From assembly GCF_029961185.1 (NCBI RefSeq), contig NZ_JASBQQ010000002.1, forward strand, positions 186,001 to 250,000: DNA of 64,000 nt. Reading direction: 5' to 3'. Shown here in pieces: positions 1-64,000 of the stretch (position 1 is its first letter; each line of letters begins with the position of its first letter). The stretch comes from Albidovulum aestuarii. Lineage in GTDB: Bacteria; Pseudomonadota; Alphaproteobacteria; Rhodobacterales; Rhodobacteraceae. The translations under genes were made by a program, and so were the position numbers. The notes beneath the pieces were generated by a model, which had not been told where the DNA came from, made no database searches, and worked only from the letters and a program-made list of their open reading frames with translations.

Positions 1-502
1 CGGCGATCGCCGCGTCGAAGCCGTCGAACATGTCGGCCGCTTCTCTCATGTCGTGGCGGTTTCCGATCACCATGCCCCAGGCATTGTGCACCATCATGAA
101 GGTCCCGAGGCCCATGACGATCTCGTCTCCGGCCATGGCGATGATCGAGGCGGCCGACGCCGCCCATCCCATGACCTCGACCCGGACCTTCGCCGGGTGC
201 TTACGCAGGAGGTTGTAGATCGCGATACCCTCGAACATGTCGCCGCCGGGCGAGTTGATCATCACCGTCACATCGCGGTCGCCGATCGCGCGCAACGCGG
301 CGCCGATCCGCTTCGCCGTGACGCCGCCGCCGGTCCAGAAGTCCTCGCCGATCACGTCGAACATCGTGATCGTCGCATCGTCCGACGATGCGGCCATGGC
401 CGGCGTCTCAGCCCATTTTGCGAGGACGTCCGACGGCGCGTCCCACTGAAAGTTCTGCGGGCGCTGGAAGGTCTTTGCCTCAGGCAGTTTGCGAAGGGTC
501 AT
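1..502 (-). CDS. ClpP-like phage head maturation protease (partial, C-terminus off window)
   Basis: The first 167 residues of a ClpP/S49-type prohead protease, which processes the capsid and scaffold during head assembly. Visible motifs are the oxyanion strand INSPGGD (residues 82-88), the nucleophile region GWAASAAS with Ser116, and MVHNAW with the catalytic His139. The start ATG at 502 is preceded by AGGAGG at ideal spacing, although it lies 23 bp inside the end of the portal gene, which implies coupled translation. The rest of the gene, and probably the capsid gene after it, lie left of the window. The family is clear; substrate specificity is inferred from the position next to portal. Confidence 0.92.
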   Translation of the reverse strand, partial: MTLRKLPEAKTFQRPQNFQWDAPSDVLAKWAETPAMAASSDDATITMFDVIGEDFWTGGGVTAKRIGAALRAIGDRDVTVMINSPGGDMFEGIAIYNLLRKHPAKVRVEVMGWAASAASIIAMAGDEIVMGLGTFMMVHNAWGMVIGNRHDMREAADMFDGFDAAIA

Positions 503-1751
503 TCTGACCTCCTGTGTTTCCGCCGGACGCGCCGGCCGTGTTGGGCGGGTCGTAATAGACATCGCCACCATCGCGCGGGTTCTCGTCCTCGAGCGCGCGG
601 ACGTCGTTCGGGCTGAGCACCCCCCACTGCAGCGCCCTCACGTACGCTTCCCAGCGGGCCTTGATGTCGCCCTTGACCAGGGCGGCCCGGTTGAATCGGG
701 CATAGATGTCATCTTCCGTGACCAGATCGCGGTTGATCGTCTCTTCCCAGGTCGTCAGGTGGTCCTCGAGCGTATAGGTGACAAAGCCGAGGGACTTCTG
801 CTCGAGGCCGGTGCCCCAATTCGAGTCGCTCCCGGTGTTGTCCCCGAGCATCGAGGGCGGCACGCCAAAGAACATGGCGATGTCGGAGCGCGAGAACTGG
901 CGGCTTTCGATGAACTGAGCGTCCTCGGACGTCATACCGATTTGCTCCATGCTCATCCCCTCTTCGAGGATCAGGTCTTTGCCTTCGCTCGTACCGCCGG
1001 ATCGGTAGTCGTCCAGGCTCGACTTCAGAAACGCCAATCCTTCTGGGCCCAATTGACCCGGATGTTTCAGAACGCTGCCGACACGCGCCCCGTTGCGAAA
1101 CATCGTTGCGCCATGGTTCTCCATGGCGAGCGAGAGCCCGATCGACTCACGGGCGTAGGTGATCGGCGAGACACCGTGCACGCCATCGAGCGTAAGCCCG
1201 ACCAGATGAAACACTTCCTCCTGCCGCAGCCTGATCTCGCGGCCATCACGGCGCGTGTACGTGTAGACGAGCGACAGGTCGCTCTCCTGGTCGCAGCGAA
1301 CGCGATCTGGATGCATCGGGATGAGCTCGATAACATTCCGGCGCGACGTGACGATAAGGGCGTAGGCGTTACCCCGCAGGAGCAGATGCGCCTGCAGCAT
1401 CTTGCGGAACTGCGAGGGTGTCTGCCAACGGTTCGGCTTACGGCGGAGGATCTTCCAAAGCGGATGATCGGACATATCCTCACGCTCGCGATCACTCACG
1501 CGCCGCTTGACGTGCAGCGGAATCGTCGCGACAGCACCTGAAATGATCCGAACCGATCCGTAGACCGCCGCCGAGCGCATCGCCGTCGTTGCATTAACCG
1601 TTACGCCGGACGCCGATTGCAGTGCGCCGGCAATCGCGTCCTCAAGCTGCTTGGGCGTCGTTATGATGACACCGCCGCCGGCTGGCTGAGTCGCCGCCCG
1701 CGGCTGAGGCTGCGATTGCGAGCCATTCCACAGGCGTGACCAGATGGACAT
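480..1751 (-). CDS. HK97-family phage portal protein
   Basis: 423 residues, typical for HK97-type portals. The portal forms the dodecameric ring through which the terminase pumps DNA and to which the tail joins. Family-like stretches include the N-terminal SAAVYGSVRIISGAVATIPL (about residues 60-80), HPLWKILRRKPN (about 97-108), LLLRGNAYALI (about 127-137) and the later FGVPPSMLGD motif (about 299-308). It lies 10 bp after the terminase stop and overlaps the head protease start, in the standard order TerS-TerL-portal-protease. The C-terminal tail is Gly/Asn/Ser-rich and probably flexible. Confidence 0.93.
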   Translation of the reverse strand: MSIWSRLWNGSQSQPQPRAATQPAGGGVIITTPKQLEDAIAGALQSASGVTVNATTAMRSAAVYGSVRIISGAVATIPLHVKRRVSDREREDMSDHPLWKILRRKPNRWQTPSQFRKMLQAHLLLRGNAYALIVTSRRNVIELIPMHPDRVRCDQESDLSLVYTYTRRDGREIRLRQEEVFHLVGLTLDGVHGVSPITYARESIGLSLAMENHGATMFRNGARVGSVLKHPGQLGPEGLAFLKSSLDDYRSGGTSEGKDLILEEGMSMEQIGMTSEDAQFIESRQFSRSDIAMFFGVPPSMLGDNTGSDSNWGTGLEQKSLGFVTYTLEDHLTTWEETINRDLVTEDDIYARFNRAALVKGDIKARWEAYVRALQWGVLSPNDVRALEDENPRDGGDVYYDPPNTAGASGGNTGGQNDPSQTA

Positions 1752-1761
1752 CAGGATCTCC

Positions 1762-3516
1762 TCACACCACCAGGGCGCCGCGTTCGCGATAGACTGAAAG
1801 ACCCTTCGCCACGGGGTTTCCGAGCATCAGCATAGCTGCGTTGAAAAGAGCCATAAGCGGGTCGATTTTCGCCGCCCCCGCGGCCTGTTTCGTGACCACG
1901 TAGTTGCTCCCTCTCAGTTCAGTTTTTGCATTGGCGACGCACCAGGTCATGATCGGCTGTCCCGCATGGCGCATCGTCTTTTCCTTCAGCTTGCGCGGAA
2001 TGGTTTGCACCGCGGGCTGTTGCTTGTATCCCTGCCCGACCATGGACAGCAGTTCTTCATCGATGCCCGCCGCAACCAACGTGTCGACGAAGACCAACGA
2101 CCCACCCCAACTGTCGAGGCCGATCGCCGCCTTGTCGGGGAACCGACCGGCGTGGTGAACCTTCAGCAGAATCTCCGCCATCTCTTCAGCGTCCTGACCA
2201 ACCAGGTCGCAGAGTGTGAGATCGCCGCATTCAATCAGATCGTGCAGCTTCGAGGCGATCGATTTTCGCCGCTCAAAAACCTCGGGAAAGGCCCATGCAT
2301 GTACCAGGCCAAGCCAGGCTTTCGTCTTGGCGTGCCGCCCTAGGAGCGCAAGCGCCGCAAGGTCGTCGAGACCGCCGCCGTCAATTCCGCCCACGATCAC
2401 GTCACAGCATTCGATCATGGTATCAATGGTCAGTCCCGGCATCGCCGCAGCTTCCCAGTGCAGCGCCCCGGTCCAGCCATCGGCCATCATGCCCAGGCCA
2501 ATCTCGATGTTCAGGTGCTGCGACGCCCAGCGGGCCTCGCTTTCCGGCCCCTTATCGCGGTCCTGTTTGTAGAGATCGAGCAGACGGTCTATCGTGATCG
2601 ACCGTCCAAGGTTCGGAAGAACCATCGGCCAGTTCTTCGGATCGCGCCACGCCTTGTCCTCGCCTGACTGCATCGCGATTGGAAACTCGTAAAGGATCGG
2701 CAGCATCCGGACACCGTCCGTCAGCTTTCCGTCTCTTACATCGCGGGCATAGTTCAGTTCCGCCTTGAAGACCCCTTGTGGCGGCCGCTCGGACTGTGTC
2801 GTGATGATGATCAGCAAGCTTTCCGAATTGGTGATCATCCCGCCCCGGATCTGCCCGATGACCCGGTCCGCATAATGCGATTCCGCCATCACGTGCAGTT
2901 CGTCGAGGATGGCGAATGCCGGAATCGATCCGGTGACCACCTTCGGATCAAAGGACTTGATCTTCAGTTTGGCGTTCATGCGTACGCCGGTTTCCGGATC
3001 GACGTGGTTGTCGATGATCATCGATCGATGAGTGACAATCTTGAAACGCCGGGACAGGTAGTCGTCTGCCTCGATCATGGCACAGGCCTGCGCAAAGCAC
3101 TTCTCCGCGACCTCCTGTGTCGGCCCGATGATAACACCGTCGACGTTCGGCCGGCGGTTCATCATCATTGCCACCAGCCCCAGTGCCGCAGCGTTCGTCG
3201 TCTTGCCGTTCTTCTTCGGCACCAGATTGAATATCTCGCCGACAAGCCGCACCATCCGCTGCTCACCCGGCCGGTCCGGATCGTCCTCGAACCTCACCGA
3301 GCCAAAGGCAGCACGCACAATGTCGCGCATCCACTCACCCCCGACCTCCCCGAAGGTTGGTTGCCCGGGGATATCCGGCACCCTCAGCTTGTCGAAAAGG
3401 TCAACGGCGATCCCGGCCTCGATCTCATCAAGCGGCAAATCCGGGATCGGCGTCTCGCCGCGAGCCAGCTTGTCCTGCCAGTCTGGGCAGGCGAACGACA
3501 TCGCGTCGAGTGGCAT
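1762..3516 (-). CDS. Phage terminase large subunit (TerL)
   Basis: 584-residue DNA-packaging motor and nuclease. The ATPase domain shows a variant Walker A, VPKKNGKTT (residues 99-107), Walker B AILDE (202-206) and the coupling motif IITTQSE (about 238-243). The C-terminal nuclease half contains acidic segments such as GGIDGGGLDD and GLDSWGG, as in RNase H-like terminase nucleases. Its ATG overlaps the TerS stop by one base (TGATG), so the two subunits are translationally coupled. It would cut concatemeric DNA and pump it through the neighbouring portal. The sequence does not tell whether packaging is cos- or pac-type. Confidence 0.95.
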   Translation of the reverse strand: MPLDAMSFACPDWQDKLARGETPIPDLPLDEIEAGIAVDLFDKLRVPDIPGQPTFGEVGGEWMRDIVRAAFGSVRFEDDPDRPGEQRMVRLVGEIFNLVPKKNGKTTNAAALGLVAMMMNRRPNVDGVIIGPTQEVAEKCFAQACAMIEADDYLSRRFKIVTHRSMIIDNHVDPETGVRMNAKLKIKSFDPKVVTGSIPAFAILDELHVMAESHYADRVIGQIRGGMITNSESLLIIITTQSERPPQGVFKAELNYARDVRDGKLTDGVRMLPILYEFPIAMQSGEDKAWRDPKNWPMVLPNLGRSITIDRLLDLYKQDRDKGPESEARWASQHLNIEIGLGMMADGWTGALHWEAAAMPGLTIDTMIECCDVIVGGIDGGGLDDLAALALLGRHAKTKAWLGLVHAWAFPEVFERRKSIASKLHDLIECGDLTLCDLVGQDAEEMAEILLKVHHAGRFPDKAAIGLDSWGGSLVFVDTLVAAGIDEELLSMVGQGYKQQPAVQTIPRKLKEKTMRHAGQPIMTWCVANAKTELRGSNYVVTKQAAGAAKIDPLMALFNAAMLMLGNPVAKGLSVYRERGALVV

Positions 3517-4004
3517 CAGTTTGTGCGGCCCCTCCGGCGGTCAAAGATATCGCCGTAGTCACCCGGGACCTGCCGCGCCGCCTCAAGCGCGGCCTGCTTC
3601 TTGCCAAGCGGCTTCTTGTCATCCGGCCCCTCTCCAACCCCGCCATCCTTCTGGCGACGCGGCGCCTTTGGTGCGGCCCGCTCGATCCGATCGCGGAGTT
3701 CGCGTACGGAAGGCACATGTCCTTCACGGGCCCGCTGCATTAGGACGTCCAGCATCATGCCTTCGGTCTTGACCCGGCCAAACTCCAGCTCTGCCGAAAA
3801 ATGTTTTCTGAGCGTGTCGGAATCGATCCCCATATCCTTGGCGATCATCTCATGAGTCCACCCTGCAGCCGCGCGAACCTCAACAAACCTCTGATTTTCT
3901 TCGCTTTTCTTGTAGCTCGGGCGCCCCCGGCGTTCACGGAGCGGTTCGACTGGCCGGCCGAACAGGTCACGTTCTGTCTCAGCCGCTGGATTCTGCCGTT
4001 CCAC
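3516..4004 (-). CDS. Phage terminase small subunit (TerS)
   Basis: DNA-recognition subunit of the terminase. An N-terminal helix-turn-helix is visible in AAGWTHEMIAKDMGIDSDTL, followed by a helical oligomerisation region and a basic Lys/Arg-rich tail. I chose the GTG at 4004 (162 residues, GGAG about 11 bases upstream). The ATG at 4094 would add 30 residues of low-complexity sequence (MPLAGRGGGSK...) and overlap the HNH gene. Position directly before TerL supports the call. The HTH resembles small-terminase and GcrA-like modules. The start is uncertain, the family fairly secure. Confidence 0.85.
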   Translation of the reverse strand: MERQNPAAETERDLFGRPVEPLRERRGRPSYKKSEENQRFVEVRAAAGWTHEMIAKDMGIDSDTLRKHFSAELEFGRVKTEGMMLDVLMQRAREGHVPSVRELRDRIERAAPKAPRRQKDGGVGEGPDDKKPLGKKQAALEAARQVPGDYGDIFDRRRGRTN

Positions 4005-4077
4005 CAGAAAAAAATCTCCGCATTGGGGGGGCGCGGGTCTACGGCTCGCGGCCCTGTGAACTTTCGACCCACCCCCC

Positions 4078-4434
4078 CTACCAGCCAGCGGCACGCTCTT
4101 CGGCTTGCTTCACCTTGTCGTGGCATAGCTTGCATAGGCACTGCAGGTTGTTCTCATCCCAGAACAGTGCTTCGTCACCCTTGTGCGGGATCTTGTGGTC
4201 CGCGACCGTCTGGCCCTTGCGGCCTTCGACCCGACCACACTGGGCGCAAGTGAAGTGGGCTTCGAGCCGCACCTTCCAACTCAGGGATTGCCAAGCCTTC
4301 GTCGAATACCACTTGCGCCACGGCTGCGTCGCCCGGCGGTATCGATTGCGGTCGGCTTCAGACTGGTGCGAAGGGCTAGCGATGCGGGGCGGCAGAGATG
4401 TCAGCCTGTTCGGCAGTTGCTTCAGCCGCCCCAT
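4078..4434 (-). CDS. Phage HNH endonuclease
   Basis: 118 residues with a complete HNH fold: zinc-binding CAQC, the ADHKIPH motif giving the first catalytic histidine, ENNLQCLC, and the final CKLCHDKVK. Small HNH proteins next to terminase genes are known to help terminase cleavage at cos sites in several HK97-like phages. Here the gene sits just upstream of TerS on the same strand, so a packaging role is the best inference; a free-standing nicking enzyme is the alternative. The N-terminal 45 residues are basic and probably contact DNA. Confidence 0.92.
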   Translation of the reverse strand: MGRLKQLPNRLTSLPPRIASPSHQSEADRNRYRRATQPWRKWYSTKAWQSLSWKVRLEAHFTCAQCGRVEGRKGQTVADHKIPHKGDEALFWDENNLQCLCKLCHDKVKQAEERAAGW

Positions 4435-4487
4435 CTGCCCCTCACTTCATCGCCTTGCCCTCGCTGGGTGGGTGGTCCAAACAGAAA

Positions 4488-4517
4488 CGCCCGCTGCGGG
4501 ATGGGTCCCGGCGGGCG
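4488..4517 (-). terminator. Intrinsic terminator between early and packaging genes
   Basis: Stem CGCCCGC/GCGGGCG closed around an inner CGGGA-TGGG-TCCCG hairpin. On the minus strand it is followed by the T-rich run TTTCTGTTT. It lies in the 129-bp gap between the gene at 4564-5373 and the HNH gene, both on the minus strand, so it can stop transcription before the packaging genes. Confidence 0.7.
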
Positions 4518-4563
4518 TGGTACTGGATGATGGCAAGGAAGATGCCGAAGGCGGACTTAACTG

Positions 4564-5373
4564 TCAAGACATATCTTGTGGTGCTCTCAGCGTGTAGCCC
4601 CTCATACAGTCCAGAATGGACGCCAAGGTCTTGCGCAGCGCCTCGCGTGTGTCCCCCTTGGCAGCCCAGCCATGAGCCTTCAGCACATCGCTGAGGCTGC
4701 GGTCACCGAGGCAGACCATATCAACCAGCGTCCGGTTCAGGATCACACCGCGTGCACGGACGCCGCGCTTCGAGGGTCTGACCCTGCGCACCTCCATCGC
4801 AGCCCCAACACCAATGCGATTGACCATCCATGCAAGGCGCATCCCTTCGGCGATGAAGGCATCGATGAACTCGCCCTGGCCACCGCCCTTGCCGATGGTT
4901 TCTAGCGACGCGCACTTCATGCCACCAGCCTCGTGTCTCTCGGTCAGGTCTCGGTAGTCGCGCCCAACCTGTTCCTGTCCGGGTGTGAAAGGCGGGATGA
5001 ACAGCTCCGGATCACCACCGGCTGCTTCATGCCGACGGTACGCATCGGCACGCATCGCATCGAAGACATCGGCTTTGGCGATGGCGGCGCGTGGCCGCAG
5101 TTCGCCAGGCCCCTGATATCCAGATGGCCGCGCCGTGCCGCGTGATCCTGGCACAATCTCGACCGGGCGAAACACCCGATATGCACCTCGCGCCGGGCTT
5201 GCCGGGATCTCGGGCCCGCAGATGTCAGGCGGTATCGCTGCGGCATTCAGCGCCCGCATCGGCGCGTCCGTTTCATTCAGTCTGGCGGCCACTCGCTCAC
5301 GATGCTCGGCCACCAGTCGCTCGCTCATGGATCGGTCAAACCCGAAACCCAACTTATTGTGCTTACCGTTCAT
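4564..5373 (-). CDS. Phage protein of unknown function, possible DUF6456-like late regulator
   Basis: 269 residues, start at 5373 supported by a GAGGTGG Shine-Dalgarno. The N-terminal half is Pro/Arg-rich. The C-terminal part (about 140-262) has the layout VGRDYRDLTERHE ... MVCLGDRSLSDVLKAHGW ... REALRKTLASILDCMRGY. To me this resembles the DUF6456 helical domain found in alphaproteobacterial and phage regulators, but the resemblance is by eye only. It sits between the replication block and the terminator preceding the packaging genes, where antiterminators or late activators are often encoded. Function is not established. Confidence 0.6.
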   Translation of the reverse strand: MNGKHNKLGFGFDRSMSERLVAEHRERVAARLNETDAPMRALNAAAIPPDICGPEIPASPARGAYRVFRPVEIVPGSRGTARPSGYQGPGELRPRAAIAKADVFDAMRADAYRRHEAAGGDPELFIPPFTPGQEQVGRDYRDLTERHEAGGMKCASLETIGKGGGQGEFIDAFIAEGMRLAWMVNRIGVGAAMEVRRVRPSKRGVRARGVILNRTLVDMVCLGDRSLSDVLKAHGWAAKGDTREALRKTLASILDCMRGYTLRAPQDMS

Positions 5374-5819
5374 ACTGCCACCTCATCTTGATCTTGTTTC
5401 TTTTCCCTTGGGCCCGAAGGGCTTGAGATTGATTCAGTTGGGCTTGAAAAGAGGATATAATCCGTTGCGGAATAGATAATGAAAACAAAGCAGTAGACGC
5501 AGATTTGGGCCCGACGGGCCCGAGGGGCCCGAGATTCCGACCTTTCGCATAAGCGCCGCTTTCCTTCGTCTTCGCCTTCCATCTCGCGCGCGCACGCGCG
5601 CATACGCGTCACCCGCATTTTCAAGCCCCTCGGGCCCGTCGGGCCCAAATCGCCGCCTAACCAGTTGAAACACAAACACTTCCCCCGAACCCCCTTCTTC
5701 ACATCTCCGGCCCTGACAGGGCAGTCTCAAGCCCATCGGGCCCAACTCAGACCCAAGGGCGCGACGGGTCCGAGGCCGCTTAGTCAATTCGAAGACGGTG
5801 ATGGTGGGGTGCGGGGAGG
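5374..5819. other. Non-coding gap of 446 bp carrying a symmetric repeat array
   Basis: No convincing gene. The overlapping reading frames here encode Arg- and Gly-Pro-rich low-complexity peptides and are not supported. The stretch holds the mirror-symmetric GGGCCC-containing repeats described separately, plus a 25-nt alternating purine/pyrimidine tract at 5585-5609 (CG/CA/TA steps) that could adopt Z-DNA. It lies between the helicase/primase block and the possible late regulator. Confidence 0.7.
5408..5775. repeat. Mirror-symmetric array of 19-bp GGGCCC repeats
   Basis: Four 19-bp repeats of consensus TTGGGCCCGANGGGCYYGA. Two are in plus orientation (5408-5426, 5505-5523) and two in minus orientation (5630-5648, 5727-5745). 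Like-oriented copies are exactly 97 bp apart on both sides, and the array is symmetric about 5576.5. The inner pair belongs to a perfect 27-bp inverted repeat (5502-5528 with 5625-5651). A degenerate extra copy follows at 5755-5775 and a half copy, TTGGGCTTGA, at 5438-5447. The geometry suggests a protein-binding or replication structure, but this is inference. Confidence 0.85.
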
Positions 5820-6353
5820 TCATGAGCGCCCCCGAATCCGCAGCCATCTGGCGTTGATCTCAGATGTCGGCCGACCGATCAGCGTGGAAAGACGTTCAAT
5901 CTCTGCGTACCGGCCGCCTGTGGCCGCGATCAGCGCATCGCATTCCGCAGTCCACTTCGGATTTCTCACGCCATCAGGTCGCCGCACTTTGGCGGTCGCA
6001 GGCCTTGGCCTCTCGGCAACCGCAACCGGAACTGCCCGGACAACGGTCTTTTCCAGATGGTAGGCGCGGCGCGCATCGAGGCCGAGCCGGTTGGCGTTGG
6101 TCTTGATGCTGCCGAGCGCGATACCCAAGGCATCGGCGATCTTTTGATGCGTTTCCCCAGCCGCCCACATCCTGCGGAACCGCGCATCGCGCTCCGGCGT
6201 GGTGCGGCGCTTGGGGTGGGGCCCGAGATCAAGGGTTTTTGCCCGGAACGATACACCCGCTGCAGACAACCCGATGGCCTCGCCGATCTCCCGTAAGGGT
6301 GTTCCGACAAGCCATTCCCGGCGAATGAGGGCGTCCTGTTCCTCGCGTGTCAT
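5820..6353 (-). CDS. GcrA-like multi-HTH phage DNA-binding protein
   Basis: 177 residues with three repeated helix-turn-helix/SANT-like modules: EWLVGTPLREIGEAIGLSAAGV near the N-terminus, MWAAGETHQKIADALGIALGSI in the middle, and a C-terminal ERLSTLIGRPTSEINARWLR module. The first two show the GcrA-type pattern in which a W..G.. start is followed by an IA..LG..... turn. The ATG overlaps the helicase stop (ATGA), so it is the last gene of the early leftward operon. It is likely a sequence-specific regulator; a role in origin recognition is possible because the repeat array lies immediately downstream. The target is unknown. Confidence 0.75.
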   Translation of the reverse strand: MTREEQDALIRREWLVGTPLREIGEAIGLSAAGVSFRAKTLDLGPHPKRRTTPERDARFRRMWAAGETHQKIADALGIALGSIKTNANRLGLDARRAYHLEKTVVRAVPVAVAERPRPATAKVRRPDGVRNPKWTAECDALIAATGGRYAEIERLSTLIGRPTSEINARWLRIRGRS

Positions 6354-8155
6354 GACGGGAAGTCCTTGTCAGCCCTGCTTGACCGGGTGTGTTGCGGCCG
6401 ATTTGCGAAACGATCGGCAAAGACATCAGTCAGGCGAATGCCGCGATATCCGGTGACGCCGCTTTTTCCGGCAATGAATGAACGACCGCTGCCGGGATGG
6501 CGCCAATTTCTGTCAGCCTTTTCCTTCAGGCGCAGCGAACAGGTGCGATTCCCCCAACGTGTTTCGCCACGCTCTTCCTGCCAGAACTGGAATGCCTCGA
6601 TCAGGTCCTTCGCCGTCATGAAATCTGTCTCGGACCCGCTGACAACGGCACACTCGGTCAGCATCGTGCCCATTGGATCGCTTTCGTCGCGGTATTCCTG
6701 CGTGGCGGCCATGACCGCCTCGGGCTCCTGCAGGCCGTTTTCGAGGTAATCGAGAAGACCTTCGACCAACCAATTCAGGATGCCGTCGCGTTCCTCATAG
6801 AGCTTTTGGACAAGGTCCGGATCGCGCTCCGCCTTCGGGATCTGCACATCGAAGGGCACCAACAGCAAGCGCCGCCAGATGCCGTCGTCGGTGCCGCGGA
6901 TATCGGGCTTGTGGTTTCCGGAAATGGTCAGCTTGAAAAGCGGCAGGAACTCGAAGAAGTCGGCATTCAGACCGCGCGCCAACATCGGCTCGCCGCCCGT
7001 CAGTTCCTTGATCTTTGCCTCCTGCAGCCGCTCGCCCTCTTCGGGCTCAGAGGCACGGACAAATCGGGCACCGACCAAAGGGATCAGGTCCGGCGTCGCG
7101 TCGCCACCCGAACGGCGGTTTCGGCCGATCAGGCTTTCGATCTTCGCAGTTGCACCGTAGTCGCCGAGGATACGCGCCATGAGGTCGACCAGAACGGATT
7201 TACCGTTGGCACCGGCACCATAGAGGAACACCAGCTTCTGCTCGCCCGTCAGCGCGGTCATGCATAGACCGAACCACCGCTGCAGGAAGCGGCGCATCTC
7301 GGCGGCTGGCATGATGCGTTCTAGGAACGCCATGAAACCCGGCGCGGTGGCATCCGGATCGTAGCTGGCCGCAACCGCCTTCGTCACCAGGTGCGCACGG
7401 TCATGATCGATGCGTTCAACCTCAGCAACGCGCGACATGCCGTCTCCATCGCCACCGGTCACCTTGAACCGCAGGATTCCGCTGTCGGTATTTATCATCA
7501 GCGGATCTGCATCGAGTTCGTCCAACTGCCGAGCCACCATGGTTCCAGCTTCCATGTAGGCATTGGCGATCCGGGCGCTGTTTCCGGACTGTTGAGCAAA
7601 GCGTCGATGTCCCTTGCGAAGATCTGCCAGCCGCTTCTTCATCGTTCCGATCGCCATCAGATCGACGTCGATCCGGTCGATCCGGGCCTTGGCATCTGGC
7701 AACAGGTTGCCGTCGTCGTCCTTATTGTTCGATTCTGACTTCCGCTCTTCGACCAGGTCGCGCTCTTTCGCGAGCAATTCCATTTGCCGATCGCTCAGGA
7801 CCAGGTACGGCACTTCCGCTTCGACCCGTTCCGCTATCTGCTGGGCACGGCGGCGAACCTCGATCTCGTCTGGGTCCTTGCGCCACATCTTGCCGTTCCA
7901 GACGAACCAGCCGACGCGGGGCACCCAGATGACATCTTCGCCGAAATAGAGGGCGAAGCGCTGGCCATTGCCAAAATCGTTCAGGGGAAAGCCGCAAGCC
8001 CGTCGGATCGTGTCGGGATCGATCGCAGGTGGGGCGTCATCGGGCGGCGCTGAATCGTCAGGCGCGTCGTGATCTGGCGTGATCTCGTCCGGAAGGTCGA
8101 CATCCTCGGCCGCGCCCATCAGCTTTCTGACATTGTCGATTCCATCATCGGCCAT
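6350..8155 (-). CDS. Phage SF3 helicase / P4-D5 family replication ATPase
   Basis: 601 residues. The middle holds a superfamily 3 helicase core: Walker A GAGANGKS (313-320), the following GDYGATAKIESLIG, a Walker B region in ARFVRASEPEE, and motif C in FKLTISGNHKP with the downstream IWRRLLLVPF. The order matches phage/plasmid D5/P4-type replicative helicases. Upstream residues form the D5_N-like region; the first about 50 residues are acidic and disordered. It overlaps the primase gene by 11 bp, so primase and helicase are made together and probably act as the phage replisome starter. Confidence 0.94.
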   Translation of the reverse strand: MADDGIDNVRKLMGAAEDVDLPDEITPDHDAPDDSAPPDDAPPAIDPDTIRRACGFPLNDFGNGQRFALYFGEDVIWVPRVGWFVWNGKMWRKDPDEIEVRRRAQQIAERVEAEVPYLVLSDRQMELLAKERDLVEERKSESNNKDDDGNLLPDAKARIDRIDVDLMAIGTMKKRLADLRKGHRRFAQQSGNSARIANAYMEAGTMVARQLDELDADPLMINTDSGILRFKVTGGDGDGMSRVAEVERIDHDRAHLVTKAVAASYDPDATAPGFMAFLERIMPAAEMRRFLQRWFGLCMTALTGEQKLVFLYGAGANGKSVLVDLMARILGDYGATAKIESLIGRNRRSGGDATPDLIPLVGARFVRASEPEEGERLQEAKIKELTGGEPMLARGLNADFFEFLPLFKLTISGNHKPDIRGTDDGIWRRLLLVPFDVQIPKAERDPDLVQKLYEERDGILNWLVEGLLDYLENGLQEPEAVMAATQEYRDESDPMGTMLTECAVVSGSETDFMTAKDLIEAFQFWQEERGETRWGNRTCSLRLKEKADRNWRHPGSGRSFIAGKSGVTGYRGIRLTDVFADRFANRPQHTRSSRADKDFPS

Positions 8156-9278
8156 CGGCGGCCCCCATCAATACGTCGTTCAGATCAAGACCTTCCGGCA
8201 CCGGCACGATCCGGGCCTTCAGCCCCGCTCGCTTCGCCATAGCGCGACGGCAGCCCGACAAGAGCTTCGCGCGCGTGAGGCGTGGTTCGCTGTCTCCGTC
8301 TTGGATGAAGATCAGTTCACGGACCCATTCCGGCGGCACGAAGGCCTCGGCATCTTCCAAGTCCGGGATGCCTGCGAATTTCCTGCCCTTCCCGAGCATG
8401 CGTTGGCCCGCCATGTTGCCGAGATCGACGCCGCACCAAAACGCAGCCTCGGCATGCGTCCCGCCGATCATGGCAGACAGGGTCGTCTCGATCCCCTCGG
8501 CCATGATCAGCTGCGGCACTGACCCCAACGGCTGCAGCCGGATTGCGCCCCCCTTCTTTGATCCGAGGGTCTTCTTGGCTTTCTGCGGCTTGCCGGTCTT
8601 TGGATCGGTGATCTCGGCCTTGCCCTTCGGTTTCGACAGGTCGAGCCATGTCCGGTGCACACCTGAAAACTTGCCGTCGGGCCCCTGGATTGCGGCAAGC
8701 ATCGCCGGGCCCCGGTGAACCTCGCGCCACTGCTGGCCATCGTCGGACACCATGTACGGACAGGCCGGATGGTAGCGCAGGCATTTCGGCATCCGGGTCA
8801 GGATGTCCGACCGGATGCCACGCAAGGTCAGGTAGCCGCGCACGGGCGTCGCCTCGGGCTGCACCGCCTCATCCCAGATCTTCCATGCCGCCCGGCGGGC
8901 ATTCTCGCGGTACTTCTGCTGTTCCCGCTGTTGCCGCTCCCGGTTTTCCCGGTCGCGGCGTTCCCGTTCCGACAGCTCGGCCGCGCTCAGTTCCTGCTTA
9001 GGACCGCAGAGCCAGTCGAGCGCTGGCAGGAAGTCGAGGCCACGGACAAACATGACCAGATGAACCTGGTCCCCCTTGGCGCCACAGATCCGGCAGTTGA
9101 ACAGGTTCTTCGACGTGTTGATCGAAAATCTGTCCCGACCGCCGCACCCGACGCCGGGGCACGGGCCGACCCATTCGCGGCCAGCGCGCACCAGACCATT
9201 GATGTGCAGAAGATCGGCAACATCCTTGATCGGCTTGGCCTTTGCGTCGGCCAGGCGATGATCGCTTGTCGTGACCAT
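8145..9278 (-). CDS. Phage DNA primase with zinc finger and Toprim domain
   Basis: 377 residues. The N-terminal CHC2-type zinc finger uses cysteines 40, 45, 62 and 65 (GPCPGVGC ... NCRICG). A charged Arg/Glu/Gln coiled region (about 95-130) leads to a DUF7146-like and Toprim section with the catalytic glutamate in MAEGIETTLS (about 258-267) and the metal site IQDGDSEP (about 318-325). It synthesises RNA primers for phage replication. It lies just upstream of, and overlapping, the SF3 helicase gene, as in many temperate phages of Rhodobacterales. Confidence 0.92.
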   Translation of the reverse strand: MVTTSDHRLADAKAKPIKDVADLLHINGLVRAGREWVGPCPGVGCGGRDRFSINTSKNLFNCRICGAKGDQVHLVMFVRGLDFLPALDWLCGPKQELSAAELSERERRDRENRERQQREQQKYRENARRAAWKIWDEAVQPEATPVRGYLTLRGIRSDILTRMPKCLRYHPACPYMVSDDGQQWREVHRGPAMLAAIQGPDGKFSGVHRTWLDLSKPKGKAEITDPKTGKPQKAKKTLGSKKGGAIRLQPLGSVPQLIMAEGIETTLSAMIGGTHAEAAFWCGVDLGNMAGQRMLGKGRKFAGIPDLEDAEAFVPPEWVRELIFIQDGDSEPRLTRAKLLSGCRRAMAKRAGLKARIVPVPEGLDLNDVLMGAADGR

Positions 9279-9288
9279 GTCCCTCGTC

Positions 9289-9597
9289 TCAGTCTTGCTG
9301 GCGTTTCAGCGCCTCTTGTGCGCGGCCAAGCCGCCATTCGTGGAACCGTGCGAGGTTCCGCTTCAAATCGAACATCTCCGACCCGCGTGCCGGTCCCGGC
9401 GCCAAGGTGGTGAGAACGTCGAAATTCAGGGCAAGCCGACTGATCGCCGGTATGTCCGAAAGATGGCCCCGCACATCGCGGGCGCAGGCAAGCATCAGGT
9501 TCTGGCGCTTCTGATCGCTGCAGGGGTTGACCGCATAGGCCGCCATCGCTTCTGCGAAGACATGATCGGCCATAGTCATCTGCCCCTCGTTCATCAC
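9289..9597 (-). CDS. Small phage protein, function unknown
   Basis: 102 residues, mostly helical, starting MMNEGQMTMADHVF. No family recognised. The start overlaps the stop of the preceding gene by four bases (ATGA), and the stop is 10 bp before the primase start, so it is a genuine member of the early operon. Cysteines at about residues 26 and 39 show no metal-binding pattern. Confidence 0.7.
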   Translation of the reverse strand: MMNEGQMTMADHVFAEAMAAYAVNPCSDQKRQNLMLACARDVRGHLSDIPAISRLALNFDVLTTLAPGPARGSEMFDLKRNLARFHEWRLGRAQEALKRQQD

Positions 9598-9839
9598 CGC
9601 GCTCCCGAGGTGGTCCGGACTGATCCGCGATCGCCGTAGACCTCGGCCAGCTGCGAAAGGCTCAGGTGCTGAAGAAAGGCCGGAACCTCTGTCAGGTGGC
9701 GGATCTCAGACCGCAGGCCGTTGACGGTGACCAATCGTTGCCGCCCGCCAACTGTTTTCGTTCCAGGCCGGTCTGGCTGCGTCACGGGCGACCAGCGTCC
9801 GAGGGTCAGGCGTTCATAGAACCAGATGTGGGCGGTCAT
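9594..9839 (-). CDS. Small phage protein, function unknown
   Basis: 81 residues (MTAHIWFYERLTLGRWSPVT...). No recognisable domain. ATGA overlaps on both sides (with the ParB-like gene upstream and the 102-residue gene downstream) and codon use like its neighbours argue that it is real. It may be an accessory replication or anti-host protein, but nothing in the sequence decides this. Confidence 0.68.
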   Translation of the reverse strand: MTAHIWFYERLTLGRWSPVTQPDRPGTKTVGGRQRLVTVNGLRSEIRHLTEVPAFLQHLSLSQLAEVYGDRGSVRTTSGAR

Positions 9840-10771
9840 GTTACAGCCCTCATGGCTTTGCGCTCACGCGCGGCCACGGCCGCCATTTGCTCTGCAATCG
9901 CCGCCTCGCCAGAGACCGCGAGAGGGGTCGTGCCGTCGGACAGGTGGCGACGCAAAAGCGTCACGAGCGTCGCCTTCGCCAGCTCACGCGGTGATTTACC
10001 CACATAGTCGGGACGTTTGGCGACGACGGTCATCGCATCGAGAATTTTCAACAGGTCATGCGCGGCGCAGAAGGTCCGAAGGTCCGCATCGAGCGTGCCG
10101 GGTCCGACCTCGATCAGCGCATAGAACCACGGAACAAGAACTCTCACCGCGAAATGATTGACAGTCACCCCAGGTTGGGACCTGACCGCATCGAGCGCGG
10201 CGGTGATCATCGCCGACCGCCCCGCCTCGACATGCCGCCGGATCTCCATGATGCAATTCAGCGATCCGACCCGCAGCGTTGTCCTGCTTGGATTGTAGGT
10301 CAGAAGTCGGCATCCGGCCGCCTCGACTGCGTCACGCGATCGAACCGCCCAATCCACATTCGCCGCTAATGCCGCCTTGTAGATATTTGGCGCGGTCATG
10401 CGGATCACTGAACCGTTGATCGCCGCAAAGGCCGCCGCCTGACCGGCCTCGGCCGTCATAACGATCATGGCCGGCACTTGGGTGAACCCGGCTATCTTCG
10501 CCGCATGGGTCCGGTGCTGACCATCTATCAGCGAATAGAGGCCACCGACAATCGGGGCCACCACGACCGGCGTGAACATCGACCAATTGAACCCCTTGGC
10601 GATCTTGTCGATCGCCGCCCAGTTCGACTTGCCGAGCGGGCGCTGGAAACTGTCATCGACCCTGAGAGTGTCGATGTCGAGCCAGCGCAATTCTGGCACC
10701 GCGCCCGCCCGAACATCCTCCGGCGGCAGGTACCGGCGATGATCGACATCGATGGACCGAAGATCGCTCAT
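9836..10771 (-). CDS. ParB/sulfiredoxin-like nuclease-domain phage protein
   Basis: 311 residues from the ATG at 10771, which overlaps the DUF1937 stop (ATGA); longer starts would run into that gene. The N-terminal ParB-like fold shows the signature IDGQHRTHAAK preceded by FTPVVVAP, where Asp-Gly-x-His-Arg is the nucleotide-binding motif of the ParB/Srx superfamily. The C-terminal two thirds is helical without a clear HTH. Free-standing proteins of this type in phages may be CTPases, nucleases or anti-restriction factors. It is not a partition ParB, since no parA is seen nearby. Confidence 0.82.
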   Translation of the reverse strand: MSDLRSIDVDHRRYLPPEDVRAGAVPELRWLDIDTLRVDDSFQRPLGKSNWAAIDKIAKGFNWSMFTPVVVAPIVGGLYSLIDGQHRTHAAKIAGFTQVPAMIVMTAEAGQAAAFAAINGSVIRMTAPNIYKAALAANVDWAVRSRDAVEAAGCRLLTYNPSRTTLRVGSLNCIMEIRRHVEAGRSAMITAALDAVRSQPGVTVNHFAVRVLVPWFYALIEVGPGTLDADLRTFCAAHDLLKILDAMTVVAKRPDYVGKSPRELAKATLVTLLRRHLSDGTTPLAVSGEAAIAEQMAAVAARERKAMRAVT

Positions 10772-11250
10772 ACTGAAACCCCCGCATAAACATGCACCGT
10801 CCTGTTCCGGCCAATCGCTTCCCGCACCTCGTGCCAGATGCCGACCGACTGGTCCCAACCTGGAATCGATGGCACGACAACCGATCGCGACGCCGCGAGG
10901 ATCGGTGCGCACCACCGGGTCCAGAAATCGGCATCGAGCGGGTCAAGGGTCGCGTCGGTGTGGCACATGTCGGCTGCCATCACGATCGGCGACACTGCGG
11001 TGATCCCGAGCTTGGCAAGCCGGGCGGAGACACGCGAAGCGCGCTCCATCGCATCGGCCGAGGCGTGGAACGACCAGTTGCCGCGATCATCGAGGGTAAC
11101 CTTCGAATAGGGCGTCGCGAGATAGACGAGGCCCGAGGCCAGCGCCGCGACCGATTCGTCCGTCTCGCCGAAGCGAACTAAGAGGGCTTTCTCACGCGCG
11201 ATCCGGGCCAGTGCCTGCCAGTCCGGGGTTTGGCTCTGAAGCGGGTTCAT
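10768..11250 (-). CDS. DUF1937 family protein (nucleoside deoxyribosyltransferase-like)
   Basis: 160 residues containing the DUF1937 pattern: VYLATPYS near residue 42, a helix with A..A..L...G..AVSPIVMA, then FWTRWCAPILAASRSVVVPSIPGWDQSVGIWHEV (listed here as its shorter parts FWTRWC and SIPGWDQSVG). The fold resembles nucleoside 2-deoxyribosyltransferases, which swap or remove bases of deoxynucleosides. In a phage this could reshape the nucleotide pool or supply modified bases, but the activity is not demonstrated for the family. ATGA overlaps on both sides place it in the early operon. Confidence 0.82.
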   Translation of the reverse strand: MNPLQSQTPDWQALARIAREKALLVRFGETDESVAALASGLVYLATPYSKVTLDDRGNWSFHASADAMERASRVSARLAKLGITAVSPIVMAADMCHTDATLDPLDADFWTRWCAPILAASRSVVVPSIPGWDQSVGIWHEVREAIGRNRTVHVYAGVSV

Positions 11251-11384
11251 GCCGAACCCCGCGTCATGCCGGAATGAAAAAGGGCGCGACGACCGAGGTA
11301 CGGAACCGCCGCGCCAAGTGACCGCCCGTCAGGTTTCGTCAGGACTTGGGTCGGGACGTTGGGCGGATTGCAATGCGAATTCAT
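11247..11384 (-). CDS. 45-residue phage microprotein
   Basis: Begins MNSHCNPPNVPTQVL and has no known domain. A strong GGAGG lies six bases before the ATG at 11384. The ATG overlaps the previous stop (TGATG) and the stop overlaps the DUF1937 start (ATGA). This seamless fit in the operon is the main evidence that it is translated. Function unknown; it could mainly serve to couple translation. Confidence 0.6.
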   Translation of the reverse strand: MNSHCNPPNVPTQVLTKPDGRSLGAAVPYLGRRALFHSGMTRGSA

Positions 11385-11710
11385 CAGAAACCTCCGGCCA
11401 GCGCGTGCCAGAATAGCCCGGCGGAGATCAGGGTCAGGACCAGCGACAGCATAAGCGTGCGGATCGACCGGCGCAGATGGATCTCGGTCTTTTCATTCAG
11501 GCGCCGCGCGGCGTCGAGATGTTCGCGCGACCGGGCTATGGTCTGCGTCTTGAATTCATCCAGACGCACGCTCTCCAGCGCAGCAATCTCGGCCAGAATT
11601 CCCTCCACGAAGGCGCGGTCGACAGTCATCCGGACGGTTCCGGAGGCCAACTGCACCCGAAGTCGCTCGGATGGGCGCAGGACCGACGCTTTTGTCGTGA
11701 CGTTTGTCAT
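11384..11710 (-). CDS. Small phage membrane protein with C-terminal anchor
   Basis: 108 residues from the ATG at 11710, preceded by GGAGG at five bases. Residues about 20-80 are a charged helix that could form a coiled coil; the last about 25 residues, beginning TLMLSLVLTLISAGLFW, form one transmembrane segment. Topology would be tail-anchored with the bulk in the cytoplasm. Such proteins in phage early operons may act in superinfection exclusion or membrane attachment of replication, but no family is recognised. Confidence 0.72.
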   Translation of the reverse strand: MTNVTTKASVLRPSERLRVQLASGTVRMTVDRAFVEGILAEIAALESVRLDEFKTQTIARSREHLDAARRLNEKTEIHLRRSIRTLMLSLVLTLISAGLFWHALAGGF

Positions 11711-11832
11711 GATGCCTCCGCTGAAAAAGGGGGCCGGCCGAAACCGGCCCCAAGTCCAACAGGGAGGTAATCCCGGGAAAGCGTCCCGGCCCGCATCCGG
11801 CGCAACGCGCTGAGGATTCTTGCACCGCCCAT
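11707..11832 (-). CDS. 41-residue phage microprotein
   Basis: Starts MGGARILSALRRMRAG. The stop overlaps the next gene (ATGA) and the ATG shares one base with the stop of the gene before it (TGATG). A G-rich stretch (GGGGGT) seven bases upstream could serve as ribosome site. Basic, no domain. Support is mainly from operon geometry. Confidence 0.5.
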   Translation of the reverse strand: MGGARILSALRRMRAGTLSRDYLPVGLGAGFGRPPFSAEAS

Positions 11833-11957
11833 CACCAGACCCCCTTGATGCGGGCGAAAAACTTTTCCGACAGCAAAGCAAAGCGATCCGCCCTTGCGCG
11901 GGCGCGCTTTGCGCGGACAGCGTAATAACGGGCAGCGGCGCGCCACAGGAGCTTCAT
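11832..11957 (-). CDS. 41-residue basic phage microprotein
   Basis: Begins MKLLWRAAARYYAVRAKRAR and ends FFARIKGVW. Strongly basic amphipathic helix, no known family. The ATG overlaps the stop of the HTH-like gene before it (ATGA) and its stop overlaps the next start. Small basic, aromatic-rich peptides in this position of Rhodobacterales prophages could bind nucleic acid or membranes; this is inference. Confidence 0.55.
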   Translation of the reverse strand: MKLLWRAAARYYAVRAKRARARADRFALLSEKFFARIKGVW

Positions 11958-12316
11958 GCTGCCGCCTCCGGATCTATGACCTGAAAGACCGCTTCAGCGC
12001 CGACCAGCGCGATGACGGCCAGCACATAGCGGAAATGCGGCGTGTTCTCGCAGGCAATCCAGTTCTTGACCGTGCGGGACGTCACCGGACGGTGATCCTT
12101 CGTCAGGACCTCGGCCGCGATCTCGGCCAGCTCGTTCTCGCTGACCGCCTCTGGAAACGCCTTCCACAGAAGCCCGGCAAACCATGCCCGCTCGGCCTCA
12201 ACCGGGCTCAGCGCCCCCCGCGATTTTCTGAAAGACATTTCAGACGATCCCCTGCTACCGTTTACCCGTGAGTGGTGTTTTGGTAGCTGGAAGGACCGGG
12301 GGGACGTGGCGTTCAT
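11954..12316 (-). CDS. Small phage regulator-like protein with putative HTH
   Basis: 120 residues from the ATG at 12316, preceded by AGGAGG at seven bases and overlapping the Cro-like stop (ATGA); an internal ATG at about 12238 would give 94 residues. The C-terminal half reads VTSRTVKNWIACENTP followed by a hydrophobic helix. To me this looks like a helix-turn-helix in which SRTVKNWI is the recognition helix. By position (second gene after cro) it could be a CII-like activator, but this is not proven by sequence. Confidence 0.65.
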   Translation of the reverse strand: MNATSPRSFQLPKHHSRVNGSRGSSEMSFRKSRGALSPVEAERAWFAGLLWKAFPEAVSENELAEIAAEVLTKDHRPVTSRTVKNWIACENTPHFRYVLAVIALVGAEAVFQVIDPEAAA

Positions 12317-12522
12317 GCTGCGTCCTCCTGTGTTTTCAGGGGCGGATGCTCGGCAATGTAGGCGCGGATGCGATCAGCGGTGGCGAGCGAGCAAGAACCA
12401 CGACCAGACTTCCACTTCGACCAGGCAGAGCCGGACGCACCTGTTGCGCGCTGCACGACGGTCGTCGGCTGCACCCCGCACGCCTCGGCATAGACCTCTA
12501 CTTCGGAAAGAAACTGCTCCAT
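12313..12522 (-). CDS. Cro-like HTH repressor
   Basis: 69 residues with a compact helix-turn-helix: VQPTTVVQRATGASGSAWSK, followed by LATADRIRAYIAEH. First gene of the leftward early operon and divergent from the CI-like repressor, the standard Cro position. The intergenic region holds one TAGGC-N6-GCCTA palindrome (12535-12550) inside the likely promoter of this gene. It is expected to shut off repressor synthesis during lytic growth; exact binding sites are inferred. Confidence 0.78.
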   Translation of the reverse strand: MEQFLSEVEVYAEACGVQPTTVVQRATGASGSAWSKWKSGRGSCSLATADRIRAYIAEHPPLKTQEDAA

Positions 12523-12534
12523 GGCAGATAGTGA

Positions 12535-12550
12535 TAGGCCAAAAAGCCTA
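12535..12550. promoter_or_regulatory. Prophage operator O1 (TAGGC-N6-GCCTA)
   Basis: TAGGCCAAAAAGCCTA, a palindrome with perfect 5-bp arms, 12 bp upstream of the cro-like ATG. On the minus strand it falls between a TTGAGC -35-like and a TATCAC -10-like hexamer (17-bp spacing). Two more copies of the same design lie at the rightward promoter (13546, 13576). Confidence 0.75.
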
Positions 12551-12609
12551 CATGCTCAAGATATTTTAATCCGATTTTCTCGTTCGAACCCCTGTTGCAC
12601 TTTAAGTCT

Positions 12610-12957
12610 ATGAATGATCGTACTTTTGCAGACCGACTGAAGTGGGTGATAGACAACGACCCAGACCTGACTGAGGCAGGTCTGGCCGTTAAAGCTGGAC
12701 TAGCAAACAGCACAGTCCGAAAGCTTCTCGCGGGGACGGTCCAAAATCCACGCATGGACACAGCAAAGAAGATTTGTGCCGCGCTCGGAACGACCGTCGA
12801 TCAATTCATGAAGCCGGATCTGACCCCGGAGGAACGCGAGATAATCCGGCTGACAGCGCTCTTACCCGATCACCTCCGCCGCCAAGTTCTAGGATTCGTA
12901 CAAGGCGTTGCTGCAGGGCTGGATCTTCCTCCGCAAGAATCTGGCGAAGAAGGATGA
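12610..12957 (+). CDS. CI-like XRE-family repressor without peptidase domain
   Basis: 115 residues from the ATG at 12610. The XRE-type helix-turn-helix spans about residues 5-60 (LTEAGLAVKAGLANSTVRKL, then NPRMDTAKKICAALGTTV). The C-terminal part (about 65-115) is a short helical, probably dimerising tail. There is no S24/LexA-type autoprotease domain, so classical RecA-stimulated cleavage is not expected. Divergent from the Cro-like gene; with TAGGC-type operators at both early promoters, it is the best candidate immunity repressor. Confidence 0.82.
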   Translation: MNDRTFADRLKWVIDNDPDLTEAGLAVKAGLANSTVRKLLAGTVQNPRMDTAKKICAALGTTVDQFMKPDLTPEEREIIRLTALLPDHLRRQVLGFVQGVAAGLDLPPQESGEEG

Positions 12958-13081
12958 TAATTCCGGCGTCGGTCATTCTAAAAAATTCCCTTACTCAGTG
13001 ATTATAGAATCTGAAAATTCGCCGTATGGTTGACTTTCGCTGGGCGCTTATCCGGCAAGAATTGGAATTTGGAGTAACCTC

Positions 13082-13474
13082 ATGACATGTACGCCGCGCC
13101 TGCTGGTCGCGATGGTCACAGCCAGCCTGTGGTCAGCGACCGCGATCGCACAAGAAAGCTACGAATCGATCCACAAGGAAGCCTCCCAAAAGTGGGCGGA
13201 ATTCCTTGGCATAGCCGACGCCTGCTCGTACTCGAACAGGCAAGATCGGATCGCGGCGGAAGCTGAGAAAGCAGCAGCGACACTGCATCCCGGAATCGTC
13301 GCCTGGATCACGGGCGAACAGGCAGAGGCGGCCAAGAGTCTCACAGTAAGTTGGACGCTGACCTACACAGTTGCCAAGCTGAACCCTAGCTGCCTTCAGG
13401 CCGACTTTCTGGAACAGACTTGGTACCGCTTGATGAATGAGGCACTGGACAAGATCGATCGCCGCGAAAACTGA
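13082..13474 (+). CDS. Secreted protein of unknown function (prophage cargo/moron)
   Basis: 130 residues with a clear signal peptide: MTCTPRLLVAMVTASLWSAT, cleavage expected after ATAIAQ near residue 24. The mature part is a small helical protein with two cysteines (about 48 and 104) that could form a disulfide. A GGAG lies eight bases before the ATG. It stands alone between the repressor and the rightward operator, flanked by AT-rich DNA, which is typical of lysogenic-conversion genes expressed from the prophage. No family recognised; it may alter the envelope or host fitness. Confidence 0.7.
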   Translation: MTCTPRLLVAMVTASLWSATAIAQESYESIHKEASQKWAEFLGIADACSYSNRQDRIAAEAEKAAATLHPGIVAWITGEQAEAAKSLTVSWTLTYTVAKLNPSCLQADFLEQTWYRLMNEALDKIDRREN

Positions 13475-13545
13475 ATGGATATCGTATGACCGAGACCGAG
13501 ACCGCGACCGAACCACCAAAGTATGCACGACCCATAAAGACTGAG

Positions 13546-13597
13546 TAGGCTTTTATGCCTACTTTGAGATTGACGTAGGCTTTTCAGCCTATATAGT
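13546..13597 (+). promoter_or_regulatory. Rightward prophage promoter with operators O2 and O3
   Basis: O2 TAGGCTTTTATGCCTA (13546-13561) and O3 TAGGCTTTTCAGCCTA (13576-13591) are 30 bp apart centre to centre, on the same helix face. O3 fills exactly the 16-bp spacer between a -35 TTGACG (13570-13575) and a -10 TATAGT (13592-13597), so repressor binding would block RNA polymerase. This promoter reads into the operon from 13629 through the integrase gene. Confidence 0.82.
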
Positions 13598-13601
13598 GCC
13601 T

Positions 13602-13622
13602 CTCCATCGAAACCCGATGGAG
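13602..13622 (+). promoter_or_regulatory. Leader hairpin covering the Shine-Dalgarno of the rightward operon
   Basis: Perfect 8-bp stem CTCCATCG/CGATGGAG with a five-base loop. Its 3' arm contains the GGAG of the ribosome site for the ATG at 13629. It lies at the very 5' end of the expected transcript and may limit translation of the first gene. Confidence 0.65.
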
Positions 13623-13628
13623 GCGCAG

Positions 13629-13850
13629 ATGGATCGGCTGACACCCACACTCACGGACCTGTCCGCGCCCCGCGGCCATGGCGGCGACGATAACGGCATG
13701 CTGGCGGCGCTTGTGGACTGGGTCCAACGCGACCGCCGCGCCATCCCCACCCTTCTCGCCCTCATGGCCGCCGCCATTCTCGCCGCATCCCTCATCGCCG
13801 ACCACGCCATCCCGGCGCTGGTGGCATTTCAGCTGGGGGGCGCATCATGA
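13629..13850 (+). CDS. Small phage membrane protein, first gene of rightward operon
   Basis: 73 residues from the ATG at 13629 (GGAGG five bases upstream). A polar N-terminal half is followed by one membrane helix in IPTLLALMAAAILAASLIA (about residues 40-58). ATGA overlap with the next gene. No family recognised; possibly membrane-bound immunity or exclusion function, inferred only from size and location. Confidence 0.68.
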   Translation: MDRLTPTLTDLSAPRGHGGDDNGMLAALVDWVQRDRRAIPTLLALMAAAILAASLIADHAIPALVAFQLGGAS

Positions 13851-13996
13851 TCGGCGGTGCGATCTTCACCGGTGGCCTTTTGATGGTCGGTGCTGCCCTT
13901 TCCGGAGGCCAGGCCATTCACGCCCGCCCGGGTCTTGGCGCCGGGCTGGTTGTCGGGGGTTTCGTGCTGGCCCTTCTCTCAGGAGTTTTGACATGA
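13847..13996 (+). CDS. 49-residue phage membrane protein
   Basis: Begins MIGGAIFTGGLLMVGAA. Two short glycine-rich hydrophobic segments (about 3-20 and 31-47) separated by a polar turn (GGQAIHARPG), so a small hairpin membrane protein. ATG overlaps the previous stop and the stop overlaps the next ATG (ATGA both times). Too small for confident homology; real by operon geometry. Confidence 0.62.
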   Translation: MIGGAIFTGGLLMVGAALSGGQAIHARPGLGAGLVVGGFVLALLSGVLT

Positions 13997-14433
13997 GCCA
14001 TGAACGCACCATGACCAACATCGAGCGGGTCGCGGTTTTCTCTGCCCAAATGGCGACGAAGACTTCCGGCAAAGACCGTGTTGAGCTGTTTCAGAACGCT
14101 GTCATCGAGACGGGCGGCGATTGGCACTACCCGGAAACGGAAGGGCAGCCCGGCCGGGGCGCGTTCGAGGTTCAACTTCTCGGAATTGTGGCACACGGCA
14201 TCGATGCCGCAGAAGCCGTGAACTGCTGGGCCGCGAAGGCAAAACTTGCCGTTGACCGAGCTGCCCATGTGGGCGCGGCGGAACTGATCGTCCTGCACGA
14301 GCTGAAGGATTGCAGCGACGAGGTTCTTCGCGAGGCCGCCGAGACGGTCAGGCTGCACTCTCAGGATCAGCGCGCTATCGCTGCCGGGCGGCGGGTCGAG
14401 ATGATGTTTCGGACAAAGGAAGCGGCAGCATGA
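13993..14433 (+). CDS. Phage protein of unknown function
   Basis: 146 residues, start at 13993 fixed by the ATGA overlap with the preceding gene. A soluble mixed alpha/beta protein: N-terminal MSHERTMTNIERVAVFSAQM, a middle GRGAFEVQLLGIVAHGIDAA, and a helical C-terminus ending RRVEMMFRTKEAAA. No domain recognised. It is the largest gene of the front part of the rightward operon. Confidence 0.72.
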   Translation: MSHERTMTNIERVAVFSAQMATKTSGKDRVELFQNAVIETGGDWHYPETEGQPGRGAFEVQLLGIVAHGIDAAEAVNCWAAKAKLAVDRAAHVGAAELIVLHELKDCSDEVLREAAETVRLHSQDQRAIAAGRRVEMMFRTKEAAA

Positions 14434-14531
14434 TCGCCGCCACCCTTATCCCCGCCATGGCAGTACTCATCCTCTGCGGCCTGATCCTCTGCGCAGGCGA
14501 GGCCATCGCCGATCTGAACGGAGATCGCTGA
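14430..14531 (+). CDS. 33-residue phage membrane peptide
   Basis: Starts MIAATLIPAMAVLILCGLIL, one transmembrane helix, then a short acidic tail ending NGDR. ATGA overlap with the preceding stop, AAGGA about nine bases upstream, and three bases before the next gene. Function unknown. Confidence 0.55.
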   Translation: MIAATLIPAMAVLILCGLILCAGEAIADLNGDR

Positions 14532-14534
14532 GCC

Positions 14535-14774
14535 ATGCCGCGCATCACTTTCACCGCCCGACCCATCAACGCCCCGCAGGCCAGCCGCAAGGGCGGACGG
14601 CGCACCCTGCGCGACAACAAGGGACCTGAAAAGATGGCCGGGCATGCGCGGGGGCTGGGCACCCCGCCGCGCTCAACCCTGCCGCACGGTGCGGCGTTCA
14701 TTTTCATCATCCCGTTCGCGGTCGTTTTCTGGACAGGCATCCTTCATTGGGCCGTCGGAAAGATGTTCCCGTGA
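14535..14774 (+). CDS. Small phage protein with C-terminal membrane anchor
   Basis: 79 residues. The basic N-terminal 45 residues (KGGRRTLRDNKGP) are followed by one membrane helix in AAFIFIIPFAVVFWTGILHW (about 53-72). The stop overlaps the next start (GTGA). No family recognised. Confidence 0.65.
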   Translation: MPRITFTARPINAPQASRKGGRRTLRDNKGPEKMAGHARGLGTPPRSTLPHGAAFIFIIPFAVVFWTGILHWAVGKMFP

Positions 14775-15457
14775 AGCGCATCCTGATCGGCTGTGAGACT
14801 TCAGGCATCGCCCGCCGGGCCTTTGCGGCCCTCGGACATGACGTCTGGTCCTGCGATCTGGAACCGGCCGAGGATGGTTCAAACCGCCACATCGTCTGCG
14901 ATATCCGTGACGGCATCCTCGATAAAGGCTGGGATCTGTTGGCAGTCATGCACCCGCCCTGCACCCGCCTCTGCCGATCCGGTCGGCGGTGGATGTCAGG
15001 CCCGGGGCAATGGACACGGCCGAAGAAGCTACCCAACGGCCGTTCATGGGAAGACCTGAAGGCCGAGTTTGAGCTTGGCATTTCCATCTTCACGGCATGC
15101 TGGTCGGCATCGATCGACTGCGTCGCGATCGAGAACCCCGAGATGAATGATCTGGCGAAGGCACGCATGCCAGCCGACCTTCCAGTCCCTCAGATAGTGC
15201 AGCCCTTCTGGTTCGGCGAACCCGCCTACAAGGCCACGGGCTGGTATCTGCGCGGGCTTCCCGAGCTGACCGAGACAAACCGGCTCCCCGAACCGGAGCG
15301 CGGCAGCGATGAATGGAAACGCTGGAACAAGGTACACCGCGCCCCGCCGGGTCCAGACCGCGCCAAGATCCGCAGCCGTTCATTCGTGGGCATGATGACT
15401 GCCGCAGCCAGACAGTGGGCACCGGCGCCAGAAAAAATCAGAGAGGCTGCAGAGTGA
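14771..15457 (+). CDS. Phage DNA cytosine methyltransferase-like protein (PPC motif)
   Basis: 228 residues from a GTG at 14771 that overlaps the previous stop. The N-terminus has the SAM-pocket-like layout of cytosine-C5 methyltransferases: ILIGCETSGIARRAFAALGH then VWSCDLEPA, and AVMHPPCTRLCRSG, containing the Pro-Pro-Cys motif IV. No later C5-MTase motifs or target-recognition domain are recognisable and the protein is short. Related phage proteins are commonly labelled cytosine methyltransferase without proof. It may act on free nucleotides, as part of hypermodification, or be a divergent DNA methylase. It is coupled to the ASCH gene that follows. Confidence 0.75.
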   Translation: MKRILIGCETSGIARRAFAALGHDVWSCDLEPAEDGSNRHIVCDIRDGILDKGWDLLAVMHPPCTRLCRSGRRWMSGPGQWTRPKKLPNGRSWEDLKAEFELGISIFTACWSASIDCVAIENPEMNDLAKARMPADLPVPQIVQPFWFGEPAYKATGWYLRGLPELTETNRLPEPERGSDEWKRWNKVHRAPPGPDRAKIRSRSFVGMMTAAARQWAPAPEKIREAAE

Positions 15458-16122
15458 TGTTTGACCGACCGATAATCTTTTCTGCCCCGATGGTGCGAGC
15501 CCTGCTCGACGGGCGCAAAACGCAAACGCGGCGGATCGTCAAAGATCGCGGCGCACTGCCAGAGTTTTGCGGCGGAAGGTACGACAACAAGAACGATCCG
15601 ACCAACTATGGATGGCAGGACTACGAGCGTGGGGAATGGATCACGCTCGACATGTTTCGTCGCTATCGCTTTGTCCCCTACGCCCCCGGCGACCGGCTTT
15701 GGGTGAAAGAAGCGTGGCGTACCTGGGTGAACTTCGATCACCTCAAGCCGAGGGAAATTGCTACGGGTCCGTCGCAGGGCCTGATTGGGTATCCCGCCGA
15801 CAGCGTCAGGACTGGCCATGGCCGTCTTCGCTCCCCGATCCACATGCCCCGCTGGGCGTCTCGCCTCACCCTTCTCGTCACGGACGTTCGGGTGCAGCGG
15901 TTGCAGGAGATTAGCGAGGATGATGCGCGGGCGGAGGGGGGGGATGCCGTTACAATGGAAGATGCTCCGCGCGCCGCTTCGTGGTCGCGCAGACAAGACT
16001 TTTCGCGGCTATGGAACAGCATCCACGGCCCCGACGCATGGGATGCGAATCCGTGGGTCGCCGCAATCAGCTTCACCGTTCATCGCGGGAATATCGATCA
16101 GATGGAGGCTGGCGATGACTGA
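15457..16122 (+). CDS. Phage ASCH-domain-like protein
   Basis: 221 residues from the ATG at 15457 (TGATG overlap with the methyltransferase-like gene). It has the phage ASCH pattern: IIFSAPMVRALLDGRKTQTR at the N-terminus, YAPGDRLWVKEAW about residue 80, SPIHMPRWASRLTLLVTDVR, ISEDDARAEG and the final FSRLWNSIHG ... NPWV. ASCH is a PUA-like beta-barrel that binds RNA or modified bases; some members hydrolyse N4-acetylcytidine. Coupling to a PPC methyltransferase-like gene suggests a nucleic-acid modification role, by inference only. Confidence 0.82.
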   Translation: MFDRPIIFSAPMVRALLDGRKTQTRRIVKDRGALPEFCGGRYDNKNDPTNYGWQDYERGEWITLDMFRRYRFVPYAPGDRLWVKEAWRTWVNFDHLKPREIATGPSQGLIGYPADSVRTGHGRLRSPIHMPRWASRLTLLVTDVRVQRLQEISEDDARAEGGDAVTMEDAPRAASWSRRQDFSRLWNSIHGPDAWDANPWVAAISFTVHRGNIDQMEAGDD

Positions 16123-16231
16123 CTTTCTCGACCACCCCCGCTCTGACCCCGAAGTATGGCTCATGACATTGGCGGCTTTTGTTCTGGTCGCCGTGGTCGT
16201 GTGGCTGCTGAAATGGTTCAGGGGCCGTTGA
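16115..16231 (+). CDS. 38-residue phage membrane peptide
   Basis: MTDFLDHPRSDPEVWLMTLA then a membrane helix (AAFVLVAVVVWLLKW) and a short basic end. GGAGG six bases before the ATG at 16115; overlaps the ASCH gene end by eight bases. No known family. Confidence 0.6.
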   Translation: MTDFLDHPRSDPEVWLMTLAAFVLVAVVVWLLKWFRGR

Positions 16232-16237
16232 TGATCG

Positions 16238-16477
16238 ATGCCGGACTTCACCCTGCACGGCAACCACGACCCCTGCCCGGCCTGCGAGCTGCAGCGCGAG
16301 GCGTTGTTCGAGGCGTGTGGTGGACCGGTTCCGATCGAATTTGGCCAGATCCCCTGCAACAACTGCGGCGGCACCGGCATGGTCAAACTGACCCGCAGGC
16401 AGATCATTACCCGGGCGGTGGCAGAGGCTCGCGTCCACCATTGGCCAGCGTTCGAACGGAGGATCGCTGAGCGATGA
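16238..16477 (+). CDS. Small phage zinc-ribbon protein
   Basis: 79 residues with two cysteine pairs, CPAC (about 13-16) and CNNCGGTG (about 40-47). The second resembles the CxxCxGxG unit of DnaJ-type zinc fingers, so one zinc ion is probably bound. A basic helix (LTRRQIITRAVAEARVH) follows. The stop overlaps the next ATG. Such proteins in phage operons may bind DNA or RNA. A competing frame starting at 16231 lacks this motif and was not chosen. Confidence 0.7.
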   Translation: MPDFTLHGNHDPCPACELQREALFEACGGPVPIEFGQIPCNNCGGTGMVKLTRRQIITRAVAEARVHHWPAFERRIAER

Positions 16478-16716
16478 GCCTCTACTTCGAAGCCCCATCC
16501 TACGCCGGCGGACGTCACCTTCTGAAGAGTGGCAGCGTCAACGTCGGCGCCGTCTTTCCACCCGCGCGCGGCGCACAATGGGAGTGGCGCCTGTTCCTGA
16601 CCGAGCTCGGCCCGGCCGCCAGCGGCCATGCGCCATCAGAACAGGCCGCGAAGAACGCGCTGATCGGCCGCTTCAGGGACTTCCTGCGGGCAGCTGATCT
16701 GGAAACGACGCCATGA
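16474..16716 (+). CDS. Small phage protein, function unknown
   Basis: 80 residues (MSLYFEAPSYAGGRHLLKSG...). Predicted beta-rich middle (WEWRLFLTELGP) and a helical end (KNALIGRFRDFLRAAD). ATGA overlaps with both neighbours. No domain recognised. Confidence 0.66.
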   Translation: MSLYFEAPSYAGGRHLLKSGSVNVGAVFPPARGAQWEWRLFLTELGPAASGHAPSEQAAKNALIGRFRDFLRAADLETTP

Positions 16717-16904
16717 ACCGCCGCGCTACCTTCACGGAGGCCGAGCTGAAGCGTGCGATCCGCGCGGCCGAGGCGGTTGGAAAGGTGGCGGTCCAGACCC
16801 GGTTCGGCATCGCGTTTGTCGAAGCGGACAAGGTGATGCAAAGTGATGGGGAAGAATCGGATGTCGACAAGTGGTTCCAACAAGATGGCCAGCGTCCCCA
16901 TTAA
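16713..16904 (+). CDS. Small phage protein, possible excisionase-like
   Basis: 63 residues. An N-terminal helix FTEAELKRAIRAAEAVGK is followed by a short strand and an acidic tail. Its end overlaps the integrase start in another frame. The position directly before int and the small size recall directionality factors, but the expected winged-helix pattern is not clear, so this is only a suggestion. Confidence 0.58.
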   Translation: MNRRATFTEAELKRAIRAAEAVGKVAVQTRFGIAFVEADKVMQSDGEESDVDKWFQQDGQRPH

Positions 16905-17952
16905 GGGCATTCACCGGGTCAAGAGAAAGCTGGCAGACGGCACGGTGAGGGAATACCACTACGCCTCACGCGGGCGGGGCTCCGTCCCCTTCTGGAACGA
17001 CGGCATGGCCTTCGGCATCGGATCGCCTGAATATCTGGCCGCCCTGTCATCCGCGCGGCCGGTGGCAGAGAAGGCCCGCGGCCTCTTTCGCGAGATCACC
17101 ATCGCCTTCCTGGCATCGCAGGACTTCACCCGGCTCAGCGCCCGATCGCAGTCCGATATCAGGGGCTCCATCTTCCATCCGAAGTCCGGCATCGACAAGA
17201 AGTTCGGAGGCGGGCCACGCGCGATCTTCGACGATCCGCGCATCCGTGGCGTCGTCCTGAAGTGGCGCGATGAGATCGGCGGCAAGGTGGGCGACGATCG
17301 CATGCGCCACCTGCAGAGAATCGTCGGTTGGGCGGTCGATCGCAGCATGCTGCGGCAGAACAACCTTACCCGCCTGCGCGGTATTTATAGATCGAACCGT
17401 TCCAACGTCCTCTGGACCGACGATGAGATCGACACGTTCATCAAGGGCGCCCCTGAACATATCGGCCGCATCCTGATCGCTGCGACGGAAACCGGCCTGC
17501 GCCCCGGCGATCTCGCGCAGCTCGGCCGATCGCACATCCACCCAACGCCGGGCGGACAGCGCATCGTGATCTGGACTGCGAAGCGGAAGCGGCTCGCCTC
17601 GATCCCCGTGACCAAGCGCATGGCCGAACTGATCGAGGCGACCCCCGCCAACCAGGACAGGTTCATCGTCAATCGCTCAGGCCAGCCCTACCAGCACGAA
17701 AACTACCTCGGCGACGCCGTCAGCACATGGCGCGACAAGCTGCATATCCGACCGGAACTGCGCCTCTATGACGCCAGAGGCACCGCCGCGACACGCCTCC
17801 TGATGGCCGATGCGACGATGAAGGAAATTGCGACTGTCATGGGATGGAGTCTGAAGCACGCCGCCGAAGTGATCGAGCGATATGCCGCATTGTCACCGGA
17901 AATGTCGGATAGCGTTGCGGTCAAACTGGCGACCGCCAAGGGGAAAGCGTGA
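16861..17952 (+). CDS. int: Tyrosine recombinase, phage integrase
   Basis: 363 residues from the ATG at 16861 (GGGGA eight bases upstream; an in-frame ATG at 16846 is possible). The catalytic domain shows TGLRPGDL (first Arg, about 214), a beta-strand lysine in TAKRKR, LYDARGTAATRL (second Arg, about 306), MGWSLKHAAEVIERY and the nucleophile Tyr about 341. The usual His of the HxxR box is Tyr here and the box III His position carries Trp. The gene ends 53 bp from the tRNA-Pro 3' end. As the last gene of the repressible rightward operon, its expression should rise when repression is lifted. Confidence 0.94.
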   Translation: MSTSGSNKMASVPIKGIHRVKRKLADGTVREYHYASRGRGSVPFWNDGMAFGIGSPEYLAALSSARPVAEKARGLFREITIAFLASQDFTRLSARSQSDIRGSIFHPKSGIDKKFGGGPRAIFDDPRIRGVVLKWRDEIGGKVGDDRMRHLQRIVGWAVDRSMLRQNNLTRLRGIYRSNRSNVLWTDDEIDTFIKGAPEHIGRILIAATETGLRPGDLAQLGRSHIHPTPGGQRIVIWTAKRKRLASIPVTKRMAELIEATPANQDRFIVNRSGQPYQHENYLGDAVSTWRDKLHIRPELRLYDARGTAATRLLMADATMKEIATVMGWSLKHAAEVIERYAALSPEMSDSVAVKLATAKGKA

Positions 17953-18005
17953 ACGAATCTGTAAAATGAAGTGTAAAACGGGCCTGACAATTTGCCGCTA
18001 AGTGC

Positions 18006-18082
18006 TGGTCGGGGCGAGAAGATTCGAACTTCCGACCTACGGTACCCAAAACCGTCGCGCTACCAGGCTGCGCTACGCCCCG
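18006..18082 (-). tRNA. tRNA-Pro (anticodon TGG), likely prophage attachment site
   Basis: A full cloverleaf reads on the minus strand: acceptor stem CGGGGCG/CGCCCCG, D-arm AGCGCAGCCTGGTAGCGC, anticodon loop TTTTGGGT with anticodon TGG, T-arm GGTTCGAATC-like (AGTTCGAATCT) and encoded CCA at 18006-18008. The prophage integrase faces its 3' end, so the 3' half of this tRNA is the expected crossover core. Since the tRNA is intact, the prophage side restores the 3' end. It follows the DUF192 gene by 46 bp. Confidence 0.97.
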
Positions 18083-18128
18083 ACATGTCGTCTCTAACGG
18101 CTCCCGCGCGGAAGGAAAAGGGGCAAGG

Positions 18129-18596
18129 TCAGGAGCACGGCCAAAGGGCGACGGTTTGGTTCAAAGCCGGGTGGCGCAACTCGGCACCTTCCTCAAGTCC
18201 CAGCCGCGCGGCGAGCCCGCCTTTTATCTCCAAGACCATAAGCGTGTCATCTGGTCCGGGAATGCCGGTCAAGTCGCCAGGCACGGCATTCGCATGGACA
18301 CCATTCACCCGCCCGTCCGGGCCGATAAAGATCATATCCAACGGAATGAGGGTATTCTTCATCCAGAAGGCGACCTTCTGCGGCTTTTCGTAAACAAAAA
18401 GCATCCCAGCACCGATTGGGAGGCTTTCGCGAAACATTAGCCCGCGGGCACGTTCGGCGTCGTCGTCAGCAATCTCTACTGCGAATCGGACACCTCCCCC
18501 GTCCCAGCGGAATTCAGCCGCAGTTTCAGAGCACCCGGCCGAAACGGACGTTCCGCCTGATATGGCCAGAAAAACGGCAGCGGCTGTACGGATCAC
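18129..18596 (-). CDS. DUF192 family protein, secreted
   Basis: 155 residues from a GTG at 18596 that overlaps the cold-shock gene stop (GTGA). An N-terminal signal segment ([21 protein letters not shown]) suggests export. The DUF192 signature is complete: [35 protein letters not shown], and a C-terminal VLEIKGGLA. These small beta-barrel proteins are widespread but functionally undefined. Co-transcription with the cold-shock gene is clear from the overlap. Confidence 0.88.
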
Positions 18597-19126
18597 TTGT
18601 GAACCCGCAACGCAGCGTCCCACGACACAACCTGAGCAGCCATTCGCCCGCGTTTTCCATCCATCACGCGAAGGCACACCGCCTCTCCGGGTTGCAGATC
18701 GGCAAAACCCGACCGGCGAAGCACTTCGATGTGGATGAACACGTCTTCTGGCCTGCCATAGACATTGGCAAACCCAAAACCTTTTGTTTTGTCGAACCAT
18801 TTCACGCGTGCCGGTTCGAGCGGCAGTCCCGCGATGACCTCGGCATCCGCCTCACCAAGGTCCTGTATGGGCGGCGCGCCTTCATCTTCGGGCGGCAGAA
18901 TCTCACGGACTTCGATGGCCTGAGCGCCCCGGGCCGTCTTTTGAACCATCACCGTTATGCGCGCGTTGTCGGCGACCGAACTCTGACCGAAGTTTCGAAG
19001 GACGTTGGCATGCAAAAGGATGTCACCACCGCTCTCGTCGGCAACGATGAATCCGAATCCCTTCGTGGGGTCGAACCATTTCACGCGGCCGGTGACCTCG
19101 TGCTGGTCCTGTTGTTCTTCTTGCAT
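18593..19126 (-). CDS. Double cold-shock-domain protein
   Basis: 177 residues from MQEEQQ at 19126. Two cold-shock domains are visible: residues about 10-75 with VKWFDPTKGFGFIV and about 105-170 with VKWFDKTKGFGFAN, each carrying the aromatic RNP1 core KGFGF. A negatively charged linker (PPEDEGAPP) joins them. It binds single-stranded RNA/DNA and likely acts as an RNA chaperone. Two-domain versions are characteristic of alphaproteobacteria. A 15-bp palindrome lies upstream at 19213. Confidence 0.93.
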   Translation of the reverse strand: MQEEQQDQHEVTGRVKWFDPTKGFGFIVADESGGDILLHANVLRNFGQSSVADNARITVMVQKTARGAQAIEVREILPPEDEGAPPIQDLGEADAEVIAGLPLEPARVKWFDKTKGFGFANVYGRPEDVFIHIEVLRRSGFADLQPGEAVCLRVMDGKRGRMAAQVVSWDAALRVHK

Positions 19127-19212
19127 CGTCCGTTTCCCATTTCCGGCGCCCCCACAATGCAGTTCAGGGGGCGGCGGTTTCAAGCATGTCTTCGAACACT
19201 AGCACTCATAAT

Positions 19213-19227
19213 CCGACAATTTGTCGG
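19213..19227. promoter_or_regulatory. Palindrome upstream of the cold-shock gene
   Basis: CCGACAA-T-TTGTCGG, perfect 7-bp arms around one base, about 87 bp upstream of the cold-shock start in AT-rich DNA. Could be an operator or a leader hairpin; no regulator is identified. Confidence 0.4.
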
Positions 19228-19280
19228 CAATTTCGCAACCATTAACAGATTATTAACAATCCATTCACCAATCATTCCCA

Positions 19281-19886
19281 TCAAGGATTCAATCGCGTCA
19301 CGACCCACCCGTCATTGAGCGTATTTCGACGCCACCGGAAACGATCGTGTAGGCGAAACGCTCCATCGGCCCAGAATTCGATCTCCAACGGCTTTAGCCT
19401 GATACCACCCCAGAATGGCGGACGTTCAGGCGACATGCCCTTTGACGCGGTTACTCGTGCTACCTCGGCCAACAACGCGCCACGAGAGGTAAGCGGTTCC
19501 GACTGATGTGACGCCCAGGCGCCCAGCCGACTCTGCAATGACCGCGAGGCGAAATACTCATCCGCCTGCGGCCCCTCTTCGCGACCGGTTACACCCCTTA
19601 CACGGATCTGCCGACGCAGCGACTTCCAGTGCATCACGAAAGCCGCCTTGCCGGTAGTGGCGATTTCTCGCCCCTTGGCCGAACCATAGTTTGTGTAAAA
19701 GAGAAACGCGTCGGCCTCAATCTCTTTCAGCAACACCATTCGCGCATTCGGCAAACCGTCCTCATCGACGGTTGCGAGTGCTATGGCATTGGGATCGTTG
19801 GGTTCGACGGGCACCGCCTCGGCGAGCCAGTCGCGCGCAATGGCAAAGGGATCGGTTCCCGCAAAGATACCCGTCCTGTCCCCCAT
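19281..19886 (-). CDS. pdxH: Pyridoxamine 5'-phosphate oxidase
   Basis: 201 residues from the ATG at 19886 (AGGAG six bases upstream), the normal length. FMN-dependent oxidation of pyridoxamine/pyridoxine 5'-phosphate to PLP in the cytoplasm. Family motifs: [66 protein letters not shown] and the C-terminal RFRWRR ... W.VTRLNP. Divergent from fabI across 142 bp. Confidence 0.96.
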
Positions 19887-19939
19887 TTCATCTCCTGTCC
19901 ACTCATTCGCCCTGTGATTGCGAGTCGGCATCACCACTC

Positions 19940-19972
19940 GCGCATCAGACGGGCGCGCTGCCCTTGATGCGC
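19940..19972. promoter_or_regulatory. Extended inverted repeat between pdxH and fabI
   Basis: Arms GCGCATCA (19940-19947) and TGATGCGC (19965-19972) enclose a second pair GGGC/GCCC around a five-base loop. It lies between two divergent genes, so it is more likely an operator or leader structure than a terminator. Confidence 0.45.
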
Positions 19973-20028
19973 GTCCGAAGTTAGCCTAATGGTTCCGCAA
20001 TCAGTAAGAAAGTGGCACGGGGACGGAA

Positions 20029-20850
20029 ATGGCGACCGAATTGATGGCCGGGAAACGCGGCCTGATTATGGGTTTGGCAAACGACAAGTCGATTGCCTGG
20101 GGAATTGCCAAGGCCTGTGCAGAACACGGCGCCGAGCTGGCGTTTTCCTATCAGGGCGAAGCGTTGAAGAAGCGGGTGGAGCCGCTGGCCGCACAGATTG
20201 GTGCGACCGAGCTGGTCGAATGCGATGTGTCGGATTCGGCATCCCTCGACGCGCTTTTCGCGCATCTGCAAAAAGTCTGGGGCAAACTGGATTTCGTCGT
20301 CCACGCGATCGGCTTTTCCGACAAGAACGAACTTCGGGGCCGTTATGTCGACACCGGGATCGAGAACTTCCGCATGACGATGGATATTTCGGTCTATTCC
20401 TTTACCGCCGTCTGTCAGCGAGCGGCGGCGATGATGCCAGATGGCGGCAGCCTTCTCACGCTCACCTATTACGGGGCGGAACGGGTGATGCCGCATTATA
20501 ATGTGATGGGTGTCGCGAAGGCCGCGCTCGAAGCTTCCGTCCGCTACATCGCCGAAGACCTCGGCAAGGACGGTATCCGCTGCAACGCGATCTCGGCCGG
20601 ACCGATCAAGACGCTGGCGGCAAGCGGCATCGGCGATTTCCGCTATATCCTGAAGTGGAACGAGCTGAACTCGCCGCTGCGCCGAAACGTCAATCAGGAC
20701 GACGTCGGCAAATCGGCGCTTTACCTCCTGTCCGATCTCGGTTCCGGCGTTACGGGCGAAACGCACCATGTCGATTGCGGCTATCATGTCGTGGGCATGA
20801 AGGCCGTGGATGCACCCGATATCGACGCGGTTACGGGGCGCAAGGAGTAA
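20029..20850 (+). CDS. fabI: Enoyl-[acyl-carrier-protein] reductase (NADH)
   Basis: 273 residues. Catalyses the last step of each fatty-acid elongation cycle. Atypical short-chain dehydrogenase: nucleotide motif GLANDKSIAWGIA (15-27), the Tyr147/Tyr157/Lys164 set in LTYYGAERVMPHYNVMGVAK, and substrate loop AGPIKTLAASGIGDF. The pattern is that of FabI, not FabL or FabV. First gene of a run with lysE-like, gpt-like and aminotransferase genes. Confidence 0.96.
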   Translation: MATELMAGKRGLIMGLANDKSIAWGIAKACAEHGAELAFSYQGEALKKRVEPLAAQIGATELVECDVSDSASLDALFAHLQKVWGKLDFVVHAIGFSDKNELRGRYVDTGIENFRMTMDISVYSFTAVCQRAAAMMPDGGSLLTLTYYGAERVMPHYNVMGVAKAALEASVRYIAEDLGKDGIRCNAISAGPIKTLAASGIGDFRYILKWNELNSPLRRNVNQDDVGKSALYLLSDLGSGVTGETHHVDCGYHVVGMKAVDAPDIDAVTGRKE

Positions 20851-20856
20851 CAACGT

Positions 20857-21462
20857 ATGGTGGCGGACTGGCCCGAGGTAACACTGGCCTTCAACCTCGC
20901 CATTCTCGGCGCGCTCGCCAGCCCCGGCCCCGCCTTCATCGTTATGATCCGCGCCTCTGTCGCCGGCGGACGGCGGCAGGCGATGGCGACCGGCTTTGGG
21001 CTCGCGACGATGGCCGTGCTTTGGTCGCTGACCGCTATGGCCGGGATCAATATCCTGTTTCAGGCGGTTCCCGCCGCTTATCTGACAATCAAGATCGCCG
21101 GTGCAGCTTATCTGATCTGGCTGGCCCTTTCGCTCTGGCGGCACGCTGACCGGCCTATTGGCGTTGCCCCGCCACGCGGGCCAAAGGGCTTTGCGTTGGG
21201 ATTTCTCACAAACCTTGCCAACCCCAAGGCCGTCGTCTTCATTGCCGCGATCTTCGCGACGATCCTGCCACAGGAAATACCCCATGCTATGCAAGCGCAG
21301 ATACTTTTCAATCATTTCGCGCTTGAGATCATCTGGTACACCGTGATGGCGCTGATGCTGACAACTGCGCCTGCGCGCGCGGCCTATCTGAAGGCCAAGG
21401 CCCAGCTTGACCGCGTCGCGGCCGTCGTCCTGGGCGCACTCGCCGTCCGCGTGGCGACCTGA
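20857..21462 (+). CDS. LysE family amino-acid exporter
   Basis: 201 residues, about six membrane helices. Starts with the family pattern [20 protein letters not shown] and has [14 protein letters not shown] in the middle, both typical of LysE/RhtB proteins that export amino acids or their derivatives by proton antiport. It lies six bases after fabI, in the same direction. The substrate cannot be read from sequence. Confidence 0.9.
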
Positions 21463-21482
21463 CAGACAAGGAAAGGAAAAAG

Positions 21483-21989
21483 ATGACAGACCGGCTGCCG
21501 CATGAAAAAGGGTTCCACGTCTCCTGGGACCAGATCCACCGCGATGCCCGTGCGCTCGCATGGCGGCTGGATGGCAAGGGGCCGGAAAACGGCGACTGGC
21601 GGGCCGTCGTCGCGATCACGCGCGGTGGCATGGCGCCCGCGATGATCGTCAGCCGCGAGTTGGACATCCGCGTCGTCGATACCGTCTCCGTCAAATCCTA
21701 CAACCATCAGGACCAGAGCCAGCCGCGCCTTATCAAGGCACCGCAGACCGATATCATGGGCGATCAGGGTGAAGGCGTTCTGATTGTCGATGACCTCGTC
21801 GACACAGGAAAGACGCTTGAACTGGTGCGCAATCTTTATCCAAAGGCGCATTTCGCGACCGTCTATGCCAAGCCCGAAGGGCGCGGCATGGTCGACACCT
21901 ATATCACCGAGGTCAGCCAGGACACCTGGATCTTCTTCCCCTGGGACATGGCGCTGCAATATGTCCAGCCCTATCGCGGGTCGGACTGA
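21483..21989 (+). CDS. gpt: Xanthine-guanine phosphoribosyltransferase
   Basis: 168 residues. Purine salvage enzyme transferring ribose phosphate from PRPP to xanthine or guanine. PRPP-binding motif [13 protein letters not shown] (about 99-111), the [10 protein letters not shown] loop (46-55), and a C-terminal [12 protein letters not shown] stretch that fits Gpt. Preceded by GGAAAG about seven bases upstream. Confidence 0.93.
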
Positions 21990-22000
21990 CTGAATGGGTC

Positions 22001-22029
22001 CCGCGGGAGTATTTCCGAAAAGCTGAAGC
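22001..22029 (+). repeat. Extragenic GCGGGAGTATTT element, copy A
   Basis: CGGGAGTATTTCCGAAAAGC followed by TGAAGC, between gpt and the aminotransferase gene. Shares its core with an inverted copy after purL (57380-57415) and a looser copy after ung (30733-30763). Confidence 0.5.
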
Positions 22030-22053
22030 CGCCACGCGGCCAAAGGAGTGTCC

Positions 22054-23232
22054 ATGGTCCTGCCTCTGAACCCGGATATCCGCGCGACCTTCCTGCCGCC
22101 GGTGATGGAGGCTCGGCGCTGGCTGGAGGGCGTGACCTTCCCACCCGAACGACCGCTCATCAACGTCTCGCAGGCGGCCCCGATGGAAGCCCCACCCGAG
22201 GGTTTGAGGCAGGCATTGGCAGATGCCGCGCTGAACCAGCCCGAAGCGCATCTTTACGGCCCCGTTCTCGGCCTGCCGGAGTTGCGGGCCGAGGTCGCGG
22301 CGCAATGGTCCATTGCCTATGGCGGGGCGATTGCGCCCGCTGAGGTCGCGATCACTCAGGGCTGCAATCAGGCCTTCTGCACGGTGATCACGACCCTCGC
22401 GGCATCGGGGGATGAAGTTCTTCTGCCAACGCCATGGTATTTCAACCATAAAATGTGGCTCGATATGCAGGGCGTCGGTGCCGTTCCGTTACCAACCGGC
22501 CCGGGTCTCATCCCCGATCCGGACGAAGCGGCGGCGCTGATCACCCCTCGCACCCGCGCCATAGTCCTTGTGACCACTAACAATCCCGGTGGAGTGGAAT
22601 ACCCCGCCGAAACGGTCCGCGCCTTCTTTGAATTGGCCAAGGCGAAGGGCATCGCGTTGATCCTTGACGAGACCTACCGCGATTTCGATGCCCGGACCGG
22701 CGCACCGCATGATCTTTTCGCTGACCCCGACTGGCGCGGCACGCTGATCCACCTCTATTCCTTTTCCAAGGCCTACCGCCTGACCGGCCACAGGGTCGGC
22801 GCCATCGTTGCCGATGCCGCGCGTCTGAGCGAGGCCGAGAAGTTCCTCGACTGCGTCGCAATCTGCCCCAGCCAGCTTGGACAGATCGGTGCGCTCTGGG
22901 GGATGCGGAACCTCACGCAATGGGTTGCGGGCGAACGGGACGAAATCCTCACCCGCCGCAGGGCGATGACCGAGGGGTTCGCGCAGCTTCCCGGCTGGAA
23001 ACTTCTCGGCTGCGGCGCATTCTTCGCCTATGCGGAGCACCCCCATCCCCTGCCCTCGCCCGAACTGGCCAAAAGGCTGGTGCGCGAGGCGGGTATTCTG
23101 CTTTTGCCCGGCACGATGTTCCGCCCCGAGGGCGATGCACGCGGGGAACGTGAGGTCCGGATCGCGTTCGCAAATATCGGAGTTGACGACATCGCCCGGT
23201 TGATTGCCCGTTTCGCCGAGTGGCAGAGCTGA
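22054..23232 (+). CDS. PLP-dependent class I/II aminotransferase
   Basis: 392 residues from the ATG at 22054 (AAAGGAG five bases upstream). Fold type I signatures: YGPVLGLPELRAEVA, VAITQGCNQAF, LLPTPWYFNHKMW, TTNNPGGVEYP, LILDETYRDF and the PLP lysine in YSFSKAYRLTGHRVG. The C-terminus carries REVRIAFANIG with the carboxylate-binding Arg. Substrate is unknown; it is not one of the standard biosynthetic aminotransferases by context. A role in amino-acid catabolism is possible. Confidence 0.9.
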   Translation: MVLPLNPDIRATFLPPVMEARRWLEGVTFPPERPLINVSQAAPMEAPPEGLRQALADAALNQPEAHLYGPVLGLPELRAEVAAQWSIAYGGAIAPAEVAITQGCNQAFCTVITTLAASGDEVLLPTPWYFNHKMWLDMQGVGAVPLPTGPGLIPDPDEAAALITPRTRAIVLVTTNNPGGVEYPAETVRAFFELAKAKGIALILDETYRDFDARTGAPHDLFADPDWRGTLIHLYSFSKAYRLTGHRVGAIVADAARLSEAEKFLDCVAICPSQLGQIGALWGMRNLTQWVAGERDEILTRRRAMTEGFAQLPGWKLLGCGAFFAYAEHPHPLPSPELAKRLVREAGILLLPGTMFRPEGDARGEREVRIAFANIGVDDIARLIARFAEWQS

Positions 23233-23304
23233 CGCATACCCTTGCCCCGCCCCACGGGCTGGCCTAAACACCCCCAGAACAGGTCTTTCGGGAGGGAAGC
23301 GCCC

Positions 23305-25158
23305 ATGTCGAGCCCGCTGCGCAGCAAGAAGCGCGGAAACACGATCATCTGGATCCTCATGGGGATGCTGATCCTCGGCCTCGGCGGCTTCGGGGCCACG
23401 AATTTCGGCGGTTCGGTCCGTTCCATCGGTTCGGTCGGAGATCGGGACATCGACCTGCGTGATTACGCCCGCGCGCTGCAAAGCGAGATCCGCGCTCTGT
23501 CAGGGCAGATCGGCCAGCCGCTCAGCTTTGAACAGGCCCAGTCACTCGGGATCGACCGGGATGTGCAGGCCCGCATCATCGGCTCGGTCGCGCTGGAAAA
23601 CGAAGCAGACAAGATCGGCATTTCTGTCGGTGACTCTACCGTCCGTGACCGGGTGCTGGCGGTCGAGGCCTTCAAGGGCCTGAGCGGTGAGTTCGACCGT
23701 GACACCTATGCGCTGGCCCTGCGTCAGGAAGGACTGAGCGAGGCCGAGTTTGAAACCAAGCTGCGCGATGAAGCCGCACGGACTCTGTTGCAGAGCGCCG
23801 TTCTCGGCGCCGCGACAGCCCCCGGCAGCTATGTCGAAAGCATCGCAAGCTGGTTGACCGAAACGCGCAGCTTCTCGCTGGCGGAACTGACCGCGTCGGA
23901 TCTGTCCGAACCGGTACCCGCCCCGACCGACGATGAGATGAAGGCCTATTACGACGCCCATCCCGAAGATTTCACCAAACCGGAAGCGCGCCGCATCAGC
24001 TATGTCTGGCTTTCGCCCGAAATGCTGGCTGACAAGGTGGAACTGGACGAAGAGGCGCTGAAGGCCGCCTATCAGGACCGCATCGACGAATATTTCACGC
24101 CGGAATTGCGGCTGGTGGAACGCCTCGTCTATCCGGATGAGGAAACCGCCACCGCCGCCAAGGCGCGTCTCGATTCCGGTGAGGTGACATTCGAGGGCCT
24201 TGCCGCCGAGCGTGGGCTGACACTCGCCGATATTGATCTCGGCGAAGTCGCTGAAGCCGATCTCGGCGCGGCCGGCGCGGCGATTTTCGCGCTGGATACG
24301 CCCGGCGTTGTCGGCCCGTTCGCCTCCGATCTCGGGCCGGCACTTTTCGCGATGAACGGCATCCTGGAAGCCAAGGAAGTCCCGTTCGAGGATGCCCGCG
24401 AGGATCTTGCTGCCGAAGCCTCGGTCGACCGCGCCCGTCGACTTGTCGCCGATCAGAGCGACGGGATTGAGGACTTGCTGGCCTCTGGCGCGACGTTGGA
24501 GGAAGTGGCTGCGGAAACCGGCATGGAACTGGGTCAGATCGAATTCAGCGAGGGCACCGACGAGGGCATCGCCGCCTACCCCGCTTTCCGCGAAGAGGCA
24601 GCAGCCGCCACGGCTGAGGCCTTCCCGACACTCGTCGCGCTTGACGATGGCGGTATCTTCGCCCTGCGCCTTGACGGGATCGACCCGCCCACGCTTCGCC
24701 CGCTCGACGAGGTGCGCGAGGGCGTAATTGCAGGCTGGACCCGGCAGGAAACCCATACAAGGCTTCTGGCCCGGGCTGAGGAATTGAAAACTGCGGTAGA
24801 GGGCGGCGCAGCACTGGAAGCGACCGGCGCCATCGTCACGCGGTTCGGCGATTTCGCCCGCGACGGTTATATCGCCGACACGCCTGCAGATGTCGTCACG
24901 ACCGTCTTCAAGTTGAAGGAAGGTGGCGTTGCGGTAATCGACAGCAGCAGCCGCGTTTTTGTCAGCGCTCTGACCGGCATCCATGCTGCCGACCCGAACG
25001 GAGACGACATGACCCGCGCCCGGCAGGCCCTGACCGCTCAGGCCGGTCAGGCCGTAGCCCAGGACATGTTCGAACTCTTCACCCATGCGATCGAGGCCGA
25101 GGCGGGCATCCGGCTCGATCCGGCGGCCATCAACGCCGTTCACGCGCAGCTGAACTGA
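23305..25158 (+). CDS. ppiD: Periplasmic peptidyl-prolyl isomerase, SurA_N/PpiD type
   Basis: 617 residues from the ATG at 23305. Short basic N-terminus, one membrane anchor (IIWILMGMLILGLGGFGA, about 14-31), a SurA_N-like chaperone domain (about 40-200) and a long C-terminal part with a weak parvulin-like region (about 240-370). Expected to be anchored in the inner membrane facing the periplasm and to help outer-membrane proteins fold. The rotamase domain is divergent, so chaperone activity may dominate. It ends 10 bp before trpE. Confidence 0.88.
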   Translation: MSSPLRSKKRGNTIIWILMGMLILGLGGFGATNFGGSVRSIGSVGDRDIDLRDYARALQSEIRALSGQIGQPLSFEQAQSLGIDRDVQARIIGSVALENEADKIGISVGDSTVRDRVLAVEAFKGLSGEFDRDTYALALRQEGLSEAEFETKLRDEAARTLLQSAVLGAATAPGSYVESIASWLTETRSFSLAELTASDLSEPVPAPTDDEMKAYYDAHPEDFTKPEARRISYVWLSPEMLADKVELDEEALKAAYQDRIDEYFTPELRLVERLVYPDEETATAAKARLDSGEVTFEGLAAERGLTLADIDLGEVAEADLGAAGAAIFALDTPGVVGPFASDLGPALFAMNGILEAKEVPFEDAREDLAAEASVDRARRLVADQSDGIEDLLASGATLEEVAAETGMELGQIEFSEGTDEGIAAYPAFREEAAAATAEAFPTLVALDDGGIFALRLDGIDPPTLRPLDEVREGVIAGWTRQETHTRLLARAEELKTAVEGGAALEATGAIVTRFGDFARDGYIADTPADVVTTVFKLKEGGVAVIDSSSRVFVSALTGIHAADPNGDDMTRARQALTAQAGQAVAQDMFELFTHAIEAEAGIRLDPAAINAVHAQLN

Positions 25159-25168
25159 GGACGACCCC

Positions 25169-26680
25169 GTGGCGCTCACTCCTTCCTACGAGGCTTTTGA
25201 GGCGGGCTGGGCCCGGGGAGAAAACCAACTGGTCTACACGCGGCTCGCCGCCGATCTCGATACGCCGGTGTCGCTGATGCTGAAGCTGGCCGAAGCGCAG
25301 CCGATGAGCTTCATGCTGGAATCGGTCACCGGCGGCGAAGTCCGTGGGCGCTATTCCGTGGTCGGGCTGAAGCCTGACGTGATCTGGGATTGCCGGGGGA
25401 GCGAAAGCCGCGTCAATCGTCAGGCACGGTTCGACGCGGATGCGTTCGAACCGCTTGAGGGCCATCCGCTGGAGACGCTCCGCGCGTTGATCGCCGAAAG
25501 CCGGATCGAAATGCCCGAGGGCATTCCGGCCATCGCCGCCGGGCTTTTCGGGTATCTCGGCTACGACATGATCCGTCTGGTGGAGCATCTGCCGAACGTG
25601 AACCCCGACCCGATCGGTGTGCCGGACGCTGTGCTGATGCGCCCGACGATCATCGCGGTGCTGGATGCCGTGAAAAGCGAAGTTACGCTCTGTTCGCCGG
25701 TCTGGGTCAGTTCGGGCCTCTCGGCGCGGGCTGCCTATGCGCAGGCCGCCGAACGGGTGATGGATGCGGTCCGCGATCTGGAACGCGCGCCTGCGGGCGA
25801 AACCCGCTCACTCGGCGACAGCGCGCATCTGGGCGAGATGAAGTCGAACTTCACGCCCGAGGGCTACCGCGCCGCCGTGGAAAAGGCGAAAGAATACATC
25901 CGCGCCGGCGATATCTTTCAGGTCGTGCCCTCACAGCGCTGGACCGCTGATTTCACCCTGCCGCCCTTCGCGCTCTACCGCTCGATCCGGCGCACCAACC
26001 CCTCGCCTTTCCTGACCTTCTTCAATTTCGGCGGCTTCCATATCGTCGGCTGTTCGCCCGAAATTCTGGTGCGGGTCCGCGATGGCGAGGTGACGATCCG
26101 GCCCATAGCCGGAACACGTCCGCGCGGGCGCACACCGGAAGAGGATCGCGCACATGAGGCCGACCTCATGGCCGACAAGAAGGAACTGGCAGAACATCTG
26201 ATGCTGCTTGACCTCGGCCGCAACGATGTGGGGCGGGTCGCGAAGGTCGGCACGGTTCATCCGACCGAGCAATTCATCATCGAGCGCTACAGCCACGTCA
26301 TGCATATCGTGTCGAACGTGGTGGGCGAACTCAGCGCCGACCATGACGCGCTTTCAGCCCTGCTTGCGGGCCTGCCCGCTGGCACGGTTTCCGGTGCGCC
26401 GAAGGTCCGCGCGATGGAGATCATTGACGAGCTGGAGCCGGAAAAGCGTGGCATCTATGGCGGCGGCGTCGGCTATTTTGCGGCAAATGGCGAGATGGAC
26501 ATGTGCATCGCGCTTCGTACTGCCGTGGTGAAGGACGAAAAGCTCTACATTCAGGCCGGTGGCGGTGTCGTCTATGACAGCGACCCCGAGGCCGAGTTTC
26601 AGGAGACGGTCAACAAGTCAAAGGCCCTGAAGGCAGCGGCTGAGGATGCCGGGCTTTTCGTCCGCCGTGGCAACTCCTGA
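25169..26680 (+). CDS. trpE: Anthranilate synthase component I
   Basis: 503 residues, GTG start. Converts chorismate to anthranilate with the TrpG glutaminase. Chorismate-enzyme motifs: LGDSAHLGEMKSNFTPEGYR, GDIFQVVPSQRW, SPEILVRV, RPIAGTRPRG, LDLGRNDVGRVAKVG, and AGLPAGTVSGAPKVRAMEII. The N-terminal SLMLKLAE/ LLESV-like region (MSFMLESVTGG) forms part of the Trp feedback site. Separated from trpG by an opposite-strand gene. Confidence 0.97.
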   Translation: MALTPSYEAFEAGWARGENQLVYTRLAADLDTPVSLMLKLAEAQPMSFMLESVTGGEVRGRYSVVGLKPDVIWDCRGSESRVNRQARFDADAFEPLEGHPLETLRALIAESRIEMPEGIPAIAAGLFGYLGYDMIRLVEHLPNVNPDPIGVPDAVLMRPTIIAVLDAVKSEVTLCSPVWVSSGLSARAAYAQAAERVMDAVRDLERAPAGETRSLGDSAHLGEMKSNFTPEGYRAAVEKAKEYIRAGDIFQVVPSQRWTADFTLPPFALYRSIRRTNPSPFLTFFNFGGFHIVGCSPEILVRVRDGEVTIRPIAGTRPRGRTPEEDRAHEADLMADKKELAEHLMLLDLGRNDVGRVAKVGTVHPTEQFIIERYSHVMHIVSNVVGELSADHDALSALLAGLPAGTVSGAPKVRAMEIIDELEPEKRGIYGGGVGYFAANGEMDMCIALRTAVVKDEKLYIQAGGGVVYDSDPEAEFQETVNKSKALKAAAEDAGLFVRRGNS

Positions 26681-26698
26681 CGCCGAAAGGCGGCCCGG

Positions 26699-28324
26699 CT
26701 ATTGCCGGGCCAGCATTACCGCCGAGGCCGGTGCTATCACCGTTCCTTTGGCCCCTGCGGCAGCCCAGTCCTTCAACGCCTGAACCGTCGCCGGCGCGGT
26801 CGTTCCCGCAACCAGTATCTCACCCTGACGCGCCGCCTCGAAAGCGACCCGGTCCAGATACCGGGCGATGGCGGCTGCGTTTTCTCCACCCGCATCAAGC
26901 TCCCGGTAGACAGAGGCATGAGGAAGCCCGTCCCGGAACGCCGCCTGCTGCGCCGGGTTGAGACCACGATCATAAGTCACGAGCCCACGTCCGTCAGCCG
27001 AAAGCAAGGCAACGAGATGCTGCGCCAGACGCCGGTCGCTCTGGAACGCGGCATCAGGCCGCCCGATCAGGGACACTGTCTCGGGCAGCGCCTGAACGAA
27101 AGCCTGATAGCTAACCTCCATATCCGAAGCCTTGGCGCCCGAGGGCAGGTCAGCAGCAAGGATCGCGATTTCAAGCCCGGCGGCACGATAGGCGGCGGCC
27201 CGATCGCCAGCGTCGGGTCGGGTCGGGTCAATCGCGACCGTCACAGGAAGACCGAGTCCGGCCATCGCCGCAGCATCAAGCCCACCATCCTGCGCGCCCC
27301 GGTCGATCAGCACCACGCCGATGATCGGGAGAGAATCCGGATTGTCGAACGGCGCGGCGTAGCGTTCGACCGCTGGCATATCCTCTGTCGAAGGAAGCGC
27401 GACAACGTCCGCGACGGGTTCATCGGCGGCAGGTTCCGTTGTATCGCCAATGCTCGGCAAACGGTTGATCTTAACACCGGGCACAGCCTGCGAAAAACCG
27501 GGCTGCGGTGCGGTCGTATTGACGAGCGGCTGCGATTCTACTGTCAGGATCACGGGTCCGTCTGATGCCGACTCGTCCGCGACATCCGGCTCTGGCACCG
27601 GCTCGGCAACCGGTTCCGTCGCTTGCGGCTCCGGCGCGGCGGCGATGATGATTTTTTCCTCGGTGTCCTGAACAGATTCACCCTCAAGCGTGGGCGTATC
27701 TGGTGCAACAGGCACGGTCGTCGGCGCGGGATCTGCAATCTCGGGCATCTCGGCAACAGCAGGCAGCTCCTGCGCTGCAACCGACGTCGCGGAGTTCTCC
27801 GCAACAGCATCAGGGACCGTTGCCGGCGCCGCTTCCGGCAAGCCTTCGTCGGCAACGGCTACGCCGCCGTCCAGAACCGGCGTATCAGGCGTCACCTGTG
27901 CGGCTTCGGAAACCTCCGGGGCGGCATCCGCCACGGACGGTTCTGCAGCAGATTCCGCAGGCAACTGAAGGTCCTGCACCTCGGGCGCCGCTTCGGCTTC
28001 CACAATAACCGGTTGCTCGACCTCGGCAGTCGCAGTCTCTGGTTCGGTTGCCGCAACCGATTCCGGTTCGGGTTCAGGCACAACCTCGGTCGGAGCGGCC
28101 TCGGCCGCATCCTCTTCGGCTTCCGCCTCGACCACCGGCTCGGCGGCGGGTTCGGACTGAACCTCAGCGGACACTTCCGTTTCCGGCGCGTTGCCGCCTC
28201 CGGTAGCCTCGGTCGCAATCTCTCGGGCCGCATCAATCGGCGGCGCCATAAGCGACGCAATCGCCAATGCCGATCCGCTGATCAGAAACCCGACCAGCAT
28301 TCCATTTACCAGACCTTTGCCCAC
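26699..28324 (-). CDS. yibQ: Divergent polysaccharide deacetylase (YibQ-like) with long acidic linker
   Basis: 541 residues from a GTG at 28324 (GGAGG five bases upstream). N-terminal membrane anchor GLVNGMLVGFLISGSALAIA, then about 300 residues of Ala/Glu/Pro/Val-rich low-complexity linker, then a C-terminal DUF610/YibQ domain (about 330-541) beginning LPIIGVVLIDRGAQDGG with PVTVAIDPT, EIAILAADLP and GLVTYDRGLN. The domain is related to NodB-type deacetylases but lacks the usual metal-binding His set. Likely periplasmic, with the linker spanning envelope space. Placed on the opposite strand between trpE and trpG. Confidence 0.88.
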   Translation of the reverse strand: MGKGLVNGMLVGFLISGSALAIASLMAPPIDAAREIATEATGGGNAPETEVSAEVQSEPAAEPVVEAEAEEDAAEAAPTEVVPEPEPESVAATEPETATAEVEQPVIVEAEAAPEVQDLQLPAESAAEPSVADAAPEVSEAAQVTPDTPVLDGGVAVADEGLPEAAPATVPDAVAENSATSVAAQELPAVAEMPEIADPAPTTVPVAPDTPTLEGESVQDTEEKIIIAAAPEPQATEPVAEPVPEPDVADESASDGPVILTVESQPLVNTTAPQPGFSQAVPGVKINRLPSIGDTTEPAADEPVADVVALPSTEDMPAVERYAAPFDNPDSLPIIGVVLIDRGAQDGGLDAAAMAGLGLPVTVAIDPTRPDAGDRAAAYRAAGLEIAILAADLPSGAKASDMEVSYQAFVQALPETVSLIGRPDAAFQSDRRLAQHLVALLSADGRGLVTYDRGLNPAQQAAFRDGLPHASVYRELDAGGENAAAIARYLDRVAFEAARQGEILVAGTTAPATVQALKDWAAAGAKGTVIAPASAVMLARQ

Positions 28325-28461
28325 GCCTGCCTCCGACGTTCTATTCCTGCGGTCGGGGGTGCATCTTGCCTTGACCCCGCCGCGCTGCTCTGACCATGTA
28401 TAGCCCGTCACGCGGGCGCGATCACCCCCTGATTGCGTCTGCAATCCGCGAAGGTCCGCCG

Positions 28462-29055
28462 ATGCTGCTACTGATCGATAATTACGACAGCTTTACGTAC
28501 AACCTCGTTCATTATCTGGGCGAGCTGGGTGCCGATGTTGCCGTCCACCGCAATGACGCGCTGAACGTGCAGGAGGCGATGGCGCTGAAGCCTTCGGCCA
28601 TCGTGCTGTCGCCCGGACCCTGCACGCCGGATCAGGCGGGCATCTGCCTCGCGCTGACAGAAGCAGCAGCCGAGACCAGGACGCCGCTTCTGGGTGTCTG
28701 TCTGGGACACCAGACCATTGGGCAGGCCTTCGGCGGAAAGGTTATCCGCTGCCATGAAATCGTGCATGGCAAGATGGGTACGATGCACCATGAGGGCAAA
28801 GGCGTCTTCGCCGGATTGCCCTCGCCTTTTGAGGCAACACGCTACCACTCGCTGGTGGTCGAGCGTGAAAGCCTTCCCGATTGCCTTGAGGTTACGGCAT
28901 GGCTTGAGGATGGCACGATTATGGGGCTGCGTCACAAAACCCTGCCCATCGAAGGCGTGCAGTTCCATCCCGAATCGATTGCCTCCGAACACGGGCACCG
29001 GATGTTGCAGACCTTCCTTGAAGATGCGGGTGTGCCGCTGACGGTTCCGGCATGA
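28462..29055 (+). CDS. trpG: Anthranilate synthase component II, glutamine amidotransferase
   Basis: 197 residues from the ATG at 28462. Class I amidotransferase supplying ammonia to TrpE. Motifs: [17 protein letters not shown] at the N-terminus, [12 protein letters not shown], nucleophile Cys80 in GVCLGHQ, and the His/Glu pair in [10 protein letters not shown]. The stop overlaps the trpD start by four bases. Confidence 0.97.
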
Positions 29056-30068
29056 GCGCCGATATTCGCCCGCTGATCGGCCTGGCAGCCGACCGCCCGC
29101 TGACGCGAGACGAGGCTGAGACAGCGTTTGAGGCCCTCTTTGAGGGGGCCGCTACACCCTCGCAGATGGGCGGGCTGCTGATGGCACTGCGGACCCGCGG
29201 CGAGACGGTCGAGGAGATCGCCGCCGCCGCCCGCGTGATGCGCGCCAAGTGCCACAAGGTCCGCGCGCCGGAAGGGGCGATGGATATCGTCGGCACTGGC
29301 GGCGACGGCAAGGGGACTCTGAACATCTCGACCGCGACGGCCTTTGTCGTCGCGGGCGCGGGCGTGACCGTGGCCAAGCATGGCAATCGTAACCTGTCTT
29401 CCAAATCGGGGGCGGCGGATGCGCTGACGCAGATGGGCGTCAACGTGATGATCGAGGCGGAAGCGGTTGAAAAAGTTCTGGTGACCTGCGGCATCGCCTT
29501 CATGATGGCGCCGATGCATCACCCGGCGATCCGCCATGTCATGCCGACGCGCGCGGAACTGGGGACACGGACCGTCTTCAACCTGCTCGGCCCTCTGACC
29601 AACCCGGCAGGCGTGAAGCGACAACTGACCGGAGCCTTTTCGCGTCAGTGGATCCGGCCGATGGCCGAAACCTTGCAGGCACTTGGATCCGACCGCGCCT
29701 GGCTGGTCCATGGCGCGGACGGTACCGATGAATTGTCGATCGCGGGCGTAAGCTGGGTCGCGGCCCTGGAAGATGGCGCGGTCAGGGAGTTCGAGTTGCA
29801 CCCCGAAGAGGCGGGCCTGCCCGTCCACCCCTTCGAAGCAATCATGGGCGGCAGCCCGGAGGAGAACGCGACCGCTTTCCGCGCGCTGCTGGCCGGCGAA
29901 CAGGGCGCTTATCGCGATGCCGTCCTGCTGAACGCCGCTGCCGCGCTGGTTGTGGCGGGCAAGGCAGGAACTTTGACCGAAGGCGCGGCGATGGCAGCCG
30001 AGAGCATCGACTCCGGCGCGGCGAAAGCAAAGATCGATGCGCTGGCGGCGGCGTCGCAGGCGGCATGA
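29052..30068 (+). CDS. trpD: Anthranilate phosphoribosyltransferase
   Basis: 338 residues. Joins anthranilate to PRPP. Motifs: [20 protein letters not shown] (PRPP site), [17 protein letters not shown] (anthranilate/Mg site), and LGPLTNPAG. Overlaps trpG and ung by four bases on either side (ATGA), so the run trpG-trpD-ung is translationally coupled. Confidence 0.97.
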
Positions 30069-30703
30069 TCCCGCAGGCTTGGGCGCATCTGCCCTTTTTC
30101 TCACAGGACTGGCCCCGGATCGAGGCGGCACTGGCGGCCGATGACCGGGTAATCCTGCCCCCCGCGCCGCAACGTTTCGCAGCTTTGGACCTGACGCAGC
30201 CTGACCGGGTGCGGGTGGTAATACTCGGGCAAGACCCCTATCCGACACCGGGCCATGCCCATGGGCTCGCCTTTTCCGTCGAACCGGACGTCCGCCCCCT
30301 GCCCCGCTCTCTTTCCAATATCTACAAAGAGTTGAAGGCAGACGTTGATATCACGCGCCCCAATGGCGATCTGCGCGGTTGGGTGCAGCAGGGGGTACTT
30401 TTGCTTAACACGGCATTGTCCGTTCCGGCAGGCGAGGCGGGCGGGCATGCGAAGCTTGGCTGGCAGCGGCTGGCCGAGCAAGTGCTGGCGGAGGTATCCG
30501 CCCGGCACTGCGCCTTCATCCTCTGGGGTGGGCATGCGCAGAAACTGAACGCCCATATCCGACCCGGTGACCATCTGGTCATCGAAACCGCCCATCCCTC
30601 ACCGCTTTCGGCGCGTCGGGGCTTTTTCGGCTCGCGTCCCTTCAGCCGGGTTAATGACTGGCTGGCGGCACGGGAAGAGGCGCCGGTGGATTGGGGCCGT
30701 TAG
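30065..30703 (+). CDS. ung: Uracil-DNA glycosylase, family 1
   Basis: 212 residues. Removes uracil from DNA. Diagnostic motifs: GQDPYP with the catalytic Asp57, GLAFSV, LNTALSV and the HPSPLSA loop with His177. Its start overlaps trpD (ATGA), so a DNA-repair gene sits inside the tryptophan operon. Slightly shorter than the E. coli enzyme (229) because of a compact N-terminus. Confidence 0.96.
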
Positions 30704-30732
30704 GCCAGAGCGGAGGTTTCCCACCCCCGCGC

Positions 30733-30763
30733 CCCCGGGGGGTGTTTTCACAATGAAGAAGCA
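30733..30763 (+). repeat. Extragenic element, looser copy B
   Basis: GGGGGTGTTTTCACAATGAA then GAAGC, in the 99-bp gap between ung and trpC. Similar to copies A (22001) and C (57380), though the core is GTGTTTT instead of GTATTT. Confidence 0.35.
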
Positions 30764-30802
30764 GGGGCTTTTCGGGGCATTCACGGGCGGGTAAGAGGAA
30801 GC

Positions 30803-31600
30803 ATGGATATTCTCGACAAGATCAAGGCCTACAAGCTGGAGGAAGTGGCGGCGGCGAAAGCCCGGCTTTCGCTGGCGGAGGTCGACGCGGCAGCGCGGGC
30901 GGCAGATGCGCCGCGTGGCTTCGCAGCGGCTTTACGGCGGGCCTCGGCGACCGGATACGGGCTGATTGCCGAGATCAAGAAGGCAAGCCCGTCGAAGGGC
31001 CTCATTCGCGCCGATTTCGACCCGCCTGCATTGGCCCGCGCCTATGAGGCGGGCGGGGCGACCTGCCTGTCGGTCCTGACCGATACGCCCTCGTTCCAAG
31101 GCGCGCCGGAGTTCCTGACCTTGGCCCGCGCGGCCGTATCTCTGCCCGCTTTGCGCAAGGATTTCATGTATGACACCTATCAGGTCGCCGAAGCGCGGGC
31201 CTGGGGGGCGGACTGCATCCTGATCATCATGGCCTCAGTCTCGGACGCGCAAGCGGCGGAACTGGAGGATGCGGCTTTTGGCTGGGGCATGGATGTGCTT
31301 CTGGAGGTTCATGACAGGGCGGAACTGGACCGGGCGCTGCGCCTGAAATCCCCATTGGTCGGAATAAACAACCGCAATCTCAAGACCTTCGACGTCACAC
31401 TCGATACAACACGGGCACTCGCACCGCTGATCCCGTCCGATCGGATGGTTGTCTGCGAAAGCGGGCTCTTTACCCCAGCCGATCTGGCCGAGATGGCGGC
31501 GGTCGGGGCGCGCATCTTCCTGATCGGCGAAAGCCTGATGCGGCAGGCCGACGTGGCTGCGGCAACACGGGCGATCCTTGCCGACCCGATGGGGGTCTGA
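30803..31600 (+). CDS. trpC: Indole-3-glycerol phosphate synthase
   Basis: 265 residues, (beta/alpha)8 barrel. Ring closure step of tryptophan synthesis. Motifs: [60 protein letters not shown] and [11 protein letters not shown]. Monofunctional (no TrpF fusion). Ends five bases before moaC. Confidence 0.97.
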
Positions 31601-31605
31601 CCATC

Positions 31606-32076
31606 GTGCTTACGCATTTCGACAAGGACGGGCAGGCCCATATGGTCGATGTCTCGGACAAGGCGGTAACCGACCGGGTGGCCGTCGCCGAGGCCTTCGT
31701 GCGGATGAAGCCCGAAACATTGGCGCTGGTTGTCGCGGGGACCGCGAAGAAAGGCGACGTTCTGGGCGTGGCGCGGCTGGCGGGCATCATGGCGGCGAAG
31801 AAATGCGCCGATCTGATCCCGCTCTGTCATCCCTTGCCGATCACCAAAGTGTCGCTGGATCTGACAACTGACGACGGACTGCCAGGGGTGCGGATCGCGG
31901 CCACGGTCAAGACCACCGGTCAGACCGGGGTGGAGATGGAGGCGCTGACGGCAGCATCAGTCGCAGCCCTCACGGTCTACGACATGCTGAAGGCTGCCGA
32001 AAAATCGATGGAGATCGGCGGGCTGCGTGTGGTTCTGAAAGATGGTGGAAAGTCGGGATGTTACGAGGCGTCCTGA
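31606..32076 (+). CDS. moaC: Cyclic pyranopterin monophosphate synthase
   Basis: 156 residues from a GTG five bases after trpC. Second enzyme of molybdenum cofactor synthesis. Motifs: [50 protein letters not shown] and the final KDGGKSG. Typical length. Forms a Moco pair with moeA downstream. Confidence 0.96.
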
Positions 32077-32091
32077 ACGCGGGAGACAGGC

Positions 32092-33276
32092 ATGATATCG
32101 GTCGATGAGGCCCTGTCGCGGCTATTTGCGCTCTGCACTCCACTCGCCACGGAATCCATCCCGCTGCGTCATGCTGCCGGGCGTGTCCTGACCGCAGCGG
32201 TAGTAGCGGGGCGCGACCAGCCACCCTTCGGGGCGTCGGCCATGGACGGGTATGCGATCCGCGAGACTGATCATGGTTCCGGGGTCCGACTGAAGGTCAT
32301 CGGCGAATCCGCTGCTGGGAATGGATATTCCGGCATGGTGACTGCTGGCGAAGCCGTTCGCATCTTTACTGGTGCGCCGGTGCCGAGTGGGGCGGATAGG
32401 GTCGTGTTGCAGGAGGACGTGACGCGCGACGGCGACACCATCGTGTTGGGCGGGCGACTGGAACACGGGGCGCATATTCGCGCGGCGGGACAGGACTTCA
32501 AAAGGGGCGACAGCTTCGCTGCGCCACGCCGCCTTGCCCCCACCGATCTTGCCCTGATCGCCGCGATGAACGTGGCCGAGGTCACTGTCTCCCGCCGCCC
32601 GGTCGTGGCGCTGATCGCCACCGGCAACGAACTTGTCATGCCGGGTGAAGCGCCCGGGCCGGATCAGATCATCGCCTCGAACAGTTTTGCCTTGGCCGCC
32701 ATGGCAGAGGCGGCAGGGGCAGAGGTTCGGATGCTGCCCATCGCCCGCGACACCGAGACGTCTTTGCGCTTCACGCTTGATCTTGCGCGCGACGCAGACC
32801 TTATCGTGACCATCGGCGGCGCGTCGGTGGGCGACCATGACCTTGTCGGAAGGGTCACCGAAGGCATGGGGATGGAACGGTCCTTCTACAAGATCGCGAT
32901 GCGGCCCGGAAAACCGCTGATGGCAGGGCGCCTTGGGGCCTCTGCCTTGTTGGGCCTACCAGGAAATCCAGTATCGTCAGTTGTTTGCGGACATATTTTC
33001 ATGTTGCCGCTGCTGCGCGCGATGCAGGGACTTTCTCCCGAACCGGCAGCGACGCTGCACGGTATCCTCGCCACCCCGGTGGAGGCGAATGGCCCCCGTG
33101 CGCATTACATGCGGGCAAGGGTGGAACATCGGGACGGAGCAGCCCATCTGTATCCGTTCGCCCGGCAGGACAGTGCGCTACTGTCCGTTCTGGCAGAGGC
33201 AAATGCGCTTCTGATCCGGCCGGTGGGCGACGCGGCCCGTTCGGTCGGGGCTGCCGTAAATTACATTCCACTTTGA
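32092..33276 (+). CDS. moeA: Molybdopterin molybdenumtransferase
   Basis: 394 residues. Inserts molybdate into adenylated molybdopterin. Features: HAAGRVLTAAVVAGRDQPPF and SAMDGYAI in the N-terminal part, the FTGAPVPSGADRVVLQE stretch, the MoCF-binding domain with LIVTIGGASVGDHDLV, and LGLPGNPVSSVVCGHIFMLP. Start 15 bp after moaC. Confidence 0.96.
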   Translation: MISVDEALSRLFALCTPLATESIPLRHAAGRVLTAAVVAGRDQPPFGASAMDGYAIRETDHGSGVRLKVIGESAAGNGYSGMVTAGEAVRIFTGAPVPSGADRVVLQEDVTRDGDTIVLGGRLEHGAHIRAAGQDFKRGDSFAAPRRLAPTDLALIAAMNVAEVTVSRRPVVALIATGNELVMPGEAPGPDQIIASNSFALAAMAEAAGAEVRMLPIARDTETSLRFTLDLARDADLIVTIGGASVGDHDLVGRVTEGMGMERSFYKIAMRPGKPLMAGRLGASALLGLPGNPVSSVVCGHIFMLPLLRAMQGLSPEPAATLHGILATPVEANGPRAHYMRARVEHRDGAAHLYPFARQDSALLSVLAEANALLIRPVGDAARSVGAAVNYIPL

Positions 33277-33294
33277 GAACCAGATCTGAATTCG

Positions 33295-33345
33295 TTGACA
33301 CAAATAGAGAACACGCATAGAACATGAAAAGAACAGCTTCGGAAC
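33295..33345 (+). promoter_or_regulatory. lexA promoter with tandem LexA half-sites
   Basis: -35 TTGACA (33295-33300), 17-bp spacer, -10 TAGAAC (33318-33323). GAAC occurs at 33309, 33320, 33331 and 33342, each 11 bp apart, giving three overlapping GAAC-N7-GAAC boxes, the alphaproteobacterial LexA operator (GTTC-N7-GTTC on the other strand). The first box covers the -10 element, so lexA should repress itself. Confidence 0.85.
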
Positions 33346-33366
33346 AGGCAAAGGAAAACAGGCATC

Positions 33367-34050
33367 ATGCTGACCCGCAAGCAACTGGAACTGCTCGATT
33401 TCATCCAAAAACGCGTCGCGCGTGACGGTGTTCCCCCCTCATTCGACGAAATGAAGGATGCTTTGGACCTGCGCTCCAAATCCGGCATCCATCGGCTGAT
33501 CACGGCGCTTGAGGAACGCGGCTTCATCCGCCGCCTTGCCCACCGGGCGCGGGCGATCGAGATCGTGAAGCTGCCCGAAGCGATGGAAAAACCGGGCTTC
33601 AGGCCCAAGGTGATCGAGGGCGACCGAAAGGCACCGCCGAAAGGCGCGATGCCGGTTCTGGCAGACGTGATGGAACTGCCGGTGATGGGCCGCATCGCCG
33701 CCGGCGTTCCAATTGAGGCGATTTCGGAAGTGTCGCATCACGTTGCCGTGCCGGGCTCGATGCTGTCGGGCAAGGGCCAGCACTATGCGCTTGAGGTCAA
33801 GGGCGATTCGATGATCGAGGCGGGGATCAATGACGGCGATGTCGTCGTGATCCGCGAACAGTCTACGGCCGACAATGGCGATATCGTCGTGGCTTTGGTC
33901 GAGGGACACGAGGCGACGCTGAAACGTTTCCGTCGCAGGGGGCATATGATCGCGCTTGAGGCTGCGAACCCGGCCTATGAAACGCGGGTTCTGCCCGAAG
34001 ATCACGTTAAGGTGCAGGGCAAGCTCGTGGGTCTGATCCGCAGCTATTGA
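33367..34050 (+). CDS. lexA: LexA repressor / autoprotease
   Basis: 227 residues. SOS master repressor. N-terminal winged helix ([14 protein letters not shown] ... [20 protein letters not shown]), Ala112-Gly113 cleavage site in RIAAGVPI, and the S24 peptidase dyad Ser148 in [10 protein letters not shown] and Lys186 in ATLKRF. Typical alphaproteobacterial length. It is separated from moeA by 90 bp with its own promoter. Its end overlaps the convergent comEC gene by seven bases. Confidence 0.97.
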
Positions 34051-36116
34051 CGGGTAGCGAACCTTCGGGGCCGGATGCGCCTGTTCCACAACCTTTCGCC
34101 CGCCACCTCGCGTGCGGTGACGATACGCATCCCATCGGCGTCGGCATAAACCGCCAGCGCCCCGGTTTCGCGCAGTTTGGCCGTGTCGTAGATCAGGCAT
34201 GGGCCTTTCGGGCCAGTCCAGTCCTCTGAGACGATCACCAATGCGCCCTTGGTACAGGCCGCCTGTGCACGATCGGCGGCTCCCTTGCCGGTGAAATGCG
34301 AAAAAGGCGTGCCGACGAGATTGGCCCAAAGCGCACCTTTGGCCCCCTGAAATCCCTGCCGGGCAAAAGCGGCGTCCTGTTCTGCAAGTTCGCCGTCATC
34401 CTCCAGCCAGCTTTTGGCGACGAAGCCCGCGCCCTTGGGCTTTGTCAGCGCCCTGCCCTCGGGTCCCATCAGCCCCGCCATCGACCCGTCGGAGGCGACG
34501 AGAAGCGCGGGCCGTTCGGCCCCGATCCAGAGGACAAGGGCGGTGACCAATCCGGCGACCCCGATGCCGCGCAGCCAGAACAACCGGGTGACAAGCGCCA
34601 TGAGTCCGCCAAGCGCAATCATCGGCAAAGCGGCGCCGGGCGGTGCGGGCACCGCGACCACCGCGCCTTCCATCCCCGCGACCCATTCGGCGATTGCGAG
34701 GATCGCCCATGTCCCCTTGCCCATGACCCAAAGCACCGGAGCATCCAGCCCCAAGGGCGCAAGCAGGGCCGCAACAACCGCCAAAGGCATGACGACTGTC
34801 CCCATCAGTGGTACTGCCAGCAAGTTTGCCAGAAGACCGTATTCCGCGATCCGGTTGAAATGCGCGGCCGCAATGGGAGCGGTGGCAAACCCCGCCGCCA
34901 TTGAGGATATTAGCAGCATTGCCACAGGACGCAGAAGTGCGGGGATGTGATGCTGTACCTTCGCCCAGAGCTGAAAGACGGCGATCAGCGCCACGGTCGC
35001 CCCGAAGGACATCTGGAACCCCGGCTCGACAAGGCTTTCCGGTTCGATCACCAGCACGATGATCGCGGCGATTGCGACAGAACGCAGCGAGATTGCCCGT
35101 CGGTCGGCCATCACCGCCACCAGCATCACTGCAACCATGATGAAGGCGCGTCTTGTGGCAACGCTCGGCCCTGCAAGCATCAGGTAGAAGGCGGCGGCGA
35201 AAAGCGCAACGACCGCCGCCAGTTTCTTCGTGTTGATCCTGAGCGCTACGGGCGGCACCAAGGCCAGCCCGTAACGGCAGGTGGCAAAGACGAAGCCGGT
35301 CAGAAGCCCTATATGCAGGCCCGAAATGGCGATCAGATGCGACAGGTTCGAGCCGCGAAGCGCCTCCGTCGTCGCCCGCTCCACCCCAGACCTGTCGCCA
35401 GTCATCAGGGCGGCGGCAAAGGCGCCCGCCTGCCCCTCCATCCGCGCCTGCATCCCGCCCGATATGGCCATGCGAAGGCGGAAGGCCAGAAGCGATAATC
35501 TGCCCTCCGGCGGTTCGAGCGCCAGCACCGGTGAGCGCGTATAGCCGACGGCGCCCAGCCCAGAAAACCACGCCAGACGCTGAAAATCGAAGCCGCCCGG
35601 CTCCACCGGGCCTTCTGGTGGCGAGAGATGGGCCGAGAGGATCACGGTCAGGCCGGGCACCGGACGGATGAACCCCTGCTCGCCGTGAAGCGCCACGCGC
35701 ACCCGCGCCGGTGTGCGGCCAGGCGGGACATCCTCCAGCACCACGCGATCAAGCGTCAGCCGCATCTGGTCGGAGAAGGAGCGGTCGATATCGACGATGC
35801 GACCCTCAACGGACCCGTAATAGCGGAACTGCAGCACCGGGGCGGACACCGAATGAGCCCGGTACGCGGCGATGACCAGCCCCGCGGCGACAAGGGCAAG
35901 GCCCGTCGCGGGAATGCGCAACCGTTCGGGCCCCCGCCAACCGAGGGCTGCGAAGAGTACCATGACAGCGCCGACGGACCAGAGCATGACTGGCCCCGGC
36001 TCCTCCTTCAGCGCGAAATATCGGCCGATGCCGAGCGAGAGGTAAACCGGCGCCCAGATCATAAGCCGCCCCCGCGCCGCGCCGAGCGCGTCCAGCATCC
36101 TGATCACCGCCCGCAC
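34044..36116 (-). CDS. comEC: ComEC/Rec2 family DNA-uptake channel protein
   Basis: 690 residues, many membrane helices. Order: N-terminal DUF4131-like region with an OB-like beta section (about 95-165, [12 protein letters not shown]), competence domain beginning [10 protein letters not shown] and [17 protein letters not shown] (about 240-290), and a C-terminal soluble segment after about 520 that is shorter than a full metallo-beta-lactamase domain. Role: passage of single-stranded DNA across the inner membrane. In Rhodobacterales ComEC is also needed by cells to receive gene-transfer-agent DNA. The upstream start GTG (36116) or ATG (36098) is undecided. Confidence 0.92.
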
Positions 36117-36193
36117 CTTGTTTCCCCGTCCGGCTTTGCCTATTGAGTGCCGTCAGCCTGAACTTTCATGGTTTCCGAAAGGTTAACGCGCCC

Positions 36194-37591
36194 ATGTCCG
36201 ACGTTGTCACCCGCTTCGCCCCCTCGCCCACCGGGTATCTGCATATCGGCGGCGCGCGCACCGCTTTGTTCAACTGGCTCTATGCAAGGGGCCGTGGTGG
36301 CAAGTTCCTCCTGCGCATCGAGGATACCGACCGCGAACGCTCGACGCCCGAGGCGACGGCGGCGATCCTGAAGGGCCTGACATGGCTCGGCCTTGATTGG
36401 GACGGCGATGTCGTCAGCCAGTTCGAGGGCCGCGAGCGTCATGCCGAGGTGGCGCGCGAGATGATGGCGCGGGGCCATGCCTATAAGTGCTTCTCCACGC
36501 AGGAGGAAATCGAGGCGTTTCGCGAGGCCGCGCGGGCCGAAGGGCGCTCGACCCTCTTCCAAAGCCCGTGGCGCGATGCCGATCCGGCGACGCACCCCGA
36601 TCTGCCATACGTGATCCGGCTGAAGGCGCCCCGCGACGGCGAGACGGTGATCGAGGACGCGGTGCAGGGCAATGTCACCATCCGCAACGACCAGCTCGAT
36701 GACATGGTTTGTTTACGGTCCGATGGTACGCCCACCTACATGCTGGCGGTCGTCGTGGATGACCATGACATGGGCGTCACGCATGTGATCCGGGGGGACG
36801 ACCATCTGAACAACGCGGCGCGCCAGATTCAGGTCTACCGGGCGATGGGCTGGGACGTGCCGGTCTTTGCCCATATCCCGCTCATCCACGGACCCGATGG
36901 CAAGAAGCTCAGCAAGCGCCACGGGGCGGTTGGGCTGGAAGAGTATCAGGCCATGGGCTACCCGGCTTCGGGCATGCGCAATTACCTGACCCGGCTCGGC
37001 TGGGCGCATGGCGATGCTGAATACTTCACCGATGCCGAGGCGAAAGAATGGTTCGACCTTTCGGGAATCGGGCGCGCGCCCGCGCGGCTCGATTTCAAGA
37101 AACTGGAAAACATCTGCGGGCAGCATATTGCCGCCACGCCGGACGAGGCGCTTTTGCCTGAAATTGAGGCATATCTTGATGCTGCGGGCGCGAAATCTCT
37201 TTCGCAATCGCAGAAAGACGGGCTGTCACGCGCTCTTTACTGCGTGAAAGATCGGGCAAAAACTTTTCCGGAACTCATTGAAAAAGCGCACTTTGTTCTG
37301 GCATCTCGGCCTTTCGAACCCGATGAGAAAGCGGCAAAGTCACTCGATCCGGTATCCCGTGGTATACTGAAAGAATTGACGCCGCACCTGCAAAATGCTA
37401 GCTGGGAGCGGGACATGCTGGAAACCGCTGTGGGCACAATCGCCGAGGCTCACGGGATCGGGCTCGGCAAGATCGCTGGCCCCCTTCGGGCCGCGCTTGC
37501 CGGACGCACGGTCAGCCCCAGCGTCTTCGATATGATGCTCGTCATCGGGCGGGAGGAGACCATCGCCCGGTTGAAGGATGCGGCAGCCTGA
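36194..37591 (+). CDS. gltX: Glutamyl-tRNA synthetase
   Basis: 465 residues from the ATG at 36194. Class I aminoacyl-tRNA synthetase: [20 protein letters not shown] (HIGH motif), KKLSKRHGA (KMSKS motif), [19 protein letters not shown]. Divergent from comEC over 77 bp. Whether it also charges tRNA-Gln is not decided here. Confidence 0.97.
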
Positions 37592-37671
37592 CGGCGCATT
37601 CGGCGCCCGGACTGTGAAGAACACCCAGATGCAGGCACCACCCGCCGGCATCTGAAGCAAAGGGAGCCGAG

Positions 37672-38967
37672 ATGGACAAAATGATCAAGAACGCGACGCT
37701 AAGCTTCAACGGAAAAACGATCGACCTGCCCATCATGCAACCGACTGTGGGCCCCGAAGTCATCGACATCCGTAAACTCTACGGCCAGGGCGATGTCTTC
37801 ACCTACGACCCGGGTTTTACCTCAACCGCTGCCTGCGACAGCGCCATCACGTATATCGACGGCGACAAGGGTGAGCTTCTTTATCGCGGCTATCCGATCG
37901 AGCAACTGGCCGAAAAATCGCATTTCCTAGAGGTCTGCTACCTGTTGCTTTACGGCGAACTGCCAGACGAAGGCCAGATGAAGGACTTCGAGGCACGTGT
38001 CACGAACCACACGATGGTGCATGAGCAGATGCACTATTTCTTCCGGGGGTTCCGCCGCGACAGCCATCCGATGGCGACCATGGTTGGCGTCGTCGGTGCA
38101 ATGTCGGCCTTCTATCACGACAGCACCGATATCAATGATCCCTGGCAGCGTGAGGTCGCGGCGATCCGCATGATCGCAAAACTGCCGACAATCGCTGCGA
38201 TGGCCTATAAGTACTCGTTGGGTCAGCCGTTCGTCTACCCGAAGAACTCGCTCGACTATCCGTCGAACTTCCTCCACATGTGCTTTGCGGTCCCCTGTGA
38301 GGACTATGTGGTCGATCCGATCCTGTCGAAGGCGATGGACCGGATCATGATGCTGCACGCAGATCACGAACAGAATGCCTCCACCTCGACCGTGCGCCTT
38401 GCTGGCTCGTCGGGCGCCAACCCCTTTGCCTGTGTCGCAGCGGGTATTGCCTGCCTTTGGGGTCCGGCCCATGGCGGTGCCAACCAGGCCTGCCTTGAAA
38501 TGCTGCGCGAAATTGGCACGGTCGAGAACATCCCCGACGCGATCCGCCGGGCAAAGGACAAGTCCGACCCGTTCCGCCTCATGGGCTTTGGCCACCGGGT
38601 CTACAAGAACTTCGACCCGCGCGCGAAGGTGATGAAGGAAAGCGCCGACGAGGTTCTGGACCTTCTGGGCATCCACAACAACGAAACGCTGAAGGTCGCC
38701 AAGGAACTGGAGCGGATCGCTCTGGAAGATGAGTATTTCGTCGAGAAGAAGCTCTACCCGAACGTCGATTTCTATTCCGGCATCATCCTTGAGGCGATGG
38801 GTTTCCCGACCTCGATGTTCACGCCGATCTTTGCGGTCAGCCGTACGGTTGGCTGGATTTCACAGTGGAAAGAGATGATCGGCGATCCGACCCAGAAGAT
38901 CGGGCGCCCGCGCCAGCTCTATATCGGTCAGACGCGGCGCGACTATACCGATTTGGCCAAGCGCTGA
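37672..38967 (+). CDS. gltA: Type II citrate synthase
   Basis: 431 residues. Condenses acetyl-CoA and oxaloacetate at entry to the TCA cycle. Motifs: [47 protein letters not shown] (catalytic His), [29 protein letters not shown] (catalytic His and Arg) and the Asp in [14 protein letters not shown] precedes the ATG. Followed by a strong terminator. Confidence 0.97.
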
Positions 38968-38987
38968 TCGCCGACACATAAAGAAAC

Positions 38988-39009
38988 GGCCGCCTCGGAA
39001 GAGGCGGCC
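38988..39009. terminator. Terminator after gltA
   Basis: Nine-bp perfect stem GGCCGCCTC/GAGGCGGCC with a GGAA tetraloop, flanked by AAGAAAC on the left and ATTTGG on the right. It lies between convergent gltA and the EF-G-like gene and can serve both. Confidence 0.8.
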
Positions 39010-39067
39010 ATTTGGCATTCAAAGACATGCAACTTCGATCGAATGGGACACGAAGTGGATAGGTGTT

Positions 39068-40996
39068 TCACGCAGCGGTCGCGTGCTCTTTCGAAATCCG
39101 TTCAGCCTCCTTGCCATAAATTTCTTCGTAGTGGTCAAAGCTCATCTCGTGCCATGCCGTCCCTTGTGTCGCCGAGCCGAGCGCCATGGCGAGGTCTTCC
39201 TCAGCCGAGGCTGGAAGCAGCGCCCGGAACACGTCCCAACCCCGATAGTCCGGATCGCCATCGAAACCGAGAACCTGCCCCTTCAGCGATGAGATCAGCG
39301 ACACCATCGCGCCCGAATAGATCGAAGGGACATGGATATCGACCCGCTCGATCGGTTGCAGCAGGACAGGCCCCGCCTTGCCCAAAGCCTCCCGCAAAGC
39401 CATGCGGCCCGCCGTGCGGAAGGCGAAATCGGAACTGTCGACAGCGTGGTGCTTGCCGTCGGTCAGCGTCACAGAAACGTCGGTGACCGGAAAACCCAAC
39501 GGCCCCTTGTCCAATGCCTCGCGCGCGCCCTCCTCGACCGCCGGGATATAGTTCTTGGGCACTGCACCGCCTTTCACGACATCGTCAAAGACAAACCCAT
39601 CGCCGCGCCCCGACGGCCGGACGATGACTGCCACATCGGCGAACTGACCGGCGCCTCCCGACTGTTTGCGGTGGCGGTAATGCTCATCGACCTGAGAGGA
39701 AATCGTCTCCAGATAGCGGGGATCGGGCACATGAGTCGTGACCTCGACACCGAAATCATCGGCCAACGTGGCGAGCGTCTGGCGTTCATGCATGACGCCC
39801 TGCAACTTCAGCAGGGCATGGCCCGTGGTCGGGTCCTGTTCCAGCCGCAGCATCGGATCGGCCTCGGCAAGCCGTGCCAGTGCCGTCGACAATCGCACCT
39901 CGTCACGCTCATGCGCGGGCGAGATCAGCCGGGCCAAAGCCGGCGGACAGCCCCGGCCCCAATCCGGCACGGCCGCGCCACCGGAGACGGTAAACACTTT
40001 CCCTGCATCAAGCTGATCGGACTTCACCGATATCCCGATCTCGCCCGGCTCAAGATGATCGCCACCTGCCTTGCCACCAACATCGACAAGCCCACCAAGG
40101 CCGCTGCCACCGAGCTGCGCACCGGTCTTCACACCCGTCCCGAGCGCCCTCAACATCACGCATTTGCCAAGGTGTTTGCGGATCTGAGCATGAAACCCGA
40201 CCGCCACCGCATCCTTGTCGCCCAGCCGCCCGGCCAGAACCGACACATCCGGCGCCTCGTGCCTCAGCGCCTTCATCAGGCGCAGGATGCCATTCTTGTG
40301 GCTCGCAGCCCCCATGAAAGTCGGGACCACGTCGCGGTGCTGGGTTTCCCTCTTCGCGATCTCGAACAAAGCACCCGTCGCCGGTTCGTGATCCTCGATC
40401 AGTTCCTCCAGCAGAGCATCGTCATAATCCGACATCTGTTCCAGCAGCTCGGCACGCGCCTCGTGTTCGCGGTCAGCCTCGCCCTTCGGCATCTCGACAA
40501 GCTGCGACGGTTGTCCTTCACGATAACGCCATGCGCGTTCCGAAATCAGGTCAATCGCGCCGACGATCTCTCCTCCCTCGCGGATCGGGATCTGGCGCAG
40601 AACGACGGAATGGCTGGTATAGGCCTGAAGCGCGGCGACGATATCGCGGACGCGGCCCTTCGGTGCATCCATCTTGTTGATGAAGATGAAGGACGGGACA
40701 TTCGCCGCCTCGGCCGCCCGGATCCAGGGCGCGGCGAGCACGGCCTCATCGGGATCTGGTGCGACGCAGATGACAGCGGCGTCAGCGGCAAGCAAAGCCG
40801 CGCCCCCCATGCGGGCAAATTCAGGCCCGCCCGCGACATCGATGGCGCACCAATCCTCACCCATGAAGCCAAAGCGGGTCAGCGTCAGATGGCCGGCCGT
40901 CTCGGACCGGGGATGAGCGTCCTCAAGCGCCGCCAGCGCCTGGACAAGCTCAGTCTTTCCCGATTGAGACGGCCCCAATACCGTGAAACAGCGCAT
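39068..40996 (-). CDS. Elongation factor G-like protein (EF-G paralogue)
   Basis: 642 residues, shorter than canonical EF-G (about 700). P-loop GPSQSGKT (8-15) and NKMD are kept, but the G2/G3 region is altered: DVAGGPEF replaces the usual DTPGH. Domains II-V follow, with EHYRHRKQSGGAGQFADV (domain IV start) and ERVDIHVPSIYSGAMVSLIS. Such EF-G-like proteins have been proposed to act in ribosome recycling or stress rather than normal translocation. The missing catalytic His of switch II makes ordinary GTP hydrolysis doubtful. Confidence 0.9.
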   Translation of the reverse strand: MRCFTVLGPSQSGKTELVQALAALEDAHPRSETAGHLTLTRFGFMGEDWCAIDVAGGPEFARMGGAALLAADAAVICVAPDPDEAVLAAPWIRAAEAANVPSFIFINKMDAPKGRVRDIVAALQAYTSHSVVLRQIPIREGGEIVGAIDLISERAWRYREGQPSQLVEMPKGEADREHEARAELLEQMSDYDDALLEELIEDHEPATGALFEIAKRETQHRDVVPTFMGAASHKNGILRLMKALRHEAPDVSVLAGRLGDKDAVAVGFHAQIRKHLGKCVMLRALGTGVKTGAQLGGSGLGGLVDVGGKAGGDHLEPGEIGISVKSDQLDAGKVFTVSGGAAVPDWGRGCPPALARLISPAHERDEVRLSTALARLAEADPMLRLEQDPTTGHALLKLQGVMHERQTLATLADDFGVEVTTHVPDPRYLETISSQVDEHYRHRKQSGGAGQFADVAVIVRPSGRGDGFVFDDVVKGGAVPKNYIPAVEEGAREALDKGPLGFPVTDVSVTLTDGKHHAVDSSDFAFRTAGRMALREALGKAGPVLLQPIERVDIHVPSIYSGAMVSLISSLKGQVLGFDGDPDYRGWDVFRALLPASAEEDLAMALGSATQGTAWHEMSFDHYEEIYGKEAERISKEHATAA

Positions 40997-41237
40997 GGAT
41001 TTCCCCCTGTCGGCACGTCAGGCGAGCGCGATTGGTGGCTGGCCCCCGTGCCTTCCGGGCCATGCGCCCTTATGGCCTAACTCTCGGCTGCGAAACGCCT
41101 TCGGTCAAGGATGGAAAGCGGCGCTTACTCATGTTGGGCGAAAATCGCACTACCGGGACCAGCCCGAGCGTCAGCGGCCAAGGCCGGTGGCGCGAGACAT
41201 GTCGTGACGCGTGAAACGCGCCTCAATTTGGAAAAGC

Positions 41238-42011
41238 CTAGCGGCCCTGAAACCGCGCCAGACGCTTTTCGAGGAACGCATCGACGCCTTCTCGGAAATC
41301 CCTGGTCTGCCCGCATTCACCCTGCAGCCGTGCCTCCAGCGCAAGCTGCATCTCGATGTCGTTCGCGAGAGAGGCGCGCATCGCCTGTTTTACCCTTGCA
41401 TAGGCCGCCGTTGGCCCCTTGGCCAGATGCGCCGCCCGGGCCCGCCAGTGCGTCGCGAAATCTTCATCTGGAATGGCTTCCCAGATCATGCCCCACTCCG
41501 CCGCCTGCCGCGCGGTCACCTTGTCGGCGAACAAAGCCGCGCCCATCGCCTTGGCCATGCCCATGGCGCGCGGCAGCACATAGGTGCCACCGGCGTCGGG
41601 GATCAGCCCGATCCGGGTGAACGCCTGAATGAAGCTCGCGCTTTCCGCTGCGATCACCACATCGGCGGCCAGCGCCAGATTGGCCCCCGCCCCCGCCGCC
41701 GCCCCGTTCACTGCAGAAATCACCGGCACTTCGGCGGCCAAAATCGCGCGCAGCATCGGCTCGTATTCCTCGGCCAGCGTCTTTGACAGATCGAAATCGC
41801 CATCCACCCGATCACTCAGATCCTGTCCCGAGCAAAACGCCCGTCCCGTACCGGTCAGTACGACCACCCGCGCCGATGCGGCGGCTTTCGTCACTGCCCC
41901 GGTGATCTCTGCGCGCATTTTCGTATTCAGCGCGTTCATCACCTCGGGCCGGTTCAGCGTGATGACGGCAATGCCATCCGCCTCGTCAAACAGAATCGTC
42001 TCGTAAGCCAT
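41238..42011 (-). CDS. Enoyl-CoA hydratase/isomerase, PaaG-like
   Basis: 257 residues, crotonase fold. Motifs: ITLNRPEVMNALN, GTGRAFCSGQDLSD (oxyanion hole), NGAAAGAGANLALAADVVIA and FTRIGLIPDAGGTYVLPR. The Asp of the IPDAGG loop and the CSGQDL motif resemble PaaG, the ring-epoxide isomerase of phenylacetate breakdown, but no other paa genes are nearby, so a general enoyl-CoA role is equally possible. Downstream of ccmH on the same strand. Confidence 0.9.
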   Translation of the reverse strand: MAYETILFDEADGIAVITLNRPEVMNALNTKMRAEITGAVTKAAASARVVVLTGTGRAFCSGQDLSDRVDGDFDLSKTLAEEYEPMLRAILAAEVPVISAVNGAAAGAGANLALAADVVIAAESASFIQAFTRIGLIPDAGGTYVLPRAMGMAKAMGAALFADKVTARQAAEWGMIWEAIPDEDFATHWRARAAHLAKGPTAAYARVKQAMRASLANDIEMQLALEARLQGECGQTRDFREGVDAFLEKRLARFQGR

Positions 42012-42084
42012 GCATATTCTCCCGGGGGACCGTTTGAGGCGGCAGATTACTGGCTCTGCCCGGCAGGCAAAGTGAAACCGCGCG

Positions 42085-42537
42085 TCACTTTTCCAGGATT
42101 TCCTTCAGCCGCGCCTTTTCCTCGGCGCTGAGCGGCGCGGGTGCCGCGTCTGGCGCAGACCTGCGGCGGCGGAGGTAGAGTGCCGCAGTGCCGAGCGCCA
42201 TGAGCAGCATCGCTGGACCCGCGATCCACAGGATCAGGTTCTCACCCGAAGCGGTCGGTTGAAGCAGCACATATTCGCCGTAGCGATCCACGAGATAGGA
42301 AATGACCTCCTCATCGCTGTCTCCGGCGACGAGGCGCTCGCGGACCAGAACGCGCAGGTCTCGTGCCAGATCGGCATTGGATTCGTCGATATTCTCGTTG
42401 CGGCAGACGAGGCAACGCAGCCCCTTGGATAATTCTCGCGCCCGCGCCTCCAGCGCCGGATCGGCAAGAATCTCGTCGGGCTGCACCGCATGGGCAGGTG
42501 CAGCGAGCAGGCAGAGGTAAAGGATCAGCCAGCGCAT
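42085..42537 (-). CDS. ccmH: Cytochrome c maturation protein CcmH
   Basis: 150 residues. Signal sequence MRWLILYLCLLAAPAHA, the redox-active motif LRCLVCRNENI (about 41-51), one membrane helix (ILWIAGPAMLLMALGTAAL) and a charged C-terminus. It reduces the apocytochrome c CxxCH motif for heme attachment in the periplasm. Starts three bases after the ccmF stop. Confidence 0.95.
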   Translation of the reverse strand: MRWLILYLCLLAAPAHAVQPDEILADPALEARARELSKGLRCLVCRNENIDESNADLARDLRVLVRERLVAGDSDEEVISYLVDRYGEYVLLQPTASGENLILWIAGPAMLLMALGTAALYLRRRRSAPDAAPAPLSAEEKARLKEILEK

Positions 42538-42540
42538 CGC

Positions 42541-44499
42541 CTACTCCGCCGGTTGCGCAATTGCAGGCGCCTTGCGCGCCCCCGCGGCGACACGATAGCG
42601 GCGGTCGGACAGGCTCAGGATGCCGCCGAGCGCCATCAGGATAGCTCCGCCCCAGATCCAGTTGGCGAAGGGCTTGATGTAGGTCCGGACCGCCCAACCG
42701 CCATTGTCCTGCGGATCACCGATCACCAGGTAGATGTCGCGCCAGACCCCGTTGGCGATTGCCGCCTCGGTCGTTGGCATCGCCGCAACCGGATAAATCC
42801 GCTTTTCAGGATGCAGAAGCGCCACCTCGGCGCCCCCGCGCGTCACCCGCATTGTCGCTGTGGTGGAGATATAGTTCGGCCCTTCGACCCGTTCGACGCC
42901 CGAAAGCGTGATGTCGTAGCCCGCAACCGTGAACGTTTCGCCCACCTGCGCGACCCGGATATCCTCGACATCCCAGGCCATCAGGCAGGCGATACCGATG
43001 AAGACCACGCCAAGCCCGGAATGCGCCGTAGCCTTACCCCAGTCAGCGCGCGGCAGGCGGCCAAGCCGCGCGAACCGCCGCCCTGCCCTTTGCCAAAGCT
43101 CAGCCCCGGCCCCGGCAATCAGCCACCCGCCCAGAAAAACGCCGACAGGAGCCAACGCCGAGCCACCGGTCGAGACCGCAAAGGCCAGCCCGCCGAGTGC
43201 CAGAGCAAGTACAAGCGCGGGATAAAGCGGCCGCATTGAGCGCCCGATCCGAGCCCGCTTCCACGGCATGATCGCGCCAATGGGCAGGATCACCGCGAGG
43301 ATCACCATGAAAGGAGTGAAGGCCTGATTGAAGAACGGCGCACCGACGGAAAGCTTCCGGTCGAATGCCAGTTCGGCGATGAGCGGCCAGAGCGTACCGA
43401 CAAAGACCACGAATGCGGCAACCGCCAAGAGGACATTGTTCATCACCAGAGCCGATTCTCGGCTGACCATGGCAAAGACGCCTTTCGCCTCCATCACGCC
43501 CGCCCGTGCGGCGTAGAGCGTCAGAGCCCCGCCAATGAAGACGGCGAGGATCGCCAGAATGAAGATGCCGCGCTCGGGGTCGTTGGCGAAGGCATGGACG
43601 CTGGTGATGATTCCCGACCGCACAATGAAGGTGCCGATCAGCGAAAAGCCGAAGGCTAGGATCGCCAGCAGGATGGTCCAGCTCTTCAGCGCCTCGCGTT
43701 TCTCGACCACAATAGCGGAATGCAGCAGTGCAGCCGCGATCAGCCAGGGCATGAAACTTGCATTTTCCACCGGGTCCCAGAACCAGAACCCGCCCCAGCC
43801 CAACTCATAATAGGCCCACCAGCTTCCCAGCGCGATGCCGACAGTCAGGAACATCCAGGCGGCCAATGTCCATGGCCTGACCCAGCGCGCCCAGGCGGCA
43901 TCGACCCGACCCTCGATCAGCGCGGCGACGGCGAAGGAAAACGCCATGGAGAGGCCCACATAACCGAGGTAGAGGAAGGGCGGATGGAAAGCGAGACCCG
44001 GATCCTGCAACAGGGGGTTCAGGTCCTGCCCGTCAAAGGGCGGCTCGGCAAGACGCAGGAAGGGATTCGAGGTGAAGAGGATAAAGGCAAGGAAAGCCAA
44101 GCCGATCATCGCCTGAACGCTCAGCACCCGCGCCTTCAGCCGGTCGGGCAGGCTTTGCCCGAACCAATGCGCCGAAGCCCCGAAAAGCGCCAGAATCAGC
44201 ACCCAGAGCAGCATTGAGCCTTCGTGGTTCCCCCAGACGCCCGACACCTTGTAGAGCATCGGTTTCAGCGTGTGTGAATTGAGCGTAACGAGCCGCAAGG
44301 AAAAGTCGGAGGTGACAAAGGCGTAGGTCAGCGCCCCGAAGGAAATCGCGATGCACAGGAACTGCGCCGTTGCCGCCGGTCCCGCCATGGCCATCCAGCC
44401 GCGCCACCCCTTATGCGCGCCGACAAGCGGCACCACCGCCTGAACCGTGGCGATCATAAGGGCGAGAATAAGGGTGAAATGGCCAAGCTCTGCGATCAT
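42541..44499 (-). CDS. ccmF: Heme lyase CcmF
   Basis: 652 residues from MIAELGHF at 44499. Multi-pass membrane protein with the WWD heme-handling motif in WGGFWFWDPVENASFMPWL, and conserved histidines. Transfers heme from CcmE to apocytochrome c together with CcmH. The N-terminal MIAELGHFTLILALMIAT matches the family. Upstream, the lysis cassette separates it from ccmE. Confidence 0.96.
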   Translation of the reverse strand: MIAELGHFTLILALMIATVQAVVPLVGAHKGWRGWMAMAGPAATAQFLCIAISFGALTYAFVTSDFSLRLVTLNSHTLKPMLYKVSGVWGNHEGSMLLWVLILALFGASAHWFGQSLPDRLKARVLSVQAMIGLAFLAFILFTSNPFLRLAEPPFDGQDLNPLLQDPGLAFHPPFLYLGYVGLSMAFSFAVAALIEGRVDAAWARWVRPWTLAAWMFLTVGIALGSWWAYYELGWGGFWFWDPVENASFMPWLIAAALLHSAIVVEKREALKSWTILLAILAFGFSLIGTFIVRSGIITSVHAFANDPERGIFILAILAVFIGGALTLYAARAGVMEAKGVFAMVSRESALVMNNVLLAVAAFVVFVGTLWPLIAELAFDRKLSVGAPFFNQAFTPFMVILAVILPIGAIMPWKRARIGRSMRPLYPALVLALALGGLAFAVSTGGSALAPVGVFLGGWLIAGAGAELWQRAGRRFARLGRLPRADWGKATAHSGLGVVFIGIACLMAWDVEDIRVAQVGETFTVAGYDITLSGVERVEGPNYISTTATMRVTRGGAEVALLHPEKRIYPVAAMPTTEAAIANGVWRDIYLVIGDPQDNGGWAVRTYIKPFANWIWGGAILMALGGILSLSDRRYRVAAGARKAPAIAQPAE

Positions 44500-44629
44500 A
44501 CCGCAGAGCATAGAGCGTCACGCGGGCGCCGCCAATGGGCTGCGCTTCAATGTCGCGGGCAATAGGCAGGGCGACAAACGAGCCGTCCTGCCCCCGCTCC
44601 CACAGGGTGACAACCATGCAGAAGAAGGA

Positions 44630-45121
44630 TCAGCGATCCTGGTGTCGCCGCCACTCGCCCAGCGCAGGATTTTCGGCGTCATCCTCCGGTGCCGAGCGGC
44701 CGGTCGGTGGGAACGCGAACTTCGTTCTTGCGCGGAAATAGTGCGCCTCGCGCGCACCGAAATAGAAGCCGACAATGGCGGCGAGAAGCCACCACAGAGG
44801 TTCCGGCACGTAGTTCAGCCCGACCATGCGGCGGGTGAAGCTGTCGGGGTCGACCATCGCGTAGACAAATAGCCCGAGCGTCCCCAGGGCCAGCATCGGC
44901 CGGGGCAGCCGGTTCAGCGCATTGACGAAACGATCGAAGATACCGTCGCCGGCATATTGAAACTCGGCCCCATATTCGCCGAGTGCGGCCATATAGGCGT
45001 CATGCGCGGCCTGCATCTTTTTCGTGGCATTTGGGCGAAAGACCTCGGCCACGCCGGTGGCGGCCTGCCCGAGCGCGGTGGTGGCGGAAGGCCCACCAAG
45101 GATACGTCCGATCAGCCCCAT
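44630..45121 (-). CDS. Holin of gene-transfer-agent type
   Basis: 163 residues, soluble N-terminal half then two membrane segments: LPRPMLALGTLGLFVYAMVD and PLWWLLAAIVGFYFGAREAH, with a polar tail. This matches the holins encoded with the GTA endolysin in Rhodobacterales. Its start overlaps the endolysin stop by 10 bp. Expected to form membrane lesions that release the muramidase and the gene-transfer particles. The pair lies outside any visible GTA structural cluster, as is known for Rhodobacter capsulatus. Confidence 0.85.
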   Translation of the reverse strand: MGLIGRILGGPSATTALGQAATGVAEVFRPNATKKMQAAHDAYMAALGEYGAEFQYAGDGIFDRFVNALNRLPRPMLALGTLGLFVYAMVDPDSFTRRMVGLNYVPEPLWWLLAAIVGFYFGAREAHYFRARTKFAFPPTGRSAPEDDAENPALGEWRRHQDR

Positions 45122-45723
45122 GTCGCGGTCCTCGTCCGGTGCTCGGCCTCAGTCAGGTGAAAGCGGGGCGAGATGAATTCCTCCGCCCTTGTGATCCAGC
45201 CGCCCTTGCCACCATCACGGCGGCGCGCGTATTTGCGGCTGGCCGGACGGGCATCGGCGAGCGCGTAGTAGTAGTTCCGCCGGGCGATGCCATAGGCGTC
45301 GGCGACAAGTTCTGGCTGGTCCCCGCAGGCCTTGTGAGCGGCGGTGATGCTGATCGGTCCAAGCACACCGTCGACATTCAGGTCATGGCCCATCTCATTC
45401 AAAAGCCGCTGCAGCACCTTCACCGCGTTCGACCCGGCATTGACATACATGTCAAACACCGAGGGCTGCAGGACTTCGGGCAGTTCAGCGATGCGCGGGC
45501 GGCGGTAATAGTGCTCGACGAAGATATCGGTGGCCTGATCGCGGGTCAGACGCTGTACATCCGCCTCCGTCACCCTGCCGTCGCCGGTCGGGTCGAGCCC
45601 GAGGCGCCGCATCGTATGGATCGTGACACCGTATTTCGTGGCCCCACCGGGATCGGTGGGATCGTTCACATAGCCGCCTTCGCGGGCAATAATAGCTTTG
45701 GCAATGTCGGTGACTGACTGCAT
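45112..45723 (-). CDS. Endolysin (GH108 muramidase) of gene-transfer-agent type
   Basis: 203 residues, glycosyl hydrolase family 108: AKAIIAREGGYVNDPTDPGG with catalytic Glu15, TKYGVTIHTM, FVEHYYRRPRIAELP and the C-terminal peptidoglycan-binding segment with GVLGPITITAA-like GVLGPISITAAHKA. Cleaves peptidoglycan glycan strands. No signal peptide, so it needs the adjacent holin. Translation may be controlled by the hairpin at 45726-45753 that contains its Shine-Dalgarno. Located between ccmE and ccmF. Confidence 0.9.
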   Translation of the reverse strand: MQSVTDIAKAIIAREGGYVNDPTDPGGATKYGVTIHTMRRLGLDPTGDGRVTEADVQRLTRDQATDIFVEHYYRRPRIAELPEVLQPSVFDMYVNAGSNAVKVLQRLLNEMGHDLNVDGVLGPISITAAHKACGDQPELVADAYGIARRNYYYALADARPASRKYARRRDGGKGGWITRAEEFISPRFHLTEAEHRTRTATWG

Positions 45724-45725
45724 CG

Positions 45726-45753
45726 GCCTTTCCCCTTTGGTTAGGGGAAAGGC
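45726..45753 (-). promoter_or_regulatory. Hairpin sequestering the endolysin ribosome-binding site
   Basis: Perfect 10-bp stem GCCTTTCCCC/GGGGAAAGGC with an eight-base loop, between the ccmE stop (45767) and the endolysin ATG (45723). On the minus strand the 3' arm GGGGAAAGGC is the only purine-rich Shine-Dalgarno candidate, two bases before ATG. It has no U-run on either side, so a translational switch is more likely than a terminator. Confidence 0.75.
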
Positions 45754-45766
45754 TCACGCCGAAAGG

Positions 45767-46225
45767 TTAATTCGTCGCTGGCTGAGCGTCCGGTTCGACA
45801 TACATGCCCTGATCCTTCAGGGCATCGATCACTTCCTTCGGCATGTAGGTCTCATCATGCTTGGCGAGAATTTCGCTGGCCTCAAATGTGCCGTCGATCA
45901 GCTTGCCGGTGGCGACAACGCCTTCATTTTCGCCGAAAAGGTCGGGCAGGACGCCTTCGTATTTCACCGGGATCGCTGCATTCGTATCGGTCACGCGGAA
46001 GGTGATCGCAGCCCCCTGACCGCGCACAAGGCTGCCCTCTTCCACCAGCCCGCCGATGCGGAAGGTCTCATTCGGTCCCGGCGCTTTCTCGGCAACTTCA
46101 GTGGGCGAGCGGAAATATTGAAGCGCGTCGGGGGCGGCGTAGTAGAACGCGGCAAAGCTCGCGGCCATCGCCACGGCGGCCAGAACGATGATCTGGATAC
46201 GGCGCTGTTTCTTCAGTCCCTTCAT
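45767..46225 (-). CDS. ccmE: Heme chaperone CcmE
   Basis: 152 residues. N-terminal basic segment and membrane anchor (IIVLAAVAMAASFAAFYY), then a beta-barrel OB domain with FRIGGLVEEGSLVRG and the covalent heme site HDETYMP. Carries heme in the periplasm to CcmF/CcmH. The endolysin gene follows on the same strand. argC precedes it by seven bases. Confidence 0.96.
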   Translation of the reverse strand: MKGLKKQRRIQIIVLAAVAMAASFAAFYYAAPDALQYFRSPTEVAEKAPGPNETFRIGGLVEEGSLVRGQGAAITFRVTDTNAAIPVKYEGVLPDLFGENEGVVATGKLIDGTFEASEILAKHDETYMPKEVIDALKDQGMYVEPDAQPATN

Positions 46226-46232
46226 CTGATCC

Positions 46233-47261
46233 TCACGGGAAAACCGGCGCGAGCATCAGCCCCGCCGTCTCGTCGAGCCCCAGCATCAGGTTGGCATTCT
46301 GCACCGCCTGACCCGAGGAGCCCTTGTTGAGATTGTCGAGTGCCGCGACGACCAGCGCCCGGCCCGGCTTGCGGTCGCCGATCACGCCGATATGGCAGAA
46401 GTTCGATCCCGCGACCGCGCCTGTCCCCGGGGCCTGGCCGTAGGGCAGGACGGTCAGGAACGGCTCATCGGCATAGCGCGCGGCCAACGCGGCATGGATC
46501 GCCTGCGCATCACCCTTGACGTAGCACGAGGCAAGGATGCCGCGTGACATCGGCACGAGATGGGGGGTAAACATGATCTCGACCTTACGGCCCGCAAGGG
46601 CGCTGAATTCCTGGTCGAATTCTCCCAGATGCCGGTGCTTGCCGCCTTGACTATAGCCAAGCACATCGGTCTGCCGCTCGGTAAAGAGCATGTTCTCCTT
46701 CAGGCTGCGACCCGCACCGGAGATGCCGTTCTTCAGGTCGCAGATGATGTCATCAAGGTCGATCAGCCCGCCTTCGATCAGGGGCCGAAGCGCGAATTGC
46801 ACCGTCGCGGCGTTGCAGCCGGTCCCGGCCACCAGCCGCGCAGTGCGGATGTCGTCACGGTAGAACTCGGTCAGGCCATAAACCGCTTCTTTCTGCAACC
46901 CGGTGGCCACATGCGGCGCACCGTACCATTTTTCATAGGCCGCCGGATCGCGCAGCCTGAAATCGGCCCCGAGGTCGACAACTTTCACCGATTTCGGCAA
47001 GTCGCGCACCAGAGCCTGTGACAGACCATGCGGCAGAGCGGCGAAACAAAGGTCGATCTCTGAGAAGTCGATCTCTTCAATCGTTGAAAGTGTCGGCAGG
47101 TCGAGATGCCGCAATTGCGGATAGACGCTCGCCATCTCCTGCCCGGCCTTACGGTCGGCGGACAGAGCCGCAATCTCCATCGCGGGGTGGGTGGCGATGA
47201 TGCGGACAAGCTCCGCACCGGTATAGCCGGACGCGCCCAGAATGGCGATTTTGTGGGTCAT
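46233..47261 (-). CDS. argC: N-acetyl-gamma-glutamyl-phosphate reductase
   Basis: 342 residues. Arginine pathway NADPH enzyme. N-terminal dinucleotide motif [15 protein letters not shown], catalytic Cys in [24 protein letters not shown], and the C-terminal [20 protein letters not shown]. Same strand and just before ccmE, an arrangement common in Rhodobacterales. Confidence 0.96.
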
Positions 47262-47314
47262 TGGACCTCCACGGGATTTCGGGAATATGTAAGGCAGTCG
47301 GACGAGAGCCGCAA

Positions 47315-48127
47315 TCAGGCGGCCTGAAAAGCGATCTTTCGTCGCAGAAACTGTGTGGCTTTGTTGGAGACGCGCGCCGGGTCGCCGGTGGTCAAGAACT
47401 TTGCCTCTTTGCCCGTTCCTAGGAACTCCGGGCGGCGGTGCAGATAGTCCTTCAGGCTTTCGGCCACGAGGGTCGCCTGCGAATAGACCGTGACATCAGG
47501 GCCTAGTGCCTCCTGAAACGTCTTCTCCATCAACGGGTAGTGGGTGCAGCCCAGAACCGCTGCTTCGGGCTTCGGCATTCGCCGCTTCAGCGCCTCGACA
47601 TGGGACCGTACCAGCGCTTCGGCAAGGATCTCGTCCCCCTCCTCGATGGCATCGACGACGCCGCCGCAGGGCTGTGTTTCGACATCGACACCGATGGCGC
47701 GGAAGGCCAGTTCGCGCTGGAAGGCGCGCGAGGCGACGGTGGCGGGCGTTGCGAAGAGCGCCACATGCTTGACCGCAACCTCGCGCGGAGGAGAGTTGTC
47801 GCCCCATTGCCGTTCGGTCAGCGCCTCGATCAGCGGGACAAAGACGCCGAGAACGCGCTTGTTTTCCGGGACCCACTTTTCCTGCATCCGGCGAAGGGCG
47901 GCGGCTGAGGCGGTGTTGCAGGCAAGGATGACAAGATCGCAGCCTTCGTCCCAAAGCCGTTCGACCCCCGCGCAGGTCAGGGCATAGATATCATCGGCGT
48001 CACGCACACCGTAGGGCGCATGGGCGTTGTCGCCGAGATAGACGAAGGGCACATCCGGAAGGGCCTTTGCCACGGCGTCATAGACCGTAAGACCACCAAG
48101 ACCCGAATCGAAAACGCCGACCGCCAT
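47315..48127 (-). CDS. murI: Glutamate racemase
   Basis: 270 residues from the ATG at 48127. Supplies D-glutamate for peptidoglycan. Both catalytic cysteines are visible: ILACNTASA and [12 protein letters not shown], plus [10 protein letters not shown] and [11 protein letters not shown]. Standard length for the family; upstream in-frame codons would add an unlikely 41-residue extension. Confidence 0.95.
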
Positions 48128-48246
48128 ATGCCTGCCCTGCCCTGTGAAATGCATGTCCGTCTTACGCGCCGAGACGACGGAAATCCACGGCTTTTCCAGA
48201 AGCCGTCCCACCCACCCACAGGGCCTAGACAATTTGAATTTTCTTG

Positions 48247-48270
48247 GCAAAAATCTTCGAAGATTTTTGC
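48247..48270 (-). terminator. 24-bp perfect palindrome just after the ior gene
   Basis: GCAAAAATCTTC followed by its exact reverse complement, four bases after the ior stop codon. Folded RNA would give a 12-bp stem with an A/T-rich half; short U-runs lie inside the 3' arm. Probably a terminator or an extragenic palindrome of the kind common in Rhodobacterales genomes. Confidence 0.55.
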
Positions 48271-48273
48271 GCC

Positions 48274-51200
48274 CTATTCGGCTGCCGCCTTCATGGGCGC
48301 CCCACCTGCCCGGATCGTGGCCAGAAGCTCCTCACGCCGTTTCGCAGCCGCACGTTCCGCCGCTTCCTTCACCGGACCAAAACCGCGGATGGAGAGCGGC
48401 AGTTCGGCCAGCGCCACGGCCGCTTCGAGCGTTTCCGGCCGGACCTTGCGAAGAACCTCGGCCATATCGGCCTCGTATTGCGCGATCAACTCGCGTTCCA
48501 TCTTGCGTTCGGAAGACCTGCCGAAGAAGTCTAGCGATGTCCCCCGCAGGCGCTTCATCTTCGCGAGCAACCGAAAGACCGGCAGCATCCACGCGCCATA
48601 TTCCTTCTTCACGGGCCGACCGTCGGGCCCTTGCTGCGCGATGAAGGGCGGCGCGAGGTGGAAGCTCATCCGGAATTCGCCACCAAACTCCGCTTTCGCC
48701 TTCTCGGCGGTTTCCAGATGCAAACGCGCGACTTCGTATTCGTCCTTGTAGGCCAGAAGCTTGTGATAGCCCATCGCCACAGCTTGACGCATATCGGCCG
48801 GCGCGGCATCCACCAGCTTGCGGTAGCGCGCGGCATAGGCCTGATTCTGATACGCTGTCAGATGCGTCACACGGAAGGCAATTTTTTCCTCCAGCGTCAT
48901 ATGCTTGGTCGCTGGTTCCGCGAGCTGGTCGGCCACGTCGGCCGGATACAGCACGGCCCAGCGGCCAATCTCGAAAGCGCGCAGGTTGCCCTGAACGGCA
49001 GCACCATTCAACTCAACCGCCTGCCGGATCGCATCGGCCGACAGAGGCAGGAGCCCCCGCTGCCACGCCGCGCCCAGAAGCAGCATGTTGGAATAGATCG
49101 AGTCGCCCAGAAGCTTTCGCGCCAGTTCGGAGGCGTCGAGGAACTGCACCCGATCCTTCAGCCGCGCTTCAAGCGACAGCCGCAACCCCTCCACCGGTAA
49201 ATGAAAATCCCGGTTGCGGGTGAAGGCGCCGGTCATGATCTCATGCGCGTTCACCACAGCCCCGGTACGGCCCGTTTTCATCAGGCCCAGCGTCTTCGCC
49301 CCGCCGCTGACGACCAGATCGCCGCCGATCACGCAATCGGCCTCTCCAGTCGCGACCCGGATAGCGTTGATATCTTCGGGCTTCTCCGCCAGCCGCAGAT
49401 GGATATTGACGGCACCACCCTTCTGGGCAAGGCCAGCCATCTCCATCATCCCGGCACCCTTGCCGTCGAGATGCGCCGCCTGTGCCAGAACCGCGCCGGT
49501 GGTCACAACACCGGTGCCGCCCACGCCAGTGATCAGCACGTTATAGGTGCCCTTGATCGGGGGCAGCTTCGGTTCGGGCAGTTTCGGCAGCGTGAACTCG
49601 GCCGCTGCCGCCTTCTTCACCTCGGCCCCTTTCAGCGTCACGAAAGAAGGGCAGAATCCGTCGAGGCAGGAGAAATCCTTGTTACACGACGACTGGTCGA
49701 TCGCGCGCTTGCGGCCAAATTCGGTCTCCACCGGCACGATGGAGACGCAGTTGGACTGGATGCCGCAATCGCCGCAGCCCTCGCAAATATCGGTGTTAAT
49801 AAAAACGCGGCGATCCGGGTCGGGGAACGACCCGCGCTTGCGGCGGCGGCGCTTTTCGGCGGCACAGGTCTGGACATAAAGAATGACCGATACGCCCTTG
49901 ATATCTTTGTACCTCTTCTGAACTTCCGGCAGATCGTGACGTTCATGCTTCTCGATCTCGGCCGGGAACTGCGAGAGGTCCACCTCTTCCTTCTCGTCAT
50001 ACACAAGGGCCACGTTCTTCACGCCCATCGCCATGACCTCACGCGCGATCTGCGGCGCGGTCAGACCGCCTTCGTTCGGCTGGCCGCCGGTCATCGCGAC
50101 GGCATCGTTGAAGAGGATCTTGTAGGTGATGTTCGTCTCCGCCGCCAAAGCCGCGCGGATCGCCAGCATACCGGAATGGTTATAGGTGCCGTCGCCGAGG
50201 TTCTGGAACACATGGTCGCGTTTGGAAAACGGCGCCTGCCCGACCCAGTTCACGCCCTCACCGCCCATCTGCGTCGCCCAGCGGGTATCGCGGTCCATCC
50301 AGACGGTCATGAAATGGCAGCCGATTCCGGAATAGGCAACCGAACCGTCCGGAACCTTCGTTGACGTATTGTGCGGGCAGCCCGAGCAGAAATAGGGCGT
50401 CCGCTGTGCCAGTTCCGGCACGTTATCGGCACGCCGCGCCTCGCGCACCTCGCTGAGGCAGGCGCGCATTTCGTCGGTCGCGCGCCCTTCCTCGATCAGG
50501 ATATCGCCGATCTTTTCGGCGATCATCGCCGGGTCCAGAGCATAGCGGACCGGGAACAGTTCCTCGCGGTGCATGCCGCCCGCGCCACCCTTGTACCAGC
50601 CATAGACCCGTCGCCCCTGACGGTCGTCAAAGATCGCCTCCTTGATCTGGACTTCCATCAGCTTGCGCTTTTCCTCGACCACGATGATCAGGTCGAGCCC
50701 CTCGGCCCAGTCGTGGAAACTGAGCATGTCGAGCGGGAAGGTCTGACCCACCTTGTAGGTGGTAATACCCAGCCGCTCGGCCTCTGCCGCATCGATGCCA
50801 AGCATTTCGAACGCATGCATGAGGTCGAGCCAGTTCTTGCCGGCCGACACGAAACCGATTTTCGCGCCGGGCTTGCCCCAGCCGCGCTTGTCAATCTTGT
50901 TCGCGCGCGCAAAGGACTCCGCCGCGTGGCGCTTGTAGACGATCATCCGGGTTTCCTGGAGGACCGGTGTATCGCCTAGCTGAATGTTTAGTCCGCCCTT
51001 CGGCATCTGGAACTCGGGCATCACAAAGGACATCCGGAACGGATCGCCGTCGACGACCGCTGTCGCCTCGGCCGTGTCCTTCATCGTCTTCAACCCAACC
51101 CAGACGCCCGCAAAGCGCGACAGGGCCCAGCCATAGATGCCGTAATCCAGCACTTCCTGCACGCCGGCCGGGCTGACGACCGGCATATAGACATCGACTA

Positions 51201-51687
51201 GCGCCCAGTCGGATTGGTGCAGCGTCAGGGAGCTTTCGCCAGTATGGTCGTCACCCATCGCCATCAGCACGCCGCCATGTTTCGACGACCCCGCAAGGTT
51301 GGCATGCCGCATCACGTCGCCAGTGCGGTCCACACCCGGCCCCTTGCCGTACCAGAGGCCGAAGACACCGTCATAGCGCCCCTCGCCATACATCTCGGCC
51401 TGCTGGGTACCCCAGAGCGCGGTGGCGGCGAGGTCCTCATTCAAGCCCGGCTCGAACCGGATATCGTTGGCATCGAGAAGCTTCTTCGCCCGCGCCATAT
51501 TCAGATCGACGCCGCCAAGCGGAGAGCCGCGATAGCCCGAGACGTAACCGGCGGTATTCAGCCCCGCCTTTCGGTCGCGTTCCTTCTGCATCAGCATCAA
51601 GCGCACAAGCGCCTGTGTGCCGTTCAAAAGCACAGGTGATTTGGTCAGGTCGTAGCGATCATTGAGGCTGATCTGCGGCTTGCTCAT
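48274..51687 (-). CDS. ior: Indolepyruvate ferredoxin oxidoreductase, fused alpha-beta chain
   Basis: 1137 residues. Aryl/branched-pyruvate:ferredoxin oxidoreductase that oxidatively decarboxylates 2-oxoacids to acyl-CoA. The N-terminal part (about 1-600) holds pyrimidine-binding and TPP-binding domains ([15 protein letters not shown]). One cysteine group is in [13 protein letters not shown], another in [15 protein letters not shown], a [4Fe-4S] site. The C-terminal gamma-type domain has [15 protein letters not shown]. The fused arrangement is typical of aerobic proteobacteria. Divergent from a LysR gene, which is its likely regulator. Confidence 0.94.
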
Positions 51688-51716
51688 CTGGCCCTCCCCG
51701 CTAGCAGAGCAGCACC

Positions 51717-51745
51717 ATTATAGGTCAAAACTTCTGACCTACAAA
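51717..51745 (-). promoter_or_regulatory. ior promoter with internal palindrome
   Basis: Perfect -10 TATAAT (51722-51717, minus strand) with a TTGTAG -35-like hexamer at 16-bp spacing. TAGGTCA-N7-TGACCTA (51721-51741), a 7-bp palindrome, sits in the spacer, so bound protein would interfere with polymerase. The adjacent LysR-type regulator is the main candidate. Confidence 0.7.
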
Positions 51746-51861
51746 GCGCCTTTTTTTCTGACCATCCGGACAGTTTTGTTCCAGTTACATTGCAGTTTTA
51801 CTTTCCCGGCTTAAGTAATTCCGCCATAAAGCCGGGACGCAAAACGACAGAAAGCACCAGG

Positions 51862-52767
51862 ATGGACTGGGACAAGCTCAGAATCTTCCACGCGGTCGCC
51901 GATGCGGGAAGTCTTACGCATGCGGGCGAGAGCCTGAACCTGTCGCAATCCGCCGTCAGCCGCCAGATTCGCGCGCTGGAAGAGAGCCTGCATACCACCC
52001 TGTTTCACCGCCATGCACGGGGACTGATTCTCACCGAACAGGGCGAATTGCTGTTCGACGCGACGTCGGCGATGAACAAGCGGCTGGAAACTGCTGCCGC
52101 CCGCATCCGCGACAGCGAGGATGAGGTATTTGGCGAACTCAAGGTCACGACAACCACTGCTTTCGGGACGCTCTGGCTCGCGCCGCGTCTCGGCAAGCTT
52201 TACGACAAGTATCCCGATCTGAAAATCGAGATGATGCTGGAGGAACGTGTACTTGACCTCCCGATGCGTGAGGCCGATGTCGCGATCCGCATGAAAGAAC
52301 CCAGTCAGGCCGACCTGATCCGCCGAAGGCTGATGAACATCCGGATGCGGCTCTACGCTACGGCAGAATATCTCGAACAGGCCGGAACCCCGGAATCACT
52401 CGAAGACCTCGGCAGGCACCGGCTGATCAGTCAGAGCCTGACTGCCCCGCAGGTCGGGGCCGGGGCAACACTGGTTCAGACCCTTCTGGCCCATGACATC
52501 CGTTCGACGCTGACCGTGAACAGCTATTACGGCGTGCTGCAATCGGTCCTGTCGCATCTCGGCATCGGCGTGTTGCCGGACTACCTTACAGATGACTTCC
52601 CGAACCTCGTCCGTGTCCTGCCGGACGTGGAGTCGGGCGAGGTGCCGGTTTTCCTCGCCTATCCCGAGGAACTCAGACAATCCAAGCGCGTCGCAGCCTT
52701 CCGTGACTTCGTGATGGAAGAGATCATTCTTTACCGCAAAAGCCGCCGCGACGAGCAGACAACCTGA
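51862..52767 (+). CDS. LysR-family transcriptional regulator
   Basis: 301 residues from the ATG at 51862. N-terminal winged HTH: DKLRIFHAVADAGSLTHAGE then LNLSQSAVSRQIRALEE, followed by a LysR substrate-binding domain (about 90-295) with FGTLWLAPRLGKLY and GIGVLPDYL. Divergent from the ior gene over 174 bp containing a palindromic operator, so it probably controls ior in response to an aromatic or branched-chain metabolite. The ligand is not deducible. Confidence 0.93.
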   Translation: MDWDKLRIFHAVADAGSLTHAGESLNLSQSAVSRQIRALEESLHTTLFHRHARGLILTEQGELLFDATSAMNKRLETAAARIRDSEDEVFGELKVTTTTAFGTLWLAPRLGKLYDKYPDLKIEMMLEERVLDLPMREADVAIRMKEPSQADLIRRRLMNIRMRLYATAEYLEQAGTPESLEDLGRHRLISQSLTAPQVGAGATLVQTLLAHDIRSTLTVNSYYGVLQSVLSHLGIGVLPDYLTDDFPNLVRVLPDVESGEVPVFLAYPEELRQSKRVAAFRDFVMEEIILYRKSRRDEQTT

Positions 52768-52857
52768 AATTGCAGTGAGGCATGTGCGCAACGCATACCG
52801 GCCATGACGCGATTCAGATGCGTTTTTCCTTGATCCGGCGAAACCCAGAACCTAGAT

Positions 52858-52944
52858 GGGAATAGAAGCCAGCGGTTGAGGAAACTCTCGCTGACTTCTA
52901 CCTCCCTGTTGGACTTGGGCCGAGCTTGTCTCGGCCTTTTTTTT
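52858..52944 (+). ncRNA. Candidate structured small RNA or 3'-UTR RNA
   Basis: An extended hairpin at 52858-52906 has nested stems: GGGA/TCCC, TAGAAG/CTTCTA, CAGCG/CGCTG, GAG/CTC, closed by a GAAA loop. Eleven bases later a Rho-independent terminator follows. The 5' end is not defined: no clear promoter is seen between it and the LysR stop 90 bp upstream, so it may be processed from the lysR message. No reading frame on either strand here looks coding. Family unknown; it does not match the SRP or tmRNA patterns I know. Confidence 0.5.
52918..52944 (+). terminator. Rho-independent terminator
   Basis: Stem GGCCGAG/CTCGGCC with loop CTTGT, followed by eight T residues (52937-52944). One of the clearest intrinsic terminators in the window; ends the lysR transcript and the structured RNA. 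Confidence 0.88.
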
Positions 52945-53018
52945 GTTTCGCGAGCAGTCATGGCATGACGCCCAGTGGCTGTCCACCGGCAAGTGAAGAC
53001 AACCACCCAAGCAGACCG

Positions 53019-54257
53019 TCATTTGGACAACCCGTTCATACGCCGCTGAAGAAACCGGCGCTCCTGCCCGGATCGTGACAGGGCGATGGCCATTCTGTAG
53101 GCATCCTGCGCAGCCGCCCACTGCCCCGACCGCGCCAGTAGATCGGCCCGTGCGGCATGATAGGGCTGGTAGTCCTCCAGCTCGACCCGAATCGCATCTA
53201 GGGCACGCAGACACGCCGCCAGACCGCCAGCCTCGGCCAATGCCACCGCGCGGTTCAATCGCACGACTGCCGTCGCTTCGTGAGCCAGCAGCGCGTCGTA
53301 AAGCAGCACCAATTGTCGCCAGTCCGTCGTCTCCGGGCTATCTGCCTGACCATGCAGGGCGGAAATCGCGGCCTTGATCTGAAAGGGCCCGGGCGCCCGC
53401 CGCGCCAGCGCCCGGTCCAGCAATTCCAACCCCTCCGCAAGCATGCCCCGATCCCAAAGTCCCCGATCCTGATCATCGAGCGCCACCATCGCCCCCGCAT
53501 CATCCAGCCGTGCGGATCGACGCGCATGTGTCGTCAGCATCAACGACAAAAGTCCTTCCACCTCAGCATCATCCGGCACCAGACCATCGAGCATCCGGGC
53601 CAGCCATATCGCCTCGTCGCACAGATCGACCCGCACCAGCTTACCACCCGATGACGCCCGGTACCCTTCGTTGAAGATCAGATAGATAACAGTCAGGACG
53701 GAATTCAGCCGCTGGCTCCAATCCTCCGGCGCCGGTACAACGAAGGGGATACCGGCCTTCGCGATTTTTCTCTTGGCTCGGGAGAGCCGCTGCCCCATCG
53801 TCTCTTCCCGGTCCAGAAACGCCGCCGCGATTTCGCCCGTTGTCAGCCCGCCAAGCATCCTCAGGGTCAGAGCGACCCGGCTTTTGGGCTCCAGTGCCGG
53901 GTGGCAGCAGGTAAAGATAAGACGCAATCGTTCGTCTGGAATTTCAGGCGGCGGTTCCGATGCGGCGACCTGATCCGCCGCGGCCAGGGCCGCCAGATCC
54001 TCCGCCCGGTCGCGCCATCGGCCTGCTTTGCGAATTCGGTCAATGGCCTTTCGCCGAGCCACGCGCAACAGCCAGGCCCGGGGATCGGTGGGTATCCCCC
54101 TCGGCCAATGAACCAGTGCCGCCTCAAGAGCATCTTGCAACGCATCCTCGGCAAGCTGAAAGTCTTGCAAGGCGGCCATCAGTGCCGCCAGAAGCCGCCC
54201 CCGGTCCTCGCGCGCCACACTATCGATGGCTGCCGTGATGCCGGGGGCGGCCTCCAT
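53019..54257 (-). CDS. ECF42-type RNA polymerase sigma factor
   Basis: 412 residues. Sigma-2 region (FQLAEDALQDALEAALVHWP), DPRAWLLRVARRKAIDRIRK, and sigma-4 region (LTLRMLGGLTTGEIAAAFLD, ETMGQRLSRAKRKI), then a long C-terminal DUF6596/TPR-like extension from about residue 180 that defines ECF42. The following gene encodes the usual YCII/DGPF partner. No anti-sigma factor is seen; in this group the C-terminal extension is thought to be needed for activity. Confidence 0.93.
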   Translation of the reverse strand: MEAAPGITAAIDSVAREDRGRLLAALMAALQDFQLAEDALQDALEAALVHWPRGIPTDPRAWLLRVARRKAIDRIRKAGRWRDRAEDLAALAAADQVAASEPPPEIPDERLRLIFTCCHPALEPKSRVALTLRMLGGLTTGEIAAAFLDREETMGQRLSRAKRKIAKAGIPFVVPAPEDWSQRLNSVLTVIYLIFNEGYRASSGGKLVRVDLCDEAIWLARMLDGLVPDDAEVEGLLSLMLTTHARRSARLDDAGAMVALDDQDRGLWDRGMLAEGLELLDRALARRAPGPFQIKAAISALHGQADSPETTDWRQLVLLYDALLAHEATAVVRLNRAVALAEAGGLAACLRALDAIRVELEDYQPYHAARADLLARSGQWAAAQDAYRMAIALSRSGQERRFLQRRMNGLSK

Positions 54258-54608
54258 TCAGCCAAGCTGCAGGATCGGGCGCACCTCGACCGTGCCGTAT
54301 TTCGCGCCGGGGATCAGAGCGGCGTATCTCAGCGCCGCATCCAGATCGTCGCAATCGAAGATATAGAAGCCACCCAGCCGTTCCTTGGTTTCAGCAAAGG
54401 GGCCGTCCATCGTCTCGGTCTTGCCACTTCTGATGCGCAGGCTTGTCGCAGTTTCAACGCCCTGAAGGGGCTCTCCGGCAATGAAGACTCCATCACGTTT
54501 GTAGACCTCGTTTGCCATGAAATATCCCTTCATCATTTCCTCCGCCTCCGGTGTGCCATGTTTCGGCGTCAGATCCGGATCACCGTAGATTAATGCAATA
54601 TACTGCAT
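54258..54608 (-). CDS. YCII/DGPF-domain protein, ECF42 partner
   Basis: 116 residues from MQYIALIYGD at 54608. Dimeric ferredoxin-like alpha/beta fold with the DGPFAETKE motif and GGFYIFDCDDLDAAL. DGPF proteins are found next to ECF42 sigma factors in many bacteria and are thought to belong to the same regulon. It lies directly upstream of the sigma gene with no gap. Enzymatic function unknown. Confidence 0.93.
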   Translation of the reverse strand: MQYIALIYGDPDLTPKHGTPEAEEMMKGYFMANEVYKRDGVFIAGEPLQGVETATSLRIRSGKTETMDGPFAETKERLGGFYIFDCDDLDAALRYAALIPGAKYGTVEVRPILQLG

Positions 54609-54666
54609 GTCAGTATCTCCCGTAGGTTGGGTTGAGTGTCGGACGCAAACACGCATCCGGCAAGGG

Positions 54667-55050
54667 TCACATCAGACTGAAAAGCGCAGCAATCGGGATC
54701 AGCGTCGCAATCCATGTGCCGACGATCCCGGCAATGCGGACCGGCAGGGCTTTTTTTGTTTCGGCCAGTCCGAATGGATGGATCAGACGTGATGCGACCA
54801 GCAGGACGCCGGCACCGTGCAGCCAGGACACGGACAGTCCCTGCGCCTCGGCCAACGCCATGACGATCAGTGCCATCGGAACTGTCTCGATGAAATTGCC
54901 ATGACGCCGGATCGGCAGGATCATCCGCATCTCTCCCGCATCACCGAAGAGAGTTTCGTTTTTCGCCCGCGCGGCAATGGCGAGGATCTGAAGCACGATC
55001 ATCATCAGCCCCAGAATTGCGGCGTAAAGCCCAGTCACCTCAAATGTCAT
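54667..55050 (-). CDS. MAPEG family membrane protein
   Basis: 127 residues from the ATG at 55050 (GGAG upstream). Four predicted membrane helices. MAPEG signatures: AIAARAKNETLFGDAGE and RRHGNFIETVPMALIVMALAE (in parts RRHGNFIETVP). The family includes glutathione-dependent membrane enzymes; bacterial members are mostly uncharacterised. It precedes the YCII and ECF42 genes on the same strand, with a 58-bp gap. Confidence 0.9.
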   Translation of the reverse strand: MTFEVTGLYAAILGLMMIVLQILAIAARAKNETLFGDAGEMRMILPIRRHGNFIETVPMALIVMALAEAQGLSVSWLHGAGVLLVASRLIHPFGLAETKKALPVRIAGIVGTWIATLIPIAALFSLM

Positions 55051-55206
55051 TTCTGTTCTCCTCAGTCTTGACAGACCAAGGACGAATGGCATTCGCCGAT
55101 TTCGACATTGCGGACGACTTTTTTTCGCGCGCGGCTGCCGGGGCCTTTCCTCTCACTCCCTTCCCCCCTAAAAGGCGGGCCAATCGCGATATCCCCGGGG
55201 GACAGC

Positions 55207-57366
55207 ATGCACGAACCTGAGATCACCACCGACCTGATCGCCGCGCATGGGCTGAAGCCTGACGAATACGACCGCATTCTTCAGATCATCGGCCGTGAGC
55301 CGACATTCACGGAACTTGGCATCTTCTCGGCGATGTGGAACGAACATTGTTCCTACAAGTCGTCGAAGAAATGGCTGCGCACCCTGCCGACCTCGGGCCC
55401 CCAGGTCATCTGCGGCCCCGGCGAAAACGCGGGCGTCGTCGATATCGGCGATGGACAAGCGGTCATCTTCAAGATGGAGAGCCACAACCACCCGTCCTAT
55501 ATCGAGCCGCATCAGGGCGCCGCGACCGGCGTCGGCGGCATCCTGCGGGACGTTTTCACCATGGGCGCGCGCCCCATCGCGGCGATGGATTCGCTGTCTT
55601 TCGGCGTGCCCTCTCACCCAAAGACCGCGCATCTGGTGAAGGGCGTGGTCGAAGGTGTCGGCTCCTACGGCAACTGCTTCGGCGTGCCGAATGTCGGTGG
55701 CGAGGTGCGGTTCCACGCCGCCTATAACGGCAACTGTCTCGTGAACGCCTTTGCCGCGGGCCTGGCCGATACCGACAAGATCTTCTACTCCGCCGCCTCG
55801 GGCGTTGGTATGCCGGTCGTCTATCTCGGCGCCAAGACCGGCCGCGACGGCGTTGGCGGCGCCACCATGGCCTCGGCCGAGTTCGACGATACGATCGAGG
55901 AAAAGCGTCCCACCGTTCAGGTTGGCGACCCTTTCACCGAAAAGCGCCTGCTGGAAGCCTGCCTTGAGCTCATGGCCTCGGGTTCGGTCATCTCCATTCA
56001 GGATATGGGCGCGGCTGGCCTCACCTGTTCGGCGGTCGAGATGGGCGACAAGGGCGGGCTGGGCATCAAGCTGACGCTTGATCATGTGCCGCAGCGCGAA
56101 ACCAACATGACCGCGTATGAGATGATGCTCTCTGAATCCCAGGAACGCATGCTCATGGTGCTGAAGCCGGAAAAAGAGGCCGAGGCGCGGGCGATCTTTG
56201 AAAAATGGGACCTCGATTTCGCTATCGTCGGCGAGACGATCCCCGAAGACCGCTTCCTGATCCTGCACGGTAATACGGTCAAGGCCGACCTGCCGCTATC
56301 GAAGCTCTCCTCCTCTGCCCCCGAATACGACCGCCCCTGGGTACCGACACCCGCCGCGAAACCGCTGGCTGGCCCGGTCGCGATCGACCCGATCGAGGGG
56401 CTGAAGGCGCTCATCGGCTCGCCCAACTACGCCCACAAGGCCTGGGTCTGGGAGCAATATGACACGATGGTCATGGCCGACACGGTCCGCATGCCCGGCC
56501 TCGGCGCGGGCGTCGTGCGGGTCCACGGCACGGAAAAGGCGCTCGCCTTCACCTCGGACGTGACGCCGCGCTACGTCAAGGCCAACCCCATCGAGGGCGG
56601 CAAGCAGGCAGTGGCCGAAGCCTATCGCAACCTGACCGCTGTCGGCGCGACCCCCCTCGCCTCGACCGACAACCTCAATTTCGGCAATCCCGAAAAGCCC
56701 GAGATCATGGGCCAGTTCGTCGGCGCGATCAAAGGCATCGGAGAGGCCTGCGCGGCCCTGGACATGCCGATCGTCTCGGGCAACGTCTCGCTTTACAACG
56801 AAACCGACGGCAAGGGCATCCTGCCGACCCCGACGATCGGCGCGGTGGGGCTTCTCAACTCACTCGACGACCTGATAGCGGGCCTTCCCGCGACGGGCGA
56901 CATCGCCATGGTGATCGGTGAAACGAACGGCCATCTCGGCCAGTCGGCCCTGCTCGCTGAGGCCTTCGGCCGCGAAGAGGGTGACGCGCCCCCTGTTGAC
57001 CTGACCGCCGAACGCAAGAACGGCGAATTCTTGCGGGCAAACCGCAAGCTTGTCAGCGCCGCGACCGACCTTTCCGACGGGGGCCTCGCGCTCGCCACCT
57101 TCGAGATGGCCGAGGCAGCCGGGCTTGGCCTGACGCTCGACAGCGAAGATACCGGCCAGCTCTTCGGCGAGGATCAGGCGCGTTACCTCGTGGCGGTGAA
57201 GCCCGGCAACGCCGCCCTGCTGGAGGAAGCGGCCGCCAAGGCAGGCGTGGCCATCACCCGCGCAGGGCTATTCGGCGGCACGGCGGTCAGCCTCGGCTCC
57301 GCCGCCGCACCGCTCCGCGACCTCTCGGACCTTTACCGCACCGCCTTTGCCAAAGCTGTTGCCTGA
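55207..57366 (+). CDS. purL: Phosphoribosylformylglycinamidine synthase, large subunit
   Basis: 719 residues from the ATG at 55207. Purine pathway step using ATP and glutamine-derived ammonia (small PurL of the PurLQS complex). Motifs: [53 protein letters not shown], and [15 protein letters not shown]. The 24 bases before ATG include CCCGGGGGAC. Followed by bolA and grxD on the same strand. Confidence 0.97.
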
Positions 57367-57379
57367 GAAACCAGACATC

Positions 57380-57415
57380 ACTTTCTGTCTAGAAATACTC
57401 CCGCCGGAGGCTCCC
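57380..57415 (-). repeat. Extragenic GCGGGAGTATTT element, copy C
   Basis: On the minus strand: CCTCCGGCGGGAGTATTTCT followed by AGACAGAAAG, between purL and bolA. Same core as copy A at 22001, opposite orientation. Confidence 0.5.
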
Positions 57416-57505
57416 GCACCCGCCACCGGCACGACATCGGCGATCTTGCAGGCCCGGTCCCACGGGCCTACATTCAAGCTCAAGACCAAAGGGGAAGGAC
57501 GCCAC

Positions 57506-57748
57506 ATGGCGATGGAAGCGCAGGAAATCGAAGACCTGATACGGGCGACATTCCCGGATGCGAAGATCACGATCACCGATCTCGCGGGCGACGGGAACCA
57601 CTATGCCGCCGAGGTCATCGACGAAAGCTTCCGCGGCCAGAACCGCGTTCAGCAGCAGCGCGCGGTCTATGCCGCGCTCAAGGGAAAGATGGACGGGGCG
57701 CATGGCGAACTGCACGCGCTCGCACTGACCACAAAGGCACCGGAGTAA
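57506..57748 (+). CDS. bolA: BolA-family protein
   Basis: 80 residues from MAMEAQEIED at 57506. BolA/IbaG fold with ITDLAGDGNHYAAEVID, FRGQNRVQQQRAVYAAL. Works with monothiol glutaredoxin in iron-sulfur cluster handling. The grxD gene starts four bases after its stop, the classic pairing. Confidence 0.94.
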   Translation: MAMEAQEIEDLIRATFPDAKITITDLAGDGNHYAAEVIDESFRGQNRVQQQRAVYAALKGKMDGAHGELHALALTTKAPE

Positions 57749-57752
57749 CCAA

Positions 57753-58112
57753 ATGACCGCGCAGGACCGTATCCGCGACACCGTCAGCAAAAACGATGTC
57801 GTTCTCTATATGAAGGGCACCAAGACCATGCCGCAATGCGGGTTCTCCTCCCGCGTGGCGGGCGTGCTGAACTTCATGGGCATCGACTATGCCGATGTGA
57901 ACGTGCTGGAAGACGCCGAGATCCGCCAGGGGATCAAGGACTACTCCGACTGGCCGACCATCCCACAGCTTTACGTGAAGGGCGAGTTCGTCGGCGGCTG
58001 CGACATCGTCACCGAGATGACGCTCTCGGGCGAACTGGACCAGCTTCTGGCCGACAAGGGCATCGCCTTCAACAAGGACGCCGCCGACCAGATCCGCGCT
58101 GCGAACGCCTGA
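57753..58112 (+). CDS. grxD: Monothiol glutaredoxin, Grx4 type
   Basis: 119 residues with the monothiol active site in MPQCGFSSRVAGVLN (CGFS), FMGIDYADVNVLED, WPTIPQLYVKGEFVGGCDIV. Binds a bridging [2Fe-2S] cluster with BolA. Ends in a terminator. Confidence 0.96.
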   Translation: MTAQDRIRDTVSKNDVVLYMKGTKTMPQCGFSSRVAGVLNFMGIDYADVNVLEDAEIRQGIKDYSDWPTIPQLYVKGEFVGGCDIVTEMTLSGELDQLLADKGIAFNKDAADQIRAANA

Positions 58113-58140
58113 GGCACTACACCAACCACAATAACCAAAA

Positions 58141-58158
58141 GGCCGCCCCCGGGCGGCC
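58141..58158. terminator. Terminator between grxD and zapA
   Basis: GGCCGCC/GGCGGCC, seven-bp stem with four-base loop CCCG, preceded by AAAA and followed by TTTC. Lies between convergent grxD and zapA. Confidence 0.75.
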
Positions 58159-58212
58159 TTTCGCGCCTGAGGGCGCAGGGTGGGCGGGTGGGCGCGCCCG
58201 AAGGCGCGAACC

Positions 58213-58596
58213 CTAACCCGCTTTCCGCTCTTCTATCCGGTCGGCAAGCGCCTCGGCCCGGGCGGCGATCTCGGCGAAACTGTCGATGACGATCTCGGGG
58301 ATGACCGGCACCTCGACCCGTTCGGGATTGGCGCGCGCATTCGCGGCCACGCGTTCGGCGACCACGGCACGTTCCTCGGCCGCGCGCAGCTGATCTTCAA
58401 GACCCGCCGCCTTGTCGGCCAGCATCAGCCCCGCCATCAAAAGCATCCGCGCCTCGGGCATCCGGCCGATCTGGCCGATCAGTACGGCCGCCTCATTGTC
58501 CAGAAGCTTCGCCGCCGAGCGCAGGAAATGCTCCTCGCCCTCCTGGCAGGCAACCTCGAAATCGCGGCCTCCGATGGTGATCGTCATCTCCGGCAT
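58213..58596 (-). CDS. zapA: Cell division protein ZapA
   Basis: 127 residues. N-terminal beta segment MTITIGGRDFEVACQEGEEH, then LRSAAKLLDNE and a long coiled coil (about 70-127). Binds FtsZ and cross-links protofilaments. The ATG overlaps the stop of the upstream coiled-coil gene. Confidence 0.92.
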   Translation of the reverse strand: MPEMTITIGGRDFEVACQEGEEHFLRSAAKLLDNEAAVLIGQIGRMPEARMLLMAGLMLADKAAGLEDQLRAAEERAVVAERVAANARANPERVEVPVIPEIVIDSFAEIAARAEALADRIEERKAG

Positions 58597-59078
58597 CAGG
58601 CCACCTCGCCGATCAGGGGTTTCAGTTCAGACAGGATCTCTTCCATCTCCGCCATCTCCGCCGCCCGCGCGGCGCGGAGCGCCTCCAGTTCGGTCTGCAT
58701 GGAGCGGTTGATCAGATCCGGTTCGGCCACACCTTTCGTCGCCGCCTCGCTCAGCGCACGGTTGGCCTCGGCCAGATCCGCGTTAAGCCGCTTCTGGCGC
58801 TGCAGCTCGACCCCGGAGGCATCGAGCTGTTTCGTCAGCCGCGCCACCTTCTCCTCCAGCGCGCTGACCATGGTTTCCTGCTTGTCCTTGATCGCCCGCA
58901 CCCGCTCGGTGAGCTGCGCATTGGTCGTGCGCTCGGCGTCGAGCGCCTCCTGCAGCGCAGCGGTCCCGGCCTCTGAAGGCGATGCCGCCGACCCGTCAGC
59001 GGCCGCAGTCTCAAGCCCTGTGCCGATCCGTTCCAGTGCCGCGGACAGTCGCCGCGCAAGTTCCTGCATGTCACTCAT
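58596..59078 (-). CDS. Coiled-coil protein upstream of zapA, function unknown
   Basis: 160 residues from MSDMQELARR at 59078. Almost entirely helical, a long coiled coil (about 50-130, ALDAERTTNAQLTERVRAIK). No catalytic or membrane signature. TGATG-type overlap with zapA suggests they are made together and may act in the divisome, a role known for other ZapA-linked coiled-coil proteins, but this is inferred. Confidence 0.82.
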   Translation of the reverse strand: MSDMQELARRLSAALERIGTGLETAAADGSAASPSEAGTAALQEALDAERTTNAQLTERVRAIKDKQETMVSALEEKVARLTKQLDASGVELQRQKRLNADLAEANRALSEAATKGVAEPDLINRSMQTELEALRAARAAEMAEMEEILSELKPLIGEVA

Positions 59079-59307
59079 GTGATCGCCCCCGACCCTACTA
59101 CCTACAATATTCGTCCCGGGACCCGGCGGAGCCGAACGCTCCACAGCCCGACCGAATCGGCCAGCGCCCCAATCCCCCGAGTTTAGACCAAAGCGCGCGG
59201 GGATTTCTCCCCCTTTCGGACCAATCGGTTAGGGGCTGCGCTTGATCTTGCCTTTCAGCCTGCTATCAAGCCGCCAAACTCTGCCACTTCAAAAAGGACA
59301 GCGCCCC

Positions 59308-61326
59308 GTGGATATCGCCACCCTTCGCAAGGACCATGCCGATCACTGGATGAAAGCCTGCGCTATACGCGCTCTGGCGATGGATGCGGTTCAGGCCGCC
59401 AATTCGGGCCATCCCGGCATGCCGATGGGCATGGCGGATGTGGCAACCGTGCTCTTTGAAAAGCATCTGAAGTTCGACGCCTCGGCCCCCCGCTGGGCCG
59501 ACCGCGACCGCTTCATTCTGTCGGCCGGTCACGGCTCGATGCTGATCTACGCACTTCTTTACCTCACCGGGTACGAGGATATGACGCTCGATCAGGTGAA
59601 GAACTTCCGTCAATGGGGCGCGATCACGGCGGGGCATCCGGAATACGGCCATGTCGCCGGCGTGGAGACGACGACCGGCCCGCTCGGCCAGGGCATCTCC
59701 AATGCCGTTGGCTTCGCCATGGCTGAGGAAAGCCTCCGCGCGCGCTTCGGCAAGAAGGTGGTCGACCACTACACCTGGGTCATCGCAGGCGACGGCTGCC
59801 TGATGGAAGGCATCAGCCACGAGGCGATCGGCCTTGCCGGTATGCAGAAACTGTCGAAGCTGATCGTCCTTTGGGACAACAACGACATTTCCATCGACGG
59901 CAAGATCAGCATGTCGGACGTGACCGATCAGCGCGCGCGCTTTGCCGCCGCCGGTTGGAAGGTTCTGTCCTGCGACGGCCATGACCCGGTGGATATTGAC
60001 CGTGCGATGGGCGCGGCCAAGGGCTCTGACCGCCCGGTCCTGATCGACTGCAAGACCCATATCGGATTCGGCAGCCCGAAGAAGCAGGACACCGCAGGCG
60101 CCCACGGCTCGCCGCTTGGTCCCGACGAAATCAAGGTGACCAAGGAGATCTATGGCTGGCCCCACGGCGCTTTCGAGATCCCGGCCGACATCCTGAAGGC
60201 CTGGCGCGCCATCGGCGCCCGTGGTCAGACAGCACGCGCAGATTGGGACGGCCGCCTGAACAGCCTTTCGGCCACCCGCAAGGCTGAGTTCGAACGGCAG
60301 ATGTCCGGCGGGGCGCCGAAGCGGCTCGCGGCCACGATCCGCGCGTTGAAGAAGCAAAACTCCGACCTCGCACCAAAGGTGGCCACCCGTAAGGCGTCCG
60401 AAATGGTGCTGGAAGTGGTGAACCCGGTCATGCCGGAAACCATCGGCGGCTCGGCCGACCTCACCGGTTCCAACAACACCAAGACCGGCGATCTCGGCAT
60501 CTTCAACCCGGACAACCGCAAGGGCCGCTATGTCCATTTCGGTATCCGAGAGCACGGAATGGCGGCGGCGATGAACGGAATGGCGCTGCACGGCGGTGTG
60601 CGCCCCTATGGCGGCACGTTCCTGTGCTTCACCGATTATGCCCGTGGCGCGATGCGGCTTTCGGCGCTGATGGGCGTGCCCTCGGTCTATGTGATGACGC
60701 ATGACTCGATCGGCCTCGGCGAGGACGGCCCGACTCACCAGCCGGTCGAGCATCTGGCGATCTGCCGGGCGACGCCCAATACCTGGACCTTCCGACCCGC
60801 CGACCTGATCGAGACGGCCGAGGCCTGGGAACTGGCGCTGACCGCCGAGAAGACACCATCGGTGCTGGCGCTGTCACGGCAAAACCTGCCGACCGTGCGG
60901 ACCAAGCACACCGGCAAGAACCTGACGGCACAGGGTGGCTATGTCCTGCGCGAGGCGGAAGGCAAGCGCCGGGCGATCCTGATGGCCACCGGCTCAGAAG
61001 TGGAAATCGCGTTGAAGGCCCGTGACCTGCTTCAGGCCGAAGGCATCGGCACCCGCGTCGTCTCCATGCCCTGCATGGAGCTTTTCGCCGAGCAGGACGA
61101 AGCCTACCGCAAGCGCATCCTGCCCGCAGGCCCGGTCCGCGTCGCCGTCGAGGCAGCGGTGCGCCAGCCCTGGGACCGCTTCCTTCTGGGAGAGCGGGGC
61201 CGCGAAGCGAAGTCGGCCTTCGTGGGCATGGACAGCTTCGGCGCCTCTGCCCCGGCCGAGCGGCTCTACGCCGAATTCGGCATTACGGCCGAGGCTGTGG
61301 CAGAGCGGGTCAAATCGCTGCTTTGA
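59308..61326 (+). CDS. tkt: Transketolase
   Basis: 672 residues from a GTG at 59308 (AAGGAC upstream). Thiamine-diphosphate enzyme moving two-carbon units in the pentose-phosphate and Calvin pathways. Motifs: [47 protein letters not shown] motif [18 protein letters not shown] ... [45 protein letters not shown]. Close to the gap genes, so a carbon-metabolism neighbourhood. Confidence 0.97.
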
Positions 61327-61351
61327 ATGTCAAATCCATGACAGACTTCAG

Positions 61352-61377
61352 AAAAGGGGGCCATGCGCTCCCTTTTT
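61352..61377. terminator. Terminator between tkt and DUF808 gene
   Basis: AAAAGGG/CCCTTTT arms around an 11-base loop, ending in TTTTT on the plus strand and AAAA on the minus strand; fits a bidirectional terminator between convergent genes. Confidence 0.65.
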
Positions 61378-61382
61378 GCTGA

Positions 61383-62345
61383 TCAGTGCGCATCGCCCTT
61401 GCCGCCAAGCAGCGGGCCAATAACGCGCGTCACAAGTGGGATAAGCAGGAAACCAAGGGCTAGGCCGAGAATACCGTCAATAGCTGCGGTGACCAGCCAA
61501 AGCAGGAATCCTTCGGCAGGACCGCCCACTGCGTGAGCTACCCCCTCTGCCAGATGATGGATTGCGTCGTAAAGAACCGGCCAGCCCAGCACGTCAAGCC
61601 CGTGGATGATGATCGAACCGCCGACCCAGAGCATCGCCGCCGTGCCGATGGTCGAGAGAAGCGCCATGAGCTTTGGCATGCCTTTCACCAGTCCCGAGCC
61701 GATTGACCGTCCAAAACCGGTCCGGGCCGTGGCGGCCATATAGAGCCCGATATCGTCCATCTTCACGATGAGCGCGACCGAACCATAGACAGCGACGGTG
61801 ATCCCGACCGCAACGACAGCGAGGGTCAGCGCCTCCATCCACAGCACCCCTTCCGGGATTGCGGCAAGCGCGATGGTCATGATCTCGGCCGAAAGGATGA
61901 AGTCGGTCTTGATCGCCCCTTTCACCCGCTTTTCCTCCAGATGCACCGGATCGCCGACATCCATGTCTGCCTCGACCTCGGCATCGCCATGGGGAAAGAG
62001 CTTGTGAAAGATCTTCTCCGCCCCCTCGAAACACAGATAGGCGCCGCCGAGCATCAGCAACGGCGTGATCAGCCAGGGGGCGAAGGAATTCATCAGCATC
62101 GCAGCGGGAAGAAGGATCACGAGCTTGTTGAACAGCGACCCCTTGGTGATCTTCCAGATGATCGGCAGTTCGCGCTTTGCCTCGAACCCATGGACATATT
62201 TCGGCGTCACCGCGGCGTCGTCGATGACGACGCCCGCCGCCTTCGAACCCGCCTTGGCCGCCATGCCTGCGACGTCGTCAACGCTCGCCGCCGCGACCTT
62301 GGCGATGGCCGCCACGTCGTCCAGAAGTGCAAGTAAACCGCTCAT
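61383..62345 (-). CDS. DUF808 family membrane protein
   Basis: 320 residues, multi-pass. N-terminal MSGLLALLDDVAAIAKVAAA, TPKYVHGFEAKRELPIIWKI and PLLMLGGAYLCFEGAEKI are characteristic of DUF808 (YedI-like) proteins. Function unknown; possibly transport related. Convergent with tkt. Confidence 0.9.
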   Translation of the reverse strand: MSGLLALLDDVAAIAKVAAASVDDVAGMAAKAGSKAAGVVIDDAAVTPKYVHGFEAKRELPIIWKITKGSLFNKLVILLPAAMLMNSFAPWLITPLLMLGGAYLCFEGAEKIFHKLFPHGDAEVEADMDVGDPVHLEEKRVKGAIKTDFILSAEIMTIALAAIPEGVLWMEALTLAVVAVGITVAVYGSVALIVKMDDIGLYMAATARTGFGRSIGSGLVKGMPKLMALLSTIGTAAMLWVGGSIIIHGLDVLGWPVLYDAIHHLAEGVAHAVGGPAEGFLLWLVTAAIDGILGLALGFLLIPLVTRVIGPLLGGKGDAH

Positions 62346-62455
62346 ACCCGTCCCGCTCAGATGAAACCTGCCTGCAACCTAGCGGATCGGTGGCCTGTGG
62401 CAAGGCGATGCCGGATTCGCACATAGTTGTGTCGCCCCTGCCCAATTGTGCCGCC

Positions 62456-62489
62456 TGTTTTCGCTAACACCAGCCTGTTTCCGCTAACA
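62456..62489. promoter_or_regulatory. Two LacI-type operators upstream of the first gap gene
   Basis: TGTTTTCGCTAACA (62456-62469) and TGTTTCCGCTAACA (62476-62489), 20 bp centre to centre. They share the TGTTWNCGCWAACA consensus with the site before the second gap gene. Resemble binding sites of LacI-family carbon regulators such as CceR in Rhodobacter. Confidence 0.7.
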
Positions 62490-62585
62490 TATTGAATTAA
62501 TGTGTTTTATAGGCAGTCTGATTTTGATATTCGGGGCGGAAGGCGCGGGACGCAGGACCGCCGCATCATCGGACAGGAGACGCAT

Positions 62586-63590
62586 ATGACGGTCACGATC
62601 GGCATCAACGGCTTCGGGCGCATCGGGCGCTGCACGCTGGCCCATATCGCGGAAGCGGCGCGCAATGACGTGCAGGTCGTCAAGATCAACGCCACCGGCC
62701 CGATCGAGACCAACGCGCATTTGCTGAAATACGATTCGGTCCATGGCCGCTTCTCGGGTCCGGTAAAGGTCGCGGGCAATACGCTCGACCTTGGCCGCTG
62801 GCCGATCGAGGTGATGTCGACCTATAACCCCGATGAGCTGGACTGGGACGGCGTCGATGTCGTCCTCGAATGCACCGGCAAATTCAACGACCGTGACAAG
62901 GCCGCCGTACACCTGACGCGCGGCGCGAAGCGGGTGCTGGTGTCGGCGCCCGCCAAACGCGCTGACAAGACCGTCGTCTACGGCGTGAACCACCGCGAGT
63001 TGAAGGCCGACCACCTTGTCGTCTCGAACGGGTCCTGCACGACGAACTGCCTCGCGCCGCTCGCCAAGGTGCTTAACGACGCCATCGGTATCGAGTCGGG
63101 CATCATGACGACGATCCACAGCTATACCGGCGACCAGCCGACGCTCGACCGGCGCCACAACGACCTTTACCGCGCCCGTGCCGCCGCGATGGCGATGATC
63201 CCGACCTCGACCGGGGCCGCCAAGGCGCTTGGCGAAGTGCTGCCGGAGCTTTCGGGCAAGCTCGACGGCACCGCGATCCGCGTGCCGACGCCGAACGTTT
63301 CCGCCGTCGACCTGACCTTCCAGGCGGGCAAGGACGTGACCGTGGCGGACGTGAACGAAATCGTAAGGGAAGCCGCGGCAGGTTATATGGGCATGGTCCT
63401 TTCCTATGATCCGGAGCCCAAGGTCTCGATCGACTTCAACCACACCCCCTATTCGTCTATCTTCGCGCCGGACCAGACCAAGGTCGTGGGCGGGCGCACC
63501 GTCCGGGTTCTCGCCTGGTACGACAATGAATGGGGCTTCTCCTGCCGGATGGCCGACGTGGCCGGTGCGATGGGGCGGCTCCTGCAATAA
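62586..63590 (+). CDS. gap: Glyceraldehyde-3-phosphate dehydrogenase, likely NADP-linked paralogue
   Basis: 334 residues from the ATG at 62586 (AGGAG upstream). Rossmann start INGFGRIGR, catalytic Cys151 in SNGSCTTNCLAPL, His178 in IHSYTGDQ, C-terminal WYDNEWGFSCRM. The adenosine-ribose position usually Asp (NDL) reads NAT (35-37) and the position of Pro188 carries Arg190 (DRRHNDL). Both changes are those linked to NADP use in GAPDHs. It may serve gluconeogenic or Calvin-cycle flow while the next gap works with NAD. Erythrose-4-phosphate dehydrogenase is an alternative. Confidence 0.93.
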   Translation: MTVTIGINGFGRIGRCTLAHIAEAARNDVQVVKINATGPIETNAHLLKYDSVHGRFSGPVKVAGNTLDLGRWPIEVMSTYNPDELDWDGVDVVLECTGKFNDRDKAAVHLTRGAKRVLVSAPAKRADKTVVYGVNHRELKADHLVVSNGSCTTNCLAPLAKVLNDAIGIESGIMTTIHSYTGDQPTLDRRHNDLYRARAAAMAMIPTSTGAAKALGEVLPELSGKLDGTAIRVPTPNVSAVDLTFQAGKDVTVADVNEIVREAAAGYMGMVLSYDPEPKVSIDFNHTPYSSIFAPDQTKVVGGRTVRVLAWYDNEWGFSCRMADVAGAMGRLLQ

Positions 63591-63621
63591 GGAGCCCCGG
63601 GGGGCCTTAGCGCCCCCGCCC

Positions 63622-63765
63622 ATGACCAACAGGATCGCCTTTGTCCTTCTGGCGCTGATCGTGGCGTTCTTCGTGGTCGACTATCTATGGCTTGACCTCG
63701 GCGCGCCCGTGTTCCTCGGGCGCAAATTCATCGCATTCATCGAATTTCTCGCCTTCTGGCGGTGA
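63622..63765 (+). CDS. 47-residue membrane protein between gap paralogues
   Basis: Begins MTNRIAFVLLALIVAFFVVD, one transmembrane helix, then a short amphipathic tail ending FLAFWR. Located 31 bp after the first gap stop and before the regulatory site of the second. Probably a conserved small Rhodobacterales membrane protein; function unknown. Confidence 0.7.
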   Translation: MTNRIAFVLLALIVAFFVVDYLWLDLGAPVFLGRKFIAFIEFLAFWR

Positions 63766-63805
63766 GACCGCTACTCTGCGGTTGACCTTTTGCTTTTATT
63801 GACGA

Positions 63806-63819
63806 TGTTAGCGCAAACA
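63806..63819. promoter_or_regulatory. LacI-type operator upstream of the second gap gene
   Basis: TGTTAGCGCAAACA, 44 bp before the ATG at 63863, matching the two sites at 62456 and 62476. Confidence 0.7.
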
Positions 63820-63844
63820 TGTGCCGCCGGGCCAGGCGGGATGA

Positions 63845-64000
<156 letters not shown>

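What the first reader, a model, noticed from the sequence alone, without database searches (positions are those of the whole stretch)
5408..5775. Mirror-symmetric GGGCCC repeat array in the prophage replication region
Four 19-bp repeats (TTGGGCCCGANGGGCYYGA) are arranged as two inverted pairs. Both like-oriented copies are exactly 97 bp apart and the whole is symmetric about 5576.5. The inner pair is part of a perfect 27-bp inverted repeat, and the central gap holds a 25-nt alternating purine/pyrimidine tract. Such symmetry is unlikely by chance in a non-coding gap. It lies next to primase/helicase and a multi-HTH protein, and near the terminase genes. Candidate roles are replication origin, DNA looping or partition site, or a packaging start.
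Basis: partly seen in the sequence, partly recalled or inferred. Interest (0 to 1): 0.72.

Follow-up and report, generated by a model that had tools for sequence, protein, structure and literature searches.

The report
Twelve-repeat mirror-image phage replication origin
The mirror-symmetric repeats are very probably the starting point for copying a prophage's DNA: twelve short docking sites, arranged as two mirror-image halves, for the phage's own ring-shaped helicase, and the site letters change from phage to phage together with the part of the helicase that would read them.

Summary
The same layout lies downstream of the gene for a D5_N/P4-family primase-helicase in 104 of 157 relatives by a strict scanner (82 of 123 clusters at 95% helicase identity), against 0 of 302 scans upstream of that gene; 32 of the 53 misses beat every shuffle in a relaxed scan. 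Unit sequence differs between phages; spacing hardly does. The array follows the helicase, not the packaging genes: present in phages without matches to this packaging module, absent from five that share it but lack this helicase. Unit sequence covaries with the helicase's C-terminal domain and not with its other parts; that domain is predicted to be a winged helix. IHF-like motifs lie between outer and inner units. Best reading: a replication origin of the self-loading-helicase kind known from SaPI/SCC elements, in an elaborated, geometrically fixed form. A packaging (cos) role, suggested by annotated ends of phage RcapNL, is much less supported. Nothing was tested in the laboratory.

The parts
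5410..5426 (+). outer left iteron pair u1 GGGCCCGA (5410-5417) and u2 GGGCTTGA (5419-5426)
   Evidence: scanner score 87/96; letters
5440..5447 (+). single left iteron u3 GGGCTTGA
   Evidence: in relatives units also peak 66-68 bp before u4 when the distance is left free
5448..5506 (.). left spacer (u3-u4, 67 bp start to start): A+T-rich; holds an IHF-like site; RcapNL's annotated genome end falls in the equivalent spacer
   Evidence: AT 0.64 here; over 75 origins left spacer AT 0.56, more than centre in 70 and than right spacer in 66, but the left flank is also 0.54
5483..5495 (+). left IHF-like site AAACAAAGCAGTA (2 mismatches to WATCAANNNNTTR, a consensus recalled)
5507..5532 (+). inner left iteron triple u4, u5, u6 (5507, 5516, 5525), each GGGCCCGA
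5585..5609 (.). central 25-nt alternating purine/pyrimidine (CG-rich) tract
   Evidence: CGCGCGCG with at most 1 mismatch in the centre of 63 of 75 origins
5621..5646 (-). inner right iteron triple u7, u8, u9 (5621, 5630, 5639)
5658..5670 (-). right IHF-like site TTTCAACTGGTTA (1 mismatch)
5683..5693 (+). CCCCGAACCCC, a copy of the conserved CCCCNNACCCC motif
5706..5713 (-). single right iteron u10 GGGCCGGA
5727..5743 (-). outer right iteron pair u11, u12 (5727, 5736)
5806..5816 (-). CCCCGCACCCC, inverted copy of the C-rich motif, after the outer right pair
6350..8155 (-). 601-aa D5_N / P4-family primase-helicase, proposed initiator
   Evidence: TIGR01613 257 bits against cut-off 108.7; PF08706
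6404..6676 (-). C-terminal domain, residues 494-584, predicted winged helix; residues 471-601 covary with the iterons
   Evidence: AlphaFold2 model pLDDT 90.3; covariation
5820..6353 (-). D5-like multi-HTH protein gene (phrog_323) between helicase gene and origin here; not judged part of the mechanism
   Evidence: short helicase-to-array distance in 80 of 92 detected relatives

Best explanation
The array is the replication origin of the prophage. The C-terminal winged-helix domain of the phage's D5_N/P4-family helicase binds the 8-bp iterons sequence-specifically. Six iterons in each half (2+1+3), with a bend at the IHF-like site between the outer three and the inner three, gather one helicase hexamer; the mirror-image half gathers a second one in opposite orientation; the two rings open the DNA and start bidirectional replication. 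SHOWN HERE by sequence comparison: layout, conservation, linkage to the helicase gene, covariation with the C-terminal domain, IHF-like motifs. PREDICTED: the winged-helix fold (model). INFERRED from relatives: binding, hexamer loading, strand opening, direction.
Against: No laboratory evidence of replication or binding. GC skew of four whole phages gives no consistent turning point at the array. 21 of 157 loci (17 of 123 clusters) showed no array by either scanner; Mae-JY04 (helicase 37% identical) and L173 (40%) show repeats only by eye. A chance place elsewhere in RcapNL scores 71. Covariation statistics do not fully remove shared ancestry; above 0.75 core identity the N-terminal part differs too, and a few pairs with like C-terminal parts have unlike iteron strings, some perhaps through register errors. 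The centre is not AT-rich (AT 0.44). RcapNL's annotated physical ends lie in the left spacer, which this reading does not need.
Confidence: 0.87

Rival explanations
1. The array is the cos (packaging) region only: terminase/HNH bind the repeats and cut in the left spacer.
For: GenBank record NC_020489 (RcapNL) annotates 26-nt '3' cohesive overhang' features at both ends, identical in sequence, which fall in the left spacer of its array when the ends are joined in a script (score 78). The gap lies between replication genes and HNH-TerS-TerL.
Against: Array not found in five phages with the same packaging module and present in phages without a match to it. By eye, left spacers of HNH-type phages share no long common block. 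Table 3 of PMC8601537 lists RcapNL as circularly permuted (passage). Covariation is with the helicase; the terminase proteins were not tested for covariation.
Confidence: 0.05
2. Origin and cos overlap: the array is the origin, and in HNH-type phages the left spacer is also cut during packaging. This is a sub-case of the best explanation.
For: RcapNL annotation as above; it would reconcile both sets of facts.
Against: Rests on one record whose end type is contradicted in a later table; no conserved cutting site seen by eye in the left spacers.
Confidence: 0.1
3. Operator/looping region for the D5-like multi-HTH protein or another regulator of late genes (269-aa gene).
For: The array lies just upstream of the 269-aa gene and late genes here; phrog_323 is annotated 'transcriptional regulator, D5-like'.
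Against: The array ends <=200 bp from the helicase stop in 80 of 92 detected relatives, which leaves no room for the HTH gene there; 22 of 22 loci with a 269-aa homolog but no helicase DNA in the flank lack the array.
Confidence: 0.03
4. Partition (centromere) site or an RNA hairpin.
For: A ParB-like gene lies at 9836-10915; inverted arms could pair.
Against: Linkage to ParB was not tested. Repeats are kept as direct repeats too, which pairing does not need; no Rfam match; the C-rich motifs show no pairing covariation (6 of 54 equal, shuffled mean 7.3).
Confidence: 0.02

Closest known systems
SaPI replication origins with self-loading Rep helicase (SaPIbov1, SaPI5)
   Different: Here six iterons per half in a fixed 2-1-3 layout with near-constant spacing, IHF-like sites on both sides and a CG-alternating centre. 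The primary SaPI papers (Ubeda et al.) were not held, so iteron number and spacing there could not be compared.
SCCmec Cch2 helicase and its downstream direct repeats
   Same: Primase_Cterm/D5-type helicase; isolated C-terminal domain binds the putative origin downstream of its gene (PMC7581432).
   Different: Only three iterons found in the binding site; [quoted passage not shown]
Phage P4 alpha protein with ori/crr
   Same: P4-family primase C-terminal model TIGR01613 matches the helicase above cut-off.
   Different: P4 origin layout is recalled, not compared; here helicase and Toprim primase are separate genes.
SV40 T antigen / papillomavirus E1 origins (mechanistic parallel only)
   Same: Origins on which two opposed helicase hexamers load (PMC9894130 passages).
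   Different: Those helicases use an N-terminal double-strand binding domain (PMC7581432 passage); different family.

Membership tests
Self-loading helicase origin (SaPI/SCC kind) | iteron cluster directly downstream of the initiator-helicase gene | tested here: met
   104 of 157 strict plus 32 of the other 53 relaxed; in 80 of 92 detected loci (score >=74) the array ends within 200 bp of the helicase stop. In the window itself an HTH gene intervenes (608 bp).
Self-loading helicase origin (SaPI/SCC kind) | helicase has a D5/Primase_Cterm core | tested here: met
Self-loading helicase origin (SaPI/SCC kind) | iterons in opposite orientations, two clusters | tested here: met
Self-loading helicase origin (SaPI/SCC kind) | helicase C-terminal domain binds the iterons | not testable with these tools
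   only indirect: covariation of residues 471-601 with iteron sequence and winged-helix prediction
Self-loading helicase origin (SaPI/SCC kind) | supports replication with the helicase | not testable with these tools
   needs an experiment
Self-loading helicase origin (SaPI/SCC kind) | AT-rich region between iteron clusters | tested here: inconclusive
   centre AT 0.44 is not AT-rich; the left spacer is 0.56, but so nearly is the left flank, 0.54. That SaPI origins have such a region is recalled.
cos packaging site | travels with the cognate terminase/HNH module | tested here: not met
   not found in five phages with the module, present in phages without a match to it
cos packaging site | virion DNA ends lie in it | tested here: inconclusive
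   RcapNL record annotates ends there; PMC8601537 Table 3 says circularly permuted
IHF sites | match to WATCAANNNNTTR at a fixed place | tested here: met
   26 origins: right mean mismatch 1.42, left 1.65, each below all 60 scrambled motifs; 17 of 26 right sites at offset 9-12 on one strand, left sites at 10-13 (11 of 26) or 22-24 on the other strand (9 of 26). 75 origins: left 1.57 vs 2.71 shuffled, right 1.55 vs 3.05, centre 3.01 vs 2.92; the left flank is also enriched (1.52 vs 2.42), so the signal is not unique to the spacers. IHF binding not tested; consensus recalled.

The most novel reading that the evidence does not exclude
A geometrically fixed 12-site origin in which each half templates exactly one hexamer (six iterons, six subunits), with IHF folding the outer three sites back onto the inner three, while the iteron 'letters' and the reading residues in the helicase wing and recognition helix change together between phages, leaving many mutually exclusive origin-initiator specificities inside one architecture.
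Probability: 0.4. Interest if true: 0.7.

Novelty: new variant of a known kind. Interest (0 to 1): 0.55.

Why it matters
It gives a recognisable origin signature for a large group of phages of Rhodobacterales and relatives, found next to a gene that several of the public phage records here call only 'DNA primase' or 'primase'. The natural set of paired iteron and helicase sequences (75 non-redundant here) makes two questions directly testable: how a self-loading hexameric helicase reads its origin, and whether site number per half sets hexamer stoichiometry.

Tried and rejected
Cos hypothesis: my first strong reading after RcapNL (note); dropped as main explanation after the module test. TerS, HNH, 269-aa protein and 377-aa primase as iteron binder: the first three have no match in array-bearing Nsp-JY21/Sc-Yong805-1, nor has the primase. 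RNA structure: no Rfam hit; C-rich motifs show no pairing covariation. GC skew: uninformative. The first scanner was too rigid and missed RcapNL, L121, L126 and L037; the second finds the first three, not L037. The scanner fixes spacing ranges, so its spacing tables are partly by construction; one search leaves the distance free, but on origins that the scanner had chosen. A place elsewhere in RcapNL unrelated to the array scores 71.

Iteron register is uncertain for some units (for example GGGGAGGA and GAGAGGAT; L157).

Rows dropped: five repeat names left out and these plus L157 out; searches used 97 origins (92 scoring >=74 and 5 named sequences), reduced to 75 at <95% identity. Nsp-JY21 and Sc-Yong805-1 count as one. 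Of the 53 strict misses I read 12 by eye: 10 show the array or a variant, L293 and L350 do not. In one search the lowest of the 32 are 62-63 against a shuffle maximum of 61, and three of them rest on words that do not look like iterons (L361, L362, L230). 35 loci-55 other than L143-L163 (34 partial matches to more distant D5 helicases, plus L173) gave no array above 63, but their flank may not reach beyond the gene's end.

Print: library searches listed no paper that I recognised as describing this array; I saw listings, and passages of PMC8601537, PMC7145576, PMC7581432 (also section 6) and PMC9894130. The Ubeda and Qiao papers are not held.

Full report
OBSERVATION. The pattern occurs in this genome only there: 6 hits, control 0. 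A fuller description is twelve 8-bp units, left at 5410, 5419, 5440, 5507, 5516, 5525 (+) and right at 5621, 5630, 5639, 5706, 5727, 5736 (-), spacings 9-21-67-9-9 | 96 | 9-9-67-21-9. Eleven of the twelve are GGGCCCGA or GGGCTTGA; u10 is GGGCCGGA.

CONTEXT. The prophage strand reads 377-aa Toprim primase, 601-aa D5_N/P4-family helicase, D5-like multi-HTH protein, array, 269-aa protein of unknown family, HNH, TerS-like protein, TerL, portal.

RELATIVES. A DNA scan and helicase searches found the same layout in other phages, with other unit sequences. With a geometry scanner (maximum 96) the array was found after the helicase in 17 of 21 close helicase homologs from whole genomes, window included; the other four carry a degenerate version (relaxed scores 69-77, shuffles at most 63). 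In a larger set (80 genome loci, 80 viral loci) 157 had at least 700 bp downstream: 104 score >=70, against 0 of 302 scans upstream of the gene and 0 of 328 scans of pieces of array-free phages. The two sets overlap; by clusters at 95% helicase identity the figure is 82 of 123. A relaxed scan put 32 of the 53 misses above every shuffle, giving 106 of 123 clusters; 17 clusters remain without an array by these scanners. In 80 of 92 detected loci the array ends within 200 bp of the helicase stop. The scanner is not free of chance: an unrelated place in RcapNL scores 71.

WHAT IT TRAVELS WITH. Nsp-JY21, its near duplicate Sc-Yong805-1, and AmM-1 have the helicase and the array, and no tblastn match to the window's TerS, HNH or TerL. 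Nsp-JY10, ppBdUSDA122-1, ppBeUSDA76-1, MseS-P1 and Rivra match TerS, HNH and TerL, not the helicase, and show no array. Around 269-aa homologs array and helicase again go together: of 7 loci with helicase DNA besides the window 6 score 75-89, and the seventh, L118, is the place whose degenerate array was found as L159 (same contig); of 22 without helicase DNA in the flank none exceeds 64.

WHO READS IT. Iteron sequence differs among phages but is largely uniform within one, as expected for sites of a phage-encoded protein. In 28 helicases, iteron difference correlates with difference in residues 471-601 after allowing for overall divergence (partial r 0.50), not with residues 1-60, 61-280 or 281-470 (-0.07, 0.09, 0.02). 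With 75 non-redundant helicases the values are 0.27 against 0.00, -0.07 and -0.18, best window 0.33, largest of 1000 permutations 0.16. In pairs matched for core identity 0.60-0.75, C-terminal identity is 0.43, 0.46, 0.48 with similar iterons and 0.36, 0.36, 0.37 with different ones; N-terminal identity is 0.35, 0.37, 0.44 against 0.36, 0.37, 0.39. Below 0.60 the C-terminal contrast is small (0.35 against 0.31), and above 0.75 the N-terminal part differs too (0.53 against 0.42, 0.65 against 0.50), so shared ancestry is not fully removed. A few pairs run against the trend, such as L229 and L228 with C-terminal identity 0.90 and unlike strings, perhaps through register. Residue 571 is Arg in 27 of 30 origins with C at iteron position 4, 3 of 25 with A, 1 of 4 with T, 0 of 16 with G; residue 535 is Gly in 24 of 30 with C and Lys in 17 of 25 with A. 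The AlphaFold2 model (pLDDT 90.3, pTM 0.82) shows helix 515-528, helix 536-548 and a hairpin 561-571, a winged-helix layout by my reading, with 535 just before the second helix and 571 in the wing. Clade structure, for example the GGGGCA group, inflates single-site figures; the domain-level contrast is the firmer result.

OTHER CONSERVED ELEMENTS. An IHF-like motif (consensus recalled) lies between outer and inner units: on the right at offset 9-12 on one strand in 17 of 26, on the left at 10-13 in 11 of 26 or at 22-24 on the other strand in 9 of 26. Mean mismatches over 75 origins are 1.57 (left) and 1.55 (right) against 2.71 and 3.05 in shuffles, with no signal in the centre; the left flank is also enriched (1.52 against 2.42), so part of the signal may have another cause. 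The centre holds a CG-alternating tract in 63 of 75. A motif CCCCNNACCCC lies in the centre (57 of 75, always +), right spacer (64 of 75, always +) and after u12 (64 of 75, always -); it is not a covarying stem and its function is unknown. In the window the centre copy is poor (3 mismatches).

COS RIVAL. RcapNL's record places cohesive overhangs in the left spacer of its array, but PMC8601537 Table 3 lists it as circularly permuted (passage). By eye the left spacers of HNH-type phages share no evident cutting block. I keep an origin/cos overlap as a minor possibility.

NOVELTY. The principle is known; the fixed 12-site dyad with IHF-like sites and the breadth of natural specificities were not recognised in the listings of searches of the held library, which lacks most subscription papers.

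Noticed in passing
window 5683-5693, 5806-5816; CCCCNNACCCC motif with fixed orientation in three places of most of the 75 origins (centre, right spacer, after u12); the last copy is CCCCGCACCCC in 48 of the 54 origins with both right-hand copies. Not a covarying stem; function unknown.
   Followed up: partly
window 5820-6353; L008 1498-1983: A D5-like multi-HTH gene sits between helicase gene and origin in the window and, 30% identical, in L008; the array lies much closer to the helicase in most detected relatives.
   Followed up: partly
window 4564-5373: 269-aa family with no PHROG, Pfam or NCBIfam match at the head of the late genes; in phages MseS-P1, Rivra and Nsp-JY10 a gene annotated NusG or antitermination lies in a similar place, so it may be a late-gene antiterminator.
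   Followed up: no
NC_020489.1 ends (L142): RcapNL record annotates 26-nt identical cohesive ends, while PMC8601537 Table 3 calls the genome circularly permuted.
   Followed up: partly
L132, L133, L135, L136, L130, L096: Phage records named for cyanobacterial hosts (Nostoc, Microcystis, Pseudanabaena, Synechococcus) carry helicase or packaging genes of this alphaproteobacterial phage type; the host assignment may deserve a check.
   Followed up: no
left flank of u1 in 75 origins: The IHF-like motif is also enriched left of the array (mean mismatch 1.52 vs 2.42 shuffled), near the start of the 269-aa gene in the window.
   Followed up: no
window 9836-10915: ParB-like protein gene (phrog_1033) in the early region.
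   Followed up: no
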